DNA of 64,000 nucleotides, from the NCBI RefSeq assembly GCF_000379125.1, contig NZ_KB900626.1, forward strand, positions 2,924,667 through 2,988,666. The letters are read 5' to 3'. Numbering within the stretch: the stretch's first letter is position 1; the number at the start of each line of letters is the position of its first letter. This DNA is from Methylosinus sp. LW4. GTDB taxonomy: Bacteria > Pseudomonadota > Alphaproteobacteria > Rhizobiales > Beijerinckiaceae. Positions 1-64,000 of the stretch are shown here, one piece after another. The notes below the pieces were generated by a model, which saw only the letters and a program-made list of their open reading frames with translations, made no database searches and had not been told where the DNA came from. Made by a program: the position numbers and the translations under genes.

Positions 1-1
1 C

Positions 2-1108
2 TTCAAATCGAAGACGATCGCCGGCGTCGATTATTCGCTGAATGAGCAGACGCGCAATCCGAGCCTCGAATCGGGACTGACCGTCGATACTGTCGAGCCC
101 TATGGCTATCAGGCCTATAAGCTCTATCAGGACAATCCGAGCGCCACGAGCTATGTGGGCGGCGCGCGCAGCAAGCTCTACACGCTGGCGCTCTTCGCCG
201 AAAATCGTCTGTCGCTGACAGAGCAATTGCATCTCGTCACCGGCCTGCGCTGGGAGAAGATCAGCCTCGAGCGCTTCAATTACCGCATTCCCACCGCGCC
301 GAGCGCCTCCAACCCCTTCGGCGATCCCGCCTATTTCGGCAAAGGATATGAGCCGATCACCTGGCGCGCCGCGCTGATGTACGACGTGACCAAGGAGGCC
401 AATGTCTATGTCTCCTACAGCACGGCGGCCGATCCGCCGTCCGGCATTCTGCTCACCAACAGCGCCGGCAATTTGCGCAATTTCGATCTCACCACCGGCT
501 GGCAGATCGAGGCGGGAACGAAGCTCGATTTCTGGGAAGGCAGAGGCTCCGCGACGCTCGCCGGCTATTTCATCGAGCGCAACAATGTCACCACTTCCGA
601 TCCGGCCAACCCCAACAATGTCATCAATGTCGGCAAGCAAGCGTCGAACGGCATAGAGGCCAATATCGGCGTGCAGGTGCTGGATAATCTCAGCGTGCAG
701 GGCAATGCGGCCTGGATCAATCCGAAATTCGAGAGCTTCGAGGAGGCGGCGACGATCGCCGGAACGACTCTGCGCGTGTCGCGCGCCGGCAATCGGCCGA
801 CCAATATGGCGCGCTGGATCGCCAATGGCTGGATCACCTGGGATTTCCTGCCCGATTGGCAGGCGACCTTCGCGGCGCGCTTCGTCGGCGATCGTTTCGC
901 GGACAACGCCAACACCATGCGCATACCGGCCTATACGACTTTCGACGCCGGCCTCTCCTGGCGCATAACGCCCAATGCGAAACTGACCGCCATGCTGAAG
1001 AACATGACCGACGCCGCTTATGTCGAATGGGCGACGGGCGGCTCGGGACCGCTGCTGCGGCTCGGCCAGCCGCGCACGGTCGAATTGTCGCTGAAGATGA
1101 CCTTCTGA
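2..1108 (+). CDS. TonB-dependent receptor, C-terminal part (truncated by window edge)
   Basis: The reading frame is open from base 2 to the TGA at 1106-1108, giving 368 residues of the C-terminal part of an outer-membrane TonB-dependent receptor; the plug domain and start lie outside the window. The sequence shows alternating amphipathic beta-strands typical of the 22-strand barrel, loops rich in Asn/Gly/Thr, and a final strand ending in Phe (LSLKMTF), the usual outer-membrane insertion signal. The stretch around 990-1050 (LKNMTDAAYVEW) is the usual penultimate region of siderophore receptors. The PepSY membrane protein begins 10 bases downstream behind a strong GAGGAGG ribosome site, so the two are probably one operon. 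Function as a ferric-siderophore receptor is inferred from family and neighbour; the ligand cannot be told from this piece. Confidence 0.9.
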   Translation, partial: FKSKTIAGVDYSLNEQTRNPSLESGLTVDTVEPYGYQAYKLYQDNPSATSYVGGARSKLYTLALFAENRLSLTEQLHLVTGLRWEKISLERFNYRIPTAPSASNPFGDPAYFGKGYEPITWRAALMYDVTKEANVYVSYSTAADPPSGILLTNSAGNLRNFDLTTGWQIEAGTKLDFWEGRGSATLAGYFIERNNVTTSDPANPNNVINVGKQASNGIEANIGVQVLDNLSVQGNAAWINPKFESFEEAATIAGTTLRVSRAGNRPTNMARWIANGWITWDFLPDWQATFAARFVGDRFADNANTMRIPAYTTFDAGLSWRITPNAKLTAMLKNMTDAAYVEWATGGSGPLLRLGQPRTVELSLKMTF

Positions 1109-1118
1109 GGAGGCGGAC

Positions 1119-2666
1119 ATGAAGAGATATCTCTATCTCACTCATCGCTGGCTCGGGATCACGGCCTGTCTCTTCATGGCCATGTGGTTCTTCTCCGGCG
1201 TCGTCATGATGTATGTCGGCTATCCGAAGCTGCTGCCGTCCGAGCGGCTGGCGGCGCTGCCGCCGCTCGATGCGGCGCGCTGCTGCATCGATCTCTCCCG
1301 CGCTTTCGCCGCTGCGGGAGAGGGCGGCGCGCCGCAATCCGTCCGCCTCACCAGCATCGCCGGCGCGCCGACTTTCATCTTCGAGCGCCGCGCGAAGGAC
1401 AGCGGCCCGCAATTCACGGCGGCGCGCGCCAGCGACGGCGCGCGCGTGACCAGCGTTTCAGAAGAGAACGCCATCGCCGCCGCGCGCGCCTTCCTCGGCG
1501 GCGAGGCGAGCTATGACGGAATCGTCGACGAAGACCAATGGACGCATTCCAAAGGTCTCGACGGTCTGCGCCCGCTGCATCGCGTCTATATGTCCGATGC
1601 GGATTCGACGCTGCTCTATGTCTCTTCCGTCACCGGCGAAGTGGTCCGCGACGCGACGCGGACGGAGCGCCTGTGGAACTGGGCCGGCGCCTGGATCCAT
1701 TGGCTATACCCGTTCCGCGGCGGCTGGCTCGACGCCTATTGGCACGATATCATCGTCTATTCCTCGCTCGTCGGAACCGTGCTCGCCATCACCGGCCTCG
1801 TCGTCGGCGTCATGCGCTGGCGTTTTCGCGCGCCCTATAGGACCGGCGCGCGCACGCCCTATCGCGAAGGCATGATGAAATGGCACCATATCGTCGGCCT
1901 CATCGGCGGCGCGACGGCGATCACTTTCGTCTTCAGCGGCCTGATGTCGATGAACCCGTGGAAAATCTTCGAGACCAGATCGGCCTTCGACGCCAAAGCC
2001 TATTACGGCGGCGCGCTCGCGCCCGAGCGCTTCCATCTGTCGGTCGCGCAAGCGCTGACGAAATTCGCCGATGATGGATTCGCGGCGCGCGAGCTCGAGC
2101 TGCGCGTCATCGACGGCGCCGGCTATTATGTCGGCTTCGGCGCCGGCGGCGCGACGCGAATCTTGCGCGCCGAGGCCGACGCCGCGCCCACCTTCACGCT
2201 GCCGCTCGAGGAATTGAAGCGCCTCGGCGCGCGGCTCGTCCCCGGCGCCAAGGTCACGGCGGCGACGGTGATGGAAAATTACGATTTCTATTATTTCGCG
2301 CGCGCGCCGCACACCATGCATGGCGACGTCGACAAGCGGCTTCCCGTGCTGCGCTTGGAATTCGACGACGCCGCTGGAACCTGGGCGCATATCGATCCGC
2401 ATACGGGCGCCGTGCTCGGCAAGCTGGACTCTGGCCGCCGCGCGAGCCGCTGGCTGTTCGCCTTTCTGCACAGCTGGGATGCGCCCGCGCTGCTCGCCGC
2501 GCGGCCTTTGTGGGATGTCTTCATGCTTGCGCTCAATGGCGCGGGCTTCGCGCTCAGCGTCACCGGAATCGTGATCGGCTGGCGGCGGCTGAAGCGCAAA
2601 TTCGGCGAGCGCAGAGCGCCGGCGCGATCGGCGTCGCCGAGCTTGGCGCGATCGAGCCGCGCATGA
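1119..2666 (+). CDS. PepSY-associated TM domain protein (iron-uptake accessory)
   Basis: A 515-residue inner-membrane protein. A first membrane helix follows a short N-terminus with the HRWLG signature (residues about 8-30); further helices lie near 210-235, 258-280 and 462-485, with two large periplasmic PepSY-like segments between them. This architecture is that of the PepSY_TM family, some members of which (for example FoxB/PiuB-type proteins) sit beside siderophore receptors and are thought to help reduce or release iron in the periplasm. The start is supported by GAGGAGGCGGAC just upstream. The last dozen residues are odd: bases 2616-2664 are nearly the same as part of the pentapeptide-repeat gene 600 bases downstream, so the 3' end looks replaced or extended by a transferred fragment. 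Confidence 0.85.
   Translation: MKRYLYLTHRWLGITACLFMAMWFFSGVVMMYVGYPKLLPSERLAALPPLDAARCCIDLSRAFAAAGEGGAPQSVRLTSIAGAPTFIFERRAKDSGPQFTAARASDGARVTSVSEENAIAAARAFLGGEASYDGIVDEDQWTHSKGLDGLRPLHRVYMSDADSTLLYVSSVTGEVVRDATRTERLWNWAGAWIHWLYPFRGGWLDAYWHDIIVYSSLVGTVLAITGLVVGVMRWRFRAPYRTGARTPYREGMMKWHHIVGLIGGATAITFVFSGLMSMNPWKIFETRSAFDAKAYYGGALAPERFHLSVAQALTKFADDGFAARELELRVIDGAGYYVGFGAGGATRILRAEADAAPTFTLPLEELKRLGARLVPGAKVTAATVMENYDFYYFARAPHTMHGDVDKRLPVLRLEFDDAAGTWAHIDPHTGAVLGKLDSGRRASRWLFAFLHSWDAPALLAARPLWDVFMLALNGAGFALSVTGIVIGWRRLKRKFGERRAPARSASPSLARSSRA
2616..2664 (+). repeat. 49-base fragment duplicated from the pentapeptide-repeat gene
   Basis: Bases 2616-2664 match 3265-3313 at 46 of 49 positions. 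Read on the minus strand in the frame of the pentapeptide gene it encodes ARLDRAKLGDAD, a recognisable piece of its repeat ladder. The match stops abruptly just before the stop codon of the PepSY gene. Confidence 0.8.
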
Positions 2667-2848
2667 CCACCGTGCTGGCGACGCCTGACGCCCGGCCATG
2701 AGGAGCGCCGCGGGCTGGCGGAGGGCTAACCCCGCGGGGCCGACCGAGCCCACCGACATGGAACGTCATTTGCGTAATCGGCCAGCGAGGCGCGCTTCGA
2801 CGAATTGAAGCCGCCTCGAAGCCTTTTCGATGGTTTGGGGAGCGAGCC

Positions 2849-3202
2849 ATGGTCGATTCGATTGGCGCCGTCGTGGTGGGAACGTTCGGCCTCGCGGCGG
2901 AGGCGGCAGCCAAAGGCGCGGCGGGCGCAGCCGTCATCGACGGCTATGACGCCCTGAAGTCTGGCATTTCCGCTTTCGCCAAGAGGGAGATCGCCGAGCT
3001 GGAGCCGCGGCCGCGTTCGATCGGAATGCAAATCGCCGTCGCTGAAATCATCGACGCCCAATCGGAGGAGACGAAAACGGCGCTTTGCGTCCTCGCCGCG
3101 ACGCTCGTCGCCCGGCTGAGGGACAGCGCTCCGGCCGCCGGACTCGACATCGACCGCCTCGCCGCGCTCGAAGCGCAGCTCAGCGCCCTCGCTCCAAAAT
3201 AG
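2849..3202 (+). CDS. Small hypothetical protein, helical, pentapeptide-gene neighbour
   Basis: This encodes 117 residues starting at an ATG behind TTGGGGAGCGAGCC, a good ribosome site. The N-terminal third is small-residue rich (VVVGTFGLAAEAAAKGAAGAAVIDGYDALK) and could be one membrane-associated or packed helix; the rest alternates charged and hydrophobic residues, consistent with three further helices. I do not recognise a named family. The A-x-x-GYDALK stretch resembles short helical modules found in small proteins encoded beside pentapeptide-repeat genes, but this is only a resemblance. The gene converges on, and overlaps by 23 bases, the pentapeptide-repeat gene on the other strand. Confidence 0.6.
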   Translation: MVDSIGAVVVGTFGLAAEAAAKGAAGAAVIDGYDALKSGISAFAKREIAELEPRPRSIGMQIAVAEIIDAQSEETKTALCVLAATLVARLRDSAPAAGLDIDRLAALEAQLSALAPK

Positions 3203-3890
3203 GGGCCGCCGGCAGGCGCGCGCTGTCGAGATCGGCGCCGTGGAAGCTCGCGCCGGCGACATCGGCGCCGGAGAGATCGGCGTCGCCGAGCTTGGCGTGA
3301 TCGAGCCGCGCATTGCGCAGGCTCGCGCCGGCGAAGCGCGCCGAGGCCAGCACCGCATGGGTGAGATTGGCGCCGGTCAGATCGGCGCCGTCGAAGATCG
3401 CGGCGGTGAGATCGGCGCGCACCGGGACCATGCCCTGATTGGCGGGATCGGCGCCGAGATCGGCTTCGATCAGCTTCGCCTTCACGAAACGCGCGCCGCG
3501 GCCGCCGCCGATGATGCGGGCGCGCGTCAGATCGGCGCCGGAAAAATCCGCCTCGTCGAGAATGGCGGCATAGAGGATCGCGCCGGAAAGATCGGCGCCC
3601 GAGAGATCGGCCTCGCGCAGATCGGCGCGGGTGAGATTGGCCTCGCCGAGCCTTGCACCGACGAGCTTCGCCCCGGCGAGCCGCGTGGCGAAGAGATCGG
3701 CGCGCCGCAGGTCCAGCCCCGAGAGATCGAGGCCGGAGAGGTCGAGATCGGTGAGCGCCGCCGGCTTTCCGGCGGAGGCCGCGATCAGCTGCTCTATATC
3801 GGCGCGGCTCCGATCCGCCGCCGCGGCCGCCAGCGGCGCGAGACTCAGGAGGACGACGGCCAAAAGGCGTCTCGCTCGGGCCGAGGACAT
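3180..3890 (-). CDS. Pentapeptide-repeat protein, exported
   Basis: 236 residues. Residues 1-25 form a signal peptide (Arg-rich start, VVLLSLAPLAAAAA core), so the protein is probably periplasmic. From about residue 47 to 225 the chain is a ladder of A-[DN]-L-x-x pentapeptides (for example LDLSGLDLSGLDLRRADL, ADLSGADLSGAIL), which fold as a right-handed quadrilateral beta-helix. A short interruption near residues 138-150 (GADPANQGMVPVR) would be a loop. Members of this family have many roles and no catalytic residues can be named. It is transcribed divergently from dapD, sharing the 230-base region 3891-4122. A piece of it is duplicated at the 3' end of the PepSY gene. Confidence 0.85.
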   Translation of the reverse strand: MSSARARRLLAVVLLSLAPLAAAAADRSRADIEQLIAASAGKPAALTDLDLSGLDLSGLDLRRADLFATRLAGAKLVGARLGEANLTRADLREADLSGADLSGAILYAAILDEADFSGADLTRARIIGGGRGARFVKAKLIEADLGADPANQGMVPVRADLTAAIFDGADLTGANLTHAVLASARFAGASLRNARLDHAKLGDADLSGADVAGASFHGADLDSARLPAAPILERGR

Positions 3891-4037
3891 GATGAAGGCT
3901 CCCTCGCTCTGCGTCGCTTCTGCGGCGACGGCGGGCGAGCCTACCCCCGAGACGCCGCCCCGGCTGCGGGAAAGAATGCGCGACGCGCGGGAAAGACGTC
4001 CCGCCGCCGGCGCGGCGATCGGCCCCTATTTCCGCGA

Positions 4038-4068
4038 TTGACAGGGCCGCGGCCTTGCCGCCTATAGC
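4038..4068 (+). promoter_or_regulatory. Candidate sigma-70 promoter for dapD
   Basis: TTGACA (4038-4043) is followed after 18-19 bases by CTATAGC (4062-4068), which would start transcription near 4075, about 48 bases before the dapD ATG. This is the best -35/-10 pair in the divergent region 3891-4122. Prediction from sequence only. Confidence 0.5.
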
Positions 4069-4122
4069 CCTGACCCTTTCTGCGGGCCGCCTGCCCGCGA
4101 CCTCTCGGAGCTGGACGATTTC

Positions 4123-4980
4123 ATGCCGCACACTGGTCTCGAGAATCTCATCACCACCGCCTTCGAAGACAGGGCCAATATCGACGCCTCCACGCAGGGC
4201 GACATTCGCCACGCGGTCGAGAGCGCGCTGCGTCTGCTCGACGCCGGCAAGCTGCGCGTCGCCGAGAAGATCGAGGGCGCGACCGGCCCCGGCTCCTGGA
4301 AGGTCAATCAATGGCTGAAGAAGGCGGTTCTCCTCTCCTTCCGCCTCAATGATATGAGCGTGATCGAGGGCGGGCCGGGCGGCGCGAGCTGGTGGGACAA
4401 GGTTCCCTCGAAATTCGCCGGCTGGGGCGCGGCCGAGCATAAGGCCGCGGGCTTTCGCTCCGTGCCGGGCGCGATCGTGCGGCACTCGGCCTTCGTGGCG
4501 CCGGGCGTGATCCTGATGCCCTCCTTCGTCAATCTGGGCGCCCATGTGGACGCCGGCACGATGGTCGACACCTGGGCCACCGTCGGATCCTGCGCGCAGA
4601 TCGGCAAGAATGTGCATCTTTCCGGCGGCGTCGGCATTGGCGGCGTGCTGGAGCCGCTGCAGGCCGGCCCCACCATCATCGAGGACGACTGCTTCATCGG
4701 CGCGCGCTCGGAGATCGTCGAGGGCGTCGTCGTCGGCCAGGGCTCGGTGATTTCCATGGGCGTCTTCATCGGCGCCTCGACCAAGGTGATCGACCGCGCC
4801 ACCGGCCAGATTCACATCGGCTATGTGCCGCCCTATTCGGTCGTGGTGTCGGGCAATCTGCCGGGCAAGCCGCTGCCGGACGGCTCGGCCGGGCCGTCGC
4901 TCTATTGCGCCGTCATTGTGAAGACCGTCGACGCGCAGACGCGCGGCAAGACGGCGATCAACGAGCTGCTGAGGGACTGA
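4123..4980 (+). CDS. dapD: 2,3,4,5-tetrahydropyridine-2,6-dicarboxylate N-succinyltransferase
   Basis: 285 residues, the normal length of DapD. The enzyme transfers succinyl from succinyl-CoA to tetrahydrodipicolinate in the succinylase branch of lysine and meso-diaminopimelate synthesis in the cytoplasm. The N-terminal helical domain begins [16 protein letters not shown]; the middle (about residues 110-235) is a left-handed beta-helix of hexapeptide repeats (for example [31 protein letters not shown]), ending in the typical C-terminal beta segment. The stop codon overlaps by one base the ATG of the following membrane-protein gene. lysA, a later step, lies at 55688-56962, so the pathway genes are dispersed. 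Confidence 0.97.
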
Positions 4981-5459
4981 TGGAGCTGCCCTCGCGCGAG
5001 CGCCTGAGCTTCCTCTATCGCACGGAGGAGGGAAGCCTCGACCGCGCCGGTTGGCGTTGCGGCGCGGCTGGCCTTCTGGCGGTCCTCGTCCCGCTGACGC
5101 TACTCTGGCTGGCGCTCTTCCCCTATACGGATCACGACCTTGCGAAGGACCCGTTCTTCGTTTGGCAGACGGTGGCCGCCTACGCCTATCTCACCTTCTA
5201 TGCGCTGGCGATTCTGCTGATCGCCGTGAGCTTCGTGAATCTCTCGGCCAAGCGCTTCCGCGCGCTCGGCCGGCCGGCGCCGCTGCTGCTGGCCGGACTC
5301 CCGCCCTTCGTCGCGCTGGTGGCGGGCGCCATGCACTGGCTGCAGCCGCGCGTCGCCGAGGTGATGCCCTATTGGCCCGTGGCGCTCACCGATCTCGCGC
5401 TCGCCGCGGTCGCGCTGTGGGTGGGGTATGAGCTGGGGGTGAGAGAGGGCGGGGACTGA
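4980..5459 (+). CDS. Four-helix inner-membrane protein, possibly DUF805-like
   Basis: 159 residues beginning at an ATG that overlaps the dapD stop codon (TGATG), so translation is probably coupled. Four hydrophobic helices are visible: about residues 27-47, 62-85, 98-118 and 130-150. The motif SAKRFRALGRP between helices 2 and 3 resembles the RLHDLGRSG loop of DUF805 membrane proteins, but the match is loose and I would not insist on the family. No function is known; the link to dapD is positional only. Confidence 0.7.
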   Translation: MELPSRERLSFLYRTEEGSLDRAGWRCGAAGLLAVLVPLTLLWLALFPYTDHDLAKDPFFVWQTVAAYAYLTFYALAILLIAVSFVNLSAKRFRALGRPAPLLLAGLPPFVALVAGAMHWLQPRVAEVMPYWPVALTDLALAAVALWVGYELGVREGGD

Positions 5460-5485
5460 CGGTTTCGCCTTGCGGCGACAATAAG

Positions 5486-5538
5486 CAGCCCTCATGCTGA
5501 GGAGGCCGCGCAGCGGCCGTCTCGAAGCACGAGGGCTG
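5486..5538 (+). repeat. REP-like intergenic palindrome
   Basis: An imperfect inverted repeat with outer arms CAGCCCTC / GAGGGCTG and an inner palindrome GCCGCGCAGCGGC. Elements of this shape (CCTCATGCTGAGGA...TCTCGAAGCACGAGG) are scattered in intergenic regions of many Hyphomicrobiales genomes. It could act as a transcription end for the upstream gene. Confidence 0.65.
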
Positions 5539-5571
5539 CGATGCCGATCGAAGCCTCGTCCCTCCACCGCG

Positions 5572-5598
5572 TTGACGCCTCCGCCCGGCGCCCATAGT
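5572..5598 (+). promoter_or_regulatory. Candidate promoter for the lysyl-tRNA synthetase gene
   Basis: TTGACG (5572-5577) is followed 15-16 bases later by CATAGTG (5593-5599). Transcription starting near 5605 would exclude an upstream in-frame start at 5597 and favours the ATG at 5636. Confidence 0.4.
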
Positions 5599-5635
5599 GT
5601 GCGCCCCTCTTCGCAACCGCAACAAAAGCCGCATC

Positions 5636-7318
5636 ATGCCCACGTCCGAGCCCTTGCCCGCCGATCTTCTCGAAGCCGCCCGCGTCTCGCCGGCTTGGCC
5701 GTTCGAAGAGGCGCGCAAGCTCGTCAAACGCGTGGCAGAGACCGGCCAGACCAGAGTGCTGTTCGAGACCGGCTATGGCCCCTCGGGCCTGCCGCATATC
5801 GGCACTTTCGGCGAGGTGGCGCGCACGTCCATGGTGCGCCACGCCTTCGAGGTGCTGACCGAAGGAAAGATCGAGACGCGCCTGCTCGCCTTCTCGGACG
5901 ATATGGACGGGCTGCGCAAAGTGCCCGACAATATCCCCAATAAGGAGCTGGTCCGCGCCCATCTCGGCAAGCCGCTGACCAAGGTGCCGGACCCGTTCGG
6001 CACGCATGAGAGCTTCGGCGCGCACAACAACGCCCGCCTGCGCGCCTTTCTCGACGCTTTCGGCTTCACTTACGAATTCGCCTCCTCGACGGACTATTAC
6101 ACCTCCGGCCGTTTCGACGCCGCGCTGCTGCATATGCTGGCGCGCTATGAGGAGGTGATGAAGATCATGCTGCCGACGTTCCGCGAGGAGCGGGCGGCGA
6201 CCTATTCTCCCTTCCTGCCGATTCACCCCGTTACGGGAATCGTCATGCAGGTTCCGCTCGATTCCATCGACGCGGCGGCGGGGACCGTCTCCTGGCGCGA
6301 TCCCGAGAGCGGCGACGCCTTCGTCACGCCCGTCACCAGCGGACACTGCAAGCTGCAATGGAAGCCGGATTGGGCGATGCGCTGGTATGCGCTCTCCGTC
6401 GATTACGAAATGGCCGGCAAGGACCTCATCGATTCGGTGAAGCTGTCCTCCGCCATCGTGCGCGCGCTCGGCGGACGGCCGCCAGAGGGCTTCAATTACG
6501 AGCTCTTCCTCGACGAGAGGGGCCAGAAGATATCGAAGTCCAAGGGCAATGGCCTCACCATCGAGGAGTGGCTGACCTACGCCAGCCCCGAGAGCCTCGC
6601 GCAATTCATGTTTCAAAAGCCGAGCGCGGCGAAGAAGCTCTATTTCGACGTCATTCCGCGCAATGTCGACGATTACCTCTCCTTCCTCGAGGCCTATCAG
6701 CGGCAGGCGTGGAAGGAGCGGCTCGGCAATCCGGCTTGGCACATCCACTTCGGCGCGCCGCCGGAGCCGGAGACGCTCGCCCATGACGGCGACGCCAAGG
6801 GGACGGCGATCTCCTTCTCCATGCTGCTCAATCTGGCGACCGTCGCCAATGCGGAAGACCCGTCCGTCCTCTGGGGCTTTCTGCGCCGCTATGCGCCGAA
6901 TGTGTCGCCGCAGAATCATCCGCGCCTCGACAAGCTCGTCGGCTATGCGGTCGCTTACTTTCGCGACTTCGTGCGGCCCGCGAAAAAATATCGCGCCGCC
7001 GACGATGTGGAGCGCGATGTGCTGACGACTCTTTCGCAGACGCTGGCGTCGCTGCCGAAGGACGCCAGCGCCGAGGATATTCAGACCGCGCTCTATGATG
7101 TCGCGCGCGCCGTGCCGCGCTATCAGGATTTGAAGGCCAAGGGCGCGACGCCGGAGCGGCCGGGCGTGTCGAACGACTTCTTCAACATGCTCTATGAGGT
7201 TCTGCTCGGCGAGAGCCGCGGCCCGCGCTTCGGCTCCTTCGTCGCGCTGTTCGGCGTCGAAGAGACGCGCGGCCTCATCACTAAGGCGCTCGCCGGGGAA
7301 TTGACGAAGGCCGCTTAG
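5636..7318 (+). CDS. lysS: Lysyl-tRNA synthetase, class I
   Basis: 560 residues from the ATG at 5636; an in-frame GTG at 5597 is possible but would lie upstream of the predicted transcript start. The protein charges tRNA-Lys and belongs to class I, the form found in archaea, spirochaetes and many Alphaproteobacteria instead of the class II enzyme. The HIGH-type motif is PHIGTFGE near residue 48 and the KMSKS-type motif is KISKSKGN near residue 302; both class I nucleotide-binding signatures are therefore intact. The C-terminal third carries the helical anticodon-binding part. It is followed by an intergenic repeat, not by an operon partner. The symbol lysK is also used for this family. Confidence 0.95.
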
Positions 7319-7337
7319 GCGGCCGCTTTCTCGCGGC

Positions 7338-7420
7338 CGTCATTGCGAGCGAAGCGAAGCAATCCAGAAGCCGTGAGGCGGCCCCTGGATCGCTTCGTCG
7401 CTTCGCTCCTCGCGATGACG
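7338..7420 (+). repeat. Inverted intergenic repeat (CGTCATTGCGAGC family)
   Basis: The 83-base element starts CGTCATTGCGAGCGAAGCGA and ends TCGCTCCTCGCGATGACG; the two ends are imperfect reverse complements, so the transcript could form a long hairpin. A half copy is at 58901-58932. This family is common between genes in Hyphomicrobiales. Confidence 0.75.
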
Positions 7421-7453
7421 GTGTCCTAGAGCAATGGAACAGGAGCGACGAAC

Positions 7454-8002
7454 ATGCGCGCTGCGGACGCCGACATTCTGATCCTGCCGGGGCTCGGCGG
7501 CTCCGGCCTCGAGCATTGGCAGACGCGCTGGGCGAAGAAGCTCTCCACCGCGCGCTGCGTGGCGCAGGCGGATTTCGACGCGCCGCGATTTCCCGAATGG
7601 ATCGAGAGCATAGAACGCGAGATCGCCGCGGCGACGCGCCCCGTGGTGCTGGTCACGCATTCGCTCGGCGGCATAGCGGCGCTGCATGTCGCCGCGCGGG
7701 GGAGCGACAAGATCGCCGCCGGCTTTCTCGTCGCGCCGCCCTCTGAGCGCGCGATCAACGAGCTCACCGCGATCGACCCCGCCTTTCTGCCGATTCCGCG
7801 CGAGCGGCTGCGCTTTCCCGCGCTGCTCGTCGCCAGCTCCGACGATCCTTATGCGGAGGCGGATTTCTCGCGGGCCTTGGCGCAGGACATAGGCGCGGAG
7901 CTGGTCGACGCCGGCGCGGCCGGGCATATCAACGCGGAAAGCGGCCACGGCCCTTGGCCGGAAGGCTCGCTGCGCTTCGCGGGGTTTTTGTCGAAGCTGT
8001 AG
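7454..8002 (+). CDS. RBBP9/YdeN-family serine hydrolase
   Basis: 182 residues with an alpha/beta-hydrolase fold. The opening ILILPGLGGSGLEHWQ is the signature of the RBBP9/YdeN (DUF1234-like) family; the nucleophile elbow is THSLGG near residue 70, the acidic residue is in ASSDDPYAE near 130, and the catalytic histidine is in GAAGHINAESG near 155. So the Ser-Asp-His triad is complete. Natural substrates of bacterial members are mostly unknown, so only hydrolase activity should be inferred. The ribosome site is AGGAGCGACGAAC before the ATG. The gene converges on the ABC ATPase gene, separated by the palindromic element 8006-8126. Confidence 0.85.
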   Translation: MRAADADILILPGLGGSGLEHWQTRWAKKLSTARCVAQADFDAPRFPEWIESIEREIAAATRPVVLVTHSLGGIAALHVAARGSDKIAAGFLVAPPSERAINELTAIDPAFLPIPRERLRFPALLVASSDDPYAEADFSRALAQDIGAELVDAGAAGHINAESGHGPWPEGSLRFAGFLSKL

Positions 8003-8005
8003 CGC

Positions 8006-8126
8006 GCCCCCTCCCTCACCCTCCCCCGCTTTGCGGGAGAGGGAGGCGACGAGGTATCGCGAAGCTTCGATGAAGCGCCGAATCTACCCCCTCTACCGCG
8101 AAGCGGGGGAGGGCTGGGGAGGGGGC
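8006..8126 (+). repeat. 121-base element with terminal inverted repeats, copy 1
   Basis: The left end reads GCCCCCTCCC then CCCTCCCCCGCTT; the right end is its reverse complement apart from a three-base difference, giving 26-base inverted ends. A second copy of nearly the same length occurs at 55215-55336. It begins 3 bases after one stop codon and ends 1 base before the convergent stop codon, so it may serve as a two-way transcription end. Confidence 0.8.
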
Positions 8127-8127
8127 C

Positions 8128-8874
8128 TCAGCGCCCGCGCATCGCCTCGATTTCCCTGCGCGCCCGCACCTCCAGCGCGTCCGCGGCGTCCTTCGTCATC
8201 AGCTTGCGCGGCGTCGTCACGTCGAGCGTCGCGCCGACGCGCGAGGGGCGCGGCGACAGAAGAAAAATAACGTCGGCCAGCTCGATCGCCTCGCGCAGAT
8301 CATGGGTGACGATCAGCGTCGTCACATGCCGCTCGTCGATGAGCGCCGCGATGCGCGCGCGCAGATCGCGCGCCAGCGCATCGTCGAGCGAGACGAAGGG
8401 CTCATCCAGCAGCAGAAGATCGGGCTCGATCGCCAGCGCCCGCGCAATGGCGACGCGGCGCGCGAGGCCGAGCGACAATTCGCCGGGAAAATGCTGCGCG
8501 TGCTCCTCGAGCTCCAGCGCGGCGAGCAGAGCGGCGAGCGCTTCCTCGCTCGCCAGCGGCGCCGCGATGCGCAGATTGTCGATGACGCTGCGCCAAGGCA
8601 GCAGCCGCGGCTCCTGAAACACCATGCCGAGCCGCCCGCCGGCGGGAAGCCGCACCGCGCCGGAAAACTCCGTATCGAGCCCGGCGATGATGCGCAGCAG
8701 TGTGGTCTTGCCGCAGCCGGACGGGCCGACGACGGCGCCGGCGCGGCCGACGGGGAGCGAAAGCGCGAAGTTTTCCAGCGCCCGCTGCGGCCGGCCGCCG
8801 GCGGACAGATAATCCTTATGCGAGACCCTGACCTCGAGCAGGGCGGCGGCGCCATCGCGAGACATGTCGTTCAA
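8128..8874 (-). CDS. ABC importer ATPase, nitrate/sulfonate/taurine type
   Basis: 248 residues, an SsuB/TauB-like ATP-binding subunit. Walker A is GPSGCGKTTLL (about residues 53-63), the Q-loop FQEPRLLPW lies near 87-95, the signature is LSLGLARRVAIARAL near 134-148, Walker B is LLLLDEPF near 154-161 and the H-loop is VTHDLREA near 189-196. All key residues for ATP hydrolysis are present. The start overlaps the end of the permease gene by about 59 bases (50 if the second ATG, at 8865, is used), consistent with tight co-expression in a binding protein-permease-ATPase operon. The substrate is not identifiable from the ATPase. Confidence 0.93.
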   Translation of the reverse strand: MNDMSRDGAAALLEVRVSHKDYLSAGGRPQRALENFALSLPVGRAGAVVGPSGCGKTTLLRIIAGLDTEFSGAVRLPAGGRLGMVFQEPRLLPWRSVIDNLRIAAPLASEEALAALLAALELEEHAQHFPGELSLGLARRVAIARALAIEPDLLLLDEPFVSLDDALARDLRARIAALIDERHVTTLIVTHDLREAIELADVIFLLSPRPSRVGATLDVTTPRKLMTKDAADALEVRARREIEAMRGR

Positions 8875-9571
8875 AGGGCTGCACCAGAAGAGTTTCGACG
8901 GCGAGCATCAGCAGGACGAAGGGAATCGCATAGGCGAGCAGCAAACGCACGTCGAAAAGCTGAAACGCCATATTGATCTCGAAGCCGACGCCATTGGAGC
9001 GGCCGATCAGCTCCACCACCAGCACGATCTTCCACACCAGCGAGAGGCCCGAGCGCGTCGCCGCCGCGATATAGGGCGCGAGCTGCGGCAGGACGATATG
9101 CCGCAGCCGCGCGGCCGGGCGCAGGCGGAAGACCTCGGCCATCTCGTCCAGCTCGTGATCGAGCGCGCGAGCGCCTTCCCGCATCACGACGATGGCGTTG
9201 GGCAGCTTGTTGAGCGCCACGGCGCCCACCGCCGCCACCTCGGTGAGGCCGGCCCAGAGATAGGCCAGCACGATGACCACCAGCGCCGGCAGATTGAGGA
9301 GGATGACCAGCCAGGGATCGAACAGCCGATCCAGCGCCGGCCGCCGGCCCATGGCGTAGCCGAGCGCGGCGCCGAGACTCATGGCCAGCAGAAAAGCGGC
9401 GGCGACGCGCGCCAGTGTCGCCGCGAGATTGGTGAACAGCGCGCCGCTCTCGGCCTCATGGGCGATCGCCTCGAAGACGGGGAGCGGCCCCGGCAGGCGG
9501 CGCGGATCGGAAAACAGCGCCGCGCCCTGCCAGAACGCCAGCAGCAGCGCCAGCGACAGGAGGCGGATCAC
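8816..9571 (-). CDS. ABC importer permease, nitrate/sulfonate/taurine type
   Basis: 251 residues starting at a GTG whose bases overlap the stop codon of the binding-protein gene (GTGA), a sign of translational coupling. Five to six membrane helices are visible (about 3-18, 55-75, 90-135, 180-205, 215-235). The EAA loop that docks to the ATPase reads EMAEVFRLRPAARLRHIVLP near residue 145, a good match to the BPD_transp_1 consensus. With the adjacent genes it forms a complete importer for an anion such as a sulfonate, nitrate or a related organic compound; which one is inferred from family only. Confidence 0.9.
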   Translation of the reverse strand: MIRLLSLALLLAFWQGAALFSDPRRLPGPLPVFEAIAHEAESGALFTNLAATLARVAAAFLLAMSLGAALGYAMGRRPALDRLFDPWLVILLNLPALVVIVLAYLWAGLTEVAAVGAVALNKLPNAIVVMREGARALDHELDEMAEVFRLRPAARLRHIVLPQLAPYIAAATRSGLSLVWKIVLVVELIGRSNGVGFEINMAFQLFDVRLLLAYAIPFVLLMLAVETLLVQPFERHVSRWRRRPARGQGLA

Positions 9572-10551
9572 CGCACCGCGCTCGCCGCGGGCTCGTAGAA
9601 AGTGCCCGCGGGCAGGGTCTTCGCCGAGCCGACCAGCGCCGGGCCGCCGATCTCGGCGAGGGTGGCGTAGAGCCCGGCGGCGTCCTCCCGCTCCTCCGCG
9701 ACGCTGCGGGCGGGAATGCCCTCCACATAGCTCTTGCGATAGAGCGCGAGCACGGCGGGGTCCTTGGCCGGAATGCGCTGCATGGCGGCGCGCCAGGCGG
9801 CGTCGGAGGTCGCGATCAGATGGCGCGCCTTGTCGATCATGGCGAAGAAGCGGGCCAGCGGCGCGGGGCTCTTCGCGGCGAAGCCCTCGTCGAACACATA
9901 ACCGGTGACGACCGGCGCGCCCTTGGCGCCGAGCGCCGTCTCCACCTTGCGCAGATCGATGACACGGGAGAGGCCGCGCGCCTCGAGATCGGCGGCGAAA
10001 TTCCAGAATTCGAGCGCGGCGTCCAGCTCGCCCTCGGCGGCCTTCTCGGCGATGAGCGGCGGCGCGCCGTAGACGATGGTGGCCGATTTCGTGAGATCGA
10101 CGCCCTGCCGCTGCGCATAGGCGCGCAGCAGCAGCCAGCTCTTGTCGAGCGGGCCGCCGGCGACGCCGAGCTTCTTGCCGGAAAGATCGGCGACGCTCTT
10201 CACGGCTTTGTCGCGCGCCATCAGCGCGCCTATGGCGGTGGAATGCGGATAGAAGGTGAGCTTGGCGCCCTCGGAGCGCTGGCGCGCCACCCACAGCCAA
10301 TCGGAGACGACAATATCGACGGAGCCGCTCTGAATGGCGATCTTGGCGGCGTCCGTGTTGGCGAGCTCTGTGACCGTCAGCTCGAGCCCCGACTCCTTAT
10401 CGAGCCCGAAGGCGGAAACGACGGCGAGCTCCCAAACGCCCGAGCCGGTCTTCTGCAGCCCGAGGCGGAGCCGGTCGGCCGCGCGCGCCGGCGCGCTGGC
10501 GAGAAGCGCGACCAGCGCCGCGAGCAGGAGCTTTTGGAAGATCGGTCGCAA
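9568..10551 (-). CDS. ABC importer substrate-binding protein (SsuA/NrtA/TauA-like)
   Basis: 327 residues if translation starts at the TTG at 10551, which I chose because the signal peptide (LRPIFQKLLLAALVALLASAPARA) begins right there and a GGCGGGA site precedes it; no ATG is close by, and the frame upstream is Arg/Ala-rich non-coding-looking sequence. The mature protein starts ADRLRLGLQKTGSGVWELAV and has the two-lobed NMT1/SsuA fold, including the VDIVVSDWLW stretch and the Asp-rich domain boundary. It is periplasmic. It leads a three-gene operon. The bound ligand is unknown; an aliphatic sulfonate, nitrate or thiamine-precursor-like compound would be typical for the family. Confidence 0.85.
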   Translation of the reverse strand: MRPIFQKLLLAALVALLASAPARAADRLRLGLQKTGSGVWELAVVSAFGLDKESGLELTVTELANTDAAKIAIQSGSVDIVVSDWLWVARQRSEGAKLTFYPHSTAIGALMARDKAVKSVADLSGKKLGVAGGPLDKSWLLLRAYAQRQGVDLTKSATIVYGAPPLIAEKAAEGELDAALEFWNFAADLEARGLSRVIDLRKVETALGAKGAPVVTGYVFDEGFAAKSPAPLARFFAMIDKARHLIATSDAAWRAAMQRIPAKDPAVLALYRKSYVEGIPARSVAEEREDAAGLYATLAEIGGPALVGSAKTLPAGTFYEPAASAVR

Positions 10552-10642
10552 GATGAATCCCGCCTGTTTGGTTATTCCCTCACGCGGCAGGATAGCACAA
10601 TTCGCGGAGCGGGCGCGCAAAACGCCCGCGACGCTGCGTCGC

Positions 10643-12094
10643 TCACGCCGCCTTGCAGCGCCGCAGTCCCCGCCACGCCAGCACGGCCAGCAGCAGAGCC
10701 GGCAGCCCCACGCCCGCCGCGAGCGCGGAGGCGACGCCGGCCGAGGCGCTCGCCGCATCGGCGCTCGCGGCGAAGCGCGGCAGGGCGGCGTAATCGGCTT
10801 GCGTCAGCGCCTCGCCCGCATGGGCGCGCGACCAGAAGAAATCGCGCCAGCGCTTGTGGAAGTCGTCGAGCCGAGCGGAGAATTCCGCATAGCGGCGATC
10901 GCCCGAGCCGGCGATATCGGCGAGGGAGCGATACATCAGCAGCGCCGGGGAGAGAAAGGACAATTGGTCGGCGAGCGCGCGCTGGCGGGCGAGCTGCGCC
11001 TCGTGACGCGCCATCACTTCCTCGACGCGGGCGTTGGCCGTCTCCAGCACGGCGAGGCGGCGGATCGTGCGCTCCTTGGCGTCGCCCAGCTTCATCTCCG
11101 CCGCCGCAGCGTCGGGGTGCTCCTCGGCGTAGCGGGCGAGGGCGGCGTCGCGCTCGCGATCGGCGTCGGTCGTCGCGGCGCGCGCGGCCAGCGTCATCTC
11201 CGAGCGGGAAGGCGACGGATAGAGCGCGTCGGCGAGCGTGTTGACGGCGGCGGGCGCGATCATGGTGACGCCGGCCCAGACGGCGATGAGCGCCAGCGCA
11301 TTATAGGCGGAGCTTTTGCCGAAGCTGTCGACGACGGCCGCGAGCAACGCCCAAAAGGCGCCATAGGCGAGGATCGCCGCGATGAGCAGCGCGAAAGCGC
11401 CGGAGCCGAGCGGCTCGGCCCCGCGCAGAAGATAGACGCCGGCGCAGGTCGCCGCGGTCATCGCCGATATCGGCAGGCCCGCCCGCGCCGCCAGCTTGCC
11501 GAGCAGAACGGCGGTCGGGCTCTCCGCGCTGGCGAGGGTGAGGGCGAGCGTGCCCTTCTCGCGCTCGCCGGCCGAAAGATCGAAGCAGAGCGCGAGAATC
11601 GTCAGCGGAAACACGAAGACGAGGACAAAGGCGAGATCGATCGAGCCGCTGGCGAGATGCGCCGGGTTCTCGATCTCATCGGCGAAGAGGAAACTGTCCT
11701 TGGTCCCGCTCGTCACTTTCAGCGCGGCGGGGAAAAGATCGCTCTGCCCCGTGGCGACGATCGCGAGCGGCGTCGGCTCCAGCGCCGCCACCGCCGCCGC
11801 AGAGCCGCCGCCGACAAAGGCCGCGTTGCGCGGATCGCGATAGGGCGGCGTCTCGCCCTTTGCGCGGCCGGCGTCCAGATCGGCGAGCGCCTTGCGCAGC
11901 GAATCGAGGCGCAGCGTCTCGTCGCGCCGCGCATCCTCTATCGCCGCTTTTTGCGCGGCGATGCGCTCGGCGCCGTCGAAAAAGGCGAGCGCGCTCATCG
12001 TCGCGATCGCCGCGAGCACGGCCCATGCGGCGGCGTCGCGCCGCAGAAGCCGCCATTCGAACCGCCATGCGGCGAGAAATGCAGAGAAGATCAT
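10643..12094 (-). CDS. ABC-2 type transporter membrane subunit (DUF3526-like)
   Basis: 483 residues from the ATG at 12094 (MIFSAFLAAWRFEWRLLRRD); the frame is open further upstream, but that would run into the preceding gene. One helix lies near residues 25-42, then a large extracytoplasmic domain (about 43-165), a cluster of five helices (about 180-300), a second charged, helical extracytoplasmic region (about 305-440) and a last helix at 455-475. This is the shape of the ABC-2 permeases with a DUF3526 domain. It is the third gene after an ATPase and a similar permease, 8 bases from the latter. Export of an unknown substrate is likely; homologous sets often sit near TonB receptors. Confidence 0.8.
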   Translation of the reverse strand: MIFSAFLAAWRFEWRLLRRDAAAWAVLAAIATMSALAFFDGAERIAAQKAAIEDARRDETLRLDSLRKALADLDAGRAKGETPPYRDPRNAAFVGGGSAAAVAALEPTPLAIVATGQSDLFPAALKVTSGTKDSFLFADEIENPAHLASGSIDLAFVLVFVFPLTILALCFDLSAGEREKGTLALTLASAESPTAVLLGKLAARAGLPISAMTAATCAGVYLLRGAEPLGSGAFALLIAAILAYGAFWALLAAVVDSFGKSSAYNALALIAVWAGVTMIAPAAVNTLADALYPSPSRSEMTLAARAATTDADRERDAALARYAEEHPDAAAAEMKLGDAKERTIRRLAVLETANARVEEVMARHEAQLARQRALADQLSFLSPALLMYRSLADIAGSGDRRYAEFSARLDDFHKRWRDFFWSRAHAGEALTQADYAALPRFAASADAASASAGVASALAAGVGLPALLLAVLAWRGLRRCKAA

Positions 12095-12102
12095 GGCGGG
12101 CC

Positions 12103-13584
12103 TCACAAGGGTCTGAGGCGCCGCGCGGCGAAGCCGGCGAGCGCTGCGGTCAGCACGGCCCAGAGCGCGAGCGCGACGAGATCGCCGCGCGCATGGGAGA
12201 GCGCGAAAGAGACGGCCGGCGCGGCGTAATCGAAGGAGGGAATGCGCTCCCACATGTCGCGCGAAGCGACATAGGAGGCGTCGCCATAGCGGGCGTTATG
12301 GATGAGGTCCTCGCTCGCCGCCGTCTGAATGCGGCGCCGATGCGCCTCCGCCGCGGTGGCGAAATCATATTGGTGCCAGGAATCCGTTCCCGAGAAGCTC
12401 GTCGAGAAGGGCTGCATGGCGAGCGCGGGGAAGAGAAAGCCCGGCGCCGCGCGCAGCCTGTCCTGCGCGTCGAAACCGGCCTGCAGCGCGCCGAAATGCT
12501 TGTCGAAAATGACGAAGCCGTTCTCGTCGTCCTTGCGCAGCGCCAAGCCGCGGAAATTGACCGGCAGATCCTCTATGCGCGAGACGCCATATTGCGCCAG
12601 CACGCTGTCGCGAAAGGCGATGAAGCTCGGATGCGTCTCGTCATGGCCGAAGGTCTTGTTCTTGTCCTCGGCGATGGCGTTGCGGAACTCGAGCGCCGTG
12701 GGCAGCGGCGCGACGCGCTTGGCGACATCGGTCATCACGCGCGGGGCGAGAAAACAATTGGCGAGCCAGAAAGCCAGCAGGAGCACCAGCGCCGTGCGCG
12801 TGGACTTCGAAAAAGCCGACACGCCGAGCGCGAGAAAGACGAAGCCTGCGAGATAGAGGCCATAGCCGAAGGAGAGCGCGAGCAGCCGCTCGAGCTGATC
12901 GGCGACGGAGAAGTCATGATCGGCGAGGAAGAGCGTCGCCAGCACGGCCGCGGCGAAAGCGGGAATGAGCAGGACAGAAAGAGCGCCGAGCGCGGCGAGC
13001 GCCTTGCCGGCGAGAATATCGATAGGCGAGGCGCCGAGGCTCATCAGCTGGCGCAATGTGCCGCGCTCGCGCTCACCCGCGAAGCCGGCGAAGCCGAGCA
13101 GAACCGCGACCAGCGGCATGACCGTCTGCAGCACAAAGGCGAATGACAATCCGCCGAGCCGCGCGCCGACGCCGGCGTCGCGCGCCGCGCGAAATTGCGC
13201 CTCGTTCTGCTTATGCGCCTCCAGCCAGACCGCCTCGCCGACATAGGCGTCGACGCCCGGATCGGCGAGCGCCAGCGGGCTCTGCGGCTTGAAGGCGTAT
13301 TGGCCGAAATGCGCGGCGGCGTGCGGGTTCTTCGCGCCCTGCCCTGTCCACAGCGCGCGGTCGGTCGCGGCGGCGGCGGCGCGTTCGCGATCCAGCCGCA
13401 TATGCTGCGCGGCGCCGAAAGCGAGCGCGCCGAGCATCAGAAGGAAGACGAGGCCGAACAGCCAGGCGAGGCGGCTGTCGCGGCGCAGTTCCGCCCATTC
13501 CTTGAGGGCCACGGCGCGGGCGACGCGCCAACGGCCGGCGGGCGCCTGCGCCGCAGGCGCTTTCGCGACGACGATCTCGCTCAT
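12103..13584 (-). CDS. ABC-2 type transporter membrane subunit
   Basis: 493 residues starting MSEIVVAKAPAAQ, with the ATG overlapping the ATPase stop codon (ATGA). The first helix is near residues 42-60, followed by a large extracytoplasmic domain, a helix cluster about 175-290, a second extracytoplasmic domain about 295-455 and a last helix near 463-480. The motif FAGFAGERERGTLRQLMSLG just before the helix cluster is the typical cytoplasmic coupling segment of NosY/ABC-2 permeases. Together with the neighbouring similar subunit it would form a heterodimeric membrane part for the ATPase at 13581-14303. The substrate is unknown. Confidence 0.82.
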   Translation of the reverse strand: MSEIVVAKAPAAQAPAGRWRVARAVALKEWAELRRDSRLAWLFGLVFLLMLGALAFGAAQHMRLDRERAAAAATDRALWTGQGAKNPHAAAHFGQYAFKPQSPLALADPGVDAYVGEAVWLEAHKQNEAQFRAARDAGVGARLGGLSFAFVLQTVMPLVAVLLGFAGFAGERERGTLRQLMSLGASPIDILAGKALAALGALSVLLIPAFAAAVLATLFLADHDFSVADQLERLLALSFGYGLYLAGFVFLALGVSAFSKSTRTALVLLLAFWLANCFLAPRVMTDVAKRVAPLPTALEFRNAIAEDKNKTFGHDETHPSFIAFRDSVLAQYGVSRIEDLPVNFRGLALRKDDENGFVIFDKHFGALQAGFDAQDRLRAAPGFLFPALAMQPFSTSFSGTDSWHQYDFATAAEAHRRRIQTAASEDLIHNARYGDASYVASRDMWERIPSFDYAAPAVSFALSHARGDLVALALWAVLTAALAGFAARRLRPL

Positions 13585-14303
13585 GCCGCCGCTCCTCTGA
13601 ACTGCTCGAGATAGGCCCGCTCGAGGCCGAGATGATCGACGTCGTCGGCGCCGAAGACGGAGACGAGCCGACCCGCCTGCATCACGCCGATGCGCGTGCC
13701 GCATTGCTTGGCGAGGAAGAGGTCATGCGTGACCATCAATATGGCCATGCCCTGCTTGCGCAGCTTCTCGACCAGAGCGGCGAACTCATTGGCGGCGAGC
13801 GGATCGAGGCCGGAGGTGGGCTCGTCGAGCAGCAGCGCCTGCGCGCGCCGCGCCAGAGCGACGGCGACGCCGACCTTCTGCCGCATGCCCTTGGAATAGC
13901 CGGAGACGCGGCGGAATGCCGCCTCCTCCGCGAGCCCGGCCTCGCCGAGGAGGGCGAGCAATTCCGCCCGCGCGAGGCGGCGGCCGCCGGAAATCTCGGT
14001 GAAATATTCGAGATTCTCGAGCCCGGTGAGCGCGCCATAGAGCATCACCGTCTCGGGGATATAAGCGAGACGACGCCGCGCCTCGAGCGGCTCGCGCGCC
14101 GAATCGACGCCGCCGACTAGCGCCTGGCCGGAAGTCGGCGCGATGAAATTGAGGAAGAGATTGACGGTGGTCGTCTTGCCGGCGCCATTGGGGCCGAGCA
14201 GGCAGAAGGCCTCGCCGCCGGGAATATGCAGATTCAGCCGGTCGAGGGCGGGGCGATCCGCCTTGCCCTCATATCTCTTGGTCAGCTCGCGCGCTTCCAA
14301 CAT
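13581..14303 (-). CDS. ABC-2 type transporter ATPase
   Basis: 240 residues. Walker A is GPNGAGKTTTVNLFL (about residues 36-50), the signature is YSKGMRQKVGVAVAL near 138-152, Walker B is LLLDEPTSGLDP near 158-169 and the H-loop is MVTHDLFLA near 190-198. The CcmA/NatA-like sequence is that of exporters with ABC-2 permeases. It is the first gene of a three-gene operon with overlapping or closely spaced reading frames; its promoter should lie in 14304-14505, where I see no clear -35/-10 pair. Confidence 0.93.
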   Translation of the reverse strand: MLEARELTKRYEGKADRPALDRLNLHIPGGEAFCLLGPNGAGKTTTVNLFLNFIAPTSGQALVGGVDSAREPLEARRRLAYIPETVMLYGALTGLENLEYFTEISGGRRLARAELLALLGEAGLAEEAAFRRVSGYSKGMRQKVGVAVALARRAQALLLDEPTSGLDPLAANEFAALVEKLRKQGMAILMVTHDLFLAKQCGTRIGVMQAGRLVSVFGADDVDHLGLERAYLEQFRGAAA

Positions 14304-14505
14304 GCGAAATCGCCTCCCGACGCCGAGGGCCGTTCTCGCAGCTTTCCGCGCAGAGCGTGGGAAGTCGTCTCGAAGCGCCCGTCCGACCCGGCATCACATC
14401 GGCGCGCGCTCGCACGATACGACAACGCAGTCACGCCCGATCGGCAGTGCTGGCCTCTGTGCTGTCGTATGCAATTAACAAAAATCTTTCATGTGGCTCG
14501 GCGGC

Positions 14506-14544
14506 TGTCAATCGCTCGGGCTCAGCTCGCCCGAGCGATTGACA
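14506..14544 (-). terminator. Perfect hairpin just downstream of ccr
   Basis: Arms TGTCAATCGCTCGGGC and its exact reverse complement (16 bases each) are separated by a 7-base loop, 11 bases after the ccr stop codon. There is no run of T directly after it, so it may be a Rho-dependent end, an RNA-stability structure, or an operator for the ABC operon that starts at 14303. Confidence 0.65.
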
Positions 14545-14555
14545 TGCTGTTCACG

Positions 14556-15812
14556 TCACTTCTTCCCCGCAGCCGCGACCACATCCTCGAGGCTGCGCAG
14601 GCCGGTGGTCGGGGCGTTGACCAGCACGGCCATATTGCCGGGGGCGTGCTCGTTCTTCCACATTTTGGTGTGGGCGTGCGGGATCTTCGCCCAGGTGAAG
14701 ACTTCCGACAGGCAGGGATCGACGCGGCGGTCCACGACGAAGCGATTGGCGGCGGCCGCCTGCTTCAGATGCGCGAAATGCGAGCCCTGAATGCGTTTCT
14801 GGCGCATCCACACATAGCGGGCGTCGAAGGTGAGGTTGAAGCCGGTCGTGCCGGCGCAGAACACCACCATGCCGCCGCGCTTCACCACCATGCAGGAGAG
14901 CGGGAAGGTCTGCTCGCCCGGATGCTCGAAGACGATGTCGACGTCCTTCTTGCCGGTGATGTCCCAGATCGCCTTGCCGAAATTGCGGGCGGCCTTGGAC
15001 CAGTCGTTGAACTCCGGCGTGTTGACCGTCGGCAGTTGGCCCCAGCAGCCCTTGAAGTCCTTGCGGTTGATGACGCCCTTGGCGCCCAGCGAGAGCACAT
15101 AGTCGCGCTTGCTCTCGTCCGAGATCACGCCGATGGCGTTGGCGCCGGCCGCCGCGCAGAGCTGCACGCCGAACACGCCGAGACCGCCCGAGGCGCCCCA
15201 GATGAGGACATTGTCGCTGGGCTTCAGCCGATGCGGCTCATGGCCGAACAGCATGCGATAGGCGGTGGCCAGCGTCAGCGTGTAGGAGGCCGACTCTTCC
15301 CAAGTGAGGTGCTTGGGGCGCTCCATGAGCTGACGGTCCTGCACGCGGCAGAATTGGGCGAAGGAGCCGTCCGGCGTCTCATAGCCCCAAATGCGCTGCG
15401 AGGCGGAGAACATCGGGTCGCCGCCATTGCACTCCTCGTCGTCGCCATCGTCCTGGTTGCAGTGGACGACGACCTCGTCGCCGACCTTCCAGCGCTTCAC
15501 CTTGGAGCCGACGGCCCAGACGATGCCGGCGGCGTCGGAGCCGGCGATGTGATAGGGGAGCTTATGGACGTCGAGCACGGAGATCGGCTGGCCGAGCGCA
15601 GCCCAGACGCCGTTGTAATTGACGCCGGCCGCCATCACCAGCACGAGCACGTCATGGCTGTCGAGCTCCCAGGTGGGAACCACCTCGAGCTGCATCGACT
15701 CCTCGGGCGGTCCGTGCCGCTCCTTGCGGACGACCCAGGCGTGCATCTTGGCGGGAACATGGCCGAGCGGCGGAATCTCGCCGATGTCGTAGAGGTCTTT
15801 CAGTTCGGTCAA
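14556..15812 (-). CDS. ccr: Crotonyl-CoA carboxylase/reductase
   Basis: 418 residues from the TTG at 15812, chosen because GAGGAG lies 8 bases upstream and the family N-terminus (LKDLYDIGEIPPLGHVPAKM) follows directly; no ATG fits. The enzyme reductively carboxylates crotonyl-CoA with NADPH and CO2 to ethylmalonyl-CoA, the defining step of the ethylmalonyl-CoA pathway. Hallmarks seen are GVNYNGVWAALG near residue 63, the acidic-Cys loop NQDDGDDEECNGGDP near 130, the nucleotide-binding GASGGLGVFG near 205, FEHPG near 300 and the C-terminal MWKNEHAPGNMAVLV. In serine-cycle methylotrophs this pathway regenerates glyoxylate. The gene stands alone, followed by a 16-base-arm hairpin; the next pathway gene here, ecm, is 43 kb away. 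Confidence 0.97.
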   Translation of the reverse strand: MTELKDLYDIGEIPPLGHVPAKMHAWVVRKERHGPPEESMQLEVVPTWELDSHDVLVLVMAAGVNYNGVWAALGQPISVLDVHKLPYHIAGSDAAGIVWAVGSKVKRWKVGDEVVVHCNQDDGDDEECNGGDPMFSASQRIWGYETPDGSFAQFCRVQDRQLMERPKHLTWEESASYTLTLATAYRMLFGHEPHRLKPSDNVLIWGASGGLGVFGVQLCAAAGANAIGVISDESKRDYVLSLGAKGVINRKDFKGCWGQLPTVNTPEFNDWSKAARNFGKAIWDITGKKDVDIVFEHPGEQTFPLSCMVVKRGGMVVFCAGTTGFNLTFDARYVWMRQKRIQGSHFAHLKQAAAANRFVVDRRVDPCLSEVFTWAKIPHAHTKMWKNEHAPGNMAVLVNAPTTGLRSLEDVVAAAGKK

Positions 15813-15919
15813 CGTCTGGCTCCTCGGGGAACTCTTATCGGGCCGGCGGCGGGGCCGAGGGCGCCATTGATATACGGCCGGCTTTCGCCTGAACAGAGGG
15901 ATATTCGGCCGGGGTGACT

Positions 15920-16174
15920 CTAGTAATGATATCGGCACTGGGCGATCAACAAGCTCTCGCCCTCGACACGATAGACGAGCCTATGCTCGAGCGTGATGCG
16001 CCTGGAGTGCCAGCCACGCAGATCGCCGCGCAGAGGCTCCGGCTTTCCCGTCCCCGCAAAGGGCGTGCGCTGGCATTCCCTGATGAGCGCGTTCAGCCGT
16101 CCGAGAGTTTTTGCGTCCTGCGCCTGCCAATAGAGGTAATCCTCCCAGGCCTGCTCCGCGAAGACGAGCTTCAT
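15920..16174 (-). CDS. yoeB: YoeB-family mRNA interferase toxin
   Basis: 84 residues of the Txe/YoeB family: opening MKLVFAEQAWEDYLYWQAQD, central GTGKPEPLRGDLRGWHSRRI with the catalytic-region Glu and Arg, and the end HRLVYRVEGESLLIAQCRYHY with the conserved Tyr/His terminus. All conserved family residues appear present, so the toxin is probably active; relatives cleave mRNA in the ribosomal A site. It overlaps the antitoxin gene by 4 bases and is the second gene of the pair. Confidence 0.95.
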   Translation of the reverse strand: MKLVFAEQAWEDYLYWQAQDAKTLGRLNALIRECQRTPFAGTGKPEPLRGDLRGWHSRRITLEHRLVYRVEGESLLIAQCRYHY

Positions 16175-16425
16175 TCCGAGAGCTTATGCTCTTTGCCCTG
16201 GCCGGCGTCGAGCTGCTCGATCGCCCCGCGCAGCCGCTCGGCGTTGCGGGGGCTCTTCAACAGATGCGCGGTCTCCTCATAGGAGGCGAAATCCTCGAGC
16301 GAGATGAGCACGGCGGCCGGCTTGCCGCGGTCACGGGTGATGACCACGGGCTCGTGATCCTCGGTCACGCGATCGAGCGTCGCGGCGAGATTCTTGCGGA
16401 GGTCGCTGTAGGAGGTGGTGCGCAT
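16171..16425 (-). CDS. yefM: YefM/Phd-family antitoxin
   Basis: 84 residues starting MRTTSYSDLRKNLAATLDRV, the Phd/YefM DNA-binding fold, with the usual VVITRDRGKPAAVLISLEDF strand and the toxin-binding helix EETAHLLKSPRNAERLRGAIEQL. It neutralises YoeB and should repress the operon together with it. A palindrome (16437-16452) lies 11 bases upstream of the ATG, where an autoregulatory operator is expected. Confidence 0.95.
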   Translation of the reverse strand: MRTTSYSDLRKNLAATLDRVTEDHEPVVITRDRGKPAAVLISLEDFASYEETAHLLKSPRNAERLRGAIEQLDAGQGKEHKLSE

Positions 16426-16436
16426 AGAGGGAATAT

Positions 16437-16452
16437 GTACGTGATTGCGTAC
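16437..16452 (-). promoter_or_regulatory. Candidate operator of the yefM-yoeB pair
   Basis: The palindrome GTACG-tgattg-CGTAC lies directly upstream of yefM. YefM-YoeB in E. coli binds TGTACA-centred palindromes, and this site contains TGTACG in the equivalent place. Confidence 0.55.
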
Positions 16453-16524
16453 GGCCGCAAGCCCCTCACGACAATTTCGAAAGTCTCGGGGATTTCCGCC
16501 CGGCCGAACGCCGGGCGCGGCCTG

Positions 16525-16563
16525 CCCCTCTCCCCGCCTGCGGGGAGAGGCTGGGTGAGGGGC
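16525..16563 (+). repeat. Left inverted repeat of the DUF559 cassette
   Basis: A 39-base GC-rich sequence (CCCCTCTCCCCGC...GGGTGAGGGGC) that matches the reverse complement of 16958-16996 at 36 of 39 positions. Each copy also holds its own inner hairpin. Confidence 0.8.
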
Positions 16564-16571
16564 TCGGGCGA

Positions 16572-16934
16572 TCAGGCAGACACTTCGTCGAGCGCGCGGA
16601 GAATTGCGTCTGCGACCACTTCCGCATTCTCATAGACGGCCTGGTTCGTGAAGCGGATGATGCGATAGCCTTGCGCGCTCAGGAAGGCGCTGCGGCGCGC
16701 ATCGCCGGCGATCTCTTCCGCGCTCGAATGCGTTTCGCCGTCGATCTCGACGATCAGCCTTCGCTCGCGACAAATGAAATCCGCGATGAAAGGGCCGATG
16801 GGCTCCTGCCGAATGAATTTGAAGCCGCCGAGGCTCCTGTTTCGCAGACGGCTCCAAACGATCTTTTCCGCGGAGGTCGCCTCCCGCCGAAGCCGGCGCG
16901 CGCGACGAGTCTCTATCAGCCGCAGCCCACGCAC
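16572..16934 (-). CDS. DUF559 family, Vsr/PD-(D/E)XK-like nuclease-fold protein
   Basis: 120 residues. The N-terminal ATSAEKIVWSRLRNRSLGGFKF, then IGPFIADFICRERRLIVEIDGETH, and the end GYRIIRFTNQAVYENAEVV are the standard blocks of the DUF559 family, which is related to Vsr-type endonucleases. The Asp in IADF, the Glu and Asp in VEIDGE and the following His are the likely metal-binding residues and are present. No specific substrate is known. The gene is tightly enclosed by an inverted pair of 39-base repeats (16525-16563 and 16958-16996) and sits between unrelated genes, which looks like a small mobile cassette. Confidence 0.88.
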   Translation of the reverse strand: MRGLRLIETRRARRLRREATSAEKIVWSRLRNRSLGGFKFIRQEPIGPFIADFICRERRLIVEIDGETHSSAEEIAGDARRSAFLSAQGYRIIRFTNQAVYENAEVVADAILRALDEVSA

Positions 16935-16957
16935 GGAATGTCTCCGCTAATCTCCAG

Positions 16958-16996
16958 GCCCCTCACCCGGCCTCTCCCCGCGAGCGGGGAGAGGGG
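16958..16996 (+). repeat. Right inverted repeat of the DUF559 cassette
   Basis: Reverse-complement partner of 16525-16563 with three mismatches in 39 bases. It lies 23 bases upstream of the DUF559 start and 39 bases from the lepA stop codon. Confidence 0.8.
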
Positions 16997-17035
16997 ACGG
17001 CTCGGCGCCGCCTTCTGGAATCCGCCTGCCGGAGA

Positions 17036-18841
<1,806 letters not shown>

Positions 18842-18947
18842 GGCGGCGGGGATAGCAGCGCCGGGGGGCGAAGGGAAGCGGATTTGACAGAAGCGGGTGG
18901 GCTCTGCTCCTCTCGCGCCCCCGCTCCCCGAGACGTCAGGCGCCGCC

Positions 18948-20351
18948 ATGATCCGGGTCCAATTCCGGCTTTTGCTTTCTCTCGCTCTTTCCATCCCTTG
19001 TTTTTCGGCCCTCGCCCAGAGCTTCGACTGCGCCAAGGCGACGACGACGGTGGAGCGTCTCGTCTGCGCCGATCGCCGGCTCGGCGCGCTGGATGGCGAA
19101 TTGGGCGCGGAGGTGAAGCGCAGCCTCGCGGCCGATCCGGCGCATCGGGCCGAAAAGCTCGGCGAGGCGCGCAAATGGCTCGGCGAGCGTGATCGCCTGT
19201 GCGCCCTGCCGGCGGGGGAGCTTCGTGGAGAGGCGCGGGCGAAGGCGCTCGCCTGCCTAACCGCCGCCTATGAGGCCCGGCTCGCCGCGCTGAAAGCGGC
19301 GCCCGCCGCGCCGGAGACCAGCGCGATCTGCCGCAAGCTCGCCGATCGTTACGCCGCCCTCCTCGCGAAGGACCCAGAGGCGCCCTACAAAAAATCCTTC
19401 TATGCGGAGAGCCCGTTGCAGGTCCTCGCCGCGGCGCCGGACGCCGGCGTCGTGGTCGCCGCGCCGGCGGCCAATATCGACGACGTCACGCGCGCCAAGC
19501 TCGCCGCCTGGGCGAAGGGGGAGCCGCAGCCTTTTGTCTTTCCCGATGCGCTCGCCACAAAGCTCGTCGACCTCGGCGTCGGCGCGTCTCTTTTCATCGA
19601 TCGGCTGCCCGGCGAAAATCTCTACGCCGCGGGCGTCATACGGGGCACATTAGGCTACTATTCGGCGATCTATTTCACCGTTTCGGCCGGTTTCGCTCAC
19701 GAGACGATGGGACCAGGAGGGCTCGAGGGAGAAAGCGAAGCCGAATGCATCGGCGCGTTCCACAGCTTCGGGACGTTGGACGGCGAGGCGGTCGCGTTCC
19801 AAGAGTCGCACGACAATGCGCCGCGCCTATCCTCGTCCATCTCCATCACGCCCTGGCGAAGCGGCGGCTTCGGTCCGGCCTGCACGGCGCATTTCGAATT
19901 CGCGCCGAAATTCGCCGAGCATGCGACGTACAACCAATGGGAGGAGCATTGCGCCGGCGCTGATTGCGAGGCTTTGCGCAAAGAGGCGCTCTCCCTCGTC
20001 GAGGCGGCGCAGAAGCAGCCGCTCGCCGCGCGCAAGGCGGCGCTCGCCCGGCTCTCCGCGACGCAGGCGGCGGAATTCGCGAAGATGGAAGAGGCGGCCG
20101 GCCCAGATTTCTCGGGCGAGCCCGACGATCCTGCGCAATATGGCGACGAAAATGGAAAGGCGCTGAGGCTTCCCTTCCTCCATGGCGGCCGGCTCTATCT
20201 CGCCGAGCTCGGTCATTTCACCATAGGCTGGCGGGTCTTTTCCGATTGGCGCGTCGCGTTGGAGCAGCTCGACAAGGGCAAGCTCGCAGAAACGTCGGTC
20301 TTCGCCATCGGCATGACCAAAGGCGCGCTGCGTAGCGCCTCGGCAAAATGA
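18948..20351 (+). CDS. Secreted protein with an LprI-like (DUF1311) N-terminal domain
   Basis: 467 residues. A signal peptide covers about residues 1-23 ([19 protein letters not shown]). Residues about 25-112 form a lysozyme-inhibitor LprI-like domain: [24 protein letters not shown], then a charged helix and two further Cys (LCALP, ALACL), giving four Cys that can form two disulfides. The remaining 350 residues are a globular region I do not recognise, with two more Cys pairs ([24 protein letters not shown]). An upstream in-frame GTG exists at 18897 but would precede the signal peptide. A role in the envelope is inferred; activity is unknown. It ends at the bidirectional terminator 20351-20385. 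Confidence 0.8.
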
Positions 20352-20385
20352 AAATGGCGCGCATCGCAGGGACGCGCGCCATTTT
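20351..20385 (+). terminator. Bidirectional Rho-independent terminator
   Basis: Arms AAAATGGCGCGC (20351-20362) and GCGCGCCATTTT (20374-20385) are perfectly complementary around an 11-base loop, with A/T runs on both outer sides. It separates two convergent genes and can end transcription from both. Confidence 0.85.
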
Positions 20386-20403
20386 GAATTCGAGGCGAAA
20401 CGC

Positions 20404-21075
20404 TCAGCTCTGCTTCAACCGCGTCTCGATCTCGCTCTTCGCCTTGGCGTAGAGCTCCAGCGCGCGGGGCTTGGCCCATTGATAGGCCTCGACCAGGCGC
20501 GGGGCGAGCCAGCGCAGGAAATCGGCGCTCAGCCGGCCGGCCGTGGCGACGCCCTCGACGATGCGGTCGAACCAGGGCAGCGCCGCATGGCCTTCCGGGA
20601 TTTTGGAGCGCGTCCAGGCGACGGCGAGCTTCAGCTTCTCCTGCGCATAATCGGCGAGCACGACCAGCGGATCGGGCGAGCCGGCGGCGGTGAGCCGGTC
20701 CTTCAAATGGGCGATCTCGGCGCTCGCCTGCGCGGCGAGCACGGCGGCTTTCTCCTTGGCGCCATGGGCGGCGGAGAGCTCGGCGCGCAGAGCGTCCAGC
20801 TCGGCGCTCAGCCGATCGCGATGCGCGATCACGCCCTCATGCTCCGCGATGGCGGCGGCGATGGACTTCGCCTTCTCTTCCACCGCGGCGGAGAGCTCGG
20901 CGCGGGCGGTCTCCAGCTCCTTCGCCAAGGCGCTCGCCTTGGTGATGAGCTCGATTTTGTCCTTGGCGTGGCGGTCACGCTCGGCGGTCATCGCCTCGAG
21001 CTGCGCATCCAGGCTCACGGCTTCGACGCCGTTCGACGCCTCCTCGGCGACGGGGGGCTGTTCGGACAGGTTCAT
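20404..21075 (-). CDS. Coiled-coil hypothetical protein
   Basis: 223 residues behind a strong GAGGTAGGAG ribosome site. Residues about 22-130 are a long heptad-rich coiled coil (LDAQLEAMTAERDRHAKDKIELI, then AELSAAVEEKAKSIAAAIAEHE). The C-terminal third, about 145-223, is Trp- and Pro-containing and helical (KLAVAWTRSKIPEGHAALPWFDRIVEG, ALELYAKAKSEIETRLKQS). There is no signal peptide or membrane helix. I do not recognise a named family. It is transcribed convergently to the LprI-like gene and stands alone. Confidence 0.8.
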   Translation of the reverse strand: MNLSEQPPVAEEASNGVEAVSLDAQLEAMTAERDRHAKDKIELITKASALAKELETARAELSAAVEEKAKSIAAAIAEHEGVIAHRDRLSAELDALRAELSAAHGAKEKAAVLAAQASAEIAHLKDRLTAAGSPDPLVVLADYAQEKLKLAVAWTRSKIPEGHAALPWFDRIVEGVATAGRLSADFLRWLAPRLVEAYQWAKPRALELYAKAKSEIETRLKQS

Positions 21076-21309
21076 CTCCTACCTCTCTTCGTGGCCTAGA
21101 GACGCATCCGGCGCGAAACATAGAGAATTTTGCCGATTCGGCAAAAGCCGAATCTTCCCTCCATGCGCCCGCGCCCGCTCACGGCCGATCTCGTCGATCT
21201 GTCCGCGCCGAACCGCACCTAGCGTTCGGCGCAATGAGATCAACCGCTTGTGAAACTCACCTCGCTCGCTCCCGCATACGAGGCCGATCGAGGTCCTGCC
21301 GCCGTGCGC

Positions 21310-21642
21310 TCAGCGATCGGCGAAGAGGGGGGTGACGCCCTCCGTATCTATATAGACGACGCCGTCCTCGATCTTGACCGGATATTCGGCGAGCCGGCTT
21401 TCCTGGGGATGGATCGGGTCGCCGGTGCGCATGTCCCACGTCCAATTATGGAGCGGGCAGGTCAGCACCTCGCCGTCGAAATCGGCCGTGTCCAGCGGCG
21501 CGTTGGTGTGCGGGCACACGCCTTGGAAGGCCTTGATCTCTCCGCCGAAGGCGAAGGCCAGGATGATGAAATGGGAATCTGCGATGACGAGACGCATTTC
21601 CCCTTCGAAAACAGTGTCCTCCTTGCAGACCCTGGTGAACAT
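21310..21642 (-). CDS. Rieske [2Fe-2S] ferredoxin, TmoC/TouC-like
   Basis: 110 residues from the ATG at 21642, preceded by GAGAGGCTAAGGAC. The cluster-binding motif is CPH (x16) CPLH, in which the Cys and His pairs ligate a Rieske 2Fe-2S centre. The size and the opening MFTRVCKEDTVFEGEM are like the small stand-alone ferredoxins of toluene/alkene monooxygenase systems (TmoC, 112 residues). Such proteins carry electrons from a reductase to an oxygenase; no oxygenase or reductase gene lies next to it here, so its partner is unknown. An alternative reading as a NirD-like nitrite reductase subunit is possible. It is divergent from cutA with 124 bases between the starts. Confidence 0.88.
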   Translation of the reverse strand: MFTRVCKEDTVFEGEMRLVIADSHFIILAFAFGGEIKAFQGVCPHTNAPLDTADFDGEVLTCPLHNWTWDMRTGDPIHPQESRLAEYPVKIEDGVVYIDTEGVTPLFADR

Positions 21643-21766
21643 GTCCTTAGCCTCTCCGAATGCCCGCCGCAGCGCCGCGGCCGCCTGCGCGAGGCCCAGC
21701 AAGAAAAGCGCCGACCCGCCCGCGGACGCGTTGATTTCGCCCGAAAGCCCGCCCATAGTCCCGCCC

Positions 21767-22111
21767 GTGAGCGCGAAAGAGCCGAAATTCTGCGTCGTCC
21801 AGACGACGATCGACACAGAGGCGGGCGCCGAGCGGCTCGCCCGCGCCCTGCTCGCCGCCAAGCTCGCCGCCTGCGTTCAGATATTCCCCATCCGCAGCTT
21901 CTACGTGTGGGCGGGCGAGACGCGCGCCGACGCGGAATTTCTGGTGCAGTCCAAAGCCCGCGCGCAGGATTATGACGCGCTCGCCGCCGCCATTCGCGCC
22001 GCGCATCCTTATGAGGTCCCGGAGATCATCCGCCTCGACGTCGCCGCCGGCGATCCCGCCTATCTCGACTGGGCGGCGCGCGCCACGGAGCGGGACGACG
22101 CCGCCTCCTGA
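21767..22111 (+). CDS. cutA: CutA divalent-cation tolerance protein
   Basis: 114 residues starting at the GTG at 21767 (VSAKEPKFCVVQTTIDTEAG), a normal CutA length. Family marks are ARALLAAKLAACVQIFPIRSFYVWAGE, corresponding to the conserved AACVN...SxYxWxG block, and HPYEVPEIIRLDV near the end. CutA is a trimeric ferredoxin-fold protein linked to copper tolerance and signalling. The frame is open upstream, but that part overlaps the promoter and coding region of the Rieske gene on the other strand. Confidence 0.93.
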   Translation: MSAKEPKFCVVQTTIDTEAGAERLARALLAAKLAACVQIFPIRSFYVWAGETRADAEFLVQSKARAQDYDALAAAIRAAHPYEVPEIIRLDVAAGDPAYLDWAARATERDDAAS

Positions 22112-22221
22112 GCGGCGGGCGAACGCACAGCCCCACGCAAGCCTCGCTCGGCAAAGATCGTCGCGCCGGCCGCGGCGCCTCCGCCGGCCGGAGAGAGCAT
22201 GCGCGCGGAGCGGAGCCAGCC

Positions 22222-25200
22222 ATGACGTCGATCTACTCGTCGCTGACGACCGCGCAGATCGCCCGTCTGCCGACCTCCACAATGCGTCAGCTCGACACCT
22301 CTGACATAGAGGCGCTCGACACGACGCAGATCGCCGTGCTGACGGCGACGCAGCTCAATAATCTCTCGACCACCAATCTTCAGGCGCTGGTGACGACGCA
22401 AGTCGCCTCTCTGTCCAAGGCGGCGTTGGCCGGGCTCGATCTGTCGCAATTTACGGCGCTCGCCTCCAGCGATTTCGACTCCTTCACCACGACGCAGCTC
22501 TCCGCGCTCACCAGCACGGAGCTCAATGCCCTCGACACGACCGAGCTCGGCAGCCTGAGCACGACGCGGCTGCAGGCGCTCACCGCCGCGCAGATCGCCG
22601 CGCTCTCGACGACCGAGGTCTCGCGTCTCACCACCACGCAGATCTCCAGCCTCTCCACGACGCAGGTGCGCGGCCTCACCGCCACGCAGCTCGACGCGCT
22701 CAGCCTCGATCAGATCATCGCGCTGCAGGTGAGCAATCTGAGCGCGGCGCAGGCGCGCATGCTGGACGGAACCGAGCTCGGCGCGCTCACCGCCACGCAG
22801 CTCGGCTCGCTGTCCTCGACGCAGATCGGCTCGCTGACGACCACGGCTTTCGACAGCCTCTCGCAAACGGCCGTGCAGAGCTTGACGGCGACGCAGCTCG
22901 CCGGCGTCGCCGCGACGCAGATCGCGGCGCTGACGACGACCGATCTCGGCGAGTTCGCCACGACGCAACTTTCGGCGCTGACGCTCACGCAGACGCGCGC
23001 GCTCACCACGACGCAGCTCGCGGCGATGACCTCGACCGAGATCCAATCGCTCTCGGTGGCCAATCTCTCCAATGCGCAGATCGCCGGGCTGAATGCGACC
23101 GGCGTCGGCAATCTCTCCGACGCGCAGGTGGCGGCGCTGGTCCCGACGCAGATCGCCGCTCTCTCCACGACGACGCTCAACGGGCTCACGGCGACGCGGC
23201 TCGGCGCGCTCACCACGACGCAATTTTCCGGCCTCTCCGCCGCGCAGATCGCCGGCCTCTCCGACACGACGCTCGCCAATCTGACGACGACGCGCCTCGT
23301 CGCGCTGACGGTGACGCAGGCGCGCGGGCTGACGGCGACGCAGCTCGCCGATCTCGCGACGACCGGGCTGCAATCGCTCGACGTCACCGAGCTCGCCGCC
23401 GCGCAATTCGCGGCGATCGACGCGACCACATTCTCCGACCTCTCCGCCACGCAATTTTCGGCCTTGTCCTCGACGCAGATTCGCGCGCTGACGACGACCC
23501 TGCTGAATGCGCTGTCGGCGACGACGATCGCCAGCCTGACGACGACGCAGGTCGATTGGCTGAGCGCGGCGCAGATCGCCGGCCTGACGACGACGCAGCT
23601 CGGCAATCTGACGACGGCGCAGCTCGCCACGCTCACCTCGACGCAGGCGCGCGGGCTGACGACGACGCAGCTCGGCGCCATGACGACGACGGCGATACAG
23701 TCGCTCGCCATCGGCGCCCTCACCGCCGCGCAAATCGGCGCGCTCGTCTCCAGCGACGACGGCGGATTGAGCGTCACGCAGATCGGCGCGCTCGCCTCGA
23801 CGCAAATGTCGGCGCTCTCCACCACATTCCTCAATCTGCTGACCACGACGGAGCTGCAGAGCCTCACCACGACGCAGGCCGCGGCGCTCACCTCGGCGCA
23901 GATCGGCGGACTTTCGGCCGACGCCATCGACCGGCTGACGACAGCGCAGCTCGCCACGCTCACCTCGACGCAGGCGCGCGGGCTGACGACGACGCAGCTA
24001 GACAATATGACGGCGACGCAGATCCAGTCGCTGACCATATCGCAGCTGACCGCCGCGCAGATCTCCGGCCTCGGCTCCGCCGCCTTCGGCAATCTTTCCG
24101 CGAGCCAGCTCTCCAACCTCACCTCGGCGCAGATCGCCGGGCTGACGACGACGCAATTCGACGCTTTCGGCGTGACGCAGATCGCCGGCTTCACCACCAC
24201 CCAGCTCGCCGGCCTCACCGCGACCGAGGTCAATTCGCTCGAGACGACGCAGATCGCCGCGCTGAGCGCGACGCAGATCGCCGCAATGCCGACGCGCGCC
24301 TTCGCCGGCCTCGCCGACACGCAGGTCGCCGCGCTGACGACGACGCAGCTCGCCGCCTTCGCCACCACGCAGATCGCCGCCCTCACCTCGACCGCCGCCG
24401 CCGGGCTGACCAGCGCGCAGATCGCCTCGCTCGCCACGACGCAGATCGGCGCTCTGACGGCCGCGCAGACGCGCGCGCTCGCCGATTGGCAGATCGCCAC
24501 GCTGAGCACGACGCAGCTCGGCGCCCTGACCACGACCGAGGCCGCCGCTCTCACATCGACGCAGCTCGCCGCGCTCACTCTCACGCAGATCGACACGCTG
24601 ACGACGACGCAAGTGACGGCGCTCTCGGCCGTTGCGATCGGCGGATTCTGGCAGAGCCAGATCGCCGAGCTGTCGACGACGCAAGTTTCCGCGCTCACCT
24701 CGACGCAGGTCAAGGCGCTCGCCGACACGCAGGTCGCCGCGCTCTCCGCCGCGCAGCTCGGCGCGCTCACCTCGACGCAGGTCGCCGCGCTTTCGACCAG
24801 CGGCTTCGGCGCCCTCACCTCCACCGCCGTCGCCGCTCTCACCACGACGCAGATCGGCGCGATCGGCGCGCTGCTGACAGCCGTCCTGTCCGATGCGCAA
24901 ATCGGCGCGCTGAGCACGACGCAGATCGGCGCCCTCTCCGCCGCGGCCATGTCCGGCCTCGGCGCGGCGCAGATCGCCGCCATGTCGACGACGCAGCTCG
25001 CGACGCTCGTCACCACGCAGATCGCCGCGCTGGCGACGAGCGCCGTGGCCTCGCTGTCGACGGCCGATGTCGCCATGCTGACGACGACGCAGGTCGCAGC
25101 GCTCACCTCGACGCAGATGCGCGCCATGTCGGATGCGCAGATCGCCGCCTTCTCCATCGCGCAGCTCGCCGCCTTGCAGAAAGCGCAGCTCGCCGCGCTG

Positions 25201-27834
25201 TCGACGACCGGCGTCAGCGGATTGTCGACCAGCGACATTTCCGCTCTCACCACCACGCAGCTCGGCGCGCTGACCACGGCGCAAATGAGCGTGCTCGTCG
25301 ACACGCAGCTCGCCGCTCTCACCGCGACGCAGATCGCCGCGCTGGCGGCGACGCAGATCGCGGGCCTTTCGGCGGATGCGGTCGCCAGCCTTTCGGCCAG
25401 CGTCGTCTCCGCGCTCGCCACCACGCAGCTGCGCGGCTTCACCTCGCTTCAGCTCGGCGCGCTGACGCTCGGCCAGCTGAACGCGCTCACCACGACGCAG
25501 CTCGCCGCCATGACGACGACCGAGCTCGCCGGCCTCACCGACATTCAAGCGGCGGCGCTGACGACGACGCAGCTCGGCGCGTTCGCCGGCACGCAGATCG
25601 CCGCGCTCACCACCACCGCCGTCGCCGCGCTGACGACCACCGAGGTCGCAGCGCTCAGCACGACGCAGATCGGCGCGCTCACCTCGACGCAGGCGGGCGC
25701 GCTCTCCGCGACGCAGATCGCCGCCTTCGGCCTCGATCAGCTCGCGCGGCTGACCTCGACGCAGCTCTCCGGCCTCTCCACTGCGACCATCGCCGGCCTC
25801 ACGCTCACCGAGCTGCAGGCGCTGACGACGACGCAGCTGCGCGGCCTCACCGCGGCGCTGATCGGCGCGCTGACGACCAGCGAGCTCGCCGCGCTGGCGA
25901 CGACGCAGATCGCCGCTCTGACGACGCAGGAGCTGCAAGGCCTGCTGCAGACGCAAGGCGCGGCGCTCGCCGGCACGCAATTCGACGCGCTCGCCGCCAC
26001 GCAGATCGCAGCGCTCTCCACTTCGGCGATCAGCGGGCTGACGACGACGCAGGTGCAGGCGCTGAATGCGACGCAATTCGGCGCGCTGGCGGCGACGCAA
26101 ATCTCCGCGCTCAGCAGCGCGCAGCTCGCCGCCATGACGACGACGCAAGTCGGCGCGCTCACCGCGACGCAGGCGCGCGGGCTGACCTCCACCGAGGTCT
26201 CGCAGCTCGACGCCACCAGGATCGGCGCGCTCTCCACCACGGCGATCAAATATCTCACCAGCACGGCGATCGGCGGCCTCACCGCCACGCAGATCGGCCT
26301 GCTGACGACGACGCAGCTCGCCAGCGTCGGCTCGACGCAGATCGCCGCCCTGTCCAGCACCGCCATCGCCGGGCTCAGCAGCGACGAGATCGGCGCGCTG
26401 ACGACCACGCAGTTCCGCAGCTTCTCCTCCACGGGCGTCGCCGCGCTGACGACGACGCAGGTGCAGGCGCTCACCACGGCGCAGATCGGCCTTTTGACCA
26501 GCACGCAGATCGGCGGCCTGGCGGCGACGCAAGTGGCGGCGCTCACCGCCACGCAGCTCGGCCTGCTGGTCGCCTCGCAGATCGCCGCGCTGGCGACGAC
26601 GGGCGTCGCCGGGCTGACGCAGACGCAGGTCGGCGCACTGACGACGACGCAATTCTCCGCGCTGTCCGCGGCGCAGATCGCCGCTCTGTCGACCACCGCC
26701 GTCGGCGGGCTGACGACGACGGAGCTCGGCGCGCTCACCACCACGCAATTGCAGGGGTTCACCTCCACCGAGATCGGCGCGCTCTCGACCACGCAGCTCG
26801 CCACGCTCACCACATCGCAGCTGAAGACGCTCACGCCGCTGGAAATCTATGGGCTGACCTCGGCGCAGGTCGCCGCTCTGGGGACAGACCGGCTGACGGC
26901 GCTGAGCGCGGCGCAAATCTCCTATCTCTCGACGACCGGCGTCGCCGGCCTCAGCCAGACGCAGATCGCCGCCCTCGCAGACACGCAATCGGCCGCGCTC
27001 TCGGCGGATCAGATCGCCGCTCTTTCGCCCAGCGCGGTCGCCGGCCTCAGCACGACGGAAATCGCCTCGCTCACCTCCACGCAATTCGCCAGCCTCTCGG
27101 CCTCGGCCATCGGAGCGCTGACCTCGGCGCAATTTTCGAGCCTCACCTCGACGCTGATCGCCCTGCTCTCCGCCACCGAGCTCGGCGGCCTCACCGCGAC
27201 GCAGGCGGCCTCGCTCACCACGACGCAGCTCTCCGCATTGAGCGCGACGCAGATGGGCGCCGTCTCCTCGGACGCCGTTTCTGGCCTCTCGGCGACGCAG
27301 ATCGCCGATCTGACGACGACACAATTCTCCGGCTTCCAATCCACGCAATTCGCGGCGCTGACGACGACGCAGATGCAGGCGGTGACGACGACGGAGATCG
27401 CGGCGCTGACCAACGCTCAGCTCGGCGGCCTGCTGCGCCCGCAATTGCGCGCGCTGACGACGACGCAGGTCGGCGCGCTCACCACATCGCAGATTTCCGC
27501 GCTGGCGACGACGCAGGTCGTCAATCTCACCACCACCGAGCTCGGCGCGCTCTCGTCCACGCAATTCAATGCGCTGACCTCGACGCAGATCGGCGCGCTC
27601 ACCACGCAGCAGCTCGGCAATCTCGACGGCTCGGTCATCGCCTCCTTCGACGCGCTCCAGCTCACCGGCCTCACCACCACGCAAGTGGCCGCGCTCACCA
27701 CATCCGCCATAGCGGCGCTGACGACGACCGAGCTGCTGGCGCTCAACGGCAATCAGATCGCCGCCTTCACCACGACGCAGATCGCCGGCATGACCACGCA
27801 GCAGCAGGCGGCGCTGGCGCTGGCGGTCTCGTGA
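22222..27834 (+). CDS. Giant protein composed entirely of octapeptide repeats [ST]xTQ[ILV]xxL
   Basis: 1870 residues in one frame, start ATG behind GCGGAGCGGAGCCAGCC. The complete chain parses without remainder into 230 octads, 5 pentads and a final ALAVS (1840+25+5). Typical units are TTTQIAAL, STTQLGAL, TSTEIGAL. Position 8 is always hydrophobic (about 200 Leu, otherwise Phe/Met/Val/Ile), position 5 is mostly Ile/Leu/Val/Phe, position 4 mostly Gln. The S/T-x-x-Q/E pattern is a helix-capping box, so each unit may be a capped short helix in a solenoid; a beta-solenoid is an alternative. There is no signal peptide, no membrane helix, no Cys or His seen, and very few charged residues. Similar runs occur in uncharacterised proteobacterial proteins, to my memory, but no function is known. 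It sits between cutA and the yibQ-like/rppH pair, in the same direction. Confidence 0.9.
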   Translation: MTSIYSSLTTAQIARLPTSTMRQLDTSDIEALDTTQIAVLTATQLNNLSTTNLQALVTTQVASLSKAALAGLDLSQFTALASSDFDSFTTTQLSALTSTELNALDTTELGSLSTTRLQALTAAQIAALSTTEVSRLTTTQISSLSTTQVRGLTATQLDALSLDQIIALQVSNLSAAQARMLDGTELGALTATQLGSLSSTQIGSLTTTAFDSLSQTAVQSLTATQLAGVAATQIAALTTTDLGEFATTQLSALTLTQTRALTTTQLAAMTSTEIQSLSVANLSNAQIAGLNATGVGNLSDAQVAALVPTQIAALSTTTLNGLTATRLGALTTTQFSGLSAAQIAGLSDTTLANLTTTRLVALTVTQARGLTATQLADLATTGLQSLDVTELAAAQFAAIDATTFSDLSATQFSALSSTQIRALTTTLLNALSATTIASLTTTQVDWLSAAQIAGLTTTQLGNLTTAQLATLTSTQARGLTTTQLGAMTTTAIQSLAIGALTAAQIGALVSSDDGGLSVTQIGALASTQMSALSTTFLNLLTTTELQSLTTTQAAALTSAQIGGLSADAIDRLTTAQLATLTSTQARGLTTTQLDNMTATQIQSLTISQLTAAQISGLGSAAFGNLSASQLSNLTSAQIAGLTTTQFDAFGVTQIAGFTTTQLAGLTATEVNSLETTQIAALSATQIAAMPTRAFAGLADTQVAALTTTQLAAFATTQIAALTSTAAAGLTSAQIASLATTQIGALTAAQTRALADWQIATLSTTQLGALTTTEAAALTSTQLAALTLTQIDTLTTTQVTALSAVAIGGFWQSQIAELSTTQVSALTSTQVKALADTQVAALSAAQLGALTSTQVAALSTSGFGALTSTAVAALTTTQIGAIGALLTAVLSDAQIGALSTTQIGALSAAAMSGLGAAQIAAMSTTQLATLVTTQIAALATSAVASLSTADVAMLTTTQVAALTSTQMRAMSDAQIAAFSIAQLAALQKAQLAALSTTGVSGLSTSDISALTTTQLGALTTAQMSVLVDTQLAALTATQIAALAATQIAGLSADAVASLSASVVSALATTQLRGFTSLQLGALTLGQLNALTTTQLAAMTTTELAGLTDIQAAALTTTQLGAFAGTQIAALTTTAVAALTTTEVAALSTTQIGALTSTQAGALSATQIAAFGLDQLARLTSTQLSGLSTATIAGLTLTELQALTTTQLRGLTAALIGALTTSELAALATTQIAALTTQELQGLLQTQGAALAGTQFDALAATQIAALSTSAISGLTTTQVQALNATQFGALAATQISALSSAQLAAMTTTQVGALTATQARGLTSTEVSQLDATRIGALSTTAIKYLTSTAIGGLTATQIGLLTTTQLASVGSTQIAALSSTAIAGLSSDEIGALTTTQFRSFSSTGVAALTTTQVQALTTAQIGLLTSTQIGGLAATQVAALTATQLGLLVASQIAALATTGVAGLTQTQVGALTTTQFSALSAAQIAALSTTAVGGLTTTELGALTTTQLQGFTSTEIGALSTTQLATLTTSQLKTLTPLEIYGLTSAQVAALGTDRLTALSAAQISYLSTTGVAGLSQTQIAALADTQSAALSADQIAALSPSAVAGLSTTEIASLTSTQFASLSASAIGALTSAQFSSLTSTLIALLSATELGGLTATQAASLTTTQLSALSATQMGAVSSDAVSGLSATQIADLTTTQFSGFQSTQFAALTTTQMQAVTTTEIAALTNAQLGGLLRPQLRALTTTQVGALTTSQISALATTQVVNLTTTELGALSSTQFNALTSTQIGALTTQQLGNLDGSVIASFDALQLTGLTTTQVAALTTSAIAALTTTELLALNGNQIAAFTTTQIAGMTTQQQAALALAVS
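22666..24048 (+). repeat. 327-base higher-order repeats (13 octads plus one pentad)
   Basis: The [VTA]R[GA]L motif recurs at 22666, 22993, 23320, 23647 and 23974, exactly 327 bases apart. After each, two octads are followed by a five-residue unit (22726, 23053, 23380, 23707, 24034: QVSNL, SVANL, DVTEL, AIGAL, TISQL). The units at 23614 and 23941 are almost identical in DNA over about 57 bases, so part of the array duplicated recently. Confidence 0.88.
26017..27288 (+). repeat. 336-base higher-order period (14 octads) in the C-terminal half
   Basis: Octads lacking Gln at position 4 (such as STSAISGL, SSTAIAGL, STTAVGGL, SPSAVAGL) start at 26017, 26353, 26689 and 27025, each 336 bases apart; a second series starts at 26257, 26593, 26929 and 27265 with the same spacing. 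This is 14 units, the same unit number as the 327-base repeats once the pentad is counted as a shortened octad. Confidence 0.75.
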
Positions 27835-27896
27835 TTCCACATTGATCGGGAGGCGCCGCGATTCGCGCCGCCGCAAGAGGGAGCCGTCCGCGGGCC

Positions 27897-29102
27897 ATGA
27901 CCGACGAATTGAACGAGCCTTTGGGCTTGAACGAGCCGCTGGAGCCACGCCCGGCGCGCCGGCGCGGCGCGCGGACGAAAAGCCTCGTCGTCGCAGCGCT
28001 GCTCTGTGGAGTCGGCGGCGCCGCGCTTCTCCTGTCCTCGCGCGATCCTCGAGCCGGCCAGCCCATCGCCGTCGCGCGCATCGAAACGGTCGAGCCGCCG
28101 TCCACGCCGGCGAGCGCTCCCGCCGAGCGCGCAGCGGTCACGGAGGAGGACAAGCGCGCCGATGAGATCGCCGACATAGAGAAGCGCTCCGGCGTCAAGG
28201 TCACGCGCATCGGCGGCGCAGAGCCGCCCGGCGCGCTCATCATAAGGCTCGACGAGCAGCATACGGCGCTCGCGCCGGCGCCGGACAAGCGCCTGGTGGA
28301 AAAAGGCCGCAGCGGCCCGCTGCCCAAGATCGGCGCCGATGGCGCGAAGCCGATGGAAGTCTACGCCCGCCCGACGACGATCAGCGCGCGCCTGCCCGCC
28401 GGCGCGCCGCGCATCGCGCTCGTCGTCGGCGGCGTCGGGCTCAATGCGCAGCTCACGGCGAGCGCCATCGACGAAATGCCCGGCGCCGTCACGCTGGCGC
28501 TCGCGCCCTATGGCGCCGATCCCGAGAGCGTCGCCGCCAAGGCGCGCGACCGCGGCCATGAGATTTTGCTGCAGGCGCCGATGGAGCCCTATGATTATCC
28601 GCGCGAGAACCCCGGGCCGCATACGCTGCTGACGACGCGCGGCGCCGGCCTCGAGGATCTGCACTGGCTGATGAGCCGCTTTTCCGGCTATATCGGCGTG
28701 GTGAATTATCTCGGCGCGCAATTCACCGCCGACGAGACCGCGCTGACGCCGACGCTCACCGACATTGCCGGGCGCGGCCTGCTCTATCTCGACGACGGCA
28801 CCTCGCCGCGCTCGCTCGTCTCCTCTCTCGCGCCGCGTCTCGCCTTGACGGCGGCGCGGGCCGATGTGGCGATCGACGCCGGCGCCTCGGGCGAGGCGCT
28901 GGAGAAGGCGCTGACGCAGATCGAGGCGCTCGCGCGCCGCAATGGTCAGGCGATCGTCGCGGCCGGCGCGCTGCCGCAGACGATGACGCGCCTCACGCGG
29001 TTCGCGCGCGAGCTCGAGCGCAAGGGAATAGCGCTCGTCCCGCTGAGCGCGCTGGTGTCGCGGATCGAGGACAAAGAGGCGAGAGCCGGAAAGTGGAAAT
29101 GA
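27897..29102 (+). CDS. Divergent polysaccharide deacetylase (YibQ/DUF610) family protein
   Basis: 401 residues. A cytoplasmic N-terminal tail of about 28 residues is followed by one membrane helix (about 29-50, [20 protein letters not shown]), a low-complexity periplasmic linker to about residue 170, and the NodB-like domain ([77 protein letters not shown]). The MEPYDYP and GxxNYxGA blocks are signatures of this family, often encoded beside ctpA and envC in other bacteria. Catalysis on envelope polysaccharide is suggested by fold only. Its stop codon overlaps the ATG of rppH (ATGA). Confidence 0.9.
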
Positions 29103-29596
29103 GCGAGCTGCCCTATCGACCCTGCGTCGGCGTGATGCTGATCAACGCCAAAGGCCTCGTCTTTCTCGGCCGGCGTCTCTCCAAGCGCGCCGATCCGCAG
29201 GTGATCGAGCATGAATGGCAAATGCCGCAGGGCGGCATAGACGAGGGCGAGGAGCCGCTCGCCGCAGCGCTGCGCGAATTGCATGAGGAGACCAATGTGA
29301 CCAGCGTCTCCGTGCTCGCCGAGGCGCAGGATTGGTACAGCTATGATCTGCCGCCGGAGGCCGCCAAGCGCTGGAAAGGCAAATATCGCGGCCAGACGCA
29401 GAAATGGTTCGCCTTCCGCTTCGAGGGCGAGGAGGCGGAGATCGACATAGTGCGCCCCTGCGACGGCCGGCACGAGCCGGAATTCGACGCCTGGCGCTGG
29501 GAGCGCGCGGCGCTATTGCCGGAGCTGATCGTGCCCTTCAAGCGCGACGTCTATGAGCGCGTGGTGCGCGATTTCGCTCATCTCTCGGGAGACTGA
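29099..29596 (+). CDS. rppH: RNA pyrophosphohydrolase
   Basis: 165 residues from the ATG at 29099, which overlaps the upstream stop codon by four bases; a GTG at 29093 is less likely. The Nudix box is [20 protein letters not shown] with Thr-Asn following, preceded by EWQMPQ, the typical IEWQFPQGGID-like block of RppH/IalA. The C-terminal [20 protein letters not shown] is the family end. The enzyme removes 5' pyrophosphate from transcripts and starts their decay; in Bartonella the orthologue is the invasion-associated IalA. It overlaps lipB on the opposite strand by 19 bases, end to end. Confidence 0.94.
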
Positions 29597-30324
29597 GGCG
29601 CCGTCGTCGGGCCGAATATGGGCTCGAAGGCGCGGCGCAACGCCGCGTCCACCGCGGCCATGTCGGAGACCTTGCCGAGATCGGCGAGGCTCGTCACTCC
29701 GAGATGCGCTTGACGCACGCCGCAAGGCGCTATGCCGGAAAAATGCGTGAGGTCCGGCGCGACATTCAGCGCCAATCCATGGAAGGTGGTCCAGCGCCGC
29801 ACGCGCACGCCGATCGCCGCGATCTTGTCCTCGGCCGGCTCGCCGAAAAGACCCGCGGGCTTGTCCGGCCGGCGCGTCCATACGCCGACGCGATCCTCCC
29901 GCCGCTCGCCGGCGACGCCGAGCGAAGCGAGCGTCTCGATGAGCCAAGCCTCGAGCCCGGCCACATAGGCTCGCAGATCGCGCCTTCGCTGCGTGAGATC
30001 CAGCATCACATAGGCGACCCGCTGCCCCGGCCCGTGATAGGTGAACTGCCCGCCGCGCCCGGTGCGATGCACGGGAAAGCGCGCATCGAGCAGATCGGCC
30101 TCCTTGGCCGAGGTCCCGGCCGTGTAGACCGGCGGATGCTCGAGCAGCCACACGCGCTCGGCAGCCGCGCCATCGGCGATGCGCTCGACCAGCGATTCCA
30201 TCTCGGCGACGGCGGCCTCATAGGGCGTGAAGCCGGGGGCCGCGACCCATTCCACCGGCGGCGAGCCGGGCCGGGGGAGCAGCGAAAGGGCGCAGTCGTC
30301 GCGCGTGAGCGGGGCGGTGGACAT
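29578..30324 (-). CDS. lipB: Lipoyl(octanoyl) transferase
   Basis: 248 residues from the ATG at 30324 ([10 protein letters not shown]). The enzyme moves octanoyl from acyl carrier protein to lipoyl domains. Signatures seen: [39 protein letters not shown], then [24 protein letters not shown] with the catalytic-site Lys, and [19 protein letters not shown] with the acyl-accepting Cys. The frame stays open upstream but no other start has a good ribosome site. The gene is convergent with rppH. Confidence 0.96.
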
Positions 30325-30703
30325 GGTGGGGAGTCTATCGCGGGCTGCGGCGGGGCTCCAGGGGTAGGCTCGAATGGGACCTGCGATGTTGTACGGTTGA
30401 AGAGGCGTTCGGGAGGCGTTTCCACCTCCCCCTCGAGGGGGGAGGTCGAGCGCGGACGCGCTCGGGAGGGGGTGAAACCCCGAGTCTTCGCTGGTGAACC
30501 CCACCCCGTCCGGCTATCGCCGGCCGACCCTCCCCCTATAGGGGAGGGTGGACGCGCCCTATTGCCGTGCGAGAGCGCCGCGCTCGTCGCTTCCTGGTTC
30601 GACGCCTGCGCCATGCGTGACCGCTCCGACCAGATCGCGGTGAAGCGGTTTGTCCCGAAAGCCTCTGCGCAAAGTTGAAACGGCTCGTTTCACATCGCGG
30701 AAT
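30325..30703. other. 379-base intergenic region with palindromic elements
   Basis: No gene of its own is visible. The part 30421-30552 is a GC-rich repeat with several hairpins, for example CTCCCCCTCGAGGGGGGAG near the left side and CCCTCCCCCTATAGGGGAGGG at the right. The first 90 bases should hold the lipB promoter. Bases 30600-30700 are less GC-rich and unremarkable. Confidence 0.6.
30421..30552 (+). repeat. Compound GC-rich palindromic element
   Basis: Three successive hairpins are visible: one centred near 30435 (CTCCCCCTCGAGGGGGGAG), one around 30471-30483 (GGGGTGAAACCCC) and one near 30540 (CCCTCCCCC...GGGGAGGG), joined by TCCGGC/GCCGGC arms. This style of mosaic repeat is common between genes in related genomes. 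Confidence 0.6.
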
Positions 30704-30973
30704 TTATTTTTTCGCGTCGATCCGTCGCGGCAGAGGAAATTCCGCGCTTTCATACAAGCCGCGGATCGCCGCGCCCGTATAGGTCGCCTCCGCCACCTCG
30801 AGCGAGCAGGTCCCCAGCAAAGCGGCGGGCATATCCTCGACAGCGTAGCGAATCGCCTCCGCGGCCTGGGCGAAACGCCGGAATTCGACGGAACTCTGAT
30901 AGGATCGCGACCGCTTGGCGGGCGTCTTGGATGAGAAAAGGCCGGCTTCCCTGCCGTAATCGAATGCGCTCAT
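30704..30973 (-). CDS. Small conserved hypothetical protein
   Basis: 89 residues behind GGGAGAAGAGCG. The sequence (MSAFDYGREAGLFSSKTPAK, then VEFRRFAQAAEAIRYAVEDMP, LLGTCSLEVAEATYTGAAIRGLYE) is like a short conserved cytoplasmic protein of Hyphomicrobiales, by memory only; no function is known. It is predicted to be mostly alpha-helical with one short basic terminus. The gene stands alone. Confidence 0.75.
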   Translation of the reverse strand: MSAFDYGREAGLFSSKTPAKRSRSYQSSVEFRRFAQAAEAIRYAVEDMPAALLGTCSLEVAEATYTGAAIRGLYESAEFPLPRRIDAKK

Positions 30974-31087
30974 CGCTCTTCTCCCTGTCGTCCGCGCTTA
31001 TTCAGCGCGAAAATCCATCACGACGCCGCTGTGCGGTCTGCGTGGACGAGACGAACGCGAGCGACGCGCAACCTCAGAAGCGAGAAA

Positions 31088-31327
31088 TTACCAGGCGAAT
31101 TCCATTCCCGCTTCCGTCACGACACGTTCGAGACCGTCTCGGTCTCCTTTGATGACATATTGGAATCCGGCGCCGCTGTCGGGCAGCAGGCGCATGATTC
31201 GGAATGTCTCTTTTTCCGTTCGCGCGCCGAGGCGATGATAGATTTGCGCGCCGAGACGGAACTTATGCGTCGGCGCTTCCTTGCGAAGCCGCTGATGGCG
31301 GGAGAGCTCATTCGAATGCGCGCTCAT
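31088..31327 (-). CDS. Small conserved hypothetical protein (HKFRLGAQIYH type)
   Basis: 79 residues from the ATG at 31327; a GTG two codons earlier is possible. The block PTHKFRLGAQIYHRLG, followed by FRIMRLLPDSGAGFQYVIKGDRDGLERVV, is like a short beta-rich protein often found in Alphaproteobacteria (hydrophobic FRxGQxV start, Y.V then R..LP....QYR). It probably forms a small SH3-like barrel; this is inference. Function is unknown. Confidence 0.75.
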   Translation of the reverse strand: MSAHSNELSRHQRLRKEAPTHKFRLGAQIYHRLGARTEKETFRIMRLLPDSGAGFQYVIKGDRDGLERVVTEAGMEFAW

Positions 31328-31460
31328 AATCACGGCCCTTTCGGATGGAGTGCGACGCGCCGATCCGCGAAGGAACGACGCGCCTCCACCGGGGGAGAAG
31401 GCCCCGCGCTCGCCGCCGGTACATCCGCGGTCGGCGCGCAGGGCCTGATCGCTTAAAAGG

Positions 31461-31670
31461 TCAGTCGACCTTCAGCTGATCCGCCGATGATTTGCCGCTG
31501 CGCCGGTCGACGACGATCTCATAGGAGAGCTTCTGGCCCTCGGCGAGGCCGTGAAGGCCCGCGCGCTCGACAGCGCTGATATGAACGAAGACGTCGGCTC
31601 CGCCGGACTCCGGCTGAATGAAGCCGAAACCCTTTTGTGCATTGAACCATTTCACGATTCCGGTCTGCAT
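31461..31670 (-). CDS. cspA: Cold-shock domain protein (CspA family)
   Basis: 69 residues from the ATG at 31670 ([20 protein letters not shown]). The two RNA-binding motifs are KGFGFI and VFVHIS, both complete, and the length is standard. The protein binds single-stranded RNA/DNA and acts as an RNA chaperone. The 280-base region upstream (31671-31949) is long enough for a structured leader as in other csp genes, but I could not identify one with confidence. Confidence 0.95.
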
Positions 31671-31889
31671 GACTTGTCCTTTCGAAGAACAGGGGGGATT
31701 GGGGCGTTCGCGACATGCGACGCCTCGCGTGATCGATGTTCTGGAGAGGAAGTCATAATGCCCGGGGCGCCGTTGGGCGCGAAGCAGGAGTCGACCGGCC
31801 GAAAACTCGATAGAACCTATGTGGGGCATATGGGCGGATAATACAAGCGTGGCCGGCGAGAATTCGCGAAGCTCGCGTTTCGCGCGCCC

Positions 31890-31917
31890 TTGCGCTCCCC
31901 GCCCCGCCCGCTATAGA
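31890..31917 (+). promoter_or_regulatory. Candidate promoter for the glucan exporter gene
   Basis: TTGCGC (31890-31895), a 16-base spacer and TATAGA (31912-31917) lie 33 bases upstream of the ATG at 31950. Confidence 0.4.
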
Positions 31918-31949
31918 CCGCGCCATCGGCTCTCCCATTTAATCGCCTC

Positions 31950-33707
31950 ATGTCCGTTCTCTCTGTCTATCTCCGTGTCCTCGCGCAGCTGAAGCCGCAG
32001 AAGCGCCTCGCGGCGATCCTCGTCGCGGCCAATCTCGCCGTGGCCATTGCGCAATTCGCCGAGCCCATGCTGTTCGGCCGCGTCATAGACGTGCTGACGC
32101 GCGCGCAGGCGGCGGGCGTCAAGCTCGCTTGGGGCGATCTTCTGCCGCTGCTGGCGGCGTGGGCCGGCTTCGGCCTCTTCTCGATCGCCGCCTCCGTGCT
32201 GGTCGCGCTGCACGCCGACCGTCTCGCGCATCGGAGCAGACTCGCGGTGATGGCCGCCTATTTCGAGCATGTGCTCGATCTGCCGTCGAGCTTTCACGCC
32301 AGCGCGCATTCCGGCCGGCTGCTGAAGGTGATGCTGGAGGGCGCCTCCGGCATGGCGGGGCTGTGGCTCTCCTTCTTCCGCGAGAATTGCGCCTCCTTCG
32401 TCGCGCTCTTCGTGCTGCTGCCGGCGACGCTCTTCGTCAACTGGCGGCTCGCTCTGCCGCTCATCCTTCTCGTCATCGTCTTCGGCGCGCTCACCTCTTT
32501 CGTCCTACGCCGCACCGAGCAATTGCAGAGCAAGGTGGAGCGTCATCATTCCTCGCTCGCCGAGCACGCCTCCGACGCTCTGGGCAATGTCGCCGTGGTG
32601 CAGAGCTTCACGCGCATAGAGAGCGAGACCAATGCGCTGCGGCGGATCATCGACGAATTGCTTGCCGCGCAAATTCCGGTGCTCTCCTGGTGGGCGCTGG
32701 CCGCGGTGGCGAGCCGCGCCTCGGCGACGCTCACTCTGCTCGTCATCTTCCTGCTCGGCGCCTGGCTGCATTTGCAGGGCCTCGCCTCCATCGGCGAGAT
32801 CGTCGCCTTCATGAGCTTCGCGACCATGCTCATCGGCCGCCTCGAGCAAATGGTCGGCTTTTTGAACGTGCTGTTTCTGCTCGCGCCGAAGATCGCGGAA
32901 TTCTTCGCCATTCTCGACACGCGCCCGACGGTCGCCGATCGCGAGGATGCGCGTGATCTCGGCCGGCTCGAAGGCGCGGTCGCCTTCGAGAAGGTGAGCT
33001 TTTCTTATGGCGGCGAGCGTCTCGCGCTGCGCGACGTCTCCTTCTCGGCGCGGCGGGGCGAGACCATAGCGCTGGTGGGCGCGACCGGCTCGGGCAAATC
33101 GACGACGCTCGGCCTCTTGCATCGCGTCTTCGATCCCACGCAGGGAAGGGTGACGATCGACGGGGTCGACATTCGCGACATGACGCTGACCTCGCTTCGC
33201 CGCAACATCGGCGTCGTGTTTCAGGAGCCCATGCTGTTCGCCCGCTCGATCGAGGAGAATTTGCGCGTCGGCAAGCCGGACGCCAGCGAGGAGGAGATCG
33301 CCCGCGCCGTCGAGCTGGCGCAGGCGCGCGATCTGGTGGCGCGGCAGAGCGAGGGGCTTTCGACGCTGGTCGGCGAGCGCGGCCGCACGCTGTCGGGCGG
33401 CGAGCGTCAACGCCTCTCCATCGCCCGCGCGCTGCTGAAGGACCCGCCGATCATGATCTTCGACGAGGCGACCAGCGCGCTGGACGCGACCACCGAGCGT
33501 CAGTTGCAGAAGGCGCTGGAGGCGGCGACGGCCGGCCGCACCACTTTCATCATCGCCCATCGTCTGGCCACGGTGCGCCATGCGGACCGCATATTGGTGC
33601 TGGATCGCGGCGAGATCGTCGAGAGCGGGACCTTCGACGAGCTGGTGGCCAAAGGCGGGCTGTTCGCCGATCTCGCCAAGGCGCAGTTCATCGCGGCGGG
33701 GGCGTGA
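31950..33707 (+). CDS. ndvA: Beta-(1,2)-glucan exporter-like ABC transporter, fused permease and ATPase
   Basis: 585 residues. Six membrane helices lie in about residues 18-290, followed by the nucleotide-binding domain with Walker [15 protein letters not shown] near 380, signature [16 protein letters not shown] near 482, Walker [13 protein letters not shown] near 503 and H-loop IIAHRLAT near 535. The overall sequence, starting [17 protein letters not shown] and continuing [10 protein letters not shown], is close to the NdvA/ChvA/Cgt group that exports cyclic beta-1,2-glucan to the periplasm in rhizobia. No glucan synthase (ndvB) is nearby, so the substrate is inferred from similarity alone; a general lipid/peptide exporter is the alternative. 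Confidence 0.82.
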
Positions 33708-33821
33708 CCGAGCGCCGAACTGCGAGCCCTCGGCGGCTTCTACGCTTAAGCTGCCGTTTCCTATAGGCGCAGAACCGCGCGCTTCTGTTCTGGCTCTCGC
33801 TCGCCGGCGAGTCTATCGTCG

Positions 33822-35045
33822 ATGAAACGGCGCGAGCGATCCATGCTGACCAAACACTTGCAACGCTTTTCACGGCGTTCGAACGAGCTTCCAGACGCCG
33901 CCTTGGTCGAGCTCGTCGACGTCGTCTTCAGGGCTCTTCCGCCCATCGCCATCATGGGCGTCACCATGGTCGGCATCGGCGCGCTTTTGACGATTCGGAC
34001 CGGCGACAGCCTGCTTCTGCTCGTGACCCTCGCCGGCGCGGCCGTCTCCGCCGCCCGCATCGCCCTCATGCTGCTCTATCGCCGTCGGCGCGCCGCATCG
34101 CGCCCCACGGCGAGCGAGGCCCGGTGGTGGGACAGGCGCTACGCCCTCGGCAGCTTCGCCTTCGCGGCCTTGCTCGGCGCGCTGAACGCGCGCGCGCTCA
34201 CGGCGGAGGCGGCCGTCGCCGACGTCATGCTGAGCCCGATGCTGGTGACGACGCTGATCCTCGCCTATGGCGCCGGCGTCGTCACGCGCCTGTCCGCCCG
34301 TCCTCATATCTGCTTGGGGAGCGTGACGCTGGCGACCATTCCGACAGTGGCGGGCTTCGGAATGCGCGCTCTCGGCGCAGAGGGCTGGTATGCGCAGACA
34401 GTCTTCGCCACTCAGGCGGCCGTCGTCGGCGTTTTCGCCATGGCCGGCCTCGGATTGGTCGACGATTTCTACGACACGGTTCGACAGCAGATCGTCGCGA
34501 AGCTGGATCTCGCGGCGCTGGCCGGCAGAGACCATCTGACGGGCCTCGCCAATCGCATTCGGCTGCAAGAGAAGCTGGAGGAGGCCGGCGCGCATCTCGA
34601 GCAGGCCGGAGGCCTTTTCGCGCTTCATTATCTCGATCTCGACCGCTTCAAGGAGGTCAATGACAATTTCGGCCATATCACGGGCGACGCCCTCCTCCAG
34701 GCCGTCGCCGAACGGCTGACGCAGACCGTGCGCGAGGGAGACACGGTCGCGCGTCTCGGAGGCGACGAATTCGTCATCATCCAGCTCGGAATACAGGTCG
34801 CGGAGGAGGCGGAGCTTCTCGGGCGCCGCATCGTGCAGGCGATCGGCGCGCCTTACGATCTCGGCGGACGAAAAATCCAGATCGGCGTCAGCGGCGGCGT
34901 CGCTCTGGCTCCGCGAGACGGAACGAGACTGGAGCAGCTCGTCTCATGCGCCGATTCCGCCCTCTACCGGACAAAGCGCAAGGGACGCGGCGAGCGCGCC
35001 TTCTGGGGAGAGGAGGGCGCGCAGCTCCCCAGAAGCGTCGCCTGA
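33822..35045 (+). CDS. Membrane-bound diguanylate cyclase (GGDEF)
   Basis: 407 residues; a second ATG at 33843 would shorten it by 7. Helices lie at about 45-70, 72-85, 110-125, 132-155, 158-175 and 190-205 (a five/six-helix sensor region without a recognised name), followed by the GGDEF domain. The catalytic motif is RLGGDEFVII and the product-inhibition I-site RxxD (REGD) lies exactly five residues before it, so the enzyme should make cyclic di-GMP and be feedback-inhibited. No EAL domain is present. The gene stands alone between the glucan exporter and smc. Confidence 0.93.
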   Translation: MKRRERSMLTKHLQRFSRRSNELPDAALVELVDVVFRALPPIAIMGVTMVGIGALLTIRTGDSLLLLVTLAGAAVSAARIALMLLYRRRRAASRPTASEARWWDRRYALGSFAFAALLGALNARALTAEAAVADVMLSPMLVTTLILAYGAGVVTRLSARPHICLGSVTLATIPTVAGFGMRALGAEGWYAQTVFATQAAVVGVFAMAGLGLVDDFYDTVRQQIVAKLDLAALAGRDHLTGLANRIRLQEKLEEAGAHLEQAGGLFALHYLDLDRFKEVNDNFGHITGDALLQAVAERLTQTVREGDTVARLGGDEFVIIQLGIQVAEEAELLGRRIVQAIGAPYDLGGRKIQIGVSGGVALAPRDGTRLEQLVSCADSALYRTKRKGRGERAFWGEEGAQLPRSVA

Positions 35046-35123
35046 CGCGACGGCGCACGAATCCCACAACATATCGCGCCCTATTTCTTGCCTTCCCCGC
35101 TATTTTGTGGCGCTCTGGCGCGC

Positions 35124-38100
35124 ATGAAATTCCAGCGGCTCCGTCTCCTCGGCTTCAAGAGCTTCTGCGAGGCCACAGATTTTCTGATCGAGCCGGGCCT
35201 GACCGGCGTCGTCGGGCCCAATGGCTGCGGCAAGTCCAATCTCGTCGAGGCCCTGCGCTGGGTCATGGGCGAGAACTCCTATAAGAACATGCGCGGCTCG
35301 GGGATGGATGACGTCATCTTCTCCGGCGGCGGCTCGCGCCCGGCCCGCAATGTGGCCGAGGTCGGCCTCGTGCTGGACAATAGCTCCCGCACCGCCCCCG
35401 CCGCCTTCAATGACGCCGAGACTTTGGAAGTCACCCGCCGCATCGAGCGCGAGGCCGGCTCCACCTATAGGATCAATGGCCGCGAGGTGCGCGCCAAGGA
35501 TGTGCAGCTGCTGTTCGCCGACGCCGCCACCGGCGCGCGCTCGCCGGCGCTGGTGCGCCAGGGGCAGATCGGCGAGATCATCTCCGCCAAGCCGCAGGCG
35601 CGCCGCCGCATTTTGGAGGACGCCGCCGGCGTCGCCGGCCTGCATTCCCGCCGGCACGAGGCCGAGCTGCGGCTGACCGCGGCCTCCGAAAATCTCACCC
35701 GCCTCGAGGATGTGCTGAAGCAGGTGGACGGCCAGACCGAGAGCCTGCGCCGCCAGGCCCGGCAGGCGCAGCGCTATCGCGCCGTGGCGGCGGAAATCCG
35801 CAAGAATGAGGCGCTCGCGGCCTATATCGCGCATCGCCAGGCCAGCGAGCAGCTGAAGCTCGCCGAGCGCAAGCTGGAAGAAGATACGAAGCTCGTCGAG
35901 GAGCGCACGCTGCAGCAGGCGGAGGCCGCGCGACTGCAGGCGATCGCCGCCTTCGAGCTGCCGAAGCTCCGCGACAAGGAGGCCGAGACCGGCGCGGCGC
36001 TGCATCGGCTGATCATGGCCCGCGACGCGCTGGACGGCGAGGAGAAGCGCGCCAAGGAGCGCATCGCCGAGCTGACCCGCCACGCCGAGCAATTCGCCCG
36101 CGACGTCGAGCGCGAGCGCGCGCTGATCGACGACGCCGCCGAGGTGACGCAGCGGCTCGAGGACGAGCGCGGCGAGCTGGCCGAGCAGGACGCCATCGGC
36201 GCCGAGCGCGAGGAAGCCGCCCGCGAGCGTCTCGCCGAGATAGAGGAGGCGCTGGCTCACACCGAGGCCGAGCTTTCCGAGGCGCAGCAATCGCTGGCCG
36301 GCGTCAACGCCAAGCGCGGCGCGCTGGAGGCGGCGCTGCGCGAGGAGACGCAGCGCGTCTCGCGTTTCGAGGCCGAGCTGACCCGCGTCGAGACCGAATT
36401 CGCGCTGATCGCCGGCCAGGGCGGCGCGGCGGAGGAGGTGGAGCGCCTCGCCGAAGCGCTGGAAATGGCCAATGAAGCCGCCCGCGAGGCCGATGAGACG
36501 GCGCTGATGGCCGAGGAAACGGCAATCGAGGCGCGCGAGGCGGAGAGCCTATCGCGCCAGCCGCTGGCCGAGGCCGAGAAGCGCGCCGGCCGGCTGGAGA
36601 CCGAGGCGCGCACGCTGGAAAAGCTGCTGGAATCGGGCGGCGGCGATCTCTGGGCGCCGATCGTCGAGAGCGTCACGGTCGAGAAGGGCTATGAGACCGC
36701 GCTCGGCGCCGCGCTCGGCGACGATCTCGACGCCTCCATCGAGACCTCCGCCCCGGCCCATTGGGCGCTCACTTCCGGCGCCGGCGATCCCTCGCTGCCG
36801 CCGGGCGTTCGCACGCTCGCCGAGATGGTGCAGGCGCCGCCGGCGCTGGCGCGACGCCTCGCGCAAATCGGCGTCGTGCTGCGCAGCGAGGGCGCAGCAT
36901 TGCGCTCCATGCTGAAGCCCGGCCAGCGCCTCGTCTCCAAGGAAGGCGACCTCTGGCGCTGGGACGGATTCACTCAAGCCGCCGAGGCGCCGACGCCCGC
37001 CGCCCGCCGTTTGGCCGAGAAGAATCGCCTCGCCGATCTGCGCCTCGAGGCCGCCGCCGCCCGCGAGGCCGCCGACGCGCTCGCCGACGAGGCGCAGACG
37101 GCGCAGGAGCAGGCGCGCGCCGCCGCCCTCGCCGAGAGCGCCGCCCGCGAGGGGCAGCGCCGCGCCCGCGCCGCGCTGGAAGAAGCGCGCGAGCGCCATG
37201 TGGTGGCGGAGCGCCGCCTGGGCCAGATCGCCCAGCGTCTCTCGGCGCTGCAGGAGGCCAAGGCGCAAATTCTCGCCAATCGCGACGAAGCGGCGATGAA
37301 GCGGGAGAGCGCCGCCCATGCGCTGGACGATTTGGACGAGCCTGCCTCGCTCGCCGGCGCGGTGGAGCATGTGCGTTCCCGCGCCGCCGCCGAGCGCGCC
37401 CAGGCCGGCGAGGCGCGCGCCGCGCTCACCTCGCTGCGCCATCAGGCCGAGACGCGCGCCGCCCGCAAATCGGCGATCCTGCGCGAGAACGCCTCCTGGA
37501 TGGAGCGGCGCGACCGCGCGCAGGACCGCATCGCCGAATTGGAGCGCCGCCTCGAGGACTCCCGCGAGGAGCAGGAGCGGCTATTCGATTCGCCGGAGAC
37601 CTTCCTGCTCCAGCGCCGCAATCTTCTCTCGGCGATCGAGGAGGCCGAGGCCGCCCGCCGCGCCGCCGCCGACGCGCGAACGACCGGCGAGACCGCGCAG
37701 GCGGAATCCGATCGCGCCGCCCGCATGGCGCTGGAGGCGATGAGCGCCGCGCGCGAGGAGAAGGCCCGCAGCGAGGCGCAGCTGGAGGCCGCGCGCCGCC
37801 GCGCCGCCGATGTCGAGCACGCCATCGCCATGGAATTGGAGAGCGAGGAGCATTCGCTCGCGGAGCTCGCCGGCGTCACCGGCGAGGAGACGCAGCTCCC
37901 CTCCATCCCCGATATCGAGCGCAGACTGGAAGGGCTGAAGGCGGATCGCGAGCGGCTCGGCGCCGTCAATCTGCGCGCCGAGGACGAGCTCGCCGAGATC
38001 GAGACGCAGCGCGACAAGATGATGGCCGAGCGCGAGGATCTCGCCGAGGCGATCAAGAAATTGCGCGGCGCCATCGCCAGCCTCAACAAGGAGGGCCGCG

Positions 38101-38582
38101 AGCGCCTGCTCGTCGCCTTCGAGCAGGTGAACGCGCATTTCAAGGAGCTGTTCAGCCTGCTGTTCGGCGGCGGCACGGCGGAATTGCAGCTCATCGAGAG
38201 CGACGATCCGCTGGAGGCCGGGCTCGACATTCTCGCCCGCCCGCCGGGCAAGAAGCCGCAGACGATGACGCTGCTCTCCGGCGGCGAGCAGGCGCTCACC
38301 GCAATGTCGCTGATCTTCGCGGTCTTCCTCACCAATCCCTCGCCGATCTGCGTGCTCGACGAGGTGGACGCGCCGCTCGACGATTACAATGTCGAGCGCT
38401 TCTGCGCCCTGCTCGAGGATATGCGCAAGAAGACAGACACGCGCTTCGTCGCCATCACGCATAATCCCATCACAATGGCGCGCATGGATCGTCTGTTCGG
38501 CGTGACGCAGGCCGAGCGCGGCATTTCGCAGCTCGTCTCCGTCGATCTCGAGCAGGCCGAGAGATATGCGCAGGCGAGCTGA
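35124..38582 (+). CDS. smc: Chromosome segregation protein SMC
   Basis: 1152 residues from the ATG at 35124 (MKFQRLRLLGFKSF). The N-terminal head has Walker A GPNGCGKSNL and QGQIGEII; a long coiled coil extends to about residue 480, the hinge lies about 500-620 (ETALGAALGDDLDASIE), a second coiled coil follows to about 960, and the C-terminal head has the signature LLSGGEQALTAMSLIF and Walker B CVLDEVDAPLDD. It condenses and segregates DNA with ScpA/ScpB, not encoded nearby. Very high Ala/Glu/Arg content reflects the GC-rich coiled coil. Confidence 0.96.
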   Translation: MKFQRLRLLGFKSFCEATDFLIEPGLTGVVGPNGCGKSNLVEALRWVMGENSYKNMRGSGMDDVIFSGGGSRPARNVAEVGLVLDNSSRTAPAAFNDAETLEVTRRIEREAGSTYRINGREVRAKDVQLLFADAATGARSPALVRQGQIGEIISAKPQARRRILEDAAGVAGLHSRRHEAELRLTAASENLTRLEDVLKQVDGQTESLRRQARQAQRYRAVAAEIRKNEALAAYIAHRQASEQLKLAERKLEEDTKLVEERTLQQAEAARLQAIAAFELPKLRDKEAETGAALHRLIMARDALDGEEKRAKERIAELTRHAEQFARDVERERALIDDAAEVTQRLEDERGELAEQDAIGAEREEAARERLAEIEEALAHTEAELSEAQQSLAGVNAKRGALEAALREETQRVSRFEAELTRVETEFALIAGQGGAAEEVERLAEALEMANEAAREADETALMAEETAIEAREAESLSRQPLAEAEKRAGRLETEARTLEKLLESGGGDLWAPIVESVTVEKGYETALGAALGDDLDASIETSAPAHWALTSGAGDPSLPPGVRTLAEMVQAPPALARRLAQIGVVLRSEGAALRSMLKPGQRLVSKEGDLWRWDGFTQAAEAPTPAARRLAEKNRLADLRLEAAAAREAADALADEAQTAQEQARAAALAESAAREGQRRARAALEEARERHVVAERRLGQIAQRLSALQEAKAQILANRDEAAMKRESAAHALDDLDEPASLAGAVEHVRSRAAAERAQAGEARAALTSLRHQAETRAARKSAILRENASWMERRDRAQDRIAELERRLEDSREEQERLFDSPETFLLQRRNLLSAIEEAEAARRAAADARTTGETAQAESDRAARMALEAMSAAREEKARSEAQLEAARRRAADVEHAIAMELESEEHSLAELAGVTGEETQLPSIPDIERRLEGLKADRERLGAVNLRAEDELAEIETQRDKMMAEREDLAEAIKKLRGAIASLNKEGRERLLVAFEQVNAHFKELFSLLFGGGTAELQLIESDDPLEAGLDILARPPGKKPQTMTLLSGGEQALTAMSLIFAVFLTNPSPICVLDEVDAPLDDYNVERFCALLEDMRKKTDTRFVAITHNPITMARMDRLFGVTQAERGISQLVSVDLEQAERYAQAS

Positions 38583-38591
38583 GGGCTCGCA

Positions 38592-39137
38592 TCATTCCGC
38601 CGCCTCCTCGCGCGCCGTCTCAACGAGGCGCTTGAGATCGGAGAGGCCCTGTTCGAAGGCGCCGCCGACCATCTTCTCCGGCTTCATGACGAGGCTGAAC
38701 AGCTTGCCGATGAAAGGCTGGCGGCCCTTCATGTCCCAGGTGACGAGCGAGCCGCCATTCTGCGGCGCAATGGTGAATTCGACGCGATTCTCGCATCTCA
38801 TCGGCCGATCCATGCGCAAGGACAGCGCGACCTGTGAAGGCTCCGTCGATTCGACGATCTCGATGCGGCCGGCGCTGCCGCCGCCGCTGAAATCATCGGC
38901 CGCGCCGACGCCGCGCTCCGGCCCGCTGTAGACATTGCTCACGCCCTTTTGCGTGGCGAAAGGATTCCATTCGTTCATCGCTTTCAGATCGTCAATGAGC
39001 GGGAATATGCGCTCCGGCGGCGCGGCGACGAAAATGCTGCGCGCAATATGACAAATGTCCGGCTGGCGCGCCGCCAGCACGAGAATAATGGCGATGACGA
39101 GGGCGACTCCGGCGCCGATGATTTCCAACATTTGCAA
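38592..39137 (-). CDS. SRPBCC (polyketide cyclase-like) protein with N-terminal anchor
   Basis: 181 residues. One membrane helix at about 5-24 (IIGAGVALVIAIILVLAA) precedes an SRPBCC lipid-binding-fold domain: ARSIFVAAPPERIFPLIDDLKAMNEWNPF, then VEFTIAPQNGGSLVTWDMKG and a C-terminal helix. It is the last gene of a run of six genes on the minus strand starting with the ArsR regulator at 42358 and lies 51 bases after the preceding VOC gene. No catalytic residues can be assigned; a ligand-binding role is inferred. It converges on smc with a 9-base gap. Confidence 0.85.
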   Translation of the reverse strand: MQMLEIIGAGVALVIAIILVLAARQPDICHIARSIFVAAPPERIFPLIDDLKAMNEWNPFATQKGVSNVYSGPERGVGAADDFSGGGSAGRIEIVESTEPSQVALSLRMDRPMRCENRVEFTIAPQNGGSLVTWDMKGRQPFIGKLFSLVMKPEKMVGGAFEQGLSDLKRLVETAREEAAE

Positions 39138-39188
39138 CCTCGTGAAGGGGCGGAGCGGCGCCTGCTGTCCCGCAGGCGCCGCGCGCCG

Positions 39189-39602
39189 TCATTGCGGCAC
39201 GACCACCATCCAGGGAACGCCGAAGCGATCGGTGAGTATGCCGAAAGCGGGTGAGAAGAAGGTCTTGGTCAAACGCATCTGCGTCTCGCCGCCATCGGCG
39301 AGCGCCGCGAAGACGCGTTCGGCCTCCTCGAGGGTCTTGGCGCTGTAGGAGAGCGAGAAGCCTTTGAAGCCCCCGCTCTCGGCGCCGTCGCCATCCGAGC
39401 CGAAGACGACGGCGGCGCCGATCTTCAGCGCCATATGCATCACCTTGGCGTTCCAGCCCGGCGGCATCATGTCCGCGGGCGGCGCCAGAGGCGAATCCTT
39501 GTAGCGCATCAGCATCTGAACCTGCGCCCCGAGCGCTTTCTCATAGAAGGCGGCGGCTTCCTCGGCGCGGCCGTCGAAGATGAGATAGGGTTGAATTGTC
39601 AT
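39189..39602 (-). CDS. VOC family (PhnB/glyoxalase-like) protein, copy 1
   Basis: 137 residues from the ATG at 39602, behind GGGGAGACATGTG. The opening IQPYLIFDGRAEEAAAFYEKAL and the later FGVPWMVVVPQ are marks of the PhnB/3-demethylubiquinone-methyltransferase-like VOC family. The metal-ligand positions of glyoxalases are not all conserved in this family, so catalytic activity is doubtful; substrate unknown. It is paired with a related gene at 39698-40111 (about half identical by eye) in the same operon, a local duplication. Confidence 0.88.
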   Translation of the reverse strand: MTIQPYLIFDGRAEEAAAFYEKALGAQVQMLMRYKDSPLAPPADMMPPGWNAKVMHMALKIGAAVVFGSDGDGAESGGFKGFSLSYSAKTLEEAERVFAALADGGETQMRLTKTFFSPAFGILTDRFGVPWMVVVPQ

Positions 39603-39697
39603 CACATGTCTCCCCGCGAGCGCCGCGGAAGGGCGCTCGTTTCGTGAGGGGAGATCATGTCCGCGCGGGGCGCTTCGTCAACCGTCGTCATCGACCG

Positions 39698-40111
39698 CTA
39701 TTTGGGAACGATGATCATCCACAGCACGCCGAAGCGATCGACCGCCATGCCGAAGCTCGTCGCGAAGAAGGTCTCGCCGAGCGGCACGCGCGCTTCGCCG
39801 CCGTCGAGGAGCGCGCCATAGAAGCTCTCGGCCTGCGCCGGAGACTTCGCCTCGAGCGAGACGCCGAAGCCCTCGAAGCGCGCGGCCGCCGTCTCGCAGC
39901 CGTCCGAAAGAAAGATTTCCGAATCGCCGATCCGAAGGCAGGAATGCATGATCTTTCGGCCCCAATCGGGCGCGAGCGCGCCGGGCGGCGGCGGCTCGGG
40001 GCTCTCGTCGAAGCGCAGCAAGAATTGAACCTCGGCGCCGAGCGCTTTCTGGTAGAAAGCGATGGCTTCGTCGGCGCGGCCGGAAAAGAACAGATAAGGC
40101 TTCATCGTCAT
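39698..40111 (-). CDS. VOC family (PhnB/glyoxalase-like) protein, copy 2
   Basis: 137 residues starting MTMKPYLFFSGRADEAIAFY, the same length as and clearly related to the neighbouring VOC gene; both end in FGV.WM..VP. The frame is open for 640 bases upstream, but that upstream part overlaps the SRPBCC gene in another frame and is not coding. A GCAAAGGAGCATTCG ribosome site precedes the ATG. Function unknown; the operon also holds SRPBCC genes. Confidence 0.88.
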   Translation of the reverse strand: MTMKPYLFFSGRADEAIAFYQKALGAEVQFLLRFDESPEPPPPGALAPDWGRKIMHSCLRIGDSEIFLSDGCETAAARFEGFGVSLEAKSPAQAESFYGALLDGGEARVPLGETFFATSFGMAVDRFGVLWMIIVPK

Positions 40112-40149
40112 CGAATGCTCCTTTGCTTCGAATGATTTTGGAAACTGGC

Positions 40150-41118
40150 TCAGCCCTGGACGAGATAGTTGTCGAGCTGCTCGAATGTCCCTGCCCACCC
40201 ATCGCTCATGGCGTCGAGCGCGCTGGCGAAAGTGGCGATCTCCTCGGCGCTCGCCTCGAAGGGCCGCGCGCGCAGCGTCAGCTCGCTGGCGCCGTCGCTG
40301 TCCGTGAATCGATAGGTGGTCTCGACCTTCAGCGGCCAAGTCTCGCTCAGCGGATGCCGCGCCAGCCCGCGATTCGCGTCGGAGAAGGAGGCGATGAGCG
40401 TGAAGCGCGCGGGCGCCTCGATCTCGCGATATTCGAAAAGGCCCCATATGGCGCCGCCGTCGGGCGTCCGCAGCCCATAGTGATAGGAGCCGCCGGGACG
40501 AAAATCCATTTGCGACGCGACGACAGGAATCCCTTTCGGCCCGAACCATCGCGCCATGCGCTCCGGCTCCGCGAACGCCTTCCACAAGAGCTCGCGCGAG
40601 GCGGCGAAGCGGCGTGACGTGACGAAGACGGGACCTGCCGATTCCTCGACGAAATCGCCGAGCCGTCCGAGATTTTCGGAAAGGCCAATGGCGGCGCCAT
40701 AGTCGTGCTCGACGCGATCGCGCTCGGCGAGCGAAGGAAAGCGCATGCGCCAATCGATGCGCGTCTTCTCGCCCTGCTCCGAGAGCGTGATAATCGTCTC
40801 CATCCGAACAGGCTCGACCGTCTCGTCATCGCCGGGGTGAAAATAGGCGATGCGCTCCGGCCGCAGGATGTCGCGAAAGACGATCTTATTCTCATAATCG
40901 CGCCCGTCCGGGCCGTGCATGACGAAGCGCCAAACGCCGCCGGGCGCGAATTCGAAAGCTCGCGTCGTGAGCGAGAAACCCTTCGGCCCGAACCATCGCG
41001 CCAGCCGATCCGGCGCGGCGAAAGCGTCGAAAACCAGCGCGCGCGGCGCATCGAAGAGGCGCGTCCCGGAAATCTCGGGCGCGTCTGGTGGAACTGAAAT
41101 GCGGGCATTGTCGGACAT
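40150..41118 (-). CDS. Double AHSA1/SRPBCC domain protein A
   Basis: 322 residues made of two AHSA1-type domains: residues about 15-155 (RLFDAPRALVFDAFAAPDRLARWFGPKGF) and about 165-318 (RRFAASRELLWKAFAEPERMARWFGPKGI). The two halves share the RWFGPKG motif, so an internal duplication is clear. These proteins commonly lie directly behind an ArsR repressor, as here. They form hydrophobic pockets that bind small molecules; catalysis is unproven. It is 9 bases after the next SRPBCC gene upstream and 38 bases before the VOC gene. Confidence 0.88.
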   Translation of the reverse strand: MSDNARISVPPDAPEISGTRLFDAPRALVFDAFAAPDRLARWFGPKGFSLTTRAFEFAPGGVWRFVMHGPDGRDYENKIVFRDILRPERIAYFHPGDDETVEPVRMETIITLSEQGEKTRIDWRMRFPSLAERDRVEHDYGAAIGLSENLGRLGDFVEESAGPVFVTSRRFAASRELLWKAFAEPERMARWFGPKGIPVVASQMDFRPGGSYHYGLRTPDGGAIWGLFEYREIEAPARFTLIASFSDANRGLARHPLSETWPLKVETTYRFTDSDGASELTLRARPFEASAEEIATFASALDAMSDGWAGTFEQLDNYLVQG

Positions 41119-41127
41119 GACGCCTCC

Positions 41128-42030
41128 TCAATGATCGTGCGTCGCCAGCTCGCGCGCGAGCTCGGCGAGAAAATCGAATGCGCCGGTCCAGCCATGGCCG
41201 TGCGAGGCGGCGGACTCGGCGGTGGCGAGGCCGCTCTGCACGAAGATCATCTCGGTCTTGCCGCCCTGCTCTGTGAGCTGCACCTCGAGCGTTGTCAGCG
41301 CTTTCGGCTCGAGATGATTGCGCTCCCATTCATGCGTCATCACGAGCCGCGCCGGCGCGTCGATCTCGATATATTCGCCGCGATGGACGAACTCCTCGCC
41401 CTCCGGCGATCGCATTCCCGCGCGCCATTTGCCGCCGATGCGTAGATCATTCTCGGCGAAGAGCACGGTGAATGTCGCGGGGCAGAGCCAGCGCATCATA
41501 TGCTGCGGCTCCGTCCAGCATTTGAAGACGAGCGCGCGCGGCGCCTCGAATGTGCGCAGCAGAATGAGCCGATGCGGCGCATCGCTCTCGCCGGTCTCAC
41601 GCGCGAGGCCTTCGAGAATTCCGGTCCAGCCGGCGCGGAAAGCGAAGGATTTCGTCGCCGCTTCCGGCGTCAGATAATGCGTCAGCGTCAACAGGCTTCC
41701 GGCGCCGTCGGGGCGAATGTCGATCTCGATTCGCGTCGATGCGCCGTCGCGCTGCATTCCCAGAGTGAAGACGAGACGGCTCGGGCGTTCGATCTCGAGA
41801 TATTCGCCGAAATGCGTCGCGAGGATTTCGCCGCGCTGCTCGTGAATGGCGAAGCCGCCGCCGACGCGCGCGTCGATCTCGACATGGGCGGATTGGCCAT
41901 TCGGCGTGCGGAACAGCCAGCCGCCGACCGCCTTTGGATCGAGCCAGGCGTCGAAGAGGAGCGCCGGCGGCGCGGCAAAACGGCGCGTGATCGTGAGCGG
42001 TGGGATGGCGTCTTCAATTCTTTGGAGCAT
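41128..42030 (-). CDS. Double AHSA1/SRPBCC domain protein B
   Basis: 300 residues from the ATG at 42030 (MLQRIEDAIPPLTITRRFAA). Two AHSA1-type domains again: about 12-150 (RRFAAPPALLFDAWLDPKAVGGW) and about 155-298 (RTFEAPRALVFKCWTEPQHMMRWLCP). It overlaps the end of the ArsR gene by 17 bases, which points to coupled translation. The pairing of arsR with AHSA1 genes is common in proteobacteria; the ligand is unknown. Confidence 0.88.
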   Translation of the reverse strand: MLQRIEDAIPPLTITRRFAAPPALLFDAWLDPKAVGGWLFRTPNGQSAHVEIDARVGGGFAIHEQRGEILATHFGEYLEIERPSRLVFTLGMQRDGASTRIEIDIRPDGAGSLLTLTHYLTPEAATKSFAFRAGWTGILEGLARETGESDAPHRLILLRTFEAPRALVFKCWTEPQHMMRWLCPATFTVLFAENDLRIGGKWRAGMRSPEGEEFVHRGEYIEIDAPARLVMTHEWERNHLEPKALTTLEVQLTEQGGKTEMIFVQSGLATAESAASHGHGWTGAFDFLAELARELATHDH

Positions 42031-42358
42031 CGGGATCGCCCTTTTGCAATTGCGTGAGATAGGCGTCGAGCCGATCGAAGCTCTCGTCCCAGAAACGCCG
42101 ATAGGTCTCGAGCCAATCGGAAATTTCGTGCAGCCGCGCCGCATCCAGCTTGCAGGGACGCGATTGCGCGGCGCGGGTGCGGGTGATGAGGCCGGCCTGC
42201 TCCAGCACCTTCAAATGTTTGGAGACGGCCGGCTGGCTGATCGAGAATGGCGCTGCGAGCTCGCCGACCGAGGCTTCGCCCTGCGCGAGCCGGGCGAGGA
42301 TCGCGCGGCGCGTCGGGTCCGCAAGAGCGGCGAAGGTGGCGCTGAGGGGGTCCGGCAT
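42014..42358 (-). CDS. ArsR-family transcriptional regulator
   Basis: 114 residues with the winged-helix fold: FAALADPTRRAILARLAQGEASVGELAAPFSISQPAVSKHLKVLEQAGLI. The metal-binding CxC motif of arsenic/zinc-sensing members is missing, as usual for the group paired with AHSA1 proteins, so it probably does not sense a metal through that site. It begins an operon of six genes (two double-SRPBCC, two VOC, one membrane-anchored SRPBCC). An AT-rich palindrome just upstream (42378-42398) is the likely autoregulatory operator. Confidence 0.92.
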   Translation of the reverse strand: MPDPLSATFAALADPTRRAILARLAQGEASVGELAAPFSISQPAVSKHLKVLEQAGLITRTRAAQSRPCKLDAARLHEISDWLETYRRFWDESFDRLDAYLTQLQKGDPDAPKN

Positions 42359-42377
42359 TGATTACCTGTTAGATATT

Positions 42378-42398
42378 TAACTTATTAGTTATATAACT
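42378..42398 (-). promoter_or_regulatory. AT-rich palindromic operator upstream of the ArsR operon
   Basis: A perfect 12-base palindrome AGTTATATAACT (42387-42398) overlaps a second inverted repeat TAACT-tatt-AGTTA (42378-42391). It is AT-rich in a very GC-rich context and lies 20-40 bases upstream of the arsR ATG, the usual place for an ArsR binding site. Confidence 0.65.
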
Positions 42399-42549
42399 GA
42401 TACGGAAAAAGGCTGTCAAGCGCCCGCTTCGAAAAGGGCGGCTATTTCGGGATTGGGGCGAGGAGGATGTGCGCATGCGATAGCCCCTCGAGGGGTGGCG
42501 GAAACGCCTCTCTCAGCGCCGCTTCGCCTTCGCCCGATCGCCCCGAGCC

Positions 42550-42578
42550 TTGCCTCTGAATTTGCCCTCGCCTATAAG
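42550..42578 (+). promoter_or_regulatory. Candidate promoter for rplY
   Basis: TTGCCT (42550-42555), a 17-base spacer and TATAAG (42573-42578), 75 bases upstream of the rplY ATG. Confidence 0.45.
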
Positions 42579-42652
42579 CCGCAGCAGCGCGCCGGCATCC
42601 GACACCCCTGGAGGCGAAAGGCGCGCTTTCTCTTTGAAAAAAGGACACCGAA

Positions 42653-43342
42653 ATGGCCGAGATCAAGAAGCTCGCGGCCACGGTGCGCAGCGGGACAGGC
42701 AAGGGGGCCGCCCGCAGCGTTCGCCGTGAGGGCCGTATACCAGGAGTCATCTATGGCGGCGGCGAGGCGCCGACGCCGCTGTCGCTCGACAAGAAAGAGC
42801 TGACCAAGCTCATCTACGCCGGGCATTTCCTCACGACGATCTTCGAGCTCGATATCGACGGCAAGCCCGAGCGCGTCATTCCGCGCGACTATCAGCTCGA
42901 TGTCGTCAAGGACTTTCCGCTGCATGTCGACTTTCTGCGGCTGAAGGCCGGCTCGCGCCTGCGCGTCGACGTGCCGGTGCATTTCGTCAATCACGAAGCG
43001 GCGCCCGGCATCAAGCGCGGCGGCTCGCTCAACATCGTCTTCCACGCGATCGAGATGTGGGTGCCGGCGGACAATATTCCCGACGCCATCACCGCCGATC
43101 TCACCGGCCTCGACTTCAACGATTCGCTGCAGATCTCGGCGTTCACCCTGCCGGCGAACTGCAAGCCGACCAATCCCGACAAGAACTTCACCGTGGCGTC
43201 GATCGCGCCGCCGGTGATCACGGCCGAGGAGATCGCGGCCGCTGCGGCCGCCGCCGCGGCTCCGGTCAAGGGCAAGGGCGGCAAGGCCGCCCCGGCGGCC
43301 AAGGCCGCTCCGGCCGCCAAGGCTCCCGAGAAAAAGAAGTAA
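42653..43342 (+). CDS. rplY: 50S ribosomal protein L25/general stress protein Ctc
   Basis: 229 residues, the long CTC form. The N-terminal domain (about 1-95, [20 protein letters not shown] then [12 protein letters not shown]) binds 5S rRNA; the C-terminal TL5 domain (about 100-190) follows. The last 40 residues are an Ala/Lys/Pro tail ([15 protein letters not shown]) typical of alphaproteobacterial homologues. It is followed by a hairpin and then pth, the order common in Hyphomicrobiales. Confidence 0.96.
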
Positions 43343-43348
43343 GGCGAC

Positions 43349-43377
43349 GGGCGATCGGCGCGCGCCGCCGATCGCCC
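43349..43377 (+). terminator. Hairpin between rplY and pth
   Basis: Perfect 12-base arms GGGCGATCGGCG / CGCCGATCGCCC with a 5-base loop, 7 bases after the rplY stop codon. No T-run follows, so it may only attenuate read-through into pth. Confidence 0.6.
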
Positions 43378-43402
43378 TCCCTCGGCTCGGAGCCAAAAGG
43401 CC

Positions 43403-44008
43403 ATGCTGCTCTTCGTCGGCCTCGGCAATCCCGGCCGCGAATATGCCGGGAATCGGCACAATATCGGCTTCATGGCGGTCGAGAAGATCGCCGACGCCCA
43501 TGGCTTCTCTGCGTCGCGCGCGCGCTTCCAGGGCCTCGTCCGCGAGGGAACGATCGCCGGCGAGCGTGTGCTCTCCCTGCTGCCGCAGACTTATATGAAC
43601 GAATCGGGCCGCTCGGTCGGCGAGGCGCTGCGCTTTCACAAGATCGCGCTGTCGGATGTCGTCGTCTTCCATGACGAGCTCGATCTCGCCCCCGCCAAAT
43701 GCCGCGTGAAGATCGGCGGCGGCGCGGCCGGACACAATGGCCTGCGCTCCATCGGCGCCCATATCGGCCAGGACTTCAAGCGCATGCGGCTCGGCATCGG
43801 CCATCCGGGCGACAAGGCGCGCGTGCATTCCTACGTTTTGGGCGATTTCGCCAAGAGCGAGGAGCCCTGGGTGAAGGCGCTCTGCGGCGCGCTGGCCGAC
43901 AATGCCGCGCTGATCGTCAAAGGCGACGACGCCGGCCTGCAGAACAAGATTCATCTCGCCATGGACGCCGCCGGCTTTTCCGCGCCCAAGCGCGTGGGCG
44001 AGGCGTGA
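43403..44008 (+). CDS. pth: Peptidyl-tRNA hydrolase
   Basis: 201 residues. The enzyme releases peptides from prematurely dropped peptidyl-tRNA. Signatures: [23 protein letters not shown] with the catalytic His and neighbouring Asn, [40 protein letters not shown], and [21 protein letters not shown]. All conserved active-site residues are visible. Its stop codon overlaps the GTG start of the next small gene (GTGA). Confidence 0.97.
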
Positions 44009-44226
44009 TCGCGCGCGCGGCCTTCGCCCTCGCGCTCGTCTGCGCGAGCATGGCCTTCGCCGCGGAGGAAAAGCCGACCCAGGCCTATGGCGAGGGCCAT
44101 CCCGCCTGCCTCGAATGGACCGACGGCTGCCTGGTCTGCGCTCGCCTCGAGGATGGCTCGGCCGGCTGCTCCATGGTGGGCGCGGCCTGCCTGCCGGCCG
44201 CCGTCTCCTGCCTGAAGAGCAAATGA
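44005..44226 (+). CDS. Small secreted Cys-rich protein
   Basis: 73 residues from a GTG overlapping the pth stop codon. A signal peptide covers about residues 1-20 ([16 protein letters not shown]). The mature part is about 53 residues with six Cys ([20 protein letters not shown], then [20 protein letters not shown]), suggesting three disulfides in the periplasm. I do not recognise the family; it is translationally coupled to pth only by overlap. Confidence 0.7.
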
Positions 44227-44345
44227 AGCCCGGGCTCGGCGGCTGAATTTCAGCTGAACGCCGCATTCAAAGCGGGTTCAGCGCGAGCCCGGCATGATGC
44301 GCAAGTCGATCGGGGAAATGTCCCGGTCCCAAGGAGACAGCCATC

Positions 44346-44705
44346 ATGAAGACCAACGCCATTCTCGCCATCGCCCTTTTCGCTTCCGCTCCGGCTTTCG
44401 CCCAGACCGCGACCGCGCCCGGCGCGAAGCCCCCGGCCGGCCCCGCGGCCGCCGCGACCACCGCGACAGCGCCGGTCAAGCAGGTCGTCGCCGTCTCCGC
44501 GCCGCTCGACATCAATTCCGCGACGGTGGAGCAGCTCTCCGGCGTGAAGGGCCTCACCCACACTCTGGCCGAGGCGATCGTGAAGGGCCGGCCCTATAAG
44601 GCCACGGATGAGCTGGTGAAGAACCGCATTCTCACCGATGCGCTGTTCGCTCAGGTCAAGGATGGGCTGACCGTCAAGGACGCGCCGGCCGTCAAGCACA
44701 ACTGA
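44346..44705 (+). CDS. Secreted helix-hairpin-helix (ComEA-like) protein
   Basis: 119 residues. Signal peptide about 1-19 (NAILAIALFASAPAFAQ), an Ala/Pro/Thr linker to about residue 48, then a helix-hairpin-helix module: PLDINSATVEQLSGVKGLTHTLAEAIVKGRPYKATDELVKNRIL. This is the short ComEA-like pattern (LDINSA...L..L.GIG...A..I...RP). Periplasmic DNA binding is the family expectation but is not shown. Followed by a terminator (44753-44788). Confidence 0.85.
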   Translation: MKTNAILAIALFASAPAFAQTATAPGAKPPAGPAAAATTATAPVKQVVAVSAPLDINSATVEQLSGVKGLTHTLAEAIVKGRPYKATDELVKNRILTDALFAQVKDGLTVKDAPAVKHN

Positions 44706-44752
44706 TCGGCACAACGGAACCGAAGCCGGCCGCTCCTCCCCGCAGGCCGCTC

Positions 44753-44788
44753 GCGAAACGCCCGTCGATCCTCGGCGGGCGTTTTCGC
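44753..44788 (+). terminator. Rho-independent terminator after the HhH gene
   Basis: Arms GCGAAACGCCCG (44753-44764) and CGGGCGTTTTCGC (44776-44788) pair with a single bulged base, and the right arm contains a T-run. Confidence 0.75.
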
Positions 44789-44946
44789 GCGCTTTATAAA
44801 AAGAGTATGTAAATTCAATCCGCTATAGGGATCATGCGGACGCGCTTCGTCCGAATGCGCTCTATTTTCACGAGAAAGTCGGGGAGATCGGCGCAGCTTT
44901 GCGCCGCAACCCCTTTCCGCATCGGCCCTTAATGCGTATATTGTGA

Positions 44947-45238
44947 GCTGCCGACCTTCGGGACGGCTATGGCGATAAACGAACTCCGTAATAAACCTAT
45001 CGGACCCGGGGGCGGTACCCGGCGCCTCCACCAGAGGCCGTCACGCGAGCGCGAGTTTGGCGCGGCGGCTTGTGGCGGGGGCGAAATAGGATCGACGAGG
45101 GCGTAAAGGGTGCTTTTTCGCTCGGCATGATACCGCCGTTATCGGGTCAAACCTTATAGTTGCCAACGACAACTATGCTCCGGTGGCCGTCGCTGCGTAA
45201 TGCAGTGAAGGTACTGGGATTCAAGCCCTAGGGGGTTG
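44947..45238 (+). ncRNA. ssrA: Permuted two-piece transfer-messenger RNA (tmRNA)
   Basis: The order is that of the circularly permuted alphaproteobacterial gene. The acceptor piece comes first (about 44947-45033), with a GCCG...CGGC hairpin closed by a TTCG loop at the left and the T-arm plus 3' end CCCGGCGCCTCCACCA at 45018-45033. An intervening segment of about 45 bases follows, then the coding piece starting GGGGGCGAAATAGGATCGAC near 45079. CGCCTCC of the acceptor end pairs with GGGGGCG of the coding piece (one G-U). The tag frame begins GCC at 45162 and reads ANDNYAPVAVAA, stop TAA 45198-45200; the leading Ala comes from the charged tmRNA. A -10 box TATATT at 44937-44942 fits a start near 44949. 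The outer ends are approximate. It rescues stalled ribosomes; sspB, the adaptor for tagged proteins, is the next gene. Confidence 0.93.
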
Positions 45239-45330
45239 CACTTCTAGGCGGGGCTCGGAGGCGCCTGGCAACAGAAGCCTCCACTTTCGTCCCGGCGGGG
45301 CAGAGCGAACAGGGGTTCTCGGCGAGAGTC

Positions 45331-45894
45331 ATGTCCACCGACCTCATCAGATACGATCTTCTCGTCCAGGACGCGCTTCGCAGCGTCATGCGCAAGGTTC
45401 TCGCCGATGCGGCGGCCGCGGGCCGTCTGCCGGGCGATCATCATTTCACCATCAGCTTCCGCACCAAGGCGCCGGGGGTCAGAATCTCCAAGCGCCTCGC
45501 CGAGCAATGGCCGCAGGAGATGACGATCATCCTGCAGCATCAATATTCCAATCTCGTGGTCGATGAGCGCGGCTTCTCGGTGGGCCTGTCCTTCCGCAGC
45601 ATTCCCGAGCAGCTCTATGTGCCCTTCGAGGCGGTGACGGTCTTCTCCGACCCTTCCGTCGATTTCGGCCTCAAATGGGAGGTGGACGAGCTCGCCCCGG
45701 TCCATGAGGAGGAGCAGGAGCCGGCCCGTTTCCCGACGCGTCCGCAGCCCGCCGCCGGCGAGACGCCGCCCGCCCGGCCCGGCCCGCGCGCCGCCCGCAG
45801 CGAGAAGCGTCAGGAACCAGCGCCGGCGACCGAGGAGAGCGGCGGCGACGCCGCCAAGATCGTCTCCATCGACGCCTTCCGCAAGAAGACCTGA
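45331..45894 (+). CDS. sspB: SspB-type ClpXP adaptor
   Basis: 187 residues. Residues about 1-130 are the alphaproteobacterial SspB core (RYDLLVQDALRSVMRKVLAD, GDHHFTISFRTKAPGVRISKRL, PQEMTIILQHQYSNLVV, FSVGLSFRSIPEQLYVPFEAV); the remaining tail is a Pro/Ala/Glu-rich linker ending KIVSIDAFRKKT, which resembles the ClpX-docking tail of other SspB proteins. It delivers ssrA-tagged proteins to ClpXP. It starts 93 bases after the tmRNA gene and is followed 6 bases later by a DUF4169 gene. Confidence 0.95.
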   Translation: MSTDLIRYDLLVQDALRSVMRKVLADAAAAGRLPGDHHFTISFRTKAPGVRISKRLAEQWPQEMTIILQHQYSNLVVDERGFSVGLSFRSIPEQLYVPFEAVTVFSDPSVDFGLKWEVDELAPVHEEEQEPARFPTRPQPAAGETPPARPGPRAARSEKRQEPAPATEESGGDAAKIVSIDAFRKKT

Positions 45895-45900
45895 TTCGCC

Positions 45901-46095
45901 ATGGGCGAGATCGTCAATCTGCGACGCGCCCGCAAGGTCAGGGACAAGCGAGCCAAAGAGGCGGAGGCGGACGCCAATCGCATCGCCCATGGCCGCACCA
46001 AGGCCGAGTGGGAGATCGGCGAAGCGACCGCGCGTCTCGAGAAAGAAAAGCTCGACGCGCATCGGCTGGAAGAGTCGCGATCAGAGCCGGAGTGA
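45901..46095 (+). CDS. DUF4169 family small protein
   Basis: 64 residues, highly charged (MGEIVNLRRARKVRDKRAKEAEADANRIAHGRTKAEW), matching the DUF4169 family, which has the invariant start I-V-N-L-R-x-A-R-K and the GRTK block. Probably one long helix. It follows sspB by 6 bases, the usual order in Hyphomicrobiales. No function is known. Confidence 0.9.
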   Translation: MGEIVNLRRARKVRDKRAKEAEADANRIAHGRTKAEWEIGEATARLEKEKLDAHRLEESRSEPE

Positions 46096-46123
46096 CAAAA
46101 GCGAGCCTGAAAGGCTCGCTCCT

Positions 46124-47227
46124 TCAGGCGAACAGCCATTGCTTGAGCGAGAAGCCCGAACTCAGCGCTTTCCGATAATGCTCATAGAGCGCCAAATGGC
46201 CGGTCGCGGGCTTGGGCAGCTCGCTCTTCTTCAGCTTGCGGAAGAAGGGTCCGAGAATATCCTCGAAATTCTGCGTGGTGTAGCGCCCGCCATAGCGGTC
46301 GGAGACGCGCTCGGCGACATTTGCGAAGAGCAGGACCAGCGCCTTGAACAGCGCCGGATTGGCGATGTTCGCCTCCGCGCCATGATAGCGCAGCCCGTTG
46401 AGGCAGGCGCGCAGATAGGCGTTGAGCACCTGATAGACGTCCTGCGCCGAGGCGTCGACGAAAGCCCCGTCGATGGATTTCAGCGCGGCGTTGAAGGTCA
46501 CGCGCGAAATCTTGCCTTTGCGTCGCTCCGAAGGGCTCAGCAGGCCGGCGAGCACGCTCTTCTCGTCATTGGAGAAGAGGTCGAAGACATTGTGCAGCAG
46601 CGCCTCGGCCTCGGTCTCCGATTCGGAGAGGCGGCGAATGTCGAGCAGCAGCTCCGGCGGCACCGGACGCTGCTTGGTGTTGATGTCCATGAACAGCTGA
46701 CATTCCTGCGATCGCGTCAGCCGATTGTAGACGACGACCGGCACTTTCACGCTCTTGGCCGCCAGATTGAAGCCATAGACGCGATGCTGCCCGTCGATGA
46801 TGAGGAAGGAGCGCGGGTCCTTGCGGAAGGTCAGCTCGCCGCTCTTGCGGTCGAATTGCAGCTGCGCGCGCGGCTGCGCGGAGAGAATGATCGCGCTCGG
46901 CACGCTGCCGAAGCCGCTGTCGATATAATCGGCGATCTCGCGGGCGCGCTTTTTGTCGAGCAGGCGCTGAAAGCCGTCGATCGGATTGTCCAGGCGCGCC
47001 TCCACCGTGCAGGTGGCGGCGAGCAGATCGCTCGGCAGGACCAGAGTGTAGAAGCGATGCTTGCCCTGGGTGACGAGCAAGGCCGGGGCGTTGGCGAAGC
47101 CGGCGCCCGTCCGTCCCGGAGCATCCGACGCCTCGTCGCGCTCGCCGGGAAGCGCAGCTTCGAGCGCAGGCTCGACCTGGCTAGGCTCGGCATGATCGGA
47201 AGGCGGCGCGTCGATCGGATTTTCCAT
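46124..47227 (-). CDS. DGQHR domain protein, DndB-like, without a dnd cluster
   Basis: 367 residues. The family motif is IIDGQHRVYGF near residue 144, with NTKQRPVPPELLLDIRRL downstream (about 185-202), as in DndB/DGQHR proteins. The N-terminal 50 residues are low-complexity and acidic; the rest is a complete domain ending HLALYEHYRKALSSGF. DndB represses or modulates DNA phosphorothioation operons, but no dndACDE or other modification gene is present in the window, so this is an orphan member. It lies next to the tmRNA/sspB block, with no integrase seen. It probably has its own promoter between 47228 and 47356. Confidence 0.85.
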   Translation of the reverse strand: MENPIDAPPSDHAEPSQVEPALEAALPGERDEASDAPGRTGAGFANAPALLVTQGKHRFYTLVLPSDLLAATCTVEARLDNPIDGFQRLLDKKRAREIADYIDSGFGSVPSAIILSAQPRAQLQFDRKSGELTFRKDPRSFLIIDGQHRVYGFNLAAKSVKVPVVVYNRLTRSQECQLFMDINTKQRPVPPELLLDIRRLSESETEAEALLHNVFDLFSNDEKSVLAGLLSPSERRKGKISRVTFNAALKSIDGAFVDASAQDVYQVLNAYLRACLNGLRYHGAEANIANPALFKALVLLFANVAERVSDRYGGRYTTQNFEDILGPFFRKLKKSELPKPATGHLALYEHYRKALSSGFSLKQWLFA

Positions 47228-47356
47228 GTTCAGATCCTTCGGGAAAGCGCGCCGGAAGGGCCGGCGAATCGTCGCATTGAACCGAATCGAACACGTAACC
47301 GGCCGAATCCTAGCGGCGAGGCGGCAAAGAACAAGGCGAATCGCAATCGGGCCGAC

Positions 47357-47383
47357 AAAAAAACCGGCCCCTTTCGGAGCCGG
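47357..47383 (-). terminator. Rho-independent terminator of the outer-membrane protein gene
   Basis: On the minus strand, arms CCGGCTCC and GGGGCCGG around GAAA are followed by a run of seven T. It lies 29 bases after the stop codon at 47413. Confidence 0.88.
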
Positions 47384-47412
47384 CTTGTTTTTCTTTCAGC
47401 TTTGCGCGTCGC

Positions 47413-49122
47413 TCAATATTTGGCGAGCACGGGCTGCAGCAGACCGCCGCCGAAGCGATAGGTGACGCCTGCCGAGACGACGAGCGGGTTGATCGGCAGC
47501 GACACTTTGACCGGAACGAAGATCGGGCCGAGCACAGCCGCCCCCGGCACGAAAGCGACGGCCGTCGCGTGAACCATCGGATGAATGCCGATGTATTTGA
47601 CGTCGACGTTCACGCCCCAATGCTCGTTGAACATATAGTCGAAGCCGGCCTGGCCGACGACGCCCCAAGAGGGAGCGACAGTCGCCCATTGGAAGGTGGC
47701 GAGCGCTCCGGGCAGGCCGAGACCGGCCAGCGCCGAGCCCGCCGCGAAGGGAATGCCCCAGACATCGTTGTTGACGCGCGTGCCCCAGAAGGCCGTGAAA
47801 TTCGCGCCGACGCCGAGATAGGGCTGGAACTGGCCGAAATTGGTGAAGTGATACTGCGCCATCAGGGACGGCGGGAACACCCAGGCGCGCGCGAAGTCGC
47901 TGGCGATGGTGCCCGTGCCCTGAATGTGATGCGGCGCGACGCAGCAGATCGCCTCGATCGCCCAGTTCTTGGTCAGGTAATAGGCCACGTCGAGCATGGG
48001 AACGATCGACGTCGAGGTGTTGGTGCTGGCGCCGGCGATCACGCCATTCGCGCCGGTGAGGCCCGAGAGGCGGCCGATGGAGCCGAGCGCCGGATGGCCG
48101 ATGCCCTGATCATAGACAGTGCCATGTCCGTCCAGCGGAATCACGCTGCCGACCTTCAGGCGAACCTGGAAGGGCTGATAGCTGTCGACGAAGGCCGGCG
48201 GCGGCGGCTCCTTGAGCGACGACAGACCGTCGGAACGCGAGACGAGGCCCGGCGCGAAGGGGTCGAAGTGCCAGTTGAGGCCGACGCGGACATTGTGGAA
48301 GCGGGTCGGCGAATTCTGCGTCGCGGCGAAGACGGGCGTCGTCGCGCCGAGGATCGCCGCCGTGCCGCCGTTCAGAGAGACGGAATTGGCGTTGGTCGAG
48401 CCAAGATCGACATAGAGATATTCGGCCTTGATCGACCAGTTCGCGATCGGCGACCACTCGACGCCGCCGCCCGCCGTCCAGCCGGTGCGCGTGTCGTCGG
48501 AATAGCCATGGCCGAGGGCGGCTCCGGCGAAGCCGGCGCCCGCGGCGGCGAAATTATCCGCAAAGCCGACATTGTGGATCACTTGGCCATAGGCGAAGCC
48601 GCCCGTGCCATAGATCATCAGATTGGGAATGGACGGAAGCACGAAGCCGACGCGGCCGCGCACAGTGCCGAACCAGTCGACCGCCTTGGTCGAATCGGCG
48701 CTCTGCAGATGCGCGCCATTTCCGTCGAAGACGCCGACCGCCGATTTGGCCTTGCTCTCCGCGTCGGAGGCCTGAATGTCGGCCTCGAGGCCGAGAACCA
48801 GCCAGGGGTTGACCTGATGATTATAGCCGACCTGTCCGCCGCCGACGACGCCGTGCAGATCCTGCGAGGCGCCCCAGGCGGAGCCCGCGGGAAGCGCTCC
48901 GAGAGCGCCCGGCGTCAGATAACCGAGACCACCGGTCTCCCGGCTGGAATCGCCGAAGCCATAGCCGATGTTGATACCGCCGTAGAGGCCGGTCCAGCTG
49001 AAAGCCGGAGGAGGCGGCGGCAGCGGCGCGCTCTTCAACGAAGGAAGATCGGCCGCCTGAACCGTAGCGCTCGCTGCGGTCAACACGGATGCGGCGAGCG
49101 CGCCGCGCAAAACACTTCTCAT
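47413..49122 (-). CDS. Fused outer-membrane protein: Omp25/31-like barrel plus OmpW-like barrel
   Basis: 569 residues from the ATG at 49122, behind GGGGGAG. A signal peptide spans about 1-23 (RSVLRGALAASVLTAASATVQA). Residues about 24-295 are an eight-strand Omp25/31-type porin-like barrel (SWTGLYGGINIGYGFGDSS, PWLVLGLEADIQ, WFGTVRGRVGFVLPS, WSIKAEYLYVDLGS, VRVGLNWHF). Residues about 325-569 are an OmpW-type barrel (FQVRLKVGSVIPL, IVPMLDVAYYLTKNWAIEAI, GQFQPYLGVGANFTAFWG, WGVNVDVKYIGI, VSAGVTYRFGGG). A Pro-rich stretch SLKSAPLPPPPPAF precedes the first barrel and SLKEPPPPAF precedes the second, so two separate genes probably fused. Each half is a full barrel. A perfect FNR/FixK site lies 97 bases upstream. 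The single uninterrupted frame argues against an assembly artefact. Confidence 0.88.
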   Translation of the reverse strand: MRSVLRGALAASVLTAASATVQAADLPSLKSAPLPPPPPAFSWTGLYGGINIGYGFGDSSRETGGLGYLTPGALGALPAGSAWGASQDLHGVVGGGQVGYNHQVNPWLVLGLEADIQASDAESKAKSAVGVFDGNGAHLQSADSTKAVDWFGTVRGRVGFVLPSIPNLMIYGTGGFAYGQVIHNVGFADNFAAAGAGFAGAALGHGYSDDTRTGWTAGGGVEWSPIANWSIKAEYLYVDLGSTNANSVSLNGGTAAILGATTPVFAATQNSPTRFHNVRVGLNWHFDPFAPGLVSRSDGLSSLKEPPPPAFVDSYQPFQVRLKVGSVIPLDGHGTVYDQGIGHPALGSIGRLSGLTGANGVIAGASTNTSTSIVPMLDVAYYLTKNWAIEAICCVAPHHIQGTGTIASDFARAWVFPPSLMAQYHFTNFGQFQPYLGVGANFTAFWGTRVNNDVWGIPFAAGSALAGLGLPGALATFQWATVAPSWGVVGQAGFDYMFNEHWGVNVDVKYIGIHPMVHATAVAFVPGAAVLGPIFVPVKVSLPINPLVVSAGVTYRFGGGLLQPVLAKY

Positions 49123-49486
49123 CAGGCTCCCCCGTCGATTGCTCTTGAGGACGGCGCGCAAGGCGCCTGTCCGAGTCGGCGATCAAATTGCTCCGATTTT
49201 CGACGGGAAGACTTGATCTAGATCAAAGAGCGCCTCGTCTCATAATTCTTTCTCTCCGGCTGTGACTCTTTGGCAACAGCCCGCGACAGTTGCCATTGCG
49301 CGGCGATCCTATTAATCGGAGGGCGAAGCGCCGGATTTTGCGGCCTTTCTGGGGCGAAGCGGCAGAATCGCGGCAGATTCGCCGGCGCCGCCCGCTCTGA
49401 AAGCTCGGTCGCGGCTGCGACAATTCGACTTACCCGAAACATGAGCCGAAATCCGCGGCGAGGCCGCGTCCGGCGGGGGAGACACA
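49123..49486. other. 364-base divergent promoter region between the OMP and purL genes
   Basis: It holds the FNR/FixK-like palindrome at 49213-49226 and should hold the promoters of both genes. A GGGGGAGACACA site lies at its right end before the purL ATG. No gene or repeat is visible. Confidence 0.6.
49213..49226 (-). promoter_or_regulatory. FNR/FixK-type binding site
   Basis: TTGATCTAGATCAA is a perfect palindrome and an exact match to the FNR/FixK consensus TTGAT-N4-ATCAA. It is centred 97 bases upstream of the OMP start codon; transcription about 41.5 bases further on would start near 49178. OmpW in E. coli is under FNR control, which fits. Confidence 0.72.
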
Positions 49487-51691
49487 ATGCTCGAAGCGGC
49501 CTTGGCGCATGGGCTGAAGCAAGACGAATATGAGCGCATTGTCGCGCTGATCGGCCGCGCGCCGAGCCTCACAGAGCTCGGAATCTTCTCGGCCATGTGG
49601 AACGAGCATTGTTCCTACAAGTCTTCGCGCATTCATCTGCGCAAGCTGCCGACCAAAGCGCCCTGGGTCATCAAGGGGCCGGGCGAGAACGCCGGCGTCA
49701 TCGACATCGGCGGGGGCGACGCCTGCGTCTTCAAGATGGAGAGCCACAACCACCCGTCCTTCATCGAGCCTTATCAAGGCGCGGCGACGGGCGTCGGCGG
49801 CATTCTGCGCGACGTCTTCACAATGGGCGCGCGGCCGATCGCTTGTCTCAATCTTCTGCGCTTCGGCCAGACGGCTCACCCCAAGACCAGGCGGCTCGTC
49901 GCCGGCGTGGTCGCCGGGGTCGGCGGCTATGGCAATTCCTTCGGCGTGCCGACAGTGGGCGGCTCGACGGAATTCGACCAATCCTATGACGGCAATATTC
50001 TCGTCAACGCCATGGCGGTCGGCCTCGCCCGCACGGATTCGATCTTCTATTCGGCGGCGGCGGGCGTCGGCAATCCGATCGTCTATCTCGGCTCCAAGAC
50101 CGGCCGCGACGGCATTCACGGCGCCAGCATGGCCTCCGCCTCCTTCGAGGCCGACGCCGAGGAGAAGCGCCCGACCGTGCAGGTCGGCGACCCCTTCTCG
50201 GAGAAGCTGCTGCTCGAGGCCTGTCTCGAGCTGATGGCCTCGGGCGCCGTCATCGCCATCCAGGACATGGGCGCGGCCGGCCTCACCTCCTCCGCCGTGG
50301 AAATGGGCGCCAAGGGCAATCTCGGCATTGAGCTCGATCTCGACGCCCTGCCCTGCCGCGAAGAAGGCATGACCGCCTATGAGATGATGCTGTCAGAGAG
50401 CCAGGAGCGCATGCTCATGGTGCTGAAGCCCGAGCAGGAGAAAGAGGCCGAAGCCATTTTCGTGAAATGGGGGCTCGATTTCGCGATCATCGGCAAGACC
50501 ACCGACAATCTACGTTTCGTGGTCAAGCACAGGGGCGTCGTCGAGGCCGATCTGCCGATCAAGGAGCTCGGCGACGAGGCGCCGGTCTATGACCGTCCCC
50601 ATGTCCCGACGCCGAAGCCGCCGGTTCTCGACCCCGCGACCATCGCGCCGCTCGGCTCCAATGCGCGCGCGCTGCTGGCCCTGCTGGCGACGCCGGACCT
50701 CTGCTCCAAGCGCTGGGTGTGGGAGCAATATGACCATCTCATTCTCGGCAATACAGTGCGCGCGCCGGGCGGCGACGCCGCCGTTGTGCGCGTCCGCGAC
50801 GGGCGCAAGGGGCTGGTGCTGACCACCGATGTGACGGCGCGCTATTGCGCCGCCGATCCGGCCGAGGGCGGCCGCCAAGCCGTCGCGGAGGCCTGGCGCA
50901 ATATTTCCGCGCGCGGCGGCCAGCCTCTGGCGCTCACCGACAATCTCAATTTCGGCAATCCCGAAAAGCCCGAGATCATGGGCCAGTTCGTCGGCTGCCT
51001 GAAAGGCATCGGCGAGGCGGCGCGGGCGCTCGACTTCCCGATCGTCTCCGGCAATGTCTCGCTCTACAATGAGACGCAGGGGACAGGCATTCTGCCGACC
51101 CCAGCGATCGGCGGCGTCGGCGTGATTTCGGATGTCGCGCTCGCCTCCACCATCGCTCTGCCCGCGGGCGGCAAGACCATTCTGCTCATCGGCGAGACCA
51201 AAGGCTGGCTCGGCCAGTCGCTCTATCTGCGCGATCTCGCCGGTCGCCGCGACGGCGCGCCGCCGCCGGTCGATCTCGAGGCCGAGAAGCGCAATGGCGA
51301 TTTCGTGCGCGCGCTCGTGCTCGAGCAGCGGGCGCTCGCCGTCCATGATCTCTCGGACGGCGGCCTCGCCGTGGCGCTCGCCGAAATGGCGATCGCCGGC
51401 GGCGTCGGCGCGACCATAGACCGCCTGCCGAAAGGCCCGGCCCACGCCATTCTCTTTGGCGAGGATCAGGCGCGCTATCTGGTCGTGGCCGAGCCGGCGG
51501 AAGCGGCGGCGATCGAAGCGGATGCGAAGGCCGCGGGCGTGGCGGTTCTCGCTCTCGGCGCGACCGGCGGAAACGAGTTGCATCTGCCCGGCGAGGCGCC
51601 GATATTGCTTTGCGACGTGCAACATGCGCAGCAGGCGCCGTTGCCGGCCTATATGGCCGGGGACGACAGCGTCTTCGCTCTAGGCTTTTAG
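49487..51691 (+). CDS. purL: Phosphoribosylformylglycinamidine synthase subunit PurL
   Basis: 734 residues. The protein opens [40 protein letters not shown], the typical small-type PurL start with the conserved ExHCSYKSS block. Later marks are [34 protein letters not shown] (about residue 165) and the C-terminal [11 protein letters not shown]. It makes FGAM in purine synthesis together with PurS and PurQ, which are not in the window. The ATG at 49487 follows GGGGGAG. It is the first of the purL-bolA-grxD group. Confidence 0.97.
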
Positions 51692-51705
51692 GAGGTCGAA
51701 GCGCA

Positions 51706-51936
51706 ATGGCGATGGAAAGAAGTGAAATCGAGCGTCTCATCAAGGTGGCCATACCGGACGCCGTGATCGAGATCACCGCGCTCGCCGACGACGGCGATCA
51801 TTGGGCCGCCTCGGTGAAGTCGGAGTCCTTCCGCGGCAAGAGCCGCGTGCAGCAGCATCAGATGGTCAACAAGGCTTTCGGCGAGCGCCTCGGCGGCGAG
51901 CTGCATGCTCTGGCGCTGACCACGATCGCGCTCTAA
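51706..51936 (+). CDS. BolA-family protein
   Basis: 76 residues from the ATG at 51706, behind GGAGGTCGAAGCGCA. The BolA fold is shown by IERLIKVAIPDAVIEITALADDGDHWAASVKSESFRGKSRVQQHQMV, and the C-terminal His-containing helix (GELHALALTTIAL). The short form without the N-terminal extension pairs with monothiol glutaredoxin, encoded immediately downstream. Together they handle iron-sulfur clusters and iron signals. A hairpin (51951-51969) follows the stop codon. Confidence 0.93.
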   Translation: MAMERSEIERLIKVAIPDAVIEITALADDGDHWAASVKSESFRGKSRVQQHQMVNKAFGERLGGELHALALTTIAL

Positions 51937-51950
51937 GAATCGTTTCCACG

Positions 51951-51969
51951 CCCGGCGGCGCTCGCCGGG
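51951..51969 (+). terminator. Small hairpin between bolA and grxD
   Basis: CCCGGCG / CGCCGGG with a five-base loop, 14 bases after the bolA stop codon. No T-run follows, so it may only weaken or stabilise the transcript. Confidence 0.45.
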
Positions 51970-52014
51970 CCGCCTGCAACGGAACCTTGAATTCCGCTAG
52001 ACGAGGTAATCCCC

Positions 52015-52359
52015 ATGTCCGACTCCACCACTACCGCGATCAAGAACGAGATCGACAGCGCCGACGTCGTGCTGTTCATGAAGGGCACGCCCGCCGCGCC
52101 GCAGTGCGGCTTCTCCATGCAGGTCTGCCAGATTCTCGGCCATGTCGGCGTTCCCTTCAAGAGCGTCAATGTGCTGGCCGATCCCTTCATTCGCGACGGC
52201 ATCAAGGCCTATTCGCAATGGCCGACCATTCCCCAGCTCTATGTGAAGGGCGAGTTCATCGGCGGCTGCGACATCACCCGCGAGATGTTCCAGTCCGGCG
52301 AGCTGGTGGCGCTCTTCGACAAGGAAGGCATTCCGCATGCGCAGACCGCCAAGGCCTGA
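52015..52359 (+). CDS. grxD: Monothiol glutaredoxin Grx4 family
   Basis: 114 residues. The active site is CGFS in PAAPQCGFSMQVCQILG (about residue 32), and the glutathione-binding WPTIPQLYVKGEFIGGCDI block follows. Such proteins bind a [2Fe-2S] cluster with BolA and deliver it. Start ATG at 52015 is behind GACGAGGTAATCCCC. It follows bolA by 78 bases and ends before a palindromic element. Confidence 0.96.
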   Translation: MSDSTTTAIKNEIDSADVVLFMKGTPAAPQCGFSMQVCQILGHVGVPFKSVNVLADPFIRDGIKAYSQWPTIPQLYVKGEFIGGCDITREMFQSGELVALFDKEGIPHAQTAKA

Positions 52360-52371
52360 CGGGCGCGATTC

Positions 52372-52531
52372 CCTTCTCCCGTTTACGGGAGAAGGTGGCC
52401 CTCGCGTTAGCGAGGGTCGGATGAGGGTCCGGGACGCCCGCCGGGCTCTCATTTCGAAGCAGCGCTAATTCGGTCGGACCCTCATCCGACCCGGCTGCGC
52501 CGGGCCACCTTCTCCCACAAGTGGGAGAAGG
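52372..52531 (+). repeat. 160-base palindromic element (two inverted 57-base halves)
   Basis: The left half (52372-52430) and the reverse complement of the right half (52476-52531) share CCTTCTCCC, GGGAGAAGGTGGCCC and GTCGGATGAGGGTCC in the same order. Each half holds its own small hairpins. It fills the gap between the convergent grxD and NUDIX genes. Confidence 0.8.
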
Positions 52532-52539
52532 AAAAAGTC

Positions 52540-53112
52540 CTAACCGCCGATCTTGACGCCTTTCGTCTGCGCCAAGGCGATGGCCAGCAGCGCGACGTGT
52601 TGGCTGTTGATGATTTCCCCGCCGAGCGCCAGCTCCAGCGCCTCGCGCCAGGGAATGCGCTCGACACAAATATCCTCGCCGCTGTCGAGCTTCAGAGGCG
52701 CCACCTCTTTCGCGCCCTCGCCATAGAGGACGTGAATCCAATTGGCGTGGCTCGCCGGATTGGGCGACAGACGCGCCAAATGTCGCAATGATGGCGCGGC
52801 GTGTCCGGTTTCTTCCAGCAGCTCGCGCGCGCCGGCGGCGACGGGATCGCTCTCATGCGGGTCCAGCTTGCCGCCCGGCAGCTCCAGCGACGCCACGCCG
52901 GCGCCATGGCGATATTGGCGCACCATGAGCAGACGGTCCTCGTCGTCCAGAGCGACGACATGGACCCAATCTTCATATTCCAACACATAATAGGGATCGA
53001 GCTGCGCGCCACGCCGCGTAACGCAATGGTCTGCGCGCAGATTGATCCAACGGTCGCGAACGAGCGTCCGCGAGGAGCGGACCTCCCAAGGCCGCAATAT
53101 GTCGTCGCTCAA
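52540..53112 (-). CDS. NUDIX hydrolase, ADP-ribose pyrophosphatase-like
   Basis: 190 residues. The Nudix box starts at GGKLDPHESDPVAAGARELL and ends EETG, with GxxxxxE and REUxEE residues present. The VLEYEDWVHVVALDDEDRLLMVRQYRHG block and the NPASHANWIHVLYGEG region are like ADP-ribose pyrophosphatase-type members. The exact substrate is not certain. It follows tlpA by 10 bases, so the two are probably co-transcribed. Confidence 0.88.
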   Translation of the reverse strand: MSDDILRPWEVRSSRTLVRDRWINLRADHCVTRRGAQLDPYYVLEYEDWVHVVALDDEDRLLMVRQYRHGAGVASLELPGGKLDPHESDPVAAGARELLEETGHAAPSLRHLARLSPNPASHANWIHVLYGEGAKEVAPLKLDSGEDICVERIPWREALELALGGEIINSQHVALLAIALAQTKGVKIGG

Positions 53113-53122
53113 AGCGTCATCC

Positions 53123-53797
53123 TCAGGGCATCGGCCGCGAGGACAGCTCCGCCGTGCGCGTCACCAGAGAGCGGCCCTCTTCCGAATCCCAATTGGCCGG
53201 CCCCTGCATCAGACCGATCTGGCAACCGGAGCCGTCGATCAAAAAGGTCGTCGGCAGGCCCAGCGCCTGGCCGCTCTGGCGCAGCTGGAAGAAGATTTCC
53301 GCCTTGGGATCGGCGTAATAGGCGAGGTTCTTCGCGCCGATCTCGCCGAGAAACGCCTTCGGCCGCTCGAGCCGGGACGTGTCGACGTTGATCGTCACCA
53401 CCTCGAACTTGTCCGAGCCGGCCGCCGCCTGCAGCCGATCGAGCGCGGCCATCTCGCCGCGGCAGGGCACGCACCATGTCGCCCAGAGGTTGAGCAGAAC
53501 CGTCTTGCCCTTGAAATCCTCGAGCTTGCGCGGCTGGCCGTCCGGCCCGGTAAAGGTCACTTCCGGCATGGGCTCCGGCTCATTGGCGATGGCCATGGCC
53601 GCCACCTCGCCCTTGGCGAGCGCCGACACGCGCTGCGAGGTGTCGCGGGAGGCGGCGCAGGCCTGACTTACCGCGCTCGTCTTGCCGCTGCCGCCGCCAT
53701 TCACGTATAGAACGCCGGCGATAGCGGCGACGGCGAGAGTCGCGCCCGCGATTTTCGGCAGATTGCCTCGGCTGGAGCTTTCCATCTGGTCGGTCAT
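53123..53797 (-). CDS. tlpA: Thiol:disulfide interchange protein TlpA
   Basis: 224 residues. One membrane helix at about 15-33 ([20 protein letters not shown]) anchors a periplasmic thioredoxin domain with the active site WCVPC (about residue 109) in [19 protein letters not shown], and [15 protein letters not shown] with the cis-Pro. A Cys in CAASR near 47 and one in SGCQIG are further conserved TlpA cysteines. TlpA reduces copper-chaperone/cytochrome oxidase maturation partners in Bradyrhizobium. Its start lies 23 bases from the divergent argH ATG, so their promoters must reach into the coding sequences. Confidence 0.93.
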
Positions 53798-53820
53798 CGA
53801 TCCCTGTTCCGCGAGGAGTT

Positions 53821-55206
53821 ATGACGAGCAAAATATGGGGGGGCCGCTTTCAGAGCGCAACCGACGCGATCCTGGAGGCGATCAACGTCTCCATCGATTT
53901 CGACAAGCGCCTCGGCCCACAAGATGTGCGGGGCTCCCTCGCTCATGTCGCCATGCTGGCCGAGACCGGCATAATCTCGGCCGAGGACGCCGCCGCCATC
54001 ACCCGTGGTCTAGAACAAATCCGCGGCGAAATCGAGGAGGAACGCTTCACCTTCTCGCGGGCGCTCGAGGACATTCATATGAATGTCGAGTCCCGCCTCG
54101 CCGAGCTCATCGGCCCGGCGGCCGGGCGGCTGCATACGGCGCGTTCGCGCAACGATCAGGTGGCGACCGATTTCCGCCTCTATGTGCGCGACGCGATCGA
54201 CGACATAGACGCGCAATTGGCGGACCTTCAGCTCGCCCTCGCCGAAAAGGCGCTGGAGGAGGCCGGCAGCGTCATGCCCGGCTTCACCCATCTGCAATCG
54301 GCCCAGCCCGTCACTTTCGGCCATCATCTGCTCGCTTATGTCGAAATGCTGGCGCGCGACCGCGGCCGCTTCGCCGACGCCCGCGCGCGGCTGAACGAAT
54401 CGCCGCTGGGCGCCGCGGCGCTCGCCGGCACCTCCTTCCCCATCGATCGCGAGAAGACGGCCAAGGCGCTCGGCTTCGCGCGGCCGACGGCGAATTCGCT
54501 GGACAGCGTCTCCGATCGCGACTTCGTATTGGAGACGCTTTCGGCGATGGCGATCTCGGCGATGCATCTCTCGCGTTTCGCGGAAGAGATCGTGCTGTGG
54601 ACGACCTCGCAATTCGCCTTTGTCGCGCTCTCCGACAAATTCACCACCGGCTCCTCCATCATGCCGCAGAAGCGCAATCCCGACGCCGCCGAGCTGGTGC
54701 GCGGCAAGACGGGACGCATCATCGGCGCGCTGCAGGCGATGCTCATCGTGATGAAGGGCCTGCCGCTCGCTTACTCCAAGGATATGCAGGAGGATAAGGA
54801 AGGCACATTCGACGCGCTCGACAATTTCGCGCTCTGCGTGGCGGCGATGGCCGGCATGATTCGCGACATGAGCGTCGATCGTCCGCGCATGCGCAAGGCG
54901 GCGGGCGCCGGCTACGCCACCGCCACCGATCTCGCCGATTGGCTGGTGCGCGCGCTGAATCTGCCCTTCCGCGAGGCGCATCATGTGACCGGCCGCATCG
55001 TCGGCATCGCCGCCGAGCGCAATCTCGGCCTCGAGAAGCTGCCGCTGGAGACGATGCAGGAGGTCGAGCCGCGCATCACCGAAGATGTGTTCAGCGTGCT
55101 CGGCGTCGAGAAATCGGTGAAGAGCCGCGTGAGCTACGGCGGCACGGCGCCCGAGAATGTGCGCAAGCAGGCGCGCCGCTGGCTGAAGCAATTGGCGAAG
55201 AAGTAG
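53821..55206 (+). CDS. argH: Argininosuccinate lyase
   Basis: 461 residues. The last step of arginine synthesis, splitting argininosuccinate into arginine and fumarate. Marks: [12 protein letters not shown] at the start, [19 protein letters not shown], the fumarase-family signature [16 protein letters not shown] (about residue 278) and the lid-region [17 protein letters not shown] segment near 220. A GAGGAGTT site precedes the ATG. It leads the argH-lptM-lysA group, separated from lptM by the repeat element 55215-55336. Confidence 0.97.
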
Positions 55207-55214
55207 AGGCGGCT

Positions 55215-55336
55215 GCCCCCTCCCTCACCCTCCCCCGCTTCGCGGGAGAGGGAGGCGGCCAGCGCTTCGCGAAATCTCGATGACGCGCGTAACCTGCTCC
55301 CTCTCCCGCGAAGCGGGGGAGGGCCGGGGAGGGGGC
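55215..55336 (+). repeat. 122-base element with terminal inverted repeats, copy 2
   Basis: Same ends and nearly the same length as 8006-8126: left GCCCCCTCCCTCACCCTCCC, right GGGGAGGGGGC. The central part differs more, but both have a TCGATGA segment in the middle. Here it lies inside a same-direction gene group (argH to lptM). Confidence 0.8.
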
Positions 55337-55408
55337 GAGCAACGAACTCGTCATCCGCGCGCTTTCGTCTATAGTGCCGGCCCGATCCGGCTCCGATGGA
55401 TGAGACCT

Positions 55409-55678
55409 ATGGCTGATCTGCTCCGGCCGCGTTCGGCGGCGACGCTTCTGATTCTCGCGCTCGCGCTCTCCGGCTGCGGGCGGCGCGGCCCGCTCGACTA
55501 TCCGCCGGAGGTCGCGGCGCGGCCCAAGGCCGTCGTCGTGCAGAAGACGACGCTCACCCCCGTCGGCGGCAAGACGCCGGTCGCGGAGGATGTAAAGGCG
55601 GTGGAATATATCCCCGGCACGCCGGGCTTCCGGCCGCCCGAGCAATATCCCTTCATCCTCGATCCTCTGCTGGACTGA
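55409..55678 (+). CDS. lptM: LptM-like lipoprotein (LPS translocon maturation)
   Basis: 89 residues from the ATG at 55409 (an ATG three codons upstream at 55400 is also possible). A lipoprotein signal peptide with lipobox LSGC (about residue 20) is followed directly by GRRGPLDYPPE, the LptM/YifL block (G-x-x-G-P-L). The remaining chain is a short Pro-rich tail. LptM helps assemble the LptDE lipopolysaccharide translocon. Position between argH and lysA is typical in Alphaproteobacteria. Confidence 0.88.
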   Translation: MADLLRPRSAATLLILALALSGCGRRGPLDYPPEVAARPKAVVVQKTTLTPVGGKTPVAEDVKAVEYIPGTPGFRPPEQYPFILDPLLD

Positions 55679-55687
55679 ACGAGCCAC

Positions 55688-56962
55688 ATGCATCACTTCG
55701 ACTATCGCGCCGGCGCGCTCTACGCCGACGATGTTCCATTGGCCAAAATCGCCGAGCAGGTCGGGACGCCCTTCTACTGCTATTCGGCGACGACGATCCG
55801 CCGACACTTCCAGGTCTTCTCGTCGGCCTTCGCCGGGCTCGACGCGCTGGTCTGCTATGCGCTGAAGGCCAATTCCAATCAGGCCGTGCTGACGCTGCTG
55901 GCCGGCCTCGGCGCGGGAATGGACGTCGTCTCCGGCGGCGAGCTGAAGCGCGCCCGCGCCGCCGGCGTTCCCGCGAGCAAGATCACCTTCTCCGGCGTCG
56001 GCAAGACGCAGGCCGAGATCGCGCTCGCCATCGACGAGGGCATTTTCTGCTTCAATGTGGAATCGGAGCCCGAGCTCGCCGAGATTTCCCGCATCGCCTC
56101 CGCTAGGGCCAAGCGCGCGCATATCTCGCTGCGCGTCAATCCCGACGTCGACGCCAAGACCCACGCCAAGATTTCGACCGGCCTCGCCGAGAATAAATTC
56201 GGCGTGCCTTTGTCGCGCGCGCGTGAAATCTACGCCCATGCGGCGAAGCTGCCCGGCATAGAGGTCACGGGCGTCGATATGCATATCGGCTCGCAGATCA
56301 CCGATCTCGCGCCTTTCGACGAGGCTTTCTCGCTGCTCGCCGAGCTGGTCGCGGGGCTGCGCGCTGATGGGCACAAAATCTCCCATGTCGATCTCGGCGG
56401 CGGCCTCGGCATTCCCTATCACGAGGGCGAGGACCCGGCCTCCTATCACCCGGATCGCTACGCCGAGATCGTGCGCCGCCATATGGCCGGGCTCGGGTGC
56501 AAATTGCTGTTCGAGCCGGGGCGGCTCATCGTCGGCAATTCGGGAATATTGGTCACGCGCGTGCTCTATGTGAAGCAGGGCGAGGCCAAGTCTTTCGTCA
56601 TCGTCGACGCCGGCATGAATGATCTCGTCCGCCCGACGCTCTATGACGCCTGGCACGAGCTGATCCCGGTCGCGCAGGCGGCGCCGTCGCATCCGCGCAT
56701 TATCGCCGACGTCGTCGGGCCGGTGTGCGAGACGGGCGATTATATCGCGCTCGGGCGTTCGATCCCGGAGCCGGCGCAGGGCGATCTATTGGCCATTCTG
56801 ACGGCCGGCGCCTATGGCGCGGTGCAGGCGGGAACCTACAACAGCCGCCCGCTCGCGCCGGAGGTGCTGGTCGACGGCGACAAATGGGCCGTGGTGCGCG
56901 AGCGCCCGAGCGTGGAACAGCTGATCGCGCTGGATTCTGTGCCGGAGTGGCTGCGGAAATAG
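55688..56962 (+). CDS. lysA: Diaminopimelate decarboxylase
   Basis: 424 residues. The PLP-dependent enzyme makes lysine from meso-diaminopimelate. The PLP-Lys lies in VCYALKANSNQAVL (about residue 61), the Gly-rich phosphate loop in DLGGGLGIPY (about 238), and the catalytic Cys in GPVCETGDYIALGR (about 345). It starts 9 bases after the lptM stop codon. dapD, an earlier step, is at 4123-4980. Confidence 0.97.
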   Translation: MHHFDYRAGALYADDVPLAKIAEQVGTPFYCYSATTIRRHFQVFSSAFAGLDALVCYALKANSNQAVLTLLAGLGAGMDVVSGGELKRARAAGVPASKITFSGVGKTQAEIALAIDEGIFCFNVESEPELAEISRIASARAKRAHISLRVNPDVDAKTHAKISTGLAENKFGVPLSRAREIYAHAAKLPGIEVTGVDMHIGSQITDLAPFDEAFSLLAELVAGLRADGHKISHVDLGGGLGIPYHEGEDPASYHPDRYAEIVRRHMAGLGCKLLFEPGRLIVGNSGILVTRVLYVKQGEAKSFVIVDAGMNDLVRPTLYDAWHELIPVAQAAPSHPRIIADVVGPVCETGDYIALGRSIPEPAQGDLLAILTAGAYGAVQAGTYNSRPLAPEVLVDGDKWAVVRERPSVEQLIALDSVPEWLRK

Positions 56963-56974
56963 GCGCGCCGCGGA

Positions 56975-57238
56975 TTAGTGAAGGAGCTTCTGCGCCGCGA
57001 TCAGGAAGCCGCCGAGCGCAAGCTGCGTGACGACGAGCCAGCGGAGAATGTCCACCTTGAGGTTCGCGGCGGAGGTTTCGATCTTGGCCTCGACCTCGCG
57101 AATATCCGATTTGGTCGCGAGAAGACCCGCGTCGATCTCGCGAAACGCCTCGACCACGCCGATGGCCTGCTCTTCCGAGAAGCCTCTCTTGCGTAGAATT
57201 TGCGCGATAGCGAGCGTGACGATCGTCAGAGCCGTCAT
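56975..57238 (-). CDS. Small membrane-anchored coiled-coil protein (DUF1640-like)
   Basis: 87 residues from the ATG at 57238 (a second ATG at 57268 would add 10). The chain is helical: GFSEEQAIGVVEAFREIDAGLLATKSDIREVEAKIETSAANLK, then one C-terminal membrane helix, ILRWLVVTQLALGGFLIAAQ. The shape resembles the CCDC90/DUF1640 proteins common in phage- and toxin-rich regions. No function is known. It is convergent with lysA. Confidence 0.75.
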   Translation of the reverse strand: MTALTIVTLAIAQILRKRGFSEEQAIGVVEAFREIDAGLLATKSDIREVEAKIETSAANLKVDILRWLVVTQLALGGFLIAAQKLLH

Positions 57239-57297
57239 GGACGTCAAGATAGCATGTTCGCGCCGCATTCAACACGCCGGCCGTGAGGGTTGGCCGG

Positions 57298-57597
57298 TCA
57301 GCTTGCGTCGTCGGCCTTCCGGGATGACGGACGGCGGGCGCTATGGCGAAAGCCGTGAATGACGATTTCGGTTTCCGTTGCGCGATAAAAAATCAAATAG
57401 GGGTAAGGATAGACCACCATGCGGCGAAGACCGCTCTTGCTGGTCGAGCAGCCTGCTCGCGGATGCTGCAAAAGCAGCGCCGTCATTGCATGAATTCGCG
57501 CTTTGACGCTGCGCGCGCCCTGTGGCGATCGTTCATCGATGAAAGAAAGGATATTATCGAGCTCGGCGGCGGCGCGGAGTGTGTAGCGGAGCTTCAC
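57298..57597 (-). CDS. ParE/RelE-family toxin
   Basis: 99 residues with the ParE fold: MKLRYTLRAAAELDNILSFI, GARSVKARIHAMTALLLQHP, then GLRRMVVYPYPYLIFYRATET and IVIHGFRHSARRPS. The last block is the family C-terminal strand with Arg/His. The gene overlaps the small upstream gene by four bases (ATGA), the antitoxin-first arrangement. ParE members poison gyrase and RelE members cut mRNA; this one looks ParE-like. Confidence 0.9.
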   Translation of the reverse strand: MKLRYTLRAAAELDNILSFIDERSPQGARSVKARIHAMTALLLQHPRAGCSTSKSGLRRMVVYPYPYLIFYRATETEIVIHGFRHSARRPSSRKADDAS

Positions 57598-57821
57598 AGG
57601 CCATGCTTCGCCCAGATGGCGCGCAGCTGATCGTCCGTCGCGAACTCGCCGCGCTCCGCCTGCGCGAAAGACTCTGCGAACGAAGCTTCTTCCTCGGCGG
57701 TGAGCTGCACGACTGGCGGCTCGTCGCCGGTCATCGCCATGATGACGCGCGCCATGTCATCCTGCATGGCAGCGGGGAGGCTACGGGCCGCCTCGAAGGC
57801 CTGTTCGAGCAGTTTCGTCAT
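57594..57821 (-). CDS. Antitoxin of the ParE-type toxin
   Basis: 75 residues, acidic at the C-terminus (LTAEEEASFAESFAQAERGEFATDDQLRAIWAKHGL). The first half is helical (MTKLLEQAFEAARSLPAAMQDDMARVIMAM), but a clear ribbon-helix-helix DNA-binding motif is not seen. The identification rests on its size, its overlap with the toxin gene and the GEFATDDQLRAIWAKHG end, which is common in such antitoxins. Confidence 0.85.
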   Translation of the reverse strand: MTKLLEQAFEAARSLPAAMQDDMARVIMAMTGDEPPVVQLTAEEEASFAESFAQAERGEFATDDQLRAIWAKHGL

Positions 57822-57964
57822 CGGGGGATTCTACCCGTTTGGCCAATGCGCGGGAAGGATTTTCTGCGCATCTGTTTTGCACAGAAAAACCATTAAAATT
57901 CAATGGTATGAGTTTTGTGCATAATTCTTGATTTATGCAACACTGTGCCGGGGATTGTGTCCGC

Positions 57965-57988
57965 CACCATCTTCATACGAAGATGGTG
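57965..57988 (+). promoter_or_regulatory. Perfect hairpin abutting the start codon of the next gene
   Basis: CACCATCTTC-atac-GAAGATGGTG has 10-base perfect arms and a four-base loop; it ends one base before the ATG at 57990 and so covers the expected ribosome-binding site. Further upstream are TGCATAA/TTATGCA (57918-57939) and ACCATT/AATGGT (57889-57907) inverted repeats. Confidence 0.6.
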
Positions 57989-57989
57989 C

Positions 57990-58694
57990 ATGGATGATCA
58001 GGAAGCCCTTTTGAAAAAACTCATACTGGCCGAGCAACAATTCCGGCTGGCGTGCACTGTCAATCTCGCGGTCACAAACAATGTCCAGTCACTCGACGTC
58101 CCGGTCGAGTGGAGCTTCGGCAAGCATACCGTGTCATATGAGGATTTCGGGCTCCGCATCGATCAAGCAGAGGTCGTGGCCCCGCTTCTCGAAATGACAG
58201 CAACATTCGTAGTTGCTGGAGCAATTAGAGACGCTGTCGCTGGGTATTTTCCGAACCCCAAAGCGCATAACGATTCAAACGTGGTTTCTGCTTATCAAAT
58301 CAGTCGCATGCTACGCAACGCTTTTAGCCATTCAATGCTCTCTCCAAAATGGTCAATTGATGATGACTGCAAAAATCGTGTTTTTAACATTGAGGACGTA
58401 ATCTCATTAGACACGAGCAAGCTGCATGGTCAATTTGCAAGCTGGCGCGATTATGGCGGCCCATTGGCGATCTTTAAATTCGGGCGATATGTCCGGGAAA
58501 ATATTCTTGGAAAGACGGTCGACCCGAACCGACAAAAACCGCCATTTCCAACAATCGAATGTTATCAGCAAGGCCGACTTATTGCGCGGCGGGTTGATGT
58601 CATGCCGCCCGATGCTGTTGAAATTGCGGCGGGGGAGACGCTTGTCCTGGGCAACGGCCATTTCATTCGAGCCGTGACCAGAAATGACGGATAA
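57990..58694 (+). CDS. Hypothetical protein, AT-richer accessory gene
   Basis: 234 residues from the ATG at 57990. I do not recognise a family. The chain is soluble, with LLKKLILAEQQFRLACTVNLAVTNNV at the N-terminus, a possible His-rich helical core (AYQISRMLRNAFSHSMLSPKW, which resembles the R-N-x-x-x-H of RNA-cutting HEPN folds) and a beta-rich C-terminal third. Base composition is clearly less GC-rich than in neighbouring genes and codon choice is different (AAT, AAA, TTT used freely), indicating horizontal transfer. It lies next to a toxin/antitoxin pair with perfect hairpin upstream. A nuclease role through the RNxFSH motif is only an idea. Confidence 0.8.
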   Translation: MDDQEALLKKLILAEQQFRLACTVNLAVTNNVQSLDVPVEWSFGKHTVSYEDFGLRIDQAEVVAPLLEMTATFVVAGAIRDAVAGYFPNPKAHNDSNVVSAYQISRMLRNAFSHSMLSPKWSIDDDCKNRVFNIEDVISLDTSKLHGQFASWRDYGGPLAIFKFGRYVRENILGKTVDPNRQKPPFPTIECYQQGRLIARRVDVMPPDAVEIAAGETLVLGNGHFIRAVTRNDG

Positions 58695-58900
58695 TGAGCC
58701 ACATCGCCCTGCTGTCCTTCGCATAACCGCCCAGTATGGGAACCCCGCACCCCCTCGTCGGCGCGGCGTCCTGCCCCCTCGCGCATAAGCTTGGCATATG
58801 GCACCATGCGAGCGAGCGCTTCTGGCGCATTGGCGAAAATCAACCCCCTCTCGAGCGTCCGACCCGCACGAGGGGAAGCGTCCAACAGGCCGCCCCGCGG

Positions 58901-58932
58901 CTCTGGATCGCTTCGCTGCGCTCGCGATGACG
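58901..58932 (+). repeat. Half copy of the CGTCATTGCGAGC-family repeat
   Basis: CTCTGGATCGCTTCGCTGCG followed by CTCGCGATGACG matches the right part of the element at 7338-7420. It lies 13 bases before the ecm stop codon on the opposite strand. The rest of 58695-58945 is unremarkable intergenic sequence with broken repeats. Confidence 0.65.
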
Positions 58933-58945
58933 GCGGGGAAGCGCC

Positions 58946-60928
58946 TTACGCGCGCCCCTCCACGCTCTTCTCGATGATCTGCGCGAGATCGGTCATGATC
59001 GCGTTGAGATCATAGTTCTTCGGCGTGTAGACGGCCGCCACGCCATTGTCGCGCAGCAGCTTCTCGTCGGCCGGGGGGATGATGCCGCCGACGACGAGCG
59101 GCACTTCGCCGAGGCCCTTCTCCTTCATCAGCCGCAGCACCTCATGGGCGAGCGTCACATGCGAGCCGGAGAGGATCGAAAGGCCGACGCAATGCGCGCC
59201 TTCCTTCTGCGCCGTCTCGACCAGCTCGGCCGGCGTCGAGCGAATGCCGGCGTAGATCACCTCGAAGCCGGCGTCGCGGGCGCGCACGGCGATCTGCTCG
59301 GCGCCGTTGGAATGGCCGTCGAGGCCCGGCTTGCCGACCAAAAATTTGGCGCGCTGGCCGATCTTGGTGGAGACGCGCTGCACCTCCTCGCGCACCGAGT
59401 CGAGCTGGCCGCCGACCTGCCGCGCCGTGGCGGAGACGCCGGTCGGCGCGCGATATTCGCCGAACACGCCGCGCAGCACGGTTCCCCATTCGCCCGTCGT
59501 CACGCCGGCCTTGGCGGCGGCAATGGACGGCTCGACCATATTTCGGCCTTCCTTCGCGGCGCGCACCAGCGCGTCCAGCGCAGCCTGCGCGGCCTTGGCG
59601 TCGCGCTGCTCGCGCCAAGCGTTCAGCCGGGCGATCTGCTCGGCCTCGACATGCTCCGGCACGACCATGATCTGATTGTCGCCCGCGGTGAGCGGCGAGG
59701 GCTCGCCCTCGGTGAATTTATTGACGCCGACGACGATCTGCTCGCCGGCCTCGATCGCCTCGAGCCGCGCGGTGTTGCTCTCGACGAGCTTGGATTTCAT
59801 ATAGCCGGCCTCGACCGCCGCAGCGGCTCCGCCCAGCTCGTCGATCTTCTTCAGCTCGGCGACAGCCTCTTCCTTCAGCGCCGCGACCTTTTTGGCGATC
59901 GCCGGATTGCCGTCGAAGATGTCGCCATATTCCAGAAGATCGGTCTCATAAGCCATGATCTGCTGCATGCGCAGCGACCATTGCTGATCAAAGGGCCGCG
60001 GCAGGCCGAGCGCCTCGTTCCACGCCGGCAGCTGCACGGCGCGGGCGCGCGCGTTCTTCGACAGCACGACGGCCAGCGATTCGATCAATATGCGATAGAC
60101 GTTGTTCTCCGGCTGCTGCTCGGTGAGGCCGAGAGAATTCACCTGCACGCCATAGCGGAAGCGGCGGGACTTCTCGTCCGTGACGCCATAGCGGTCGCGC
60201 GTGATCTCGTCCCACAGCTCGACGAAAGCGCGCATCTTGCACAGCTCGGTGACGAAGCGCATTCCGGCGTTGACGAAGAAGGAGATGCGGCCGACGACCT
60301 CGGCGAAATCCTTTTCCGAAAGGCCGGCGGTCTTCACCCCGTCGAGAATGGCGCAAGCCGTCGCGAGCGCATAGGCCAGCTCCTGCGCCGGCGTCGCGCC
60401 GGCCTCCTGCAGATGGTAGGAGCAGACATTCATCGGGTTGAACTTCGGACACTCTTTCGTCGTGAAGAGAATGAGGTCCTGCGTCAGCCGCAGCGATTGC
60501 GCCGGCGGAAACACATAAGAGCCGCGCGACAGATATTCCTTGATGATGTCGTTCTGCGTCGTGCCTTGCAGCTTTGCGCGCGGCGCGCCCTGCTCGTCCG
60601 CCGCGGCGATATAGAGCGCGAACAGCCAGACGGCGGTGGCGTTGATGGTCATCGACGTGTTCATATCCGCGATCGGAATGCCGTCGAACAAAGTGCGCAT
60701 GTCGCCGAGATGCGACACCGGAACGCCGACCTTGCCGACCTCGCCGCGCGAGAGAATGTGATCGCTGTCATAGCCGGTCTGGGTCGGCAGATCGAAAGCG
60801 ATGGAGAGACCCGTCTGGCCCTTGGCGAGGTTGGAGCGATAGAGAAGATTCGACTCCTTGGCCGTGGAATGGCCGGCATAGGTGCGGAACAGCCAGGGCT
60901 TGTCGCGACGGGGTGCGGATTCGGTCAT
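58946..60928 (-). CDS. ecm: Ethylmalonyl-CoA mutase
   Basis: 660 residues behind GGAGGGACCGAACAC. The coenzyme-B12 enzyme converts ethylmalonyl-CoA to methylsuccinyl-CoA, the ethylmalonyl-CoA pathway step that follows Ccr and an epimerase (the old name is MeaA). The catalytic half begins KPWLFRTYAGHSTAKESNLL and includes GLSIAFDLPTQTGYDSDH; the C-terminal cobalamin domain has the KPGLDGHSNGAEQ motif with the axial-ligand His, and SILSGSHVTL and VVGGIIPP further on. The MeaA-specific starting segment (lacking the usual longer mutase N-terminus) favours Ecm over methylmalonyl-CoA mutase. The gene stands alone, downstream of an RHH gene. Confidence 0.95.
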   Translation of the reverse strand: MTESAPRRDKPWLFRTYAGHSTAKESNLLYRSNLAKGQTGLSIAFDLPTQTGYDSDHILSRGEVGKVGVPVSHLGDMRTLFDGIPIADMNTSMTINATAVWLFALYIAAADEQGAPRAKLQGTTQNDIIKEYLSRGSYVFPPAQSLRLTQDLILFTTKECPKFNPMNVCSYHLQEAGATPAQELAYALATACAILDGVKTAGLSEKDFAEVVGRISFFVNAGMRFVTELCKMRAFVELWDEITRDRYGVTDEKSRRFRYGVQVNSLGLTEQQPENNVYRILIESLAVVLSKNARARAVQLPAWNEALGLPRPFDQQWSLRMQQIMAYETDLLEYGDIFDGNPAIAKKVAALKEEAVAELKKIDELGGAAAAVEAGYMKSKLVESNTARLEAIEAGEQIVVGVNKFTEGEPSPLTAGDNQIMVVPEHVEAEQIARLNAWREQRDAKAAQAALDALVRAAKEGRNMVEPSIAAAKAGVTTGEWGTVLRGVFGEYRAPTGVSATARQVGGQLDSVREEVQRVSTKIGQRAKFLVGKPGLDGHSNGAEQIAVRARDAGFEVIYAGIRSTPAELVETAQKEGAHCVGLSILSGSHVTLAHEVLRLMKEKGLGEVPLVVGGIIPPADEKLLRDNGVAAVYTPKNYDLNAIMTDLAQIIEKSVEGRA

Positions 60929-60996
60929 GTGTTCGGTCCCTCCGGGACTTGCGATAACATAAGACGCAGGCGGGACGGAAGCGGGCGGGCGCCGCG

Positions 60997-61290
60997 TCAG
61001 CCGCTCTTGCGGCCGAGCGCCCGCTCCATGGCGAAGACGCGCAGGGCGGAGGAGAGATTGGCGCGGCCGCGGCCGGCGTCTATGCGCGCGACGAGGCCAG
61101 CGAGCGAGCAGCCTTCCTCCTCGGACGCCGTCTTCAGCGCCTCCCAGAAAATGCGCTCCAGCGACACGCTGGTGCTGTGGCCGGCGATGACCAGCGAATG
61201 CTTGGCGACGGTCGAGGCTTTGTCCTCCTCGGCCGCCGGCTCGGGGTGCGCGGCCCTGCTCGAGGGCGCGCGGGCGCGTCTGCGGGTCAT
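60997..61290 (-). CDS. Ribbon-helix-helix domain protein (RHH_4)
   Basis: 97 residues. The N-terminal 28 are basic and low-complexity; the remainder is an RHH_4-type domain: AKHSLVIAGHSTSVSLERIFWEALKTASEEEGCSLAGLVARIDAG and a last helix ANLSSALRVFAMERAL. The family is small, often found in Hyphomicrobiales with no assigned operator. It lies 4 bases after the glycosyltransferase gene, so they probably share a transcript. Confidence 0.88.
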   Translation of the reverse strand: MTRRRARAPSSRAAHPEPAAEEDKASTVAKHSLVIAGHSTSVSLERIFWEALKTASEEEGCSLAGLVARIDAGRGRANLSSALRVFAMERALGRKSG

Positions 61291-61294
61291 GGTC

Positions 61295-63253
61295 TCATCG
61301 GTTCCGCGCTCCGGCGATCGGGAAATGCTCTGTCTTGTCCCAATAGAATGGCCTGACGCACAGCTCGCGCAAGGCGCGCCAGGAGGCGAGGGACAGCATC
61401 AGGCTCCACAGCGGCCAGCGCAGCAGCGCCGGCCAGAGCCAGACAATATCCGCCTCGCCCATGGCGACCGCGCGCGGCCAGACGCTGGCCGCGAGGCCGC
61501 CGGCGGCGGTGAGGCAGAAGAGGAAGCTGGCGAGGCCGTCGGCCAGCGTCCTCGGCGCCAGCAGCGCGCCGAAACCCGCGTCATGGACGAGGCAGAGGAG
61601 AAAAATCGGCCCATGCAGCGGCGCGATGAAGCCGCCCGCCAATAGGGCCAGCGTCGTGACGCCGCGCAGGGCGCCGAGATCAGCGAAATAGGCGGAAGGC
61701 TCGCGGCAATGGACCAGCGCCGTCTGCATCCAGCCTTTCATCCAGCGGCTGCGCTGCGCCACCAGTGCGGCAAAGCGCGTCGGCGCCTGCTCCTGCGTGC
61801 GCGAGGCGAAGGTGCGGACCGTATAGCCGCGCCGCGCCAGCCGCAGGCCGAGATCGGCGTCCTCCGTCACATTGAACGCGTCCCAGGCGCCGACGGCGCG
61901 CAGCGCGGACAGGCGAAAATGATTGGAGGAGCCGCCGAGGAAAAAGGGCAGGCCTGCCGCCGAGGCGCCTTTGTCGATCACATCGAACAGGACGGCGTAG
62001 TCGATGCAGAACATGGCCGTCATCCAGCTGCGCCGGTGATTGTGGATGAACAGGCTGGCCTGCAGGCAGGCGAGAGTCTCGTCGGCGGCGGCGAACAGCG
62101 CCGCCGCGTCGCGCAGCTGGCCGCGGTCGGGCAAATCTTCCGCGTCGAAGACGGCGACGAGCGAGCCGCGCAGAAATGGCGTCGCCACATTCAGCGCGCG
62201 CGGCTTGGTGCGCGGCGCGCCGGGCGGCGCAACGATGATCTCCCACCCCGGCCGCAGATGCGCGGCGCGCAGCGCGGCTGTGGTGGCGACGTCGTCGCAT
62301 TCCACCACGAATTTGACGTCCAGCTTGGCGCGCGGATAATCGATCGCGTCCAGCGCCTCGGTCAATTGCGGAACCACGCCGGCCTCGTCGTAGAGCGCCA
62401 CGATAATGGAATAGAGCGGCAGATCGCGCTCTTCCAAGGCCGGCGCGGCGCCGCTCGCCGCTTTGCGGATCGCGCAGAAATAAAGGCGCAGGCCGATATT
62501 GGCGAGAAACAGCAGAGCGAGCAGCGCCGCGGCGGCGCGCGAGGGCGCCCCGGCCGGCGAGAGCCAGGCCGCGAGCAGAGTGAGATTGCCGAGCGCGAAA
62601 GCAATGGGCGCGCGGCCGGCGAGCGCCCGCCGCGCCGCCAGCTCCGGCGCGACGCGCTCCACCGAATAGGCGGCGGCCTCGGCCAGCCGGCGCGACGAGG
62701 AGCCGCGCAGCGCCTCCTCGAAATGGGAGGGGCGCGTGATGGCGAAGAGCGGCCGCCCGGCGGAAGAGCGCGTCACGCCGATGAGCCGGGCGATGTCGTC
62801 GCCGCGCGGCGCGAACAGCCAGCGCATCCCTCGCGGCTCCTCGGCGAGGCGGGCGTAGCCGCGCGCGGCGTCTTGCTCCAGGCTCTCGGACGGCTCCAGC
62901 GCGGGCGGCGCCTCGAGATAGGGGACGCGCAGCTCGGCCGCCAGAATGCGATAGAAGCGCTCCTCCGGGATCAGCCCTTCGGCGATCAGCGCGGCGTCGG
63001 CTTTCACGCCCTGACGCCGGGCGATGGTCGCGCCATATTGCAGCATGACCAGCGGCGCGCCATGGGCGGCGAGAAAGGCGATCTCCGGGGGCAGCGGCCG
63101 GCCGGCGCCGGGCGCGGGCGTCTCCGACGCCGGGCGGGCGCGCTGGCGGGCGAGCGAGAATTCCGGCTCGCGGCGGCGCGGGAAAATGGCGCCGTCGTCG
63201 CGATGGGGCGCCGGCGGATACGGCGAAACCCTATCGACCGGATTCACGCTCAT
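61295..63253 (-). CDS. Membrane glycosyltransferase, GT2 family, with an MshEN-like N-terminal domain
   Basis: 652 residues. Residues about 55-190 resemble the N-terminal domain of type II secretion ATPases (PPEIAFLAAHGAPLVMLQYGAT, LIPEERFYRILAAELRVPYLEA), a ligand-binding module. Two helices (about 220-260) precede the GT2 domain, with DAEDLP (DxD-type) near 365, TEDADLGLRLARRGY near 460 and QRSRWMKGW near 495; together these are the D, DxD, TED, Q(R/Q)xRW motifs of processive polysaccharide synthases. Three or four helices follow (about 520-630). It probably makes an exopolysaccharide or beta-glucan under control of the N-terminal domain. Cyclic di-GMP binding by MshEN domains is known, so such control is conceivable here. 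Confidence 0.88.
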   Translation of the reverse strand: MSVNPVDRVSPYPPAPHRDDGAIFPRRREPEFSLARQRARPASETPAPGAGRPLPPEIAFLAAHGAPLVMLQYGATIARRQGVKADAALIAEGLIPEERFYRILAAELRVPYLEAPPALEPSESLEQDAARGYARLAEEPRGMRWLFAPRGDDIARLIGVTRSSAGRPLFAITRPSHFEEALRGSSSRRLAEAAAYSVERVAPELAARRALAGRAPIAFALGNLTLLAAWLSPAGAPSRAAAALLALLFLANIGLRLYFCAIRKAASGAAPALEERDLPLYSIIVALYDEAGVVPQLTEALDAIDYPRAKLDVKFVVECDDVATTAALRAAHLRPGWEIIVAPPGAPRTKPRALNVATPFLRGSLVAVFDAEDLPDRGQLRDAAALFAAADETLACLQASLFIHNHRRSWMTAMFCIDYAVLFDVIDKGASAAGLPFFLGGSSNHFRLSALRAVGAWDAFNVTEDADLGLRLARRGYTVRTFASRTQEQAPTRFAALVAQRSRWMKGWMQTALVHCREPSAYFADLGALRGVTTLALLAGGFIAPLHGPIFLLCLVHDAGFGALLAPRTLADGLASFLFCLTAAGGLAASVWPRAVAMGEADIVWLWPALLRWPLWSLMLSLASWRALRELCVRPFYWDKTEHFPIAGARNR

Positions 63254-63311
63254 ACGCTAATCTCCGCGACGCGCGCGCCTCCCGCCGCGCCGGGCGGCTG
63301 CGAGGCCTCGA

Positions 63312-64000
63312 ATGATGTGCGAGAAAAGAACTGTGACGGAAGCTTGGCGCAGAAGCGAAACTTTGACAAGCTTACGCTGCGCGCTCGCGGCGATCATGGT
63401 TTCCGCGACAGTGGCGTCCATGATCGCGCCGGCCTCCGCCGCGGACAGCGTCGTCGCGGCGGCGCCCTCCTTCTGGGACCCCGCCCGCAAGCTGGAAAAG
63501 CCCGACCTCTCGACGATCAAGCAGATCCGCTTTCTCACTGAGGATGATTTTCCGCCCTTCGATTTCGCTCTGCCGGACGGAACCATCGCCGGCTTCAACG
63601 TCGATCTGGCGCGCGCCATTTGCGAGGAGCTGGAGCTCTCCTGCACCATTCAGCGCCGGCGCTGGGACACGCTGGTCGCCGCTCTGGACGAGAACGCCGG
63701 CGACGCCGCCATCGCCTCTTTCGCCATCACGCCCGAGATGCGCAAGAAGGTGGATTTCACCCAGCCCTATTACACGACGCCGGGACGCTTCGTGGTGCGC
63801 AAGGATTCGGTGCTGCCCGGCGCGACGCCCGAGGCGCTCGCCGATCGCACGATAGCGGTCGCCGCCGACAGCGCGCACGAGGCCTATCTGCGGAAGTTCT
63901 TCCCCGCCTCCACGCTCGCGACCTATCCCAGCGCGCAGCAGGCGCGCACGGCGCTGAAGGAGGGCCGCGCCCATGCGATGTTCGGCGACGCCATCTCGCT
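63312..64000 (+). CDS. Amino-acid type ABC substrate-binding protein, N-terminal part (truncated by window edge)
   Basis: The frame from the ATG at 63312 is open to the end of the window (229 complete codons). A GTG at 63333 is an alternative start. A signal peptide is seen at about residues 20-44 (RCALAAIMVSATVASMIAPASAA). The mature chain has the SBP_bac_3 fold: IRFLTEDDFPPFDFALPDGTIAGFNVDLARAICEEL, IASFAITPEMRKKVDFTQPYYTTPGRFV. These proteins bind polar amino acids or related compounds in the periplasm. It is divergent from the glycosyltransferase gene; the rest of any transporter would lie beyond the window. Confidence 0.9.
   Translation, partial: MMCEKRTVTEAWRRSETLTSLRCALAAIMVSATVASMIAPASAADSVVAAAPSFWDPARKLEKPDLSTIKQIRFLTEDDFPPFDFALPDGTIAGFNVDLARAICEELELSCTIQRRRWDTLVAALDENAGDAAIASFAITPEMRKKVDFTQPYYTTPGRFVVRKDSVLPGATPEALADRTIAVAADSAHEAYLRKFFPASTLATYPSAQQARTALKEGRAHAMFGDAIS

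Follow-up and report, generated by a model that had tools for sequence, protein, structure and literature searches.

An octapeptide-repeat protein of conserved length in Methylosinus, a putative helical-screw rod and candidate for O-glycosylation

The octapeptides of ice nucleation proteins (AGYGSTxT) form beta solenoids, and the serine-rich-repeat and HMW1-type adhesins are glycosylated in the cytoplasm before their export. Leucine-rich repeat proteins have a beta strand in each repeat, and human OGT (7yea) and XcOGT (2jlb) are glycosyltransferases of family GT41. Closest to the protein considered here are the Pfam family PF20080 (ALTTAQ), the table of which describes the repeat and not a function, and HeliScrew4 (PDB 9zem), a designed protein of 120 residues with a solved structure. 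HeliScrew4 is very probably the helical screw of a preprint, a link that we draw from its name and size, and that source describes a 'tightly wound alpha-helical screw', a new structure arising from random repeats (PMC12822642; Yang et al., bioRxiv 2025).

The protein described here, P0001, carries the same repeat as PF20080 and the same octad pattern as HeliScrew4, but while the design has Pro and Glu/Asp commonly at octad positions 2-3, P0001 is a natural protein of 1870 residues that contains pentads and has mostly Thr, Ser or Ala at these positions. It likewise resembles ice nucleation proteins in being long, T-rich and built of octapeptides, but its motif is a different one and it is predicted to be alpha rather than beta. 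It is encoded in a stretch of 64,000 nucleotides from the methanotroph Methylosinus sp. LW4, here called the window, with the following features:

21374..22111, + strand: upstream neighbour with a CutA1 domain (Pfam), its stop 110 bp before the octad start codon
22222..27834, + strand: coding sequence of the 1870-residue octad protein P0001, paralogue A (translation; Pfam PF20080, E 2.5e-210; dN/dS 0.22-0.38 against four 1870-residue orthologues)
22222..22725, + strand: N-terminal block, residues 1-168, 21 octads (octad parse; position of the first pentad in relatives)
22726..24033, + strand: four 109-residue superunits (pentad plus 13 octads), residues 169-604, about 3.99 solenoid turns each (pentad spacing; 27.35 residues per turn)
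24034..24048, + strand: fifth pentad TISQL, residues 605-609 (octad parse)
24049..27816, + strand: C-terminal block, residues 610-1865, 157 uninterrupted octads (3.42-octad superperiod; no indels in eight genus genomes)
27817..27831, + strand: tail ALAVS, residues 1866-1870 (octad parse)
27897..29102, + strand: downstream neighbour, a divergent polysaccharide deacetylase (Pfam), 62 bp after the octad stop

The open reading frame runs from the ATG at 22222 to the stop codon at 27832-27834 without internal stops, and a dynamic-programming parse divides its product into 230 octads, five internal pentads and the tail ALAVS, just as had been claimed in an earlier sequence-only reading, the frame, coordinates and length of which are exact. 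The octads are loose rather than identical, 216 of the 230 being distinct; 200 of them end in L at position 8, 204 have I, L, V or F at position 5, and position 4 is occupied by Q in 151 octads and by E in 23. Matches to the strict pattern [ST]-x-[TA]-[QE]-[ILVF]-x-x-[LFMVI] number 104, where 1000 shuffles of the residues gave 1.7 on average and 7 at most. The composition includes neither Cys nor His, and 483 of the 564 Ser and Thr residues fall at octad positions 1-3. The pentads have the form x-[IV]-x-x-L, equivalent to octad positions 4-8 and hence to an octad minus its first three residues, and they start at residues 169, 278, 387, 496 and 605, with a spacing of exactly 109 residues in all four intervals, a regularity that was absent from the earlier reading and is added here. 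The first pentad is found at residue 169 in four B paralogues as well, and at residue 168 or 169 in ten parsed A-type proteins. Long open frames other than that of P0001 also lie within the repeat (22710-25442 on the minus strand, 910 residues; 23998-27948, minus, 1316 residues; 23556-27845, plus, 1429 residues), and are taken as by-products of the codon pattern.

The match of P0001 to PF20080 comprises 40 stretches and scores 680.3 bits against a gathering cut-off of 26.4, and none of the NCBIfam profiles matches the protein. A resolved family with known function had been named beforehand as what would count against the sequence-only reading, and of this one half has come about: the family is PF20080, but full-text searches for 'ALTTAQ', 'PF20080' and 'HeliScrew' returned no paper in the literature covered, and no function. 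Beyond what Pfam holds, the 109-residue superunit, the 27.35-residue turn, the fixed length and the GT41 pairing are new from the present analysis. A protein search with P0001 found 217 relatives at E <=0.001 among 8000 candidates scored, and among the 120 listed, many pair PF20080 with RTX, filamentous-haemagglutinin, calpain or G8 domains. Of 99 genomes taken as a sample of the family, 20 contain the repeat, including all three that belong to the genus; so does one of 14 named control genomes, that of Caulobacter vibrioides. Proteins made almost only of octads are common, in that 16 of 25 ORFs, P0001 among them, consist of at least 95% octads by a permissive parse of stop-to-stop frames, and the purity that had been thought unusual is therefore ordinary within the family. 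The recurrence of Leu every eight residues furthermore yields matches of P0001 to leucine-rich repeat proteins in the PDB, and LRR_EndoS, with a cut-off of 27.9 bits, reaches 35.1 when scored on the entire protein, yet no single stretch passes. Public records for the octad proteins of loci L112, L118 and L117 read 'heme utilization protein' or 'ICE nucleation protein', neither of which is supported here.

The notion of a short-helix solenoid with a capping box, likewise put forward before, is supported by structure prediction. An AlphaFold2 model of residues 1-520 (mean pLDDT 86.3, pTM 0.64) has one helix at octad positions 2-6 in all 61 octads scored (residues 1-508) and no strand, and thus differs from the leucine-rich repeats in having one predicted helix per eight residues instead of a strand per repeat. 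Octad position 1, mostly S or T, directly precedes the helix in the model and positions 2-3 lie inside it, and the idea that positions 1-3 are purely loop was rejected on these grounds. HeliScrew4 aligns with P0001 without gaps over 107 residues (E 2.5e-14), and P0001 has the eight-residue unit, the S/T at the helix N-cap and the hydrophobic positions 5 and 8 that characterize HeliScrew; 9zem is absent among the 50 VIA-align structure matches listed for the P0001 model. A helical-screw fold of P0001 appears highly probable to us.

The solenoid had been suggested to comprise about 230 turns, and this is not borne out, since octad features recur every 3.42 octads, a period which gives about 68 turns for P0001. 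The period was sought by a spectral test of octad features in the longest uninterrupted octad run of 18 proteins (including the three orthologues from G000, G042 and G104), with permuted octad order as the null. In 15 of the 18 the highest peak, over 99% of the null in each, fell at 0.291-0.296 cycles per octad (3.38-3.44 octads); this peak was second in L114 and third in L122, over 99% of the null in both, and was not found in L106, where the run has only 44 octads. Part of the peak height in L111, L112, L115, L119, L121 and L122 stems from strong duplications. On a finer grid the period is 27.35 residues in P0001 and L099 and 27.44 in L100, and the phase of Gly at octad position 7 agrees within 1-15 degrees among four C-terminally aligned A-type proteins of three genera. 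With a period of 27.35 residues, 109 residues correspond to 3.99 turns and 136 to 4.97, and in 22 of the 23 ORFs with internal duplications (six of 29 show none) the most frequent duplication distance deviates from whole turns by no more than 0.13, a count that takes one distance per ORF where lesser, off-turn ones exist, e.g. 40 and 176 in L117 and 307 in L106. Nine of ten distinct distances fall within the same margin, compared with 14 of 49 multiples of 8 (56-440) by chance, the distances being partly multiples of one another (272 = 2 x 136, 327 = 3 x 109) and the duplication-distance test sharing relatives with the spectral one. Exceptions to the whole-turn rule are L101 (315 residues, 11.52 turns) and three gaps in Shinella. 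The simplest reading of these patterns would be that about 3.4 units make up one turn of a solenoid, and that the gain or loss of units tends to leave its faces in register.

Orthologues of A, defined by at least 66% identity over the first 183 residues, are found in eight of the ten genus genomes and are 95% to 61% identical to P0001. The length of the A protein is fixed, being 1870 residues in five of them, 1869 in one, by loss of a single residue at column 292, and 1760 in two, which are shorter by precisely one unit of 109 residues and one residue at the N-terminus. From residue 611 onward, 1086 changes and no indels were inferred by parsimony on a tree set from the identities. P0001 and its most diverged syntenic orthologue (G042) differ by 426 mismatches without a gap, while 8.3 gaps are predicted from other conserved ORFs, and for five orthologue pairs the predicted gaps are 2.2, 7.7, 2.7, 8.3 and 3.2 as against 0, 1, 0, 0 and 0 observed. 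The baseline of 0.009-0.031 gaps per mismatch stems from conserved neighbour ORFs of the region (n = 23, 9, 6, 13 and 19 by genome), one or two of which are perhaps not genes. In the A-type proteins of two other genera (G009 and G073) the distance from last pentad to tail is 1397 residues in both, and these C-blocks are 56.6% identical with no gap between them; their difference of 136 from the 1261 residues of P0001 is made up of gaps of 112, at the block start, and 24, i.e. 14 and three octads. Two octad proteins of Cereibacter are both 1561 residues long and 97% identical without a gap, and two of Shinella (61% identical) show three gaps of 2-3 residues. Against the four 1870-residue orthologues, dN/dS is 0.055 at octad position 4, as compared with the overall values given above. 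The nearly exact conservation of length in eight genomes strengthens the earlier proposal of a filament or ruler, of which the filament or ruler nature itself remains a suggestion.

The same genome contains a paralogue B (L009, C1 at about 802-805 kb), the N-terminus of which, MTSIFTSLT, is nearly that of A, and which has a 168-residue N-block followed by pentads every 109 residues almost to its end, with a GT41 gene adjoining. B consists largely of near-identical 327-bp units, and in its four complete copies the protein is 2152, 2588, 2806 and 3350 residues long, lengths that agree modulo 109 apart from the last, which is one residue off; lengths were measured in these four of eight copies, the remainder being cut by contig ends or containing N, as does the own-genome copy, which has runs of N and was left out of the comparison. 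Since B has the same build and ranges from 2152 to 3350 residues, a fixed length is no general need of the fold. The cluster of B and GT41 in G105 adjoins a gene that looks dnaA-like by eye from its own N-terminus.

The gene after paralogue B encodes a TPR-GT41 glycosyltransferase (PF13844, E 3.1e-83) that matches human OGT, HTT region included, at E 3.2e-89. Unlike the enzymes of 7yea and 2jlb, this bacterial TPR-GT41 has as its gene neighbour and putative substrate a single large repeat protein rich in Ser and Thr. The genome has three GT41 genes, one of them beside B and none within the 64-kb window, and GT41 genes adjoin the A-type genes of L099 and L100. Of 26 loci outside the genus (L099-L124, plasmid records having been picked for spread of genera), 15 have a GT41 gene close to the octad gene, 14 of them by sequence search and L116 by annotation; the loci represent fewer than 26 genomes, since L099 and L106, L101 and L102, and L103 and L104 share genomes, and L112 and L118 are from one species. 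L120 was counted on a tblastn match rather than an octad parse, and its matching gene, on plasmid 2 of Polaromonas JS666, lies among transposases. The stretches examined held no GT41 in L101, L103, L104, L108, L109, L110, L113, L114, L120, L123 and L124, and in L110 one is found 1.1 kb from the octad matches of its contig, outside that stretch. In L119 (Rhodovastum), where GT41 follows the octad gene, flagellar genes (fliI-type ATPase, flgC, fliE, fliQ and flhA) are found 2-5 kb away from the latter.

Of the 20 PF20080-positive genomes in the family sample, at least 12 have a GT41 gene and an octad match 146-2060 bases apart on one contig, a lower bound since G029 and G050 have GT41 genes and octad matches that were not placed; the listing of octad matches spanned 12 of the 20, and GT41 scoring took up to 11 candidates per genome. 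GT41 proteins at least 56% identical to the partner of B occur in eight of the 99 genomes, from six genera, and all eight are PF20080-positive (hypergeometric 7e-7, kinship ignored), weaker GT41 or TPR matches being found in 51 of the 99. A UDP-glucuronate-decarboxylase-like (UDP-xylose-synthase-like) gene is near the octad gene in four of the 26 loci; that of L111 matches human UXS1 at E 1.2e-128, and those of L099, L102 and L116 match no NCBIfam profile over a cut-off. Among a subset of parsed ORFs, the S+T content is not significantly higher with an adjacent GT41 (0.275, n=13) than otherwise (0.239, n=8; P 0.07). From the gene pairing, O-glycosylation of the octad rod by GT41 would be most likely, the chance of such a relation being about even for P0001 itself and higher for paralogue B.

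As to location, the best HlyD-type adaptor of the own genome scores 42.3 bits against the TIGR01843 cut-off of 208.65, its five longest ABC hits (28-31% identity) start at query residue 162 or later, so that none covers the N-terminal part, and type I export was consequently rejected for this genome and retained for relatives. HlyD exceeds the cut-off in six of ten genus genomes and not in G000, G042, G103 and G105, and since octad genes are present in G000, G042 and G105, type I export is not to be assumed here. G103, a 2.8-Mb genus member, is without a match to the octad query. No signal peptide was seen on reading the N-terminus of P0001 by eye, and with no type I adaptor over the cut-off either, we found no evidence for the surface layer that had been envisaged. 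P0001 has no PF00353 match to RTX nonapeptides, which are not present in every T1SS substrate. An HlyD and type I ABC transporter pair lies near the octad gene in six of the 26 loci (Niveispirillum, two Cereibacter, two Pseudomonas and Pseudoroseomonas), two of which are from the same species.

The neighbours of P0001, CutA1 and the deacetylase, were considered as a guide to function and rejected, since in G104 and G105 the deacetylase is on another contig or megabases away from the octad gene; the deacetylase of the window is 84% identical to that of Methylosinus sporium DSM 17706 and 82% to that of Methylosinus sp. Ce-a6. The window also holds a glucan exporter ChvA-type ABC transporter at 31950-33707, over the curated NCBIfam cut-off, and at 44941-45291 a tmRNA gene found by ARAGORN with the tag ANDNYAPVAVAA and marked with an asterisk, presumably denoting the permuted type.

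Our best explanation, held with about even confidence, is that P0001 is a helical-screw rod of fixed length, O-glycosylated on a Ser/Thr-rich surface, which acts as a spacer or filament of defined length. Each octad would form one short helix capped by Ser/Thr, and together they would wind into a stiff all-alpha rod, a natural 'helical screw', with about 3.4 octads per turn and about 68 turns in a constant length. The superunit of 109 residues, 13 octads and one shortened unit, would make four whole turns, so that after its gain or loss each residue would still point to the side it faced before. Several hundred hydroxyls would be available at the helix starts, which are rich in Ser and Thr, and most likely a dedicated GT41, encoded beside paralogue B and beside relatives elsewhere, would glycosylate the rod in the cytoplasm, the logic being the same as in serine-rich-repeat and HMW1-type adhesins but with another repeat, with GT41 and an octad screw, and in a genome where no type I adaptor scores above the threshold. 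The resulting glycoprotein rod would serve as a spacer or filament of defined length, and some relatives probably export theirs through type I secretion. The repeat, its anatomy, the conserved length, the superperiod and the gene pairing in relatives are observations, whereas the fold is predicted, and glycosylation and a role as a rod are inferred.

That P0001 is instead a secreted adhesin or matrix protein, exported unfolded by type I secretion to form surface fibres, is implied by labels such as 'heme utilization' and 'exoprotein' on relatives. This notion is in agreement with the six loci that pair the octad gene with HlyD and ABC genes, with the co-occurrence of PF20080 with RTX and filamentous-haemagglutinin domains in database relatives, and with an ending like AFTxTQxxxM, seen by eye, in T1SS-linked and other members. 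We nevertheless consider it unlikely, given that no HlyD of the own genome passes the cut-off, that G042 and G105 keep octad genes without one that does, that the five longest ABC hits miss the N-terminal part and that P0001 has no RTX domain. An intracellular and unglycosylated ruler or scaffold, a rod of fixed length spacing membranes or other structures, would account for a length constant to one residue in six genomes, for the lack of a signal peptide on reading and for the three octad-gene genomes without a T1SS adaptor over the cut-off, but the GT41 pairing across genera and the variable length of the same-build paralogue B make it improbable as well.

The 'ICE nucleation protein' label on some Cereibacter records and the regular T-rich rows may suggest a threonine-array ligand or ice binder, which is very improbable in view of the predicted all-helical structure of P0001, as opposed to the beta solenoid of ice-nucleation octapeptides, and of the lack of an ice-nucleation Pfam match in P0001. 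Neutral repeat expansion without function would fit the ease with which repeats expand and the near-identical units of B, but is scarcely credible for a protein with such dN/dS values, above all at octad position 4, and with eight orthologues having gap-free C-blocks.

More tentatively, P0001 may belong to a natural class of bacterial glycoprotein rods, a possible but doubtful extension, the members of which would evolve in length mainly by whole turns (109 residues being four turns, 136 five and 192 seven), carry a straight stripe of small residues on one face for side-by-side contact and be decorated by a dedicated GT41 in the cytoplasm, possibly with O-linked xylose in view of the UDP-xylose-synthase-like gene in some loci; A would be the fixed-length ruler form and B the adjustable one. 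A molecular ruler should keep its length nearly constant while its sequence diverges, as is the case here at 61-95% identity, and the whole-turn rule allows a geometry to be derived from the sequence and tested. With a dedicated OGT-like enzyme next to an obvious partner rich in Ser and Thr, bacterial GT41 enzymes would furthermore gain a candidate class of natural substrates, and if the match to HeliScrew4 holds, bacteria already build the helical screw, at more than ten times the length of the design.
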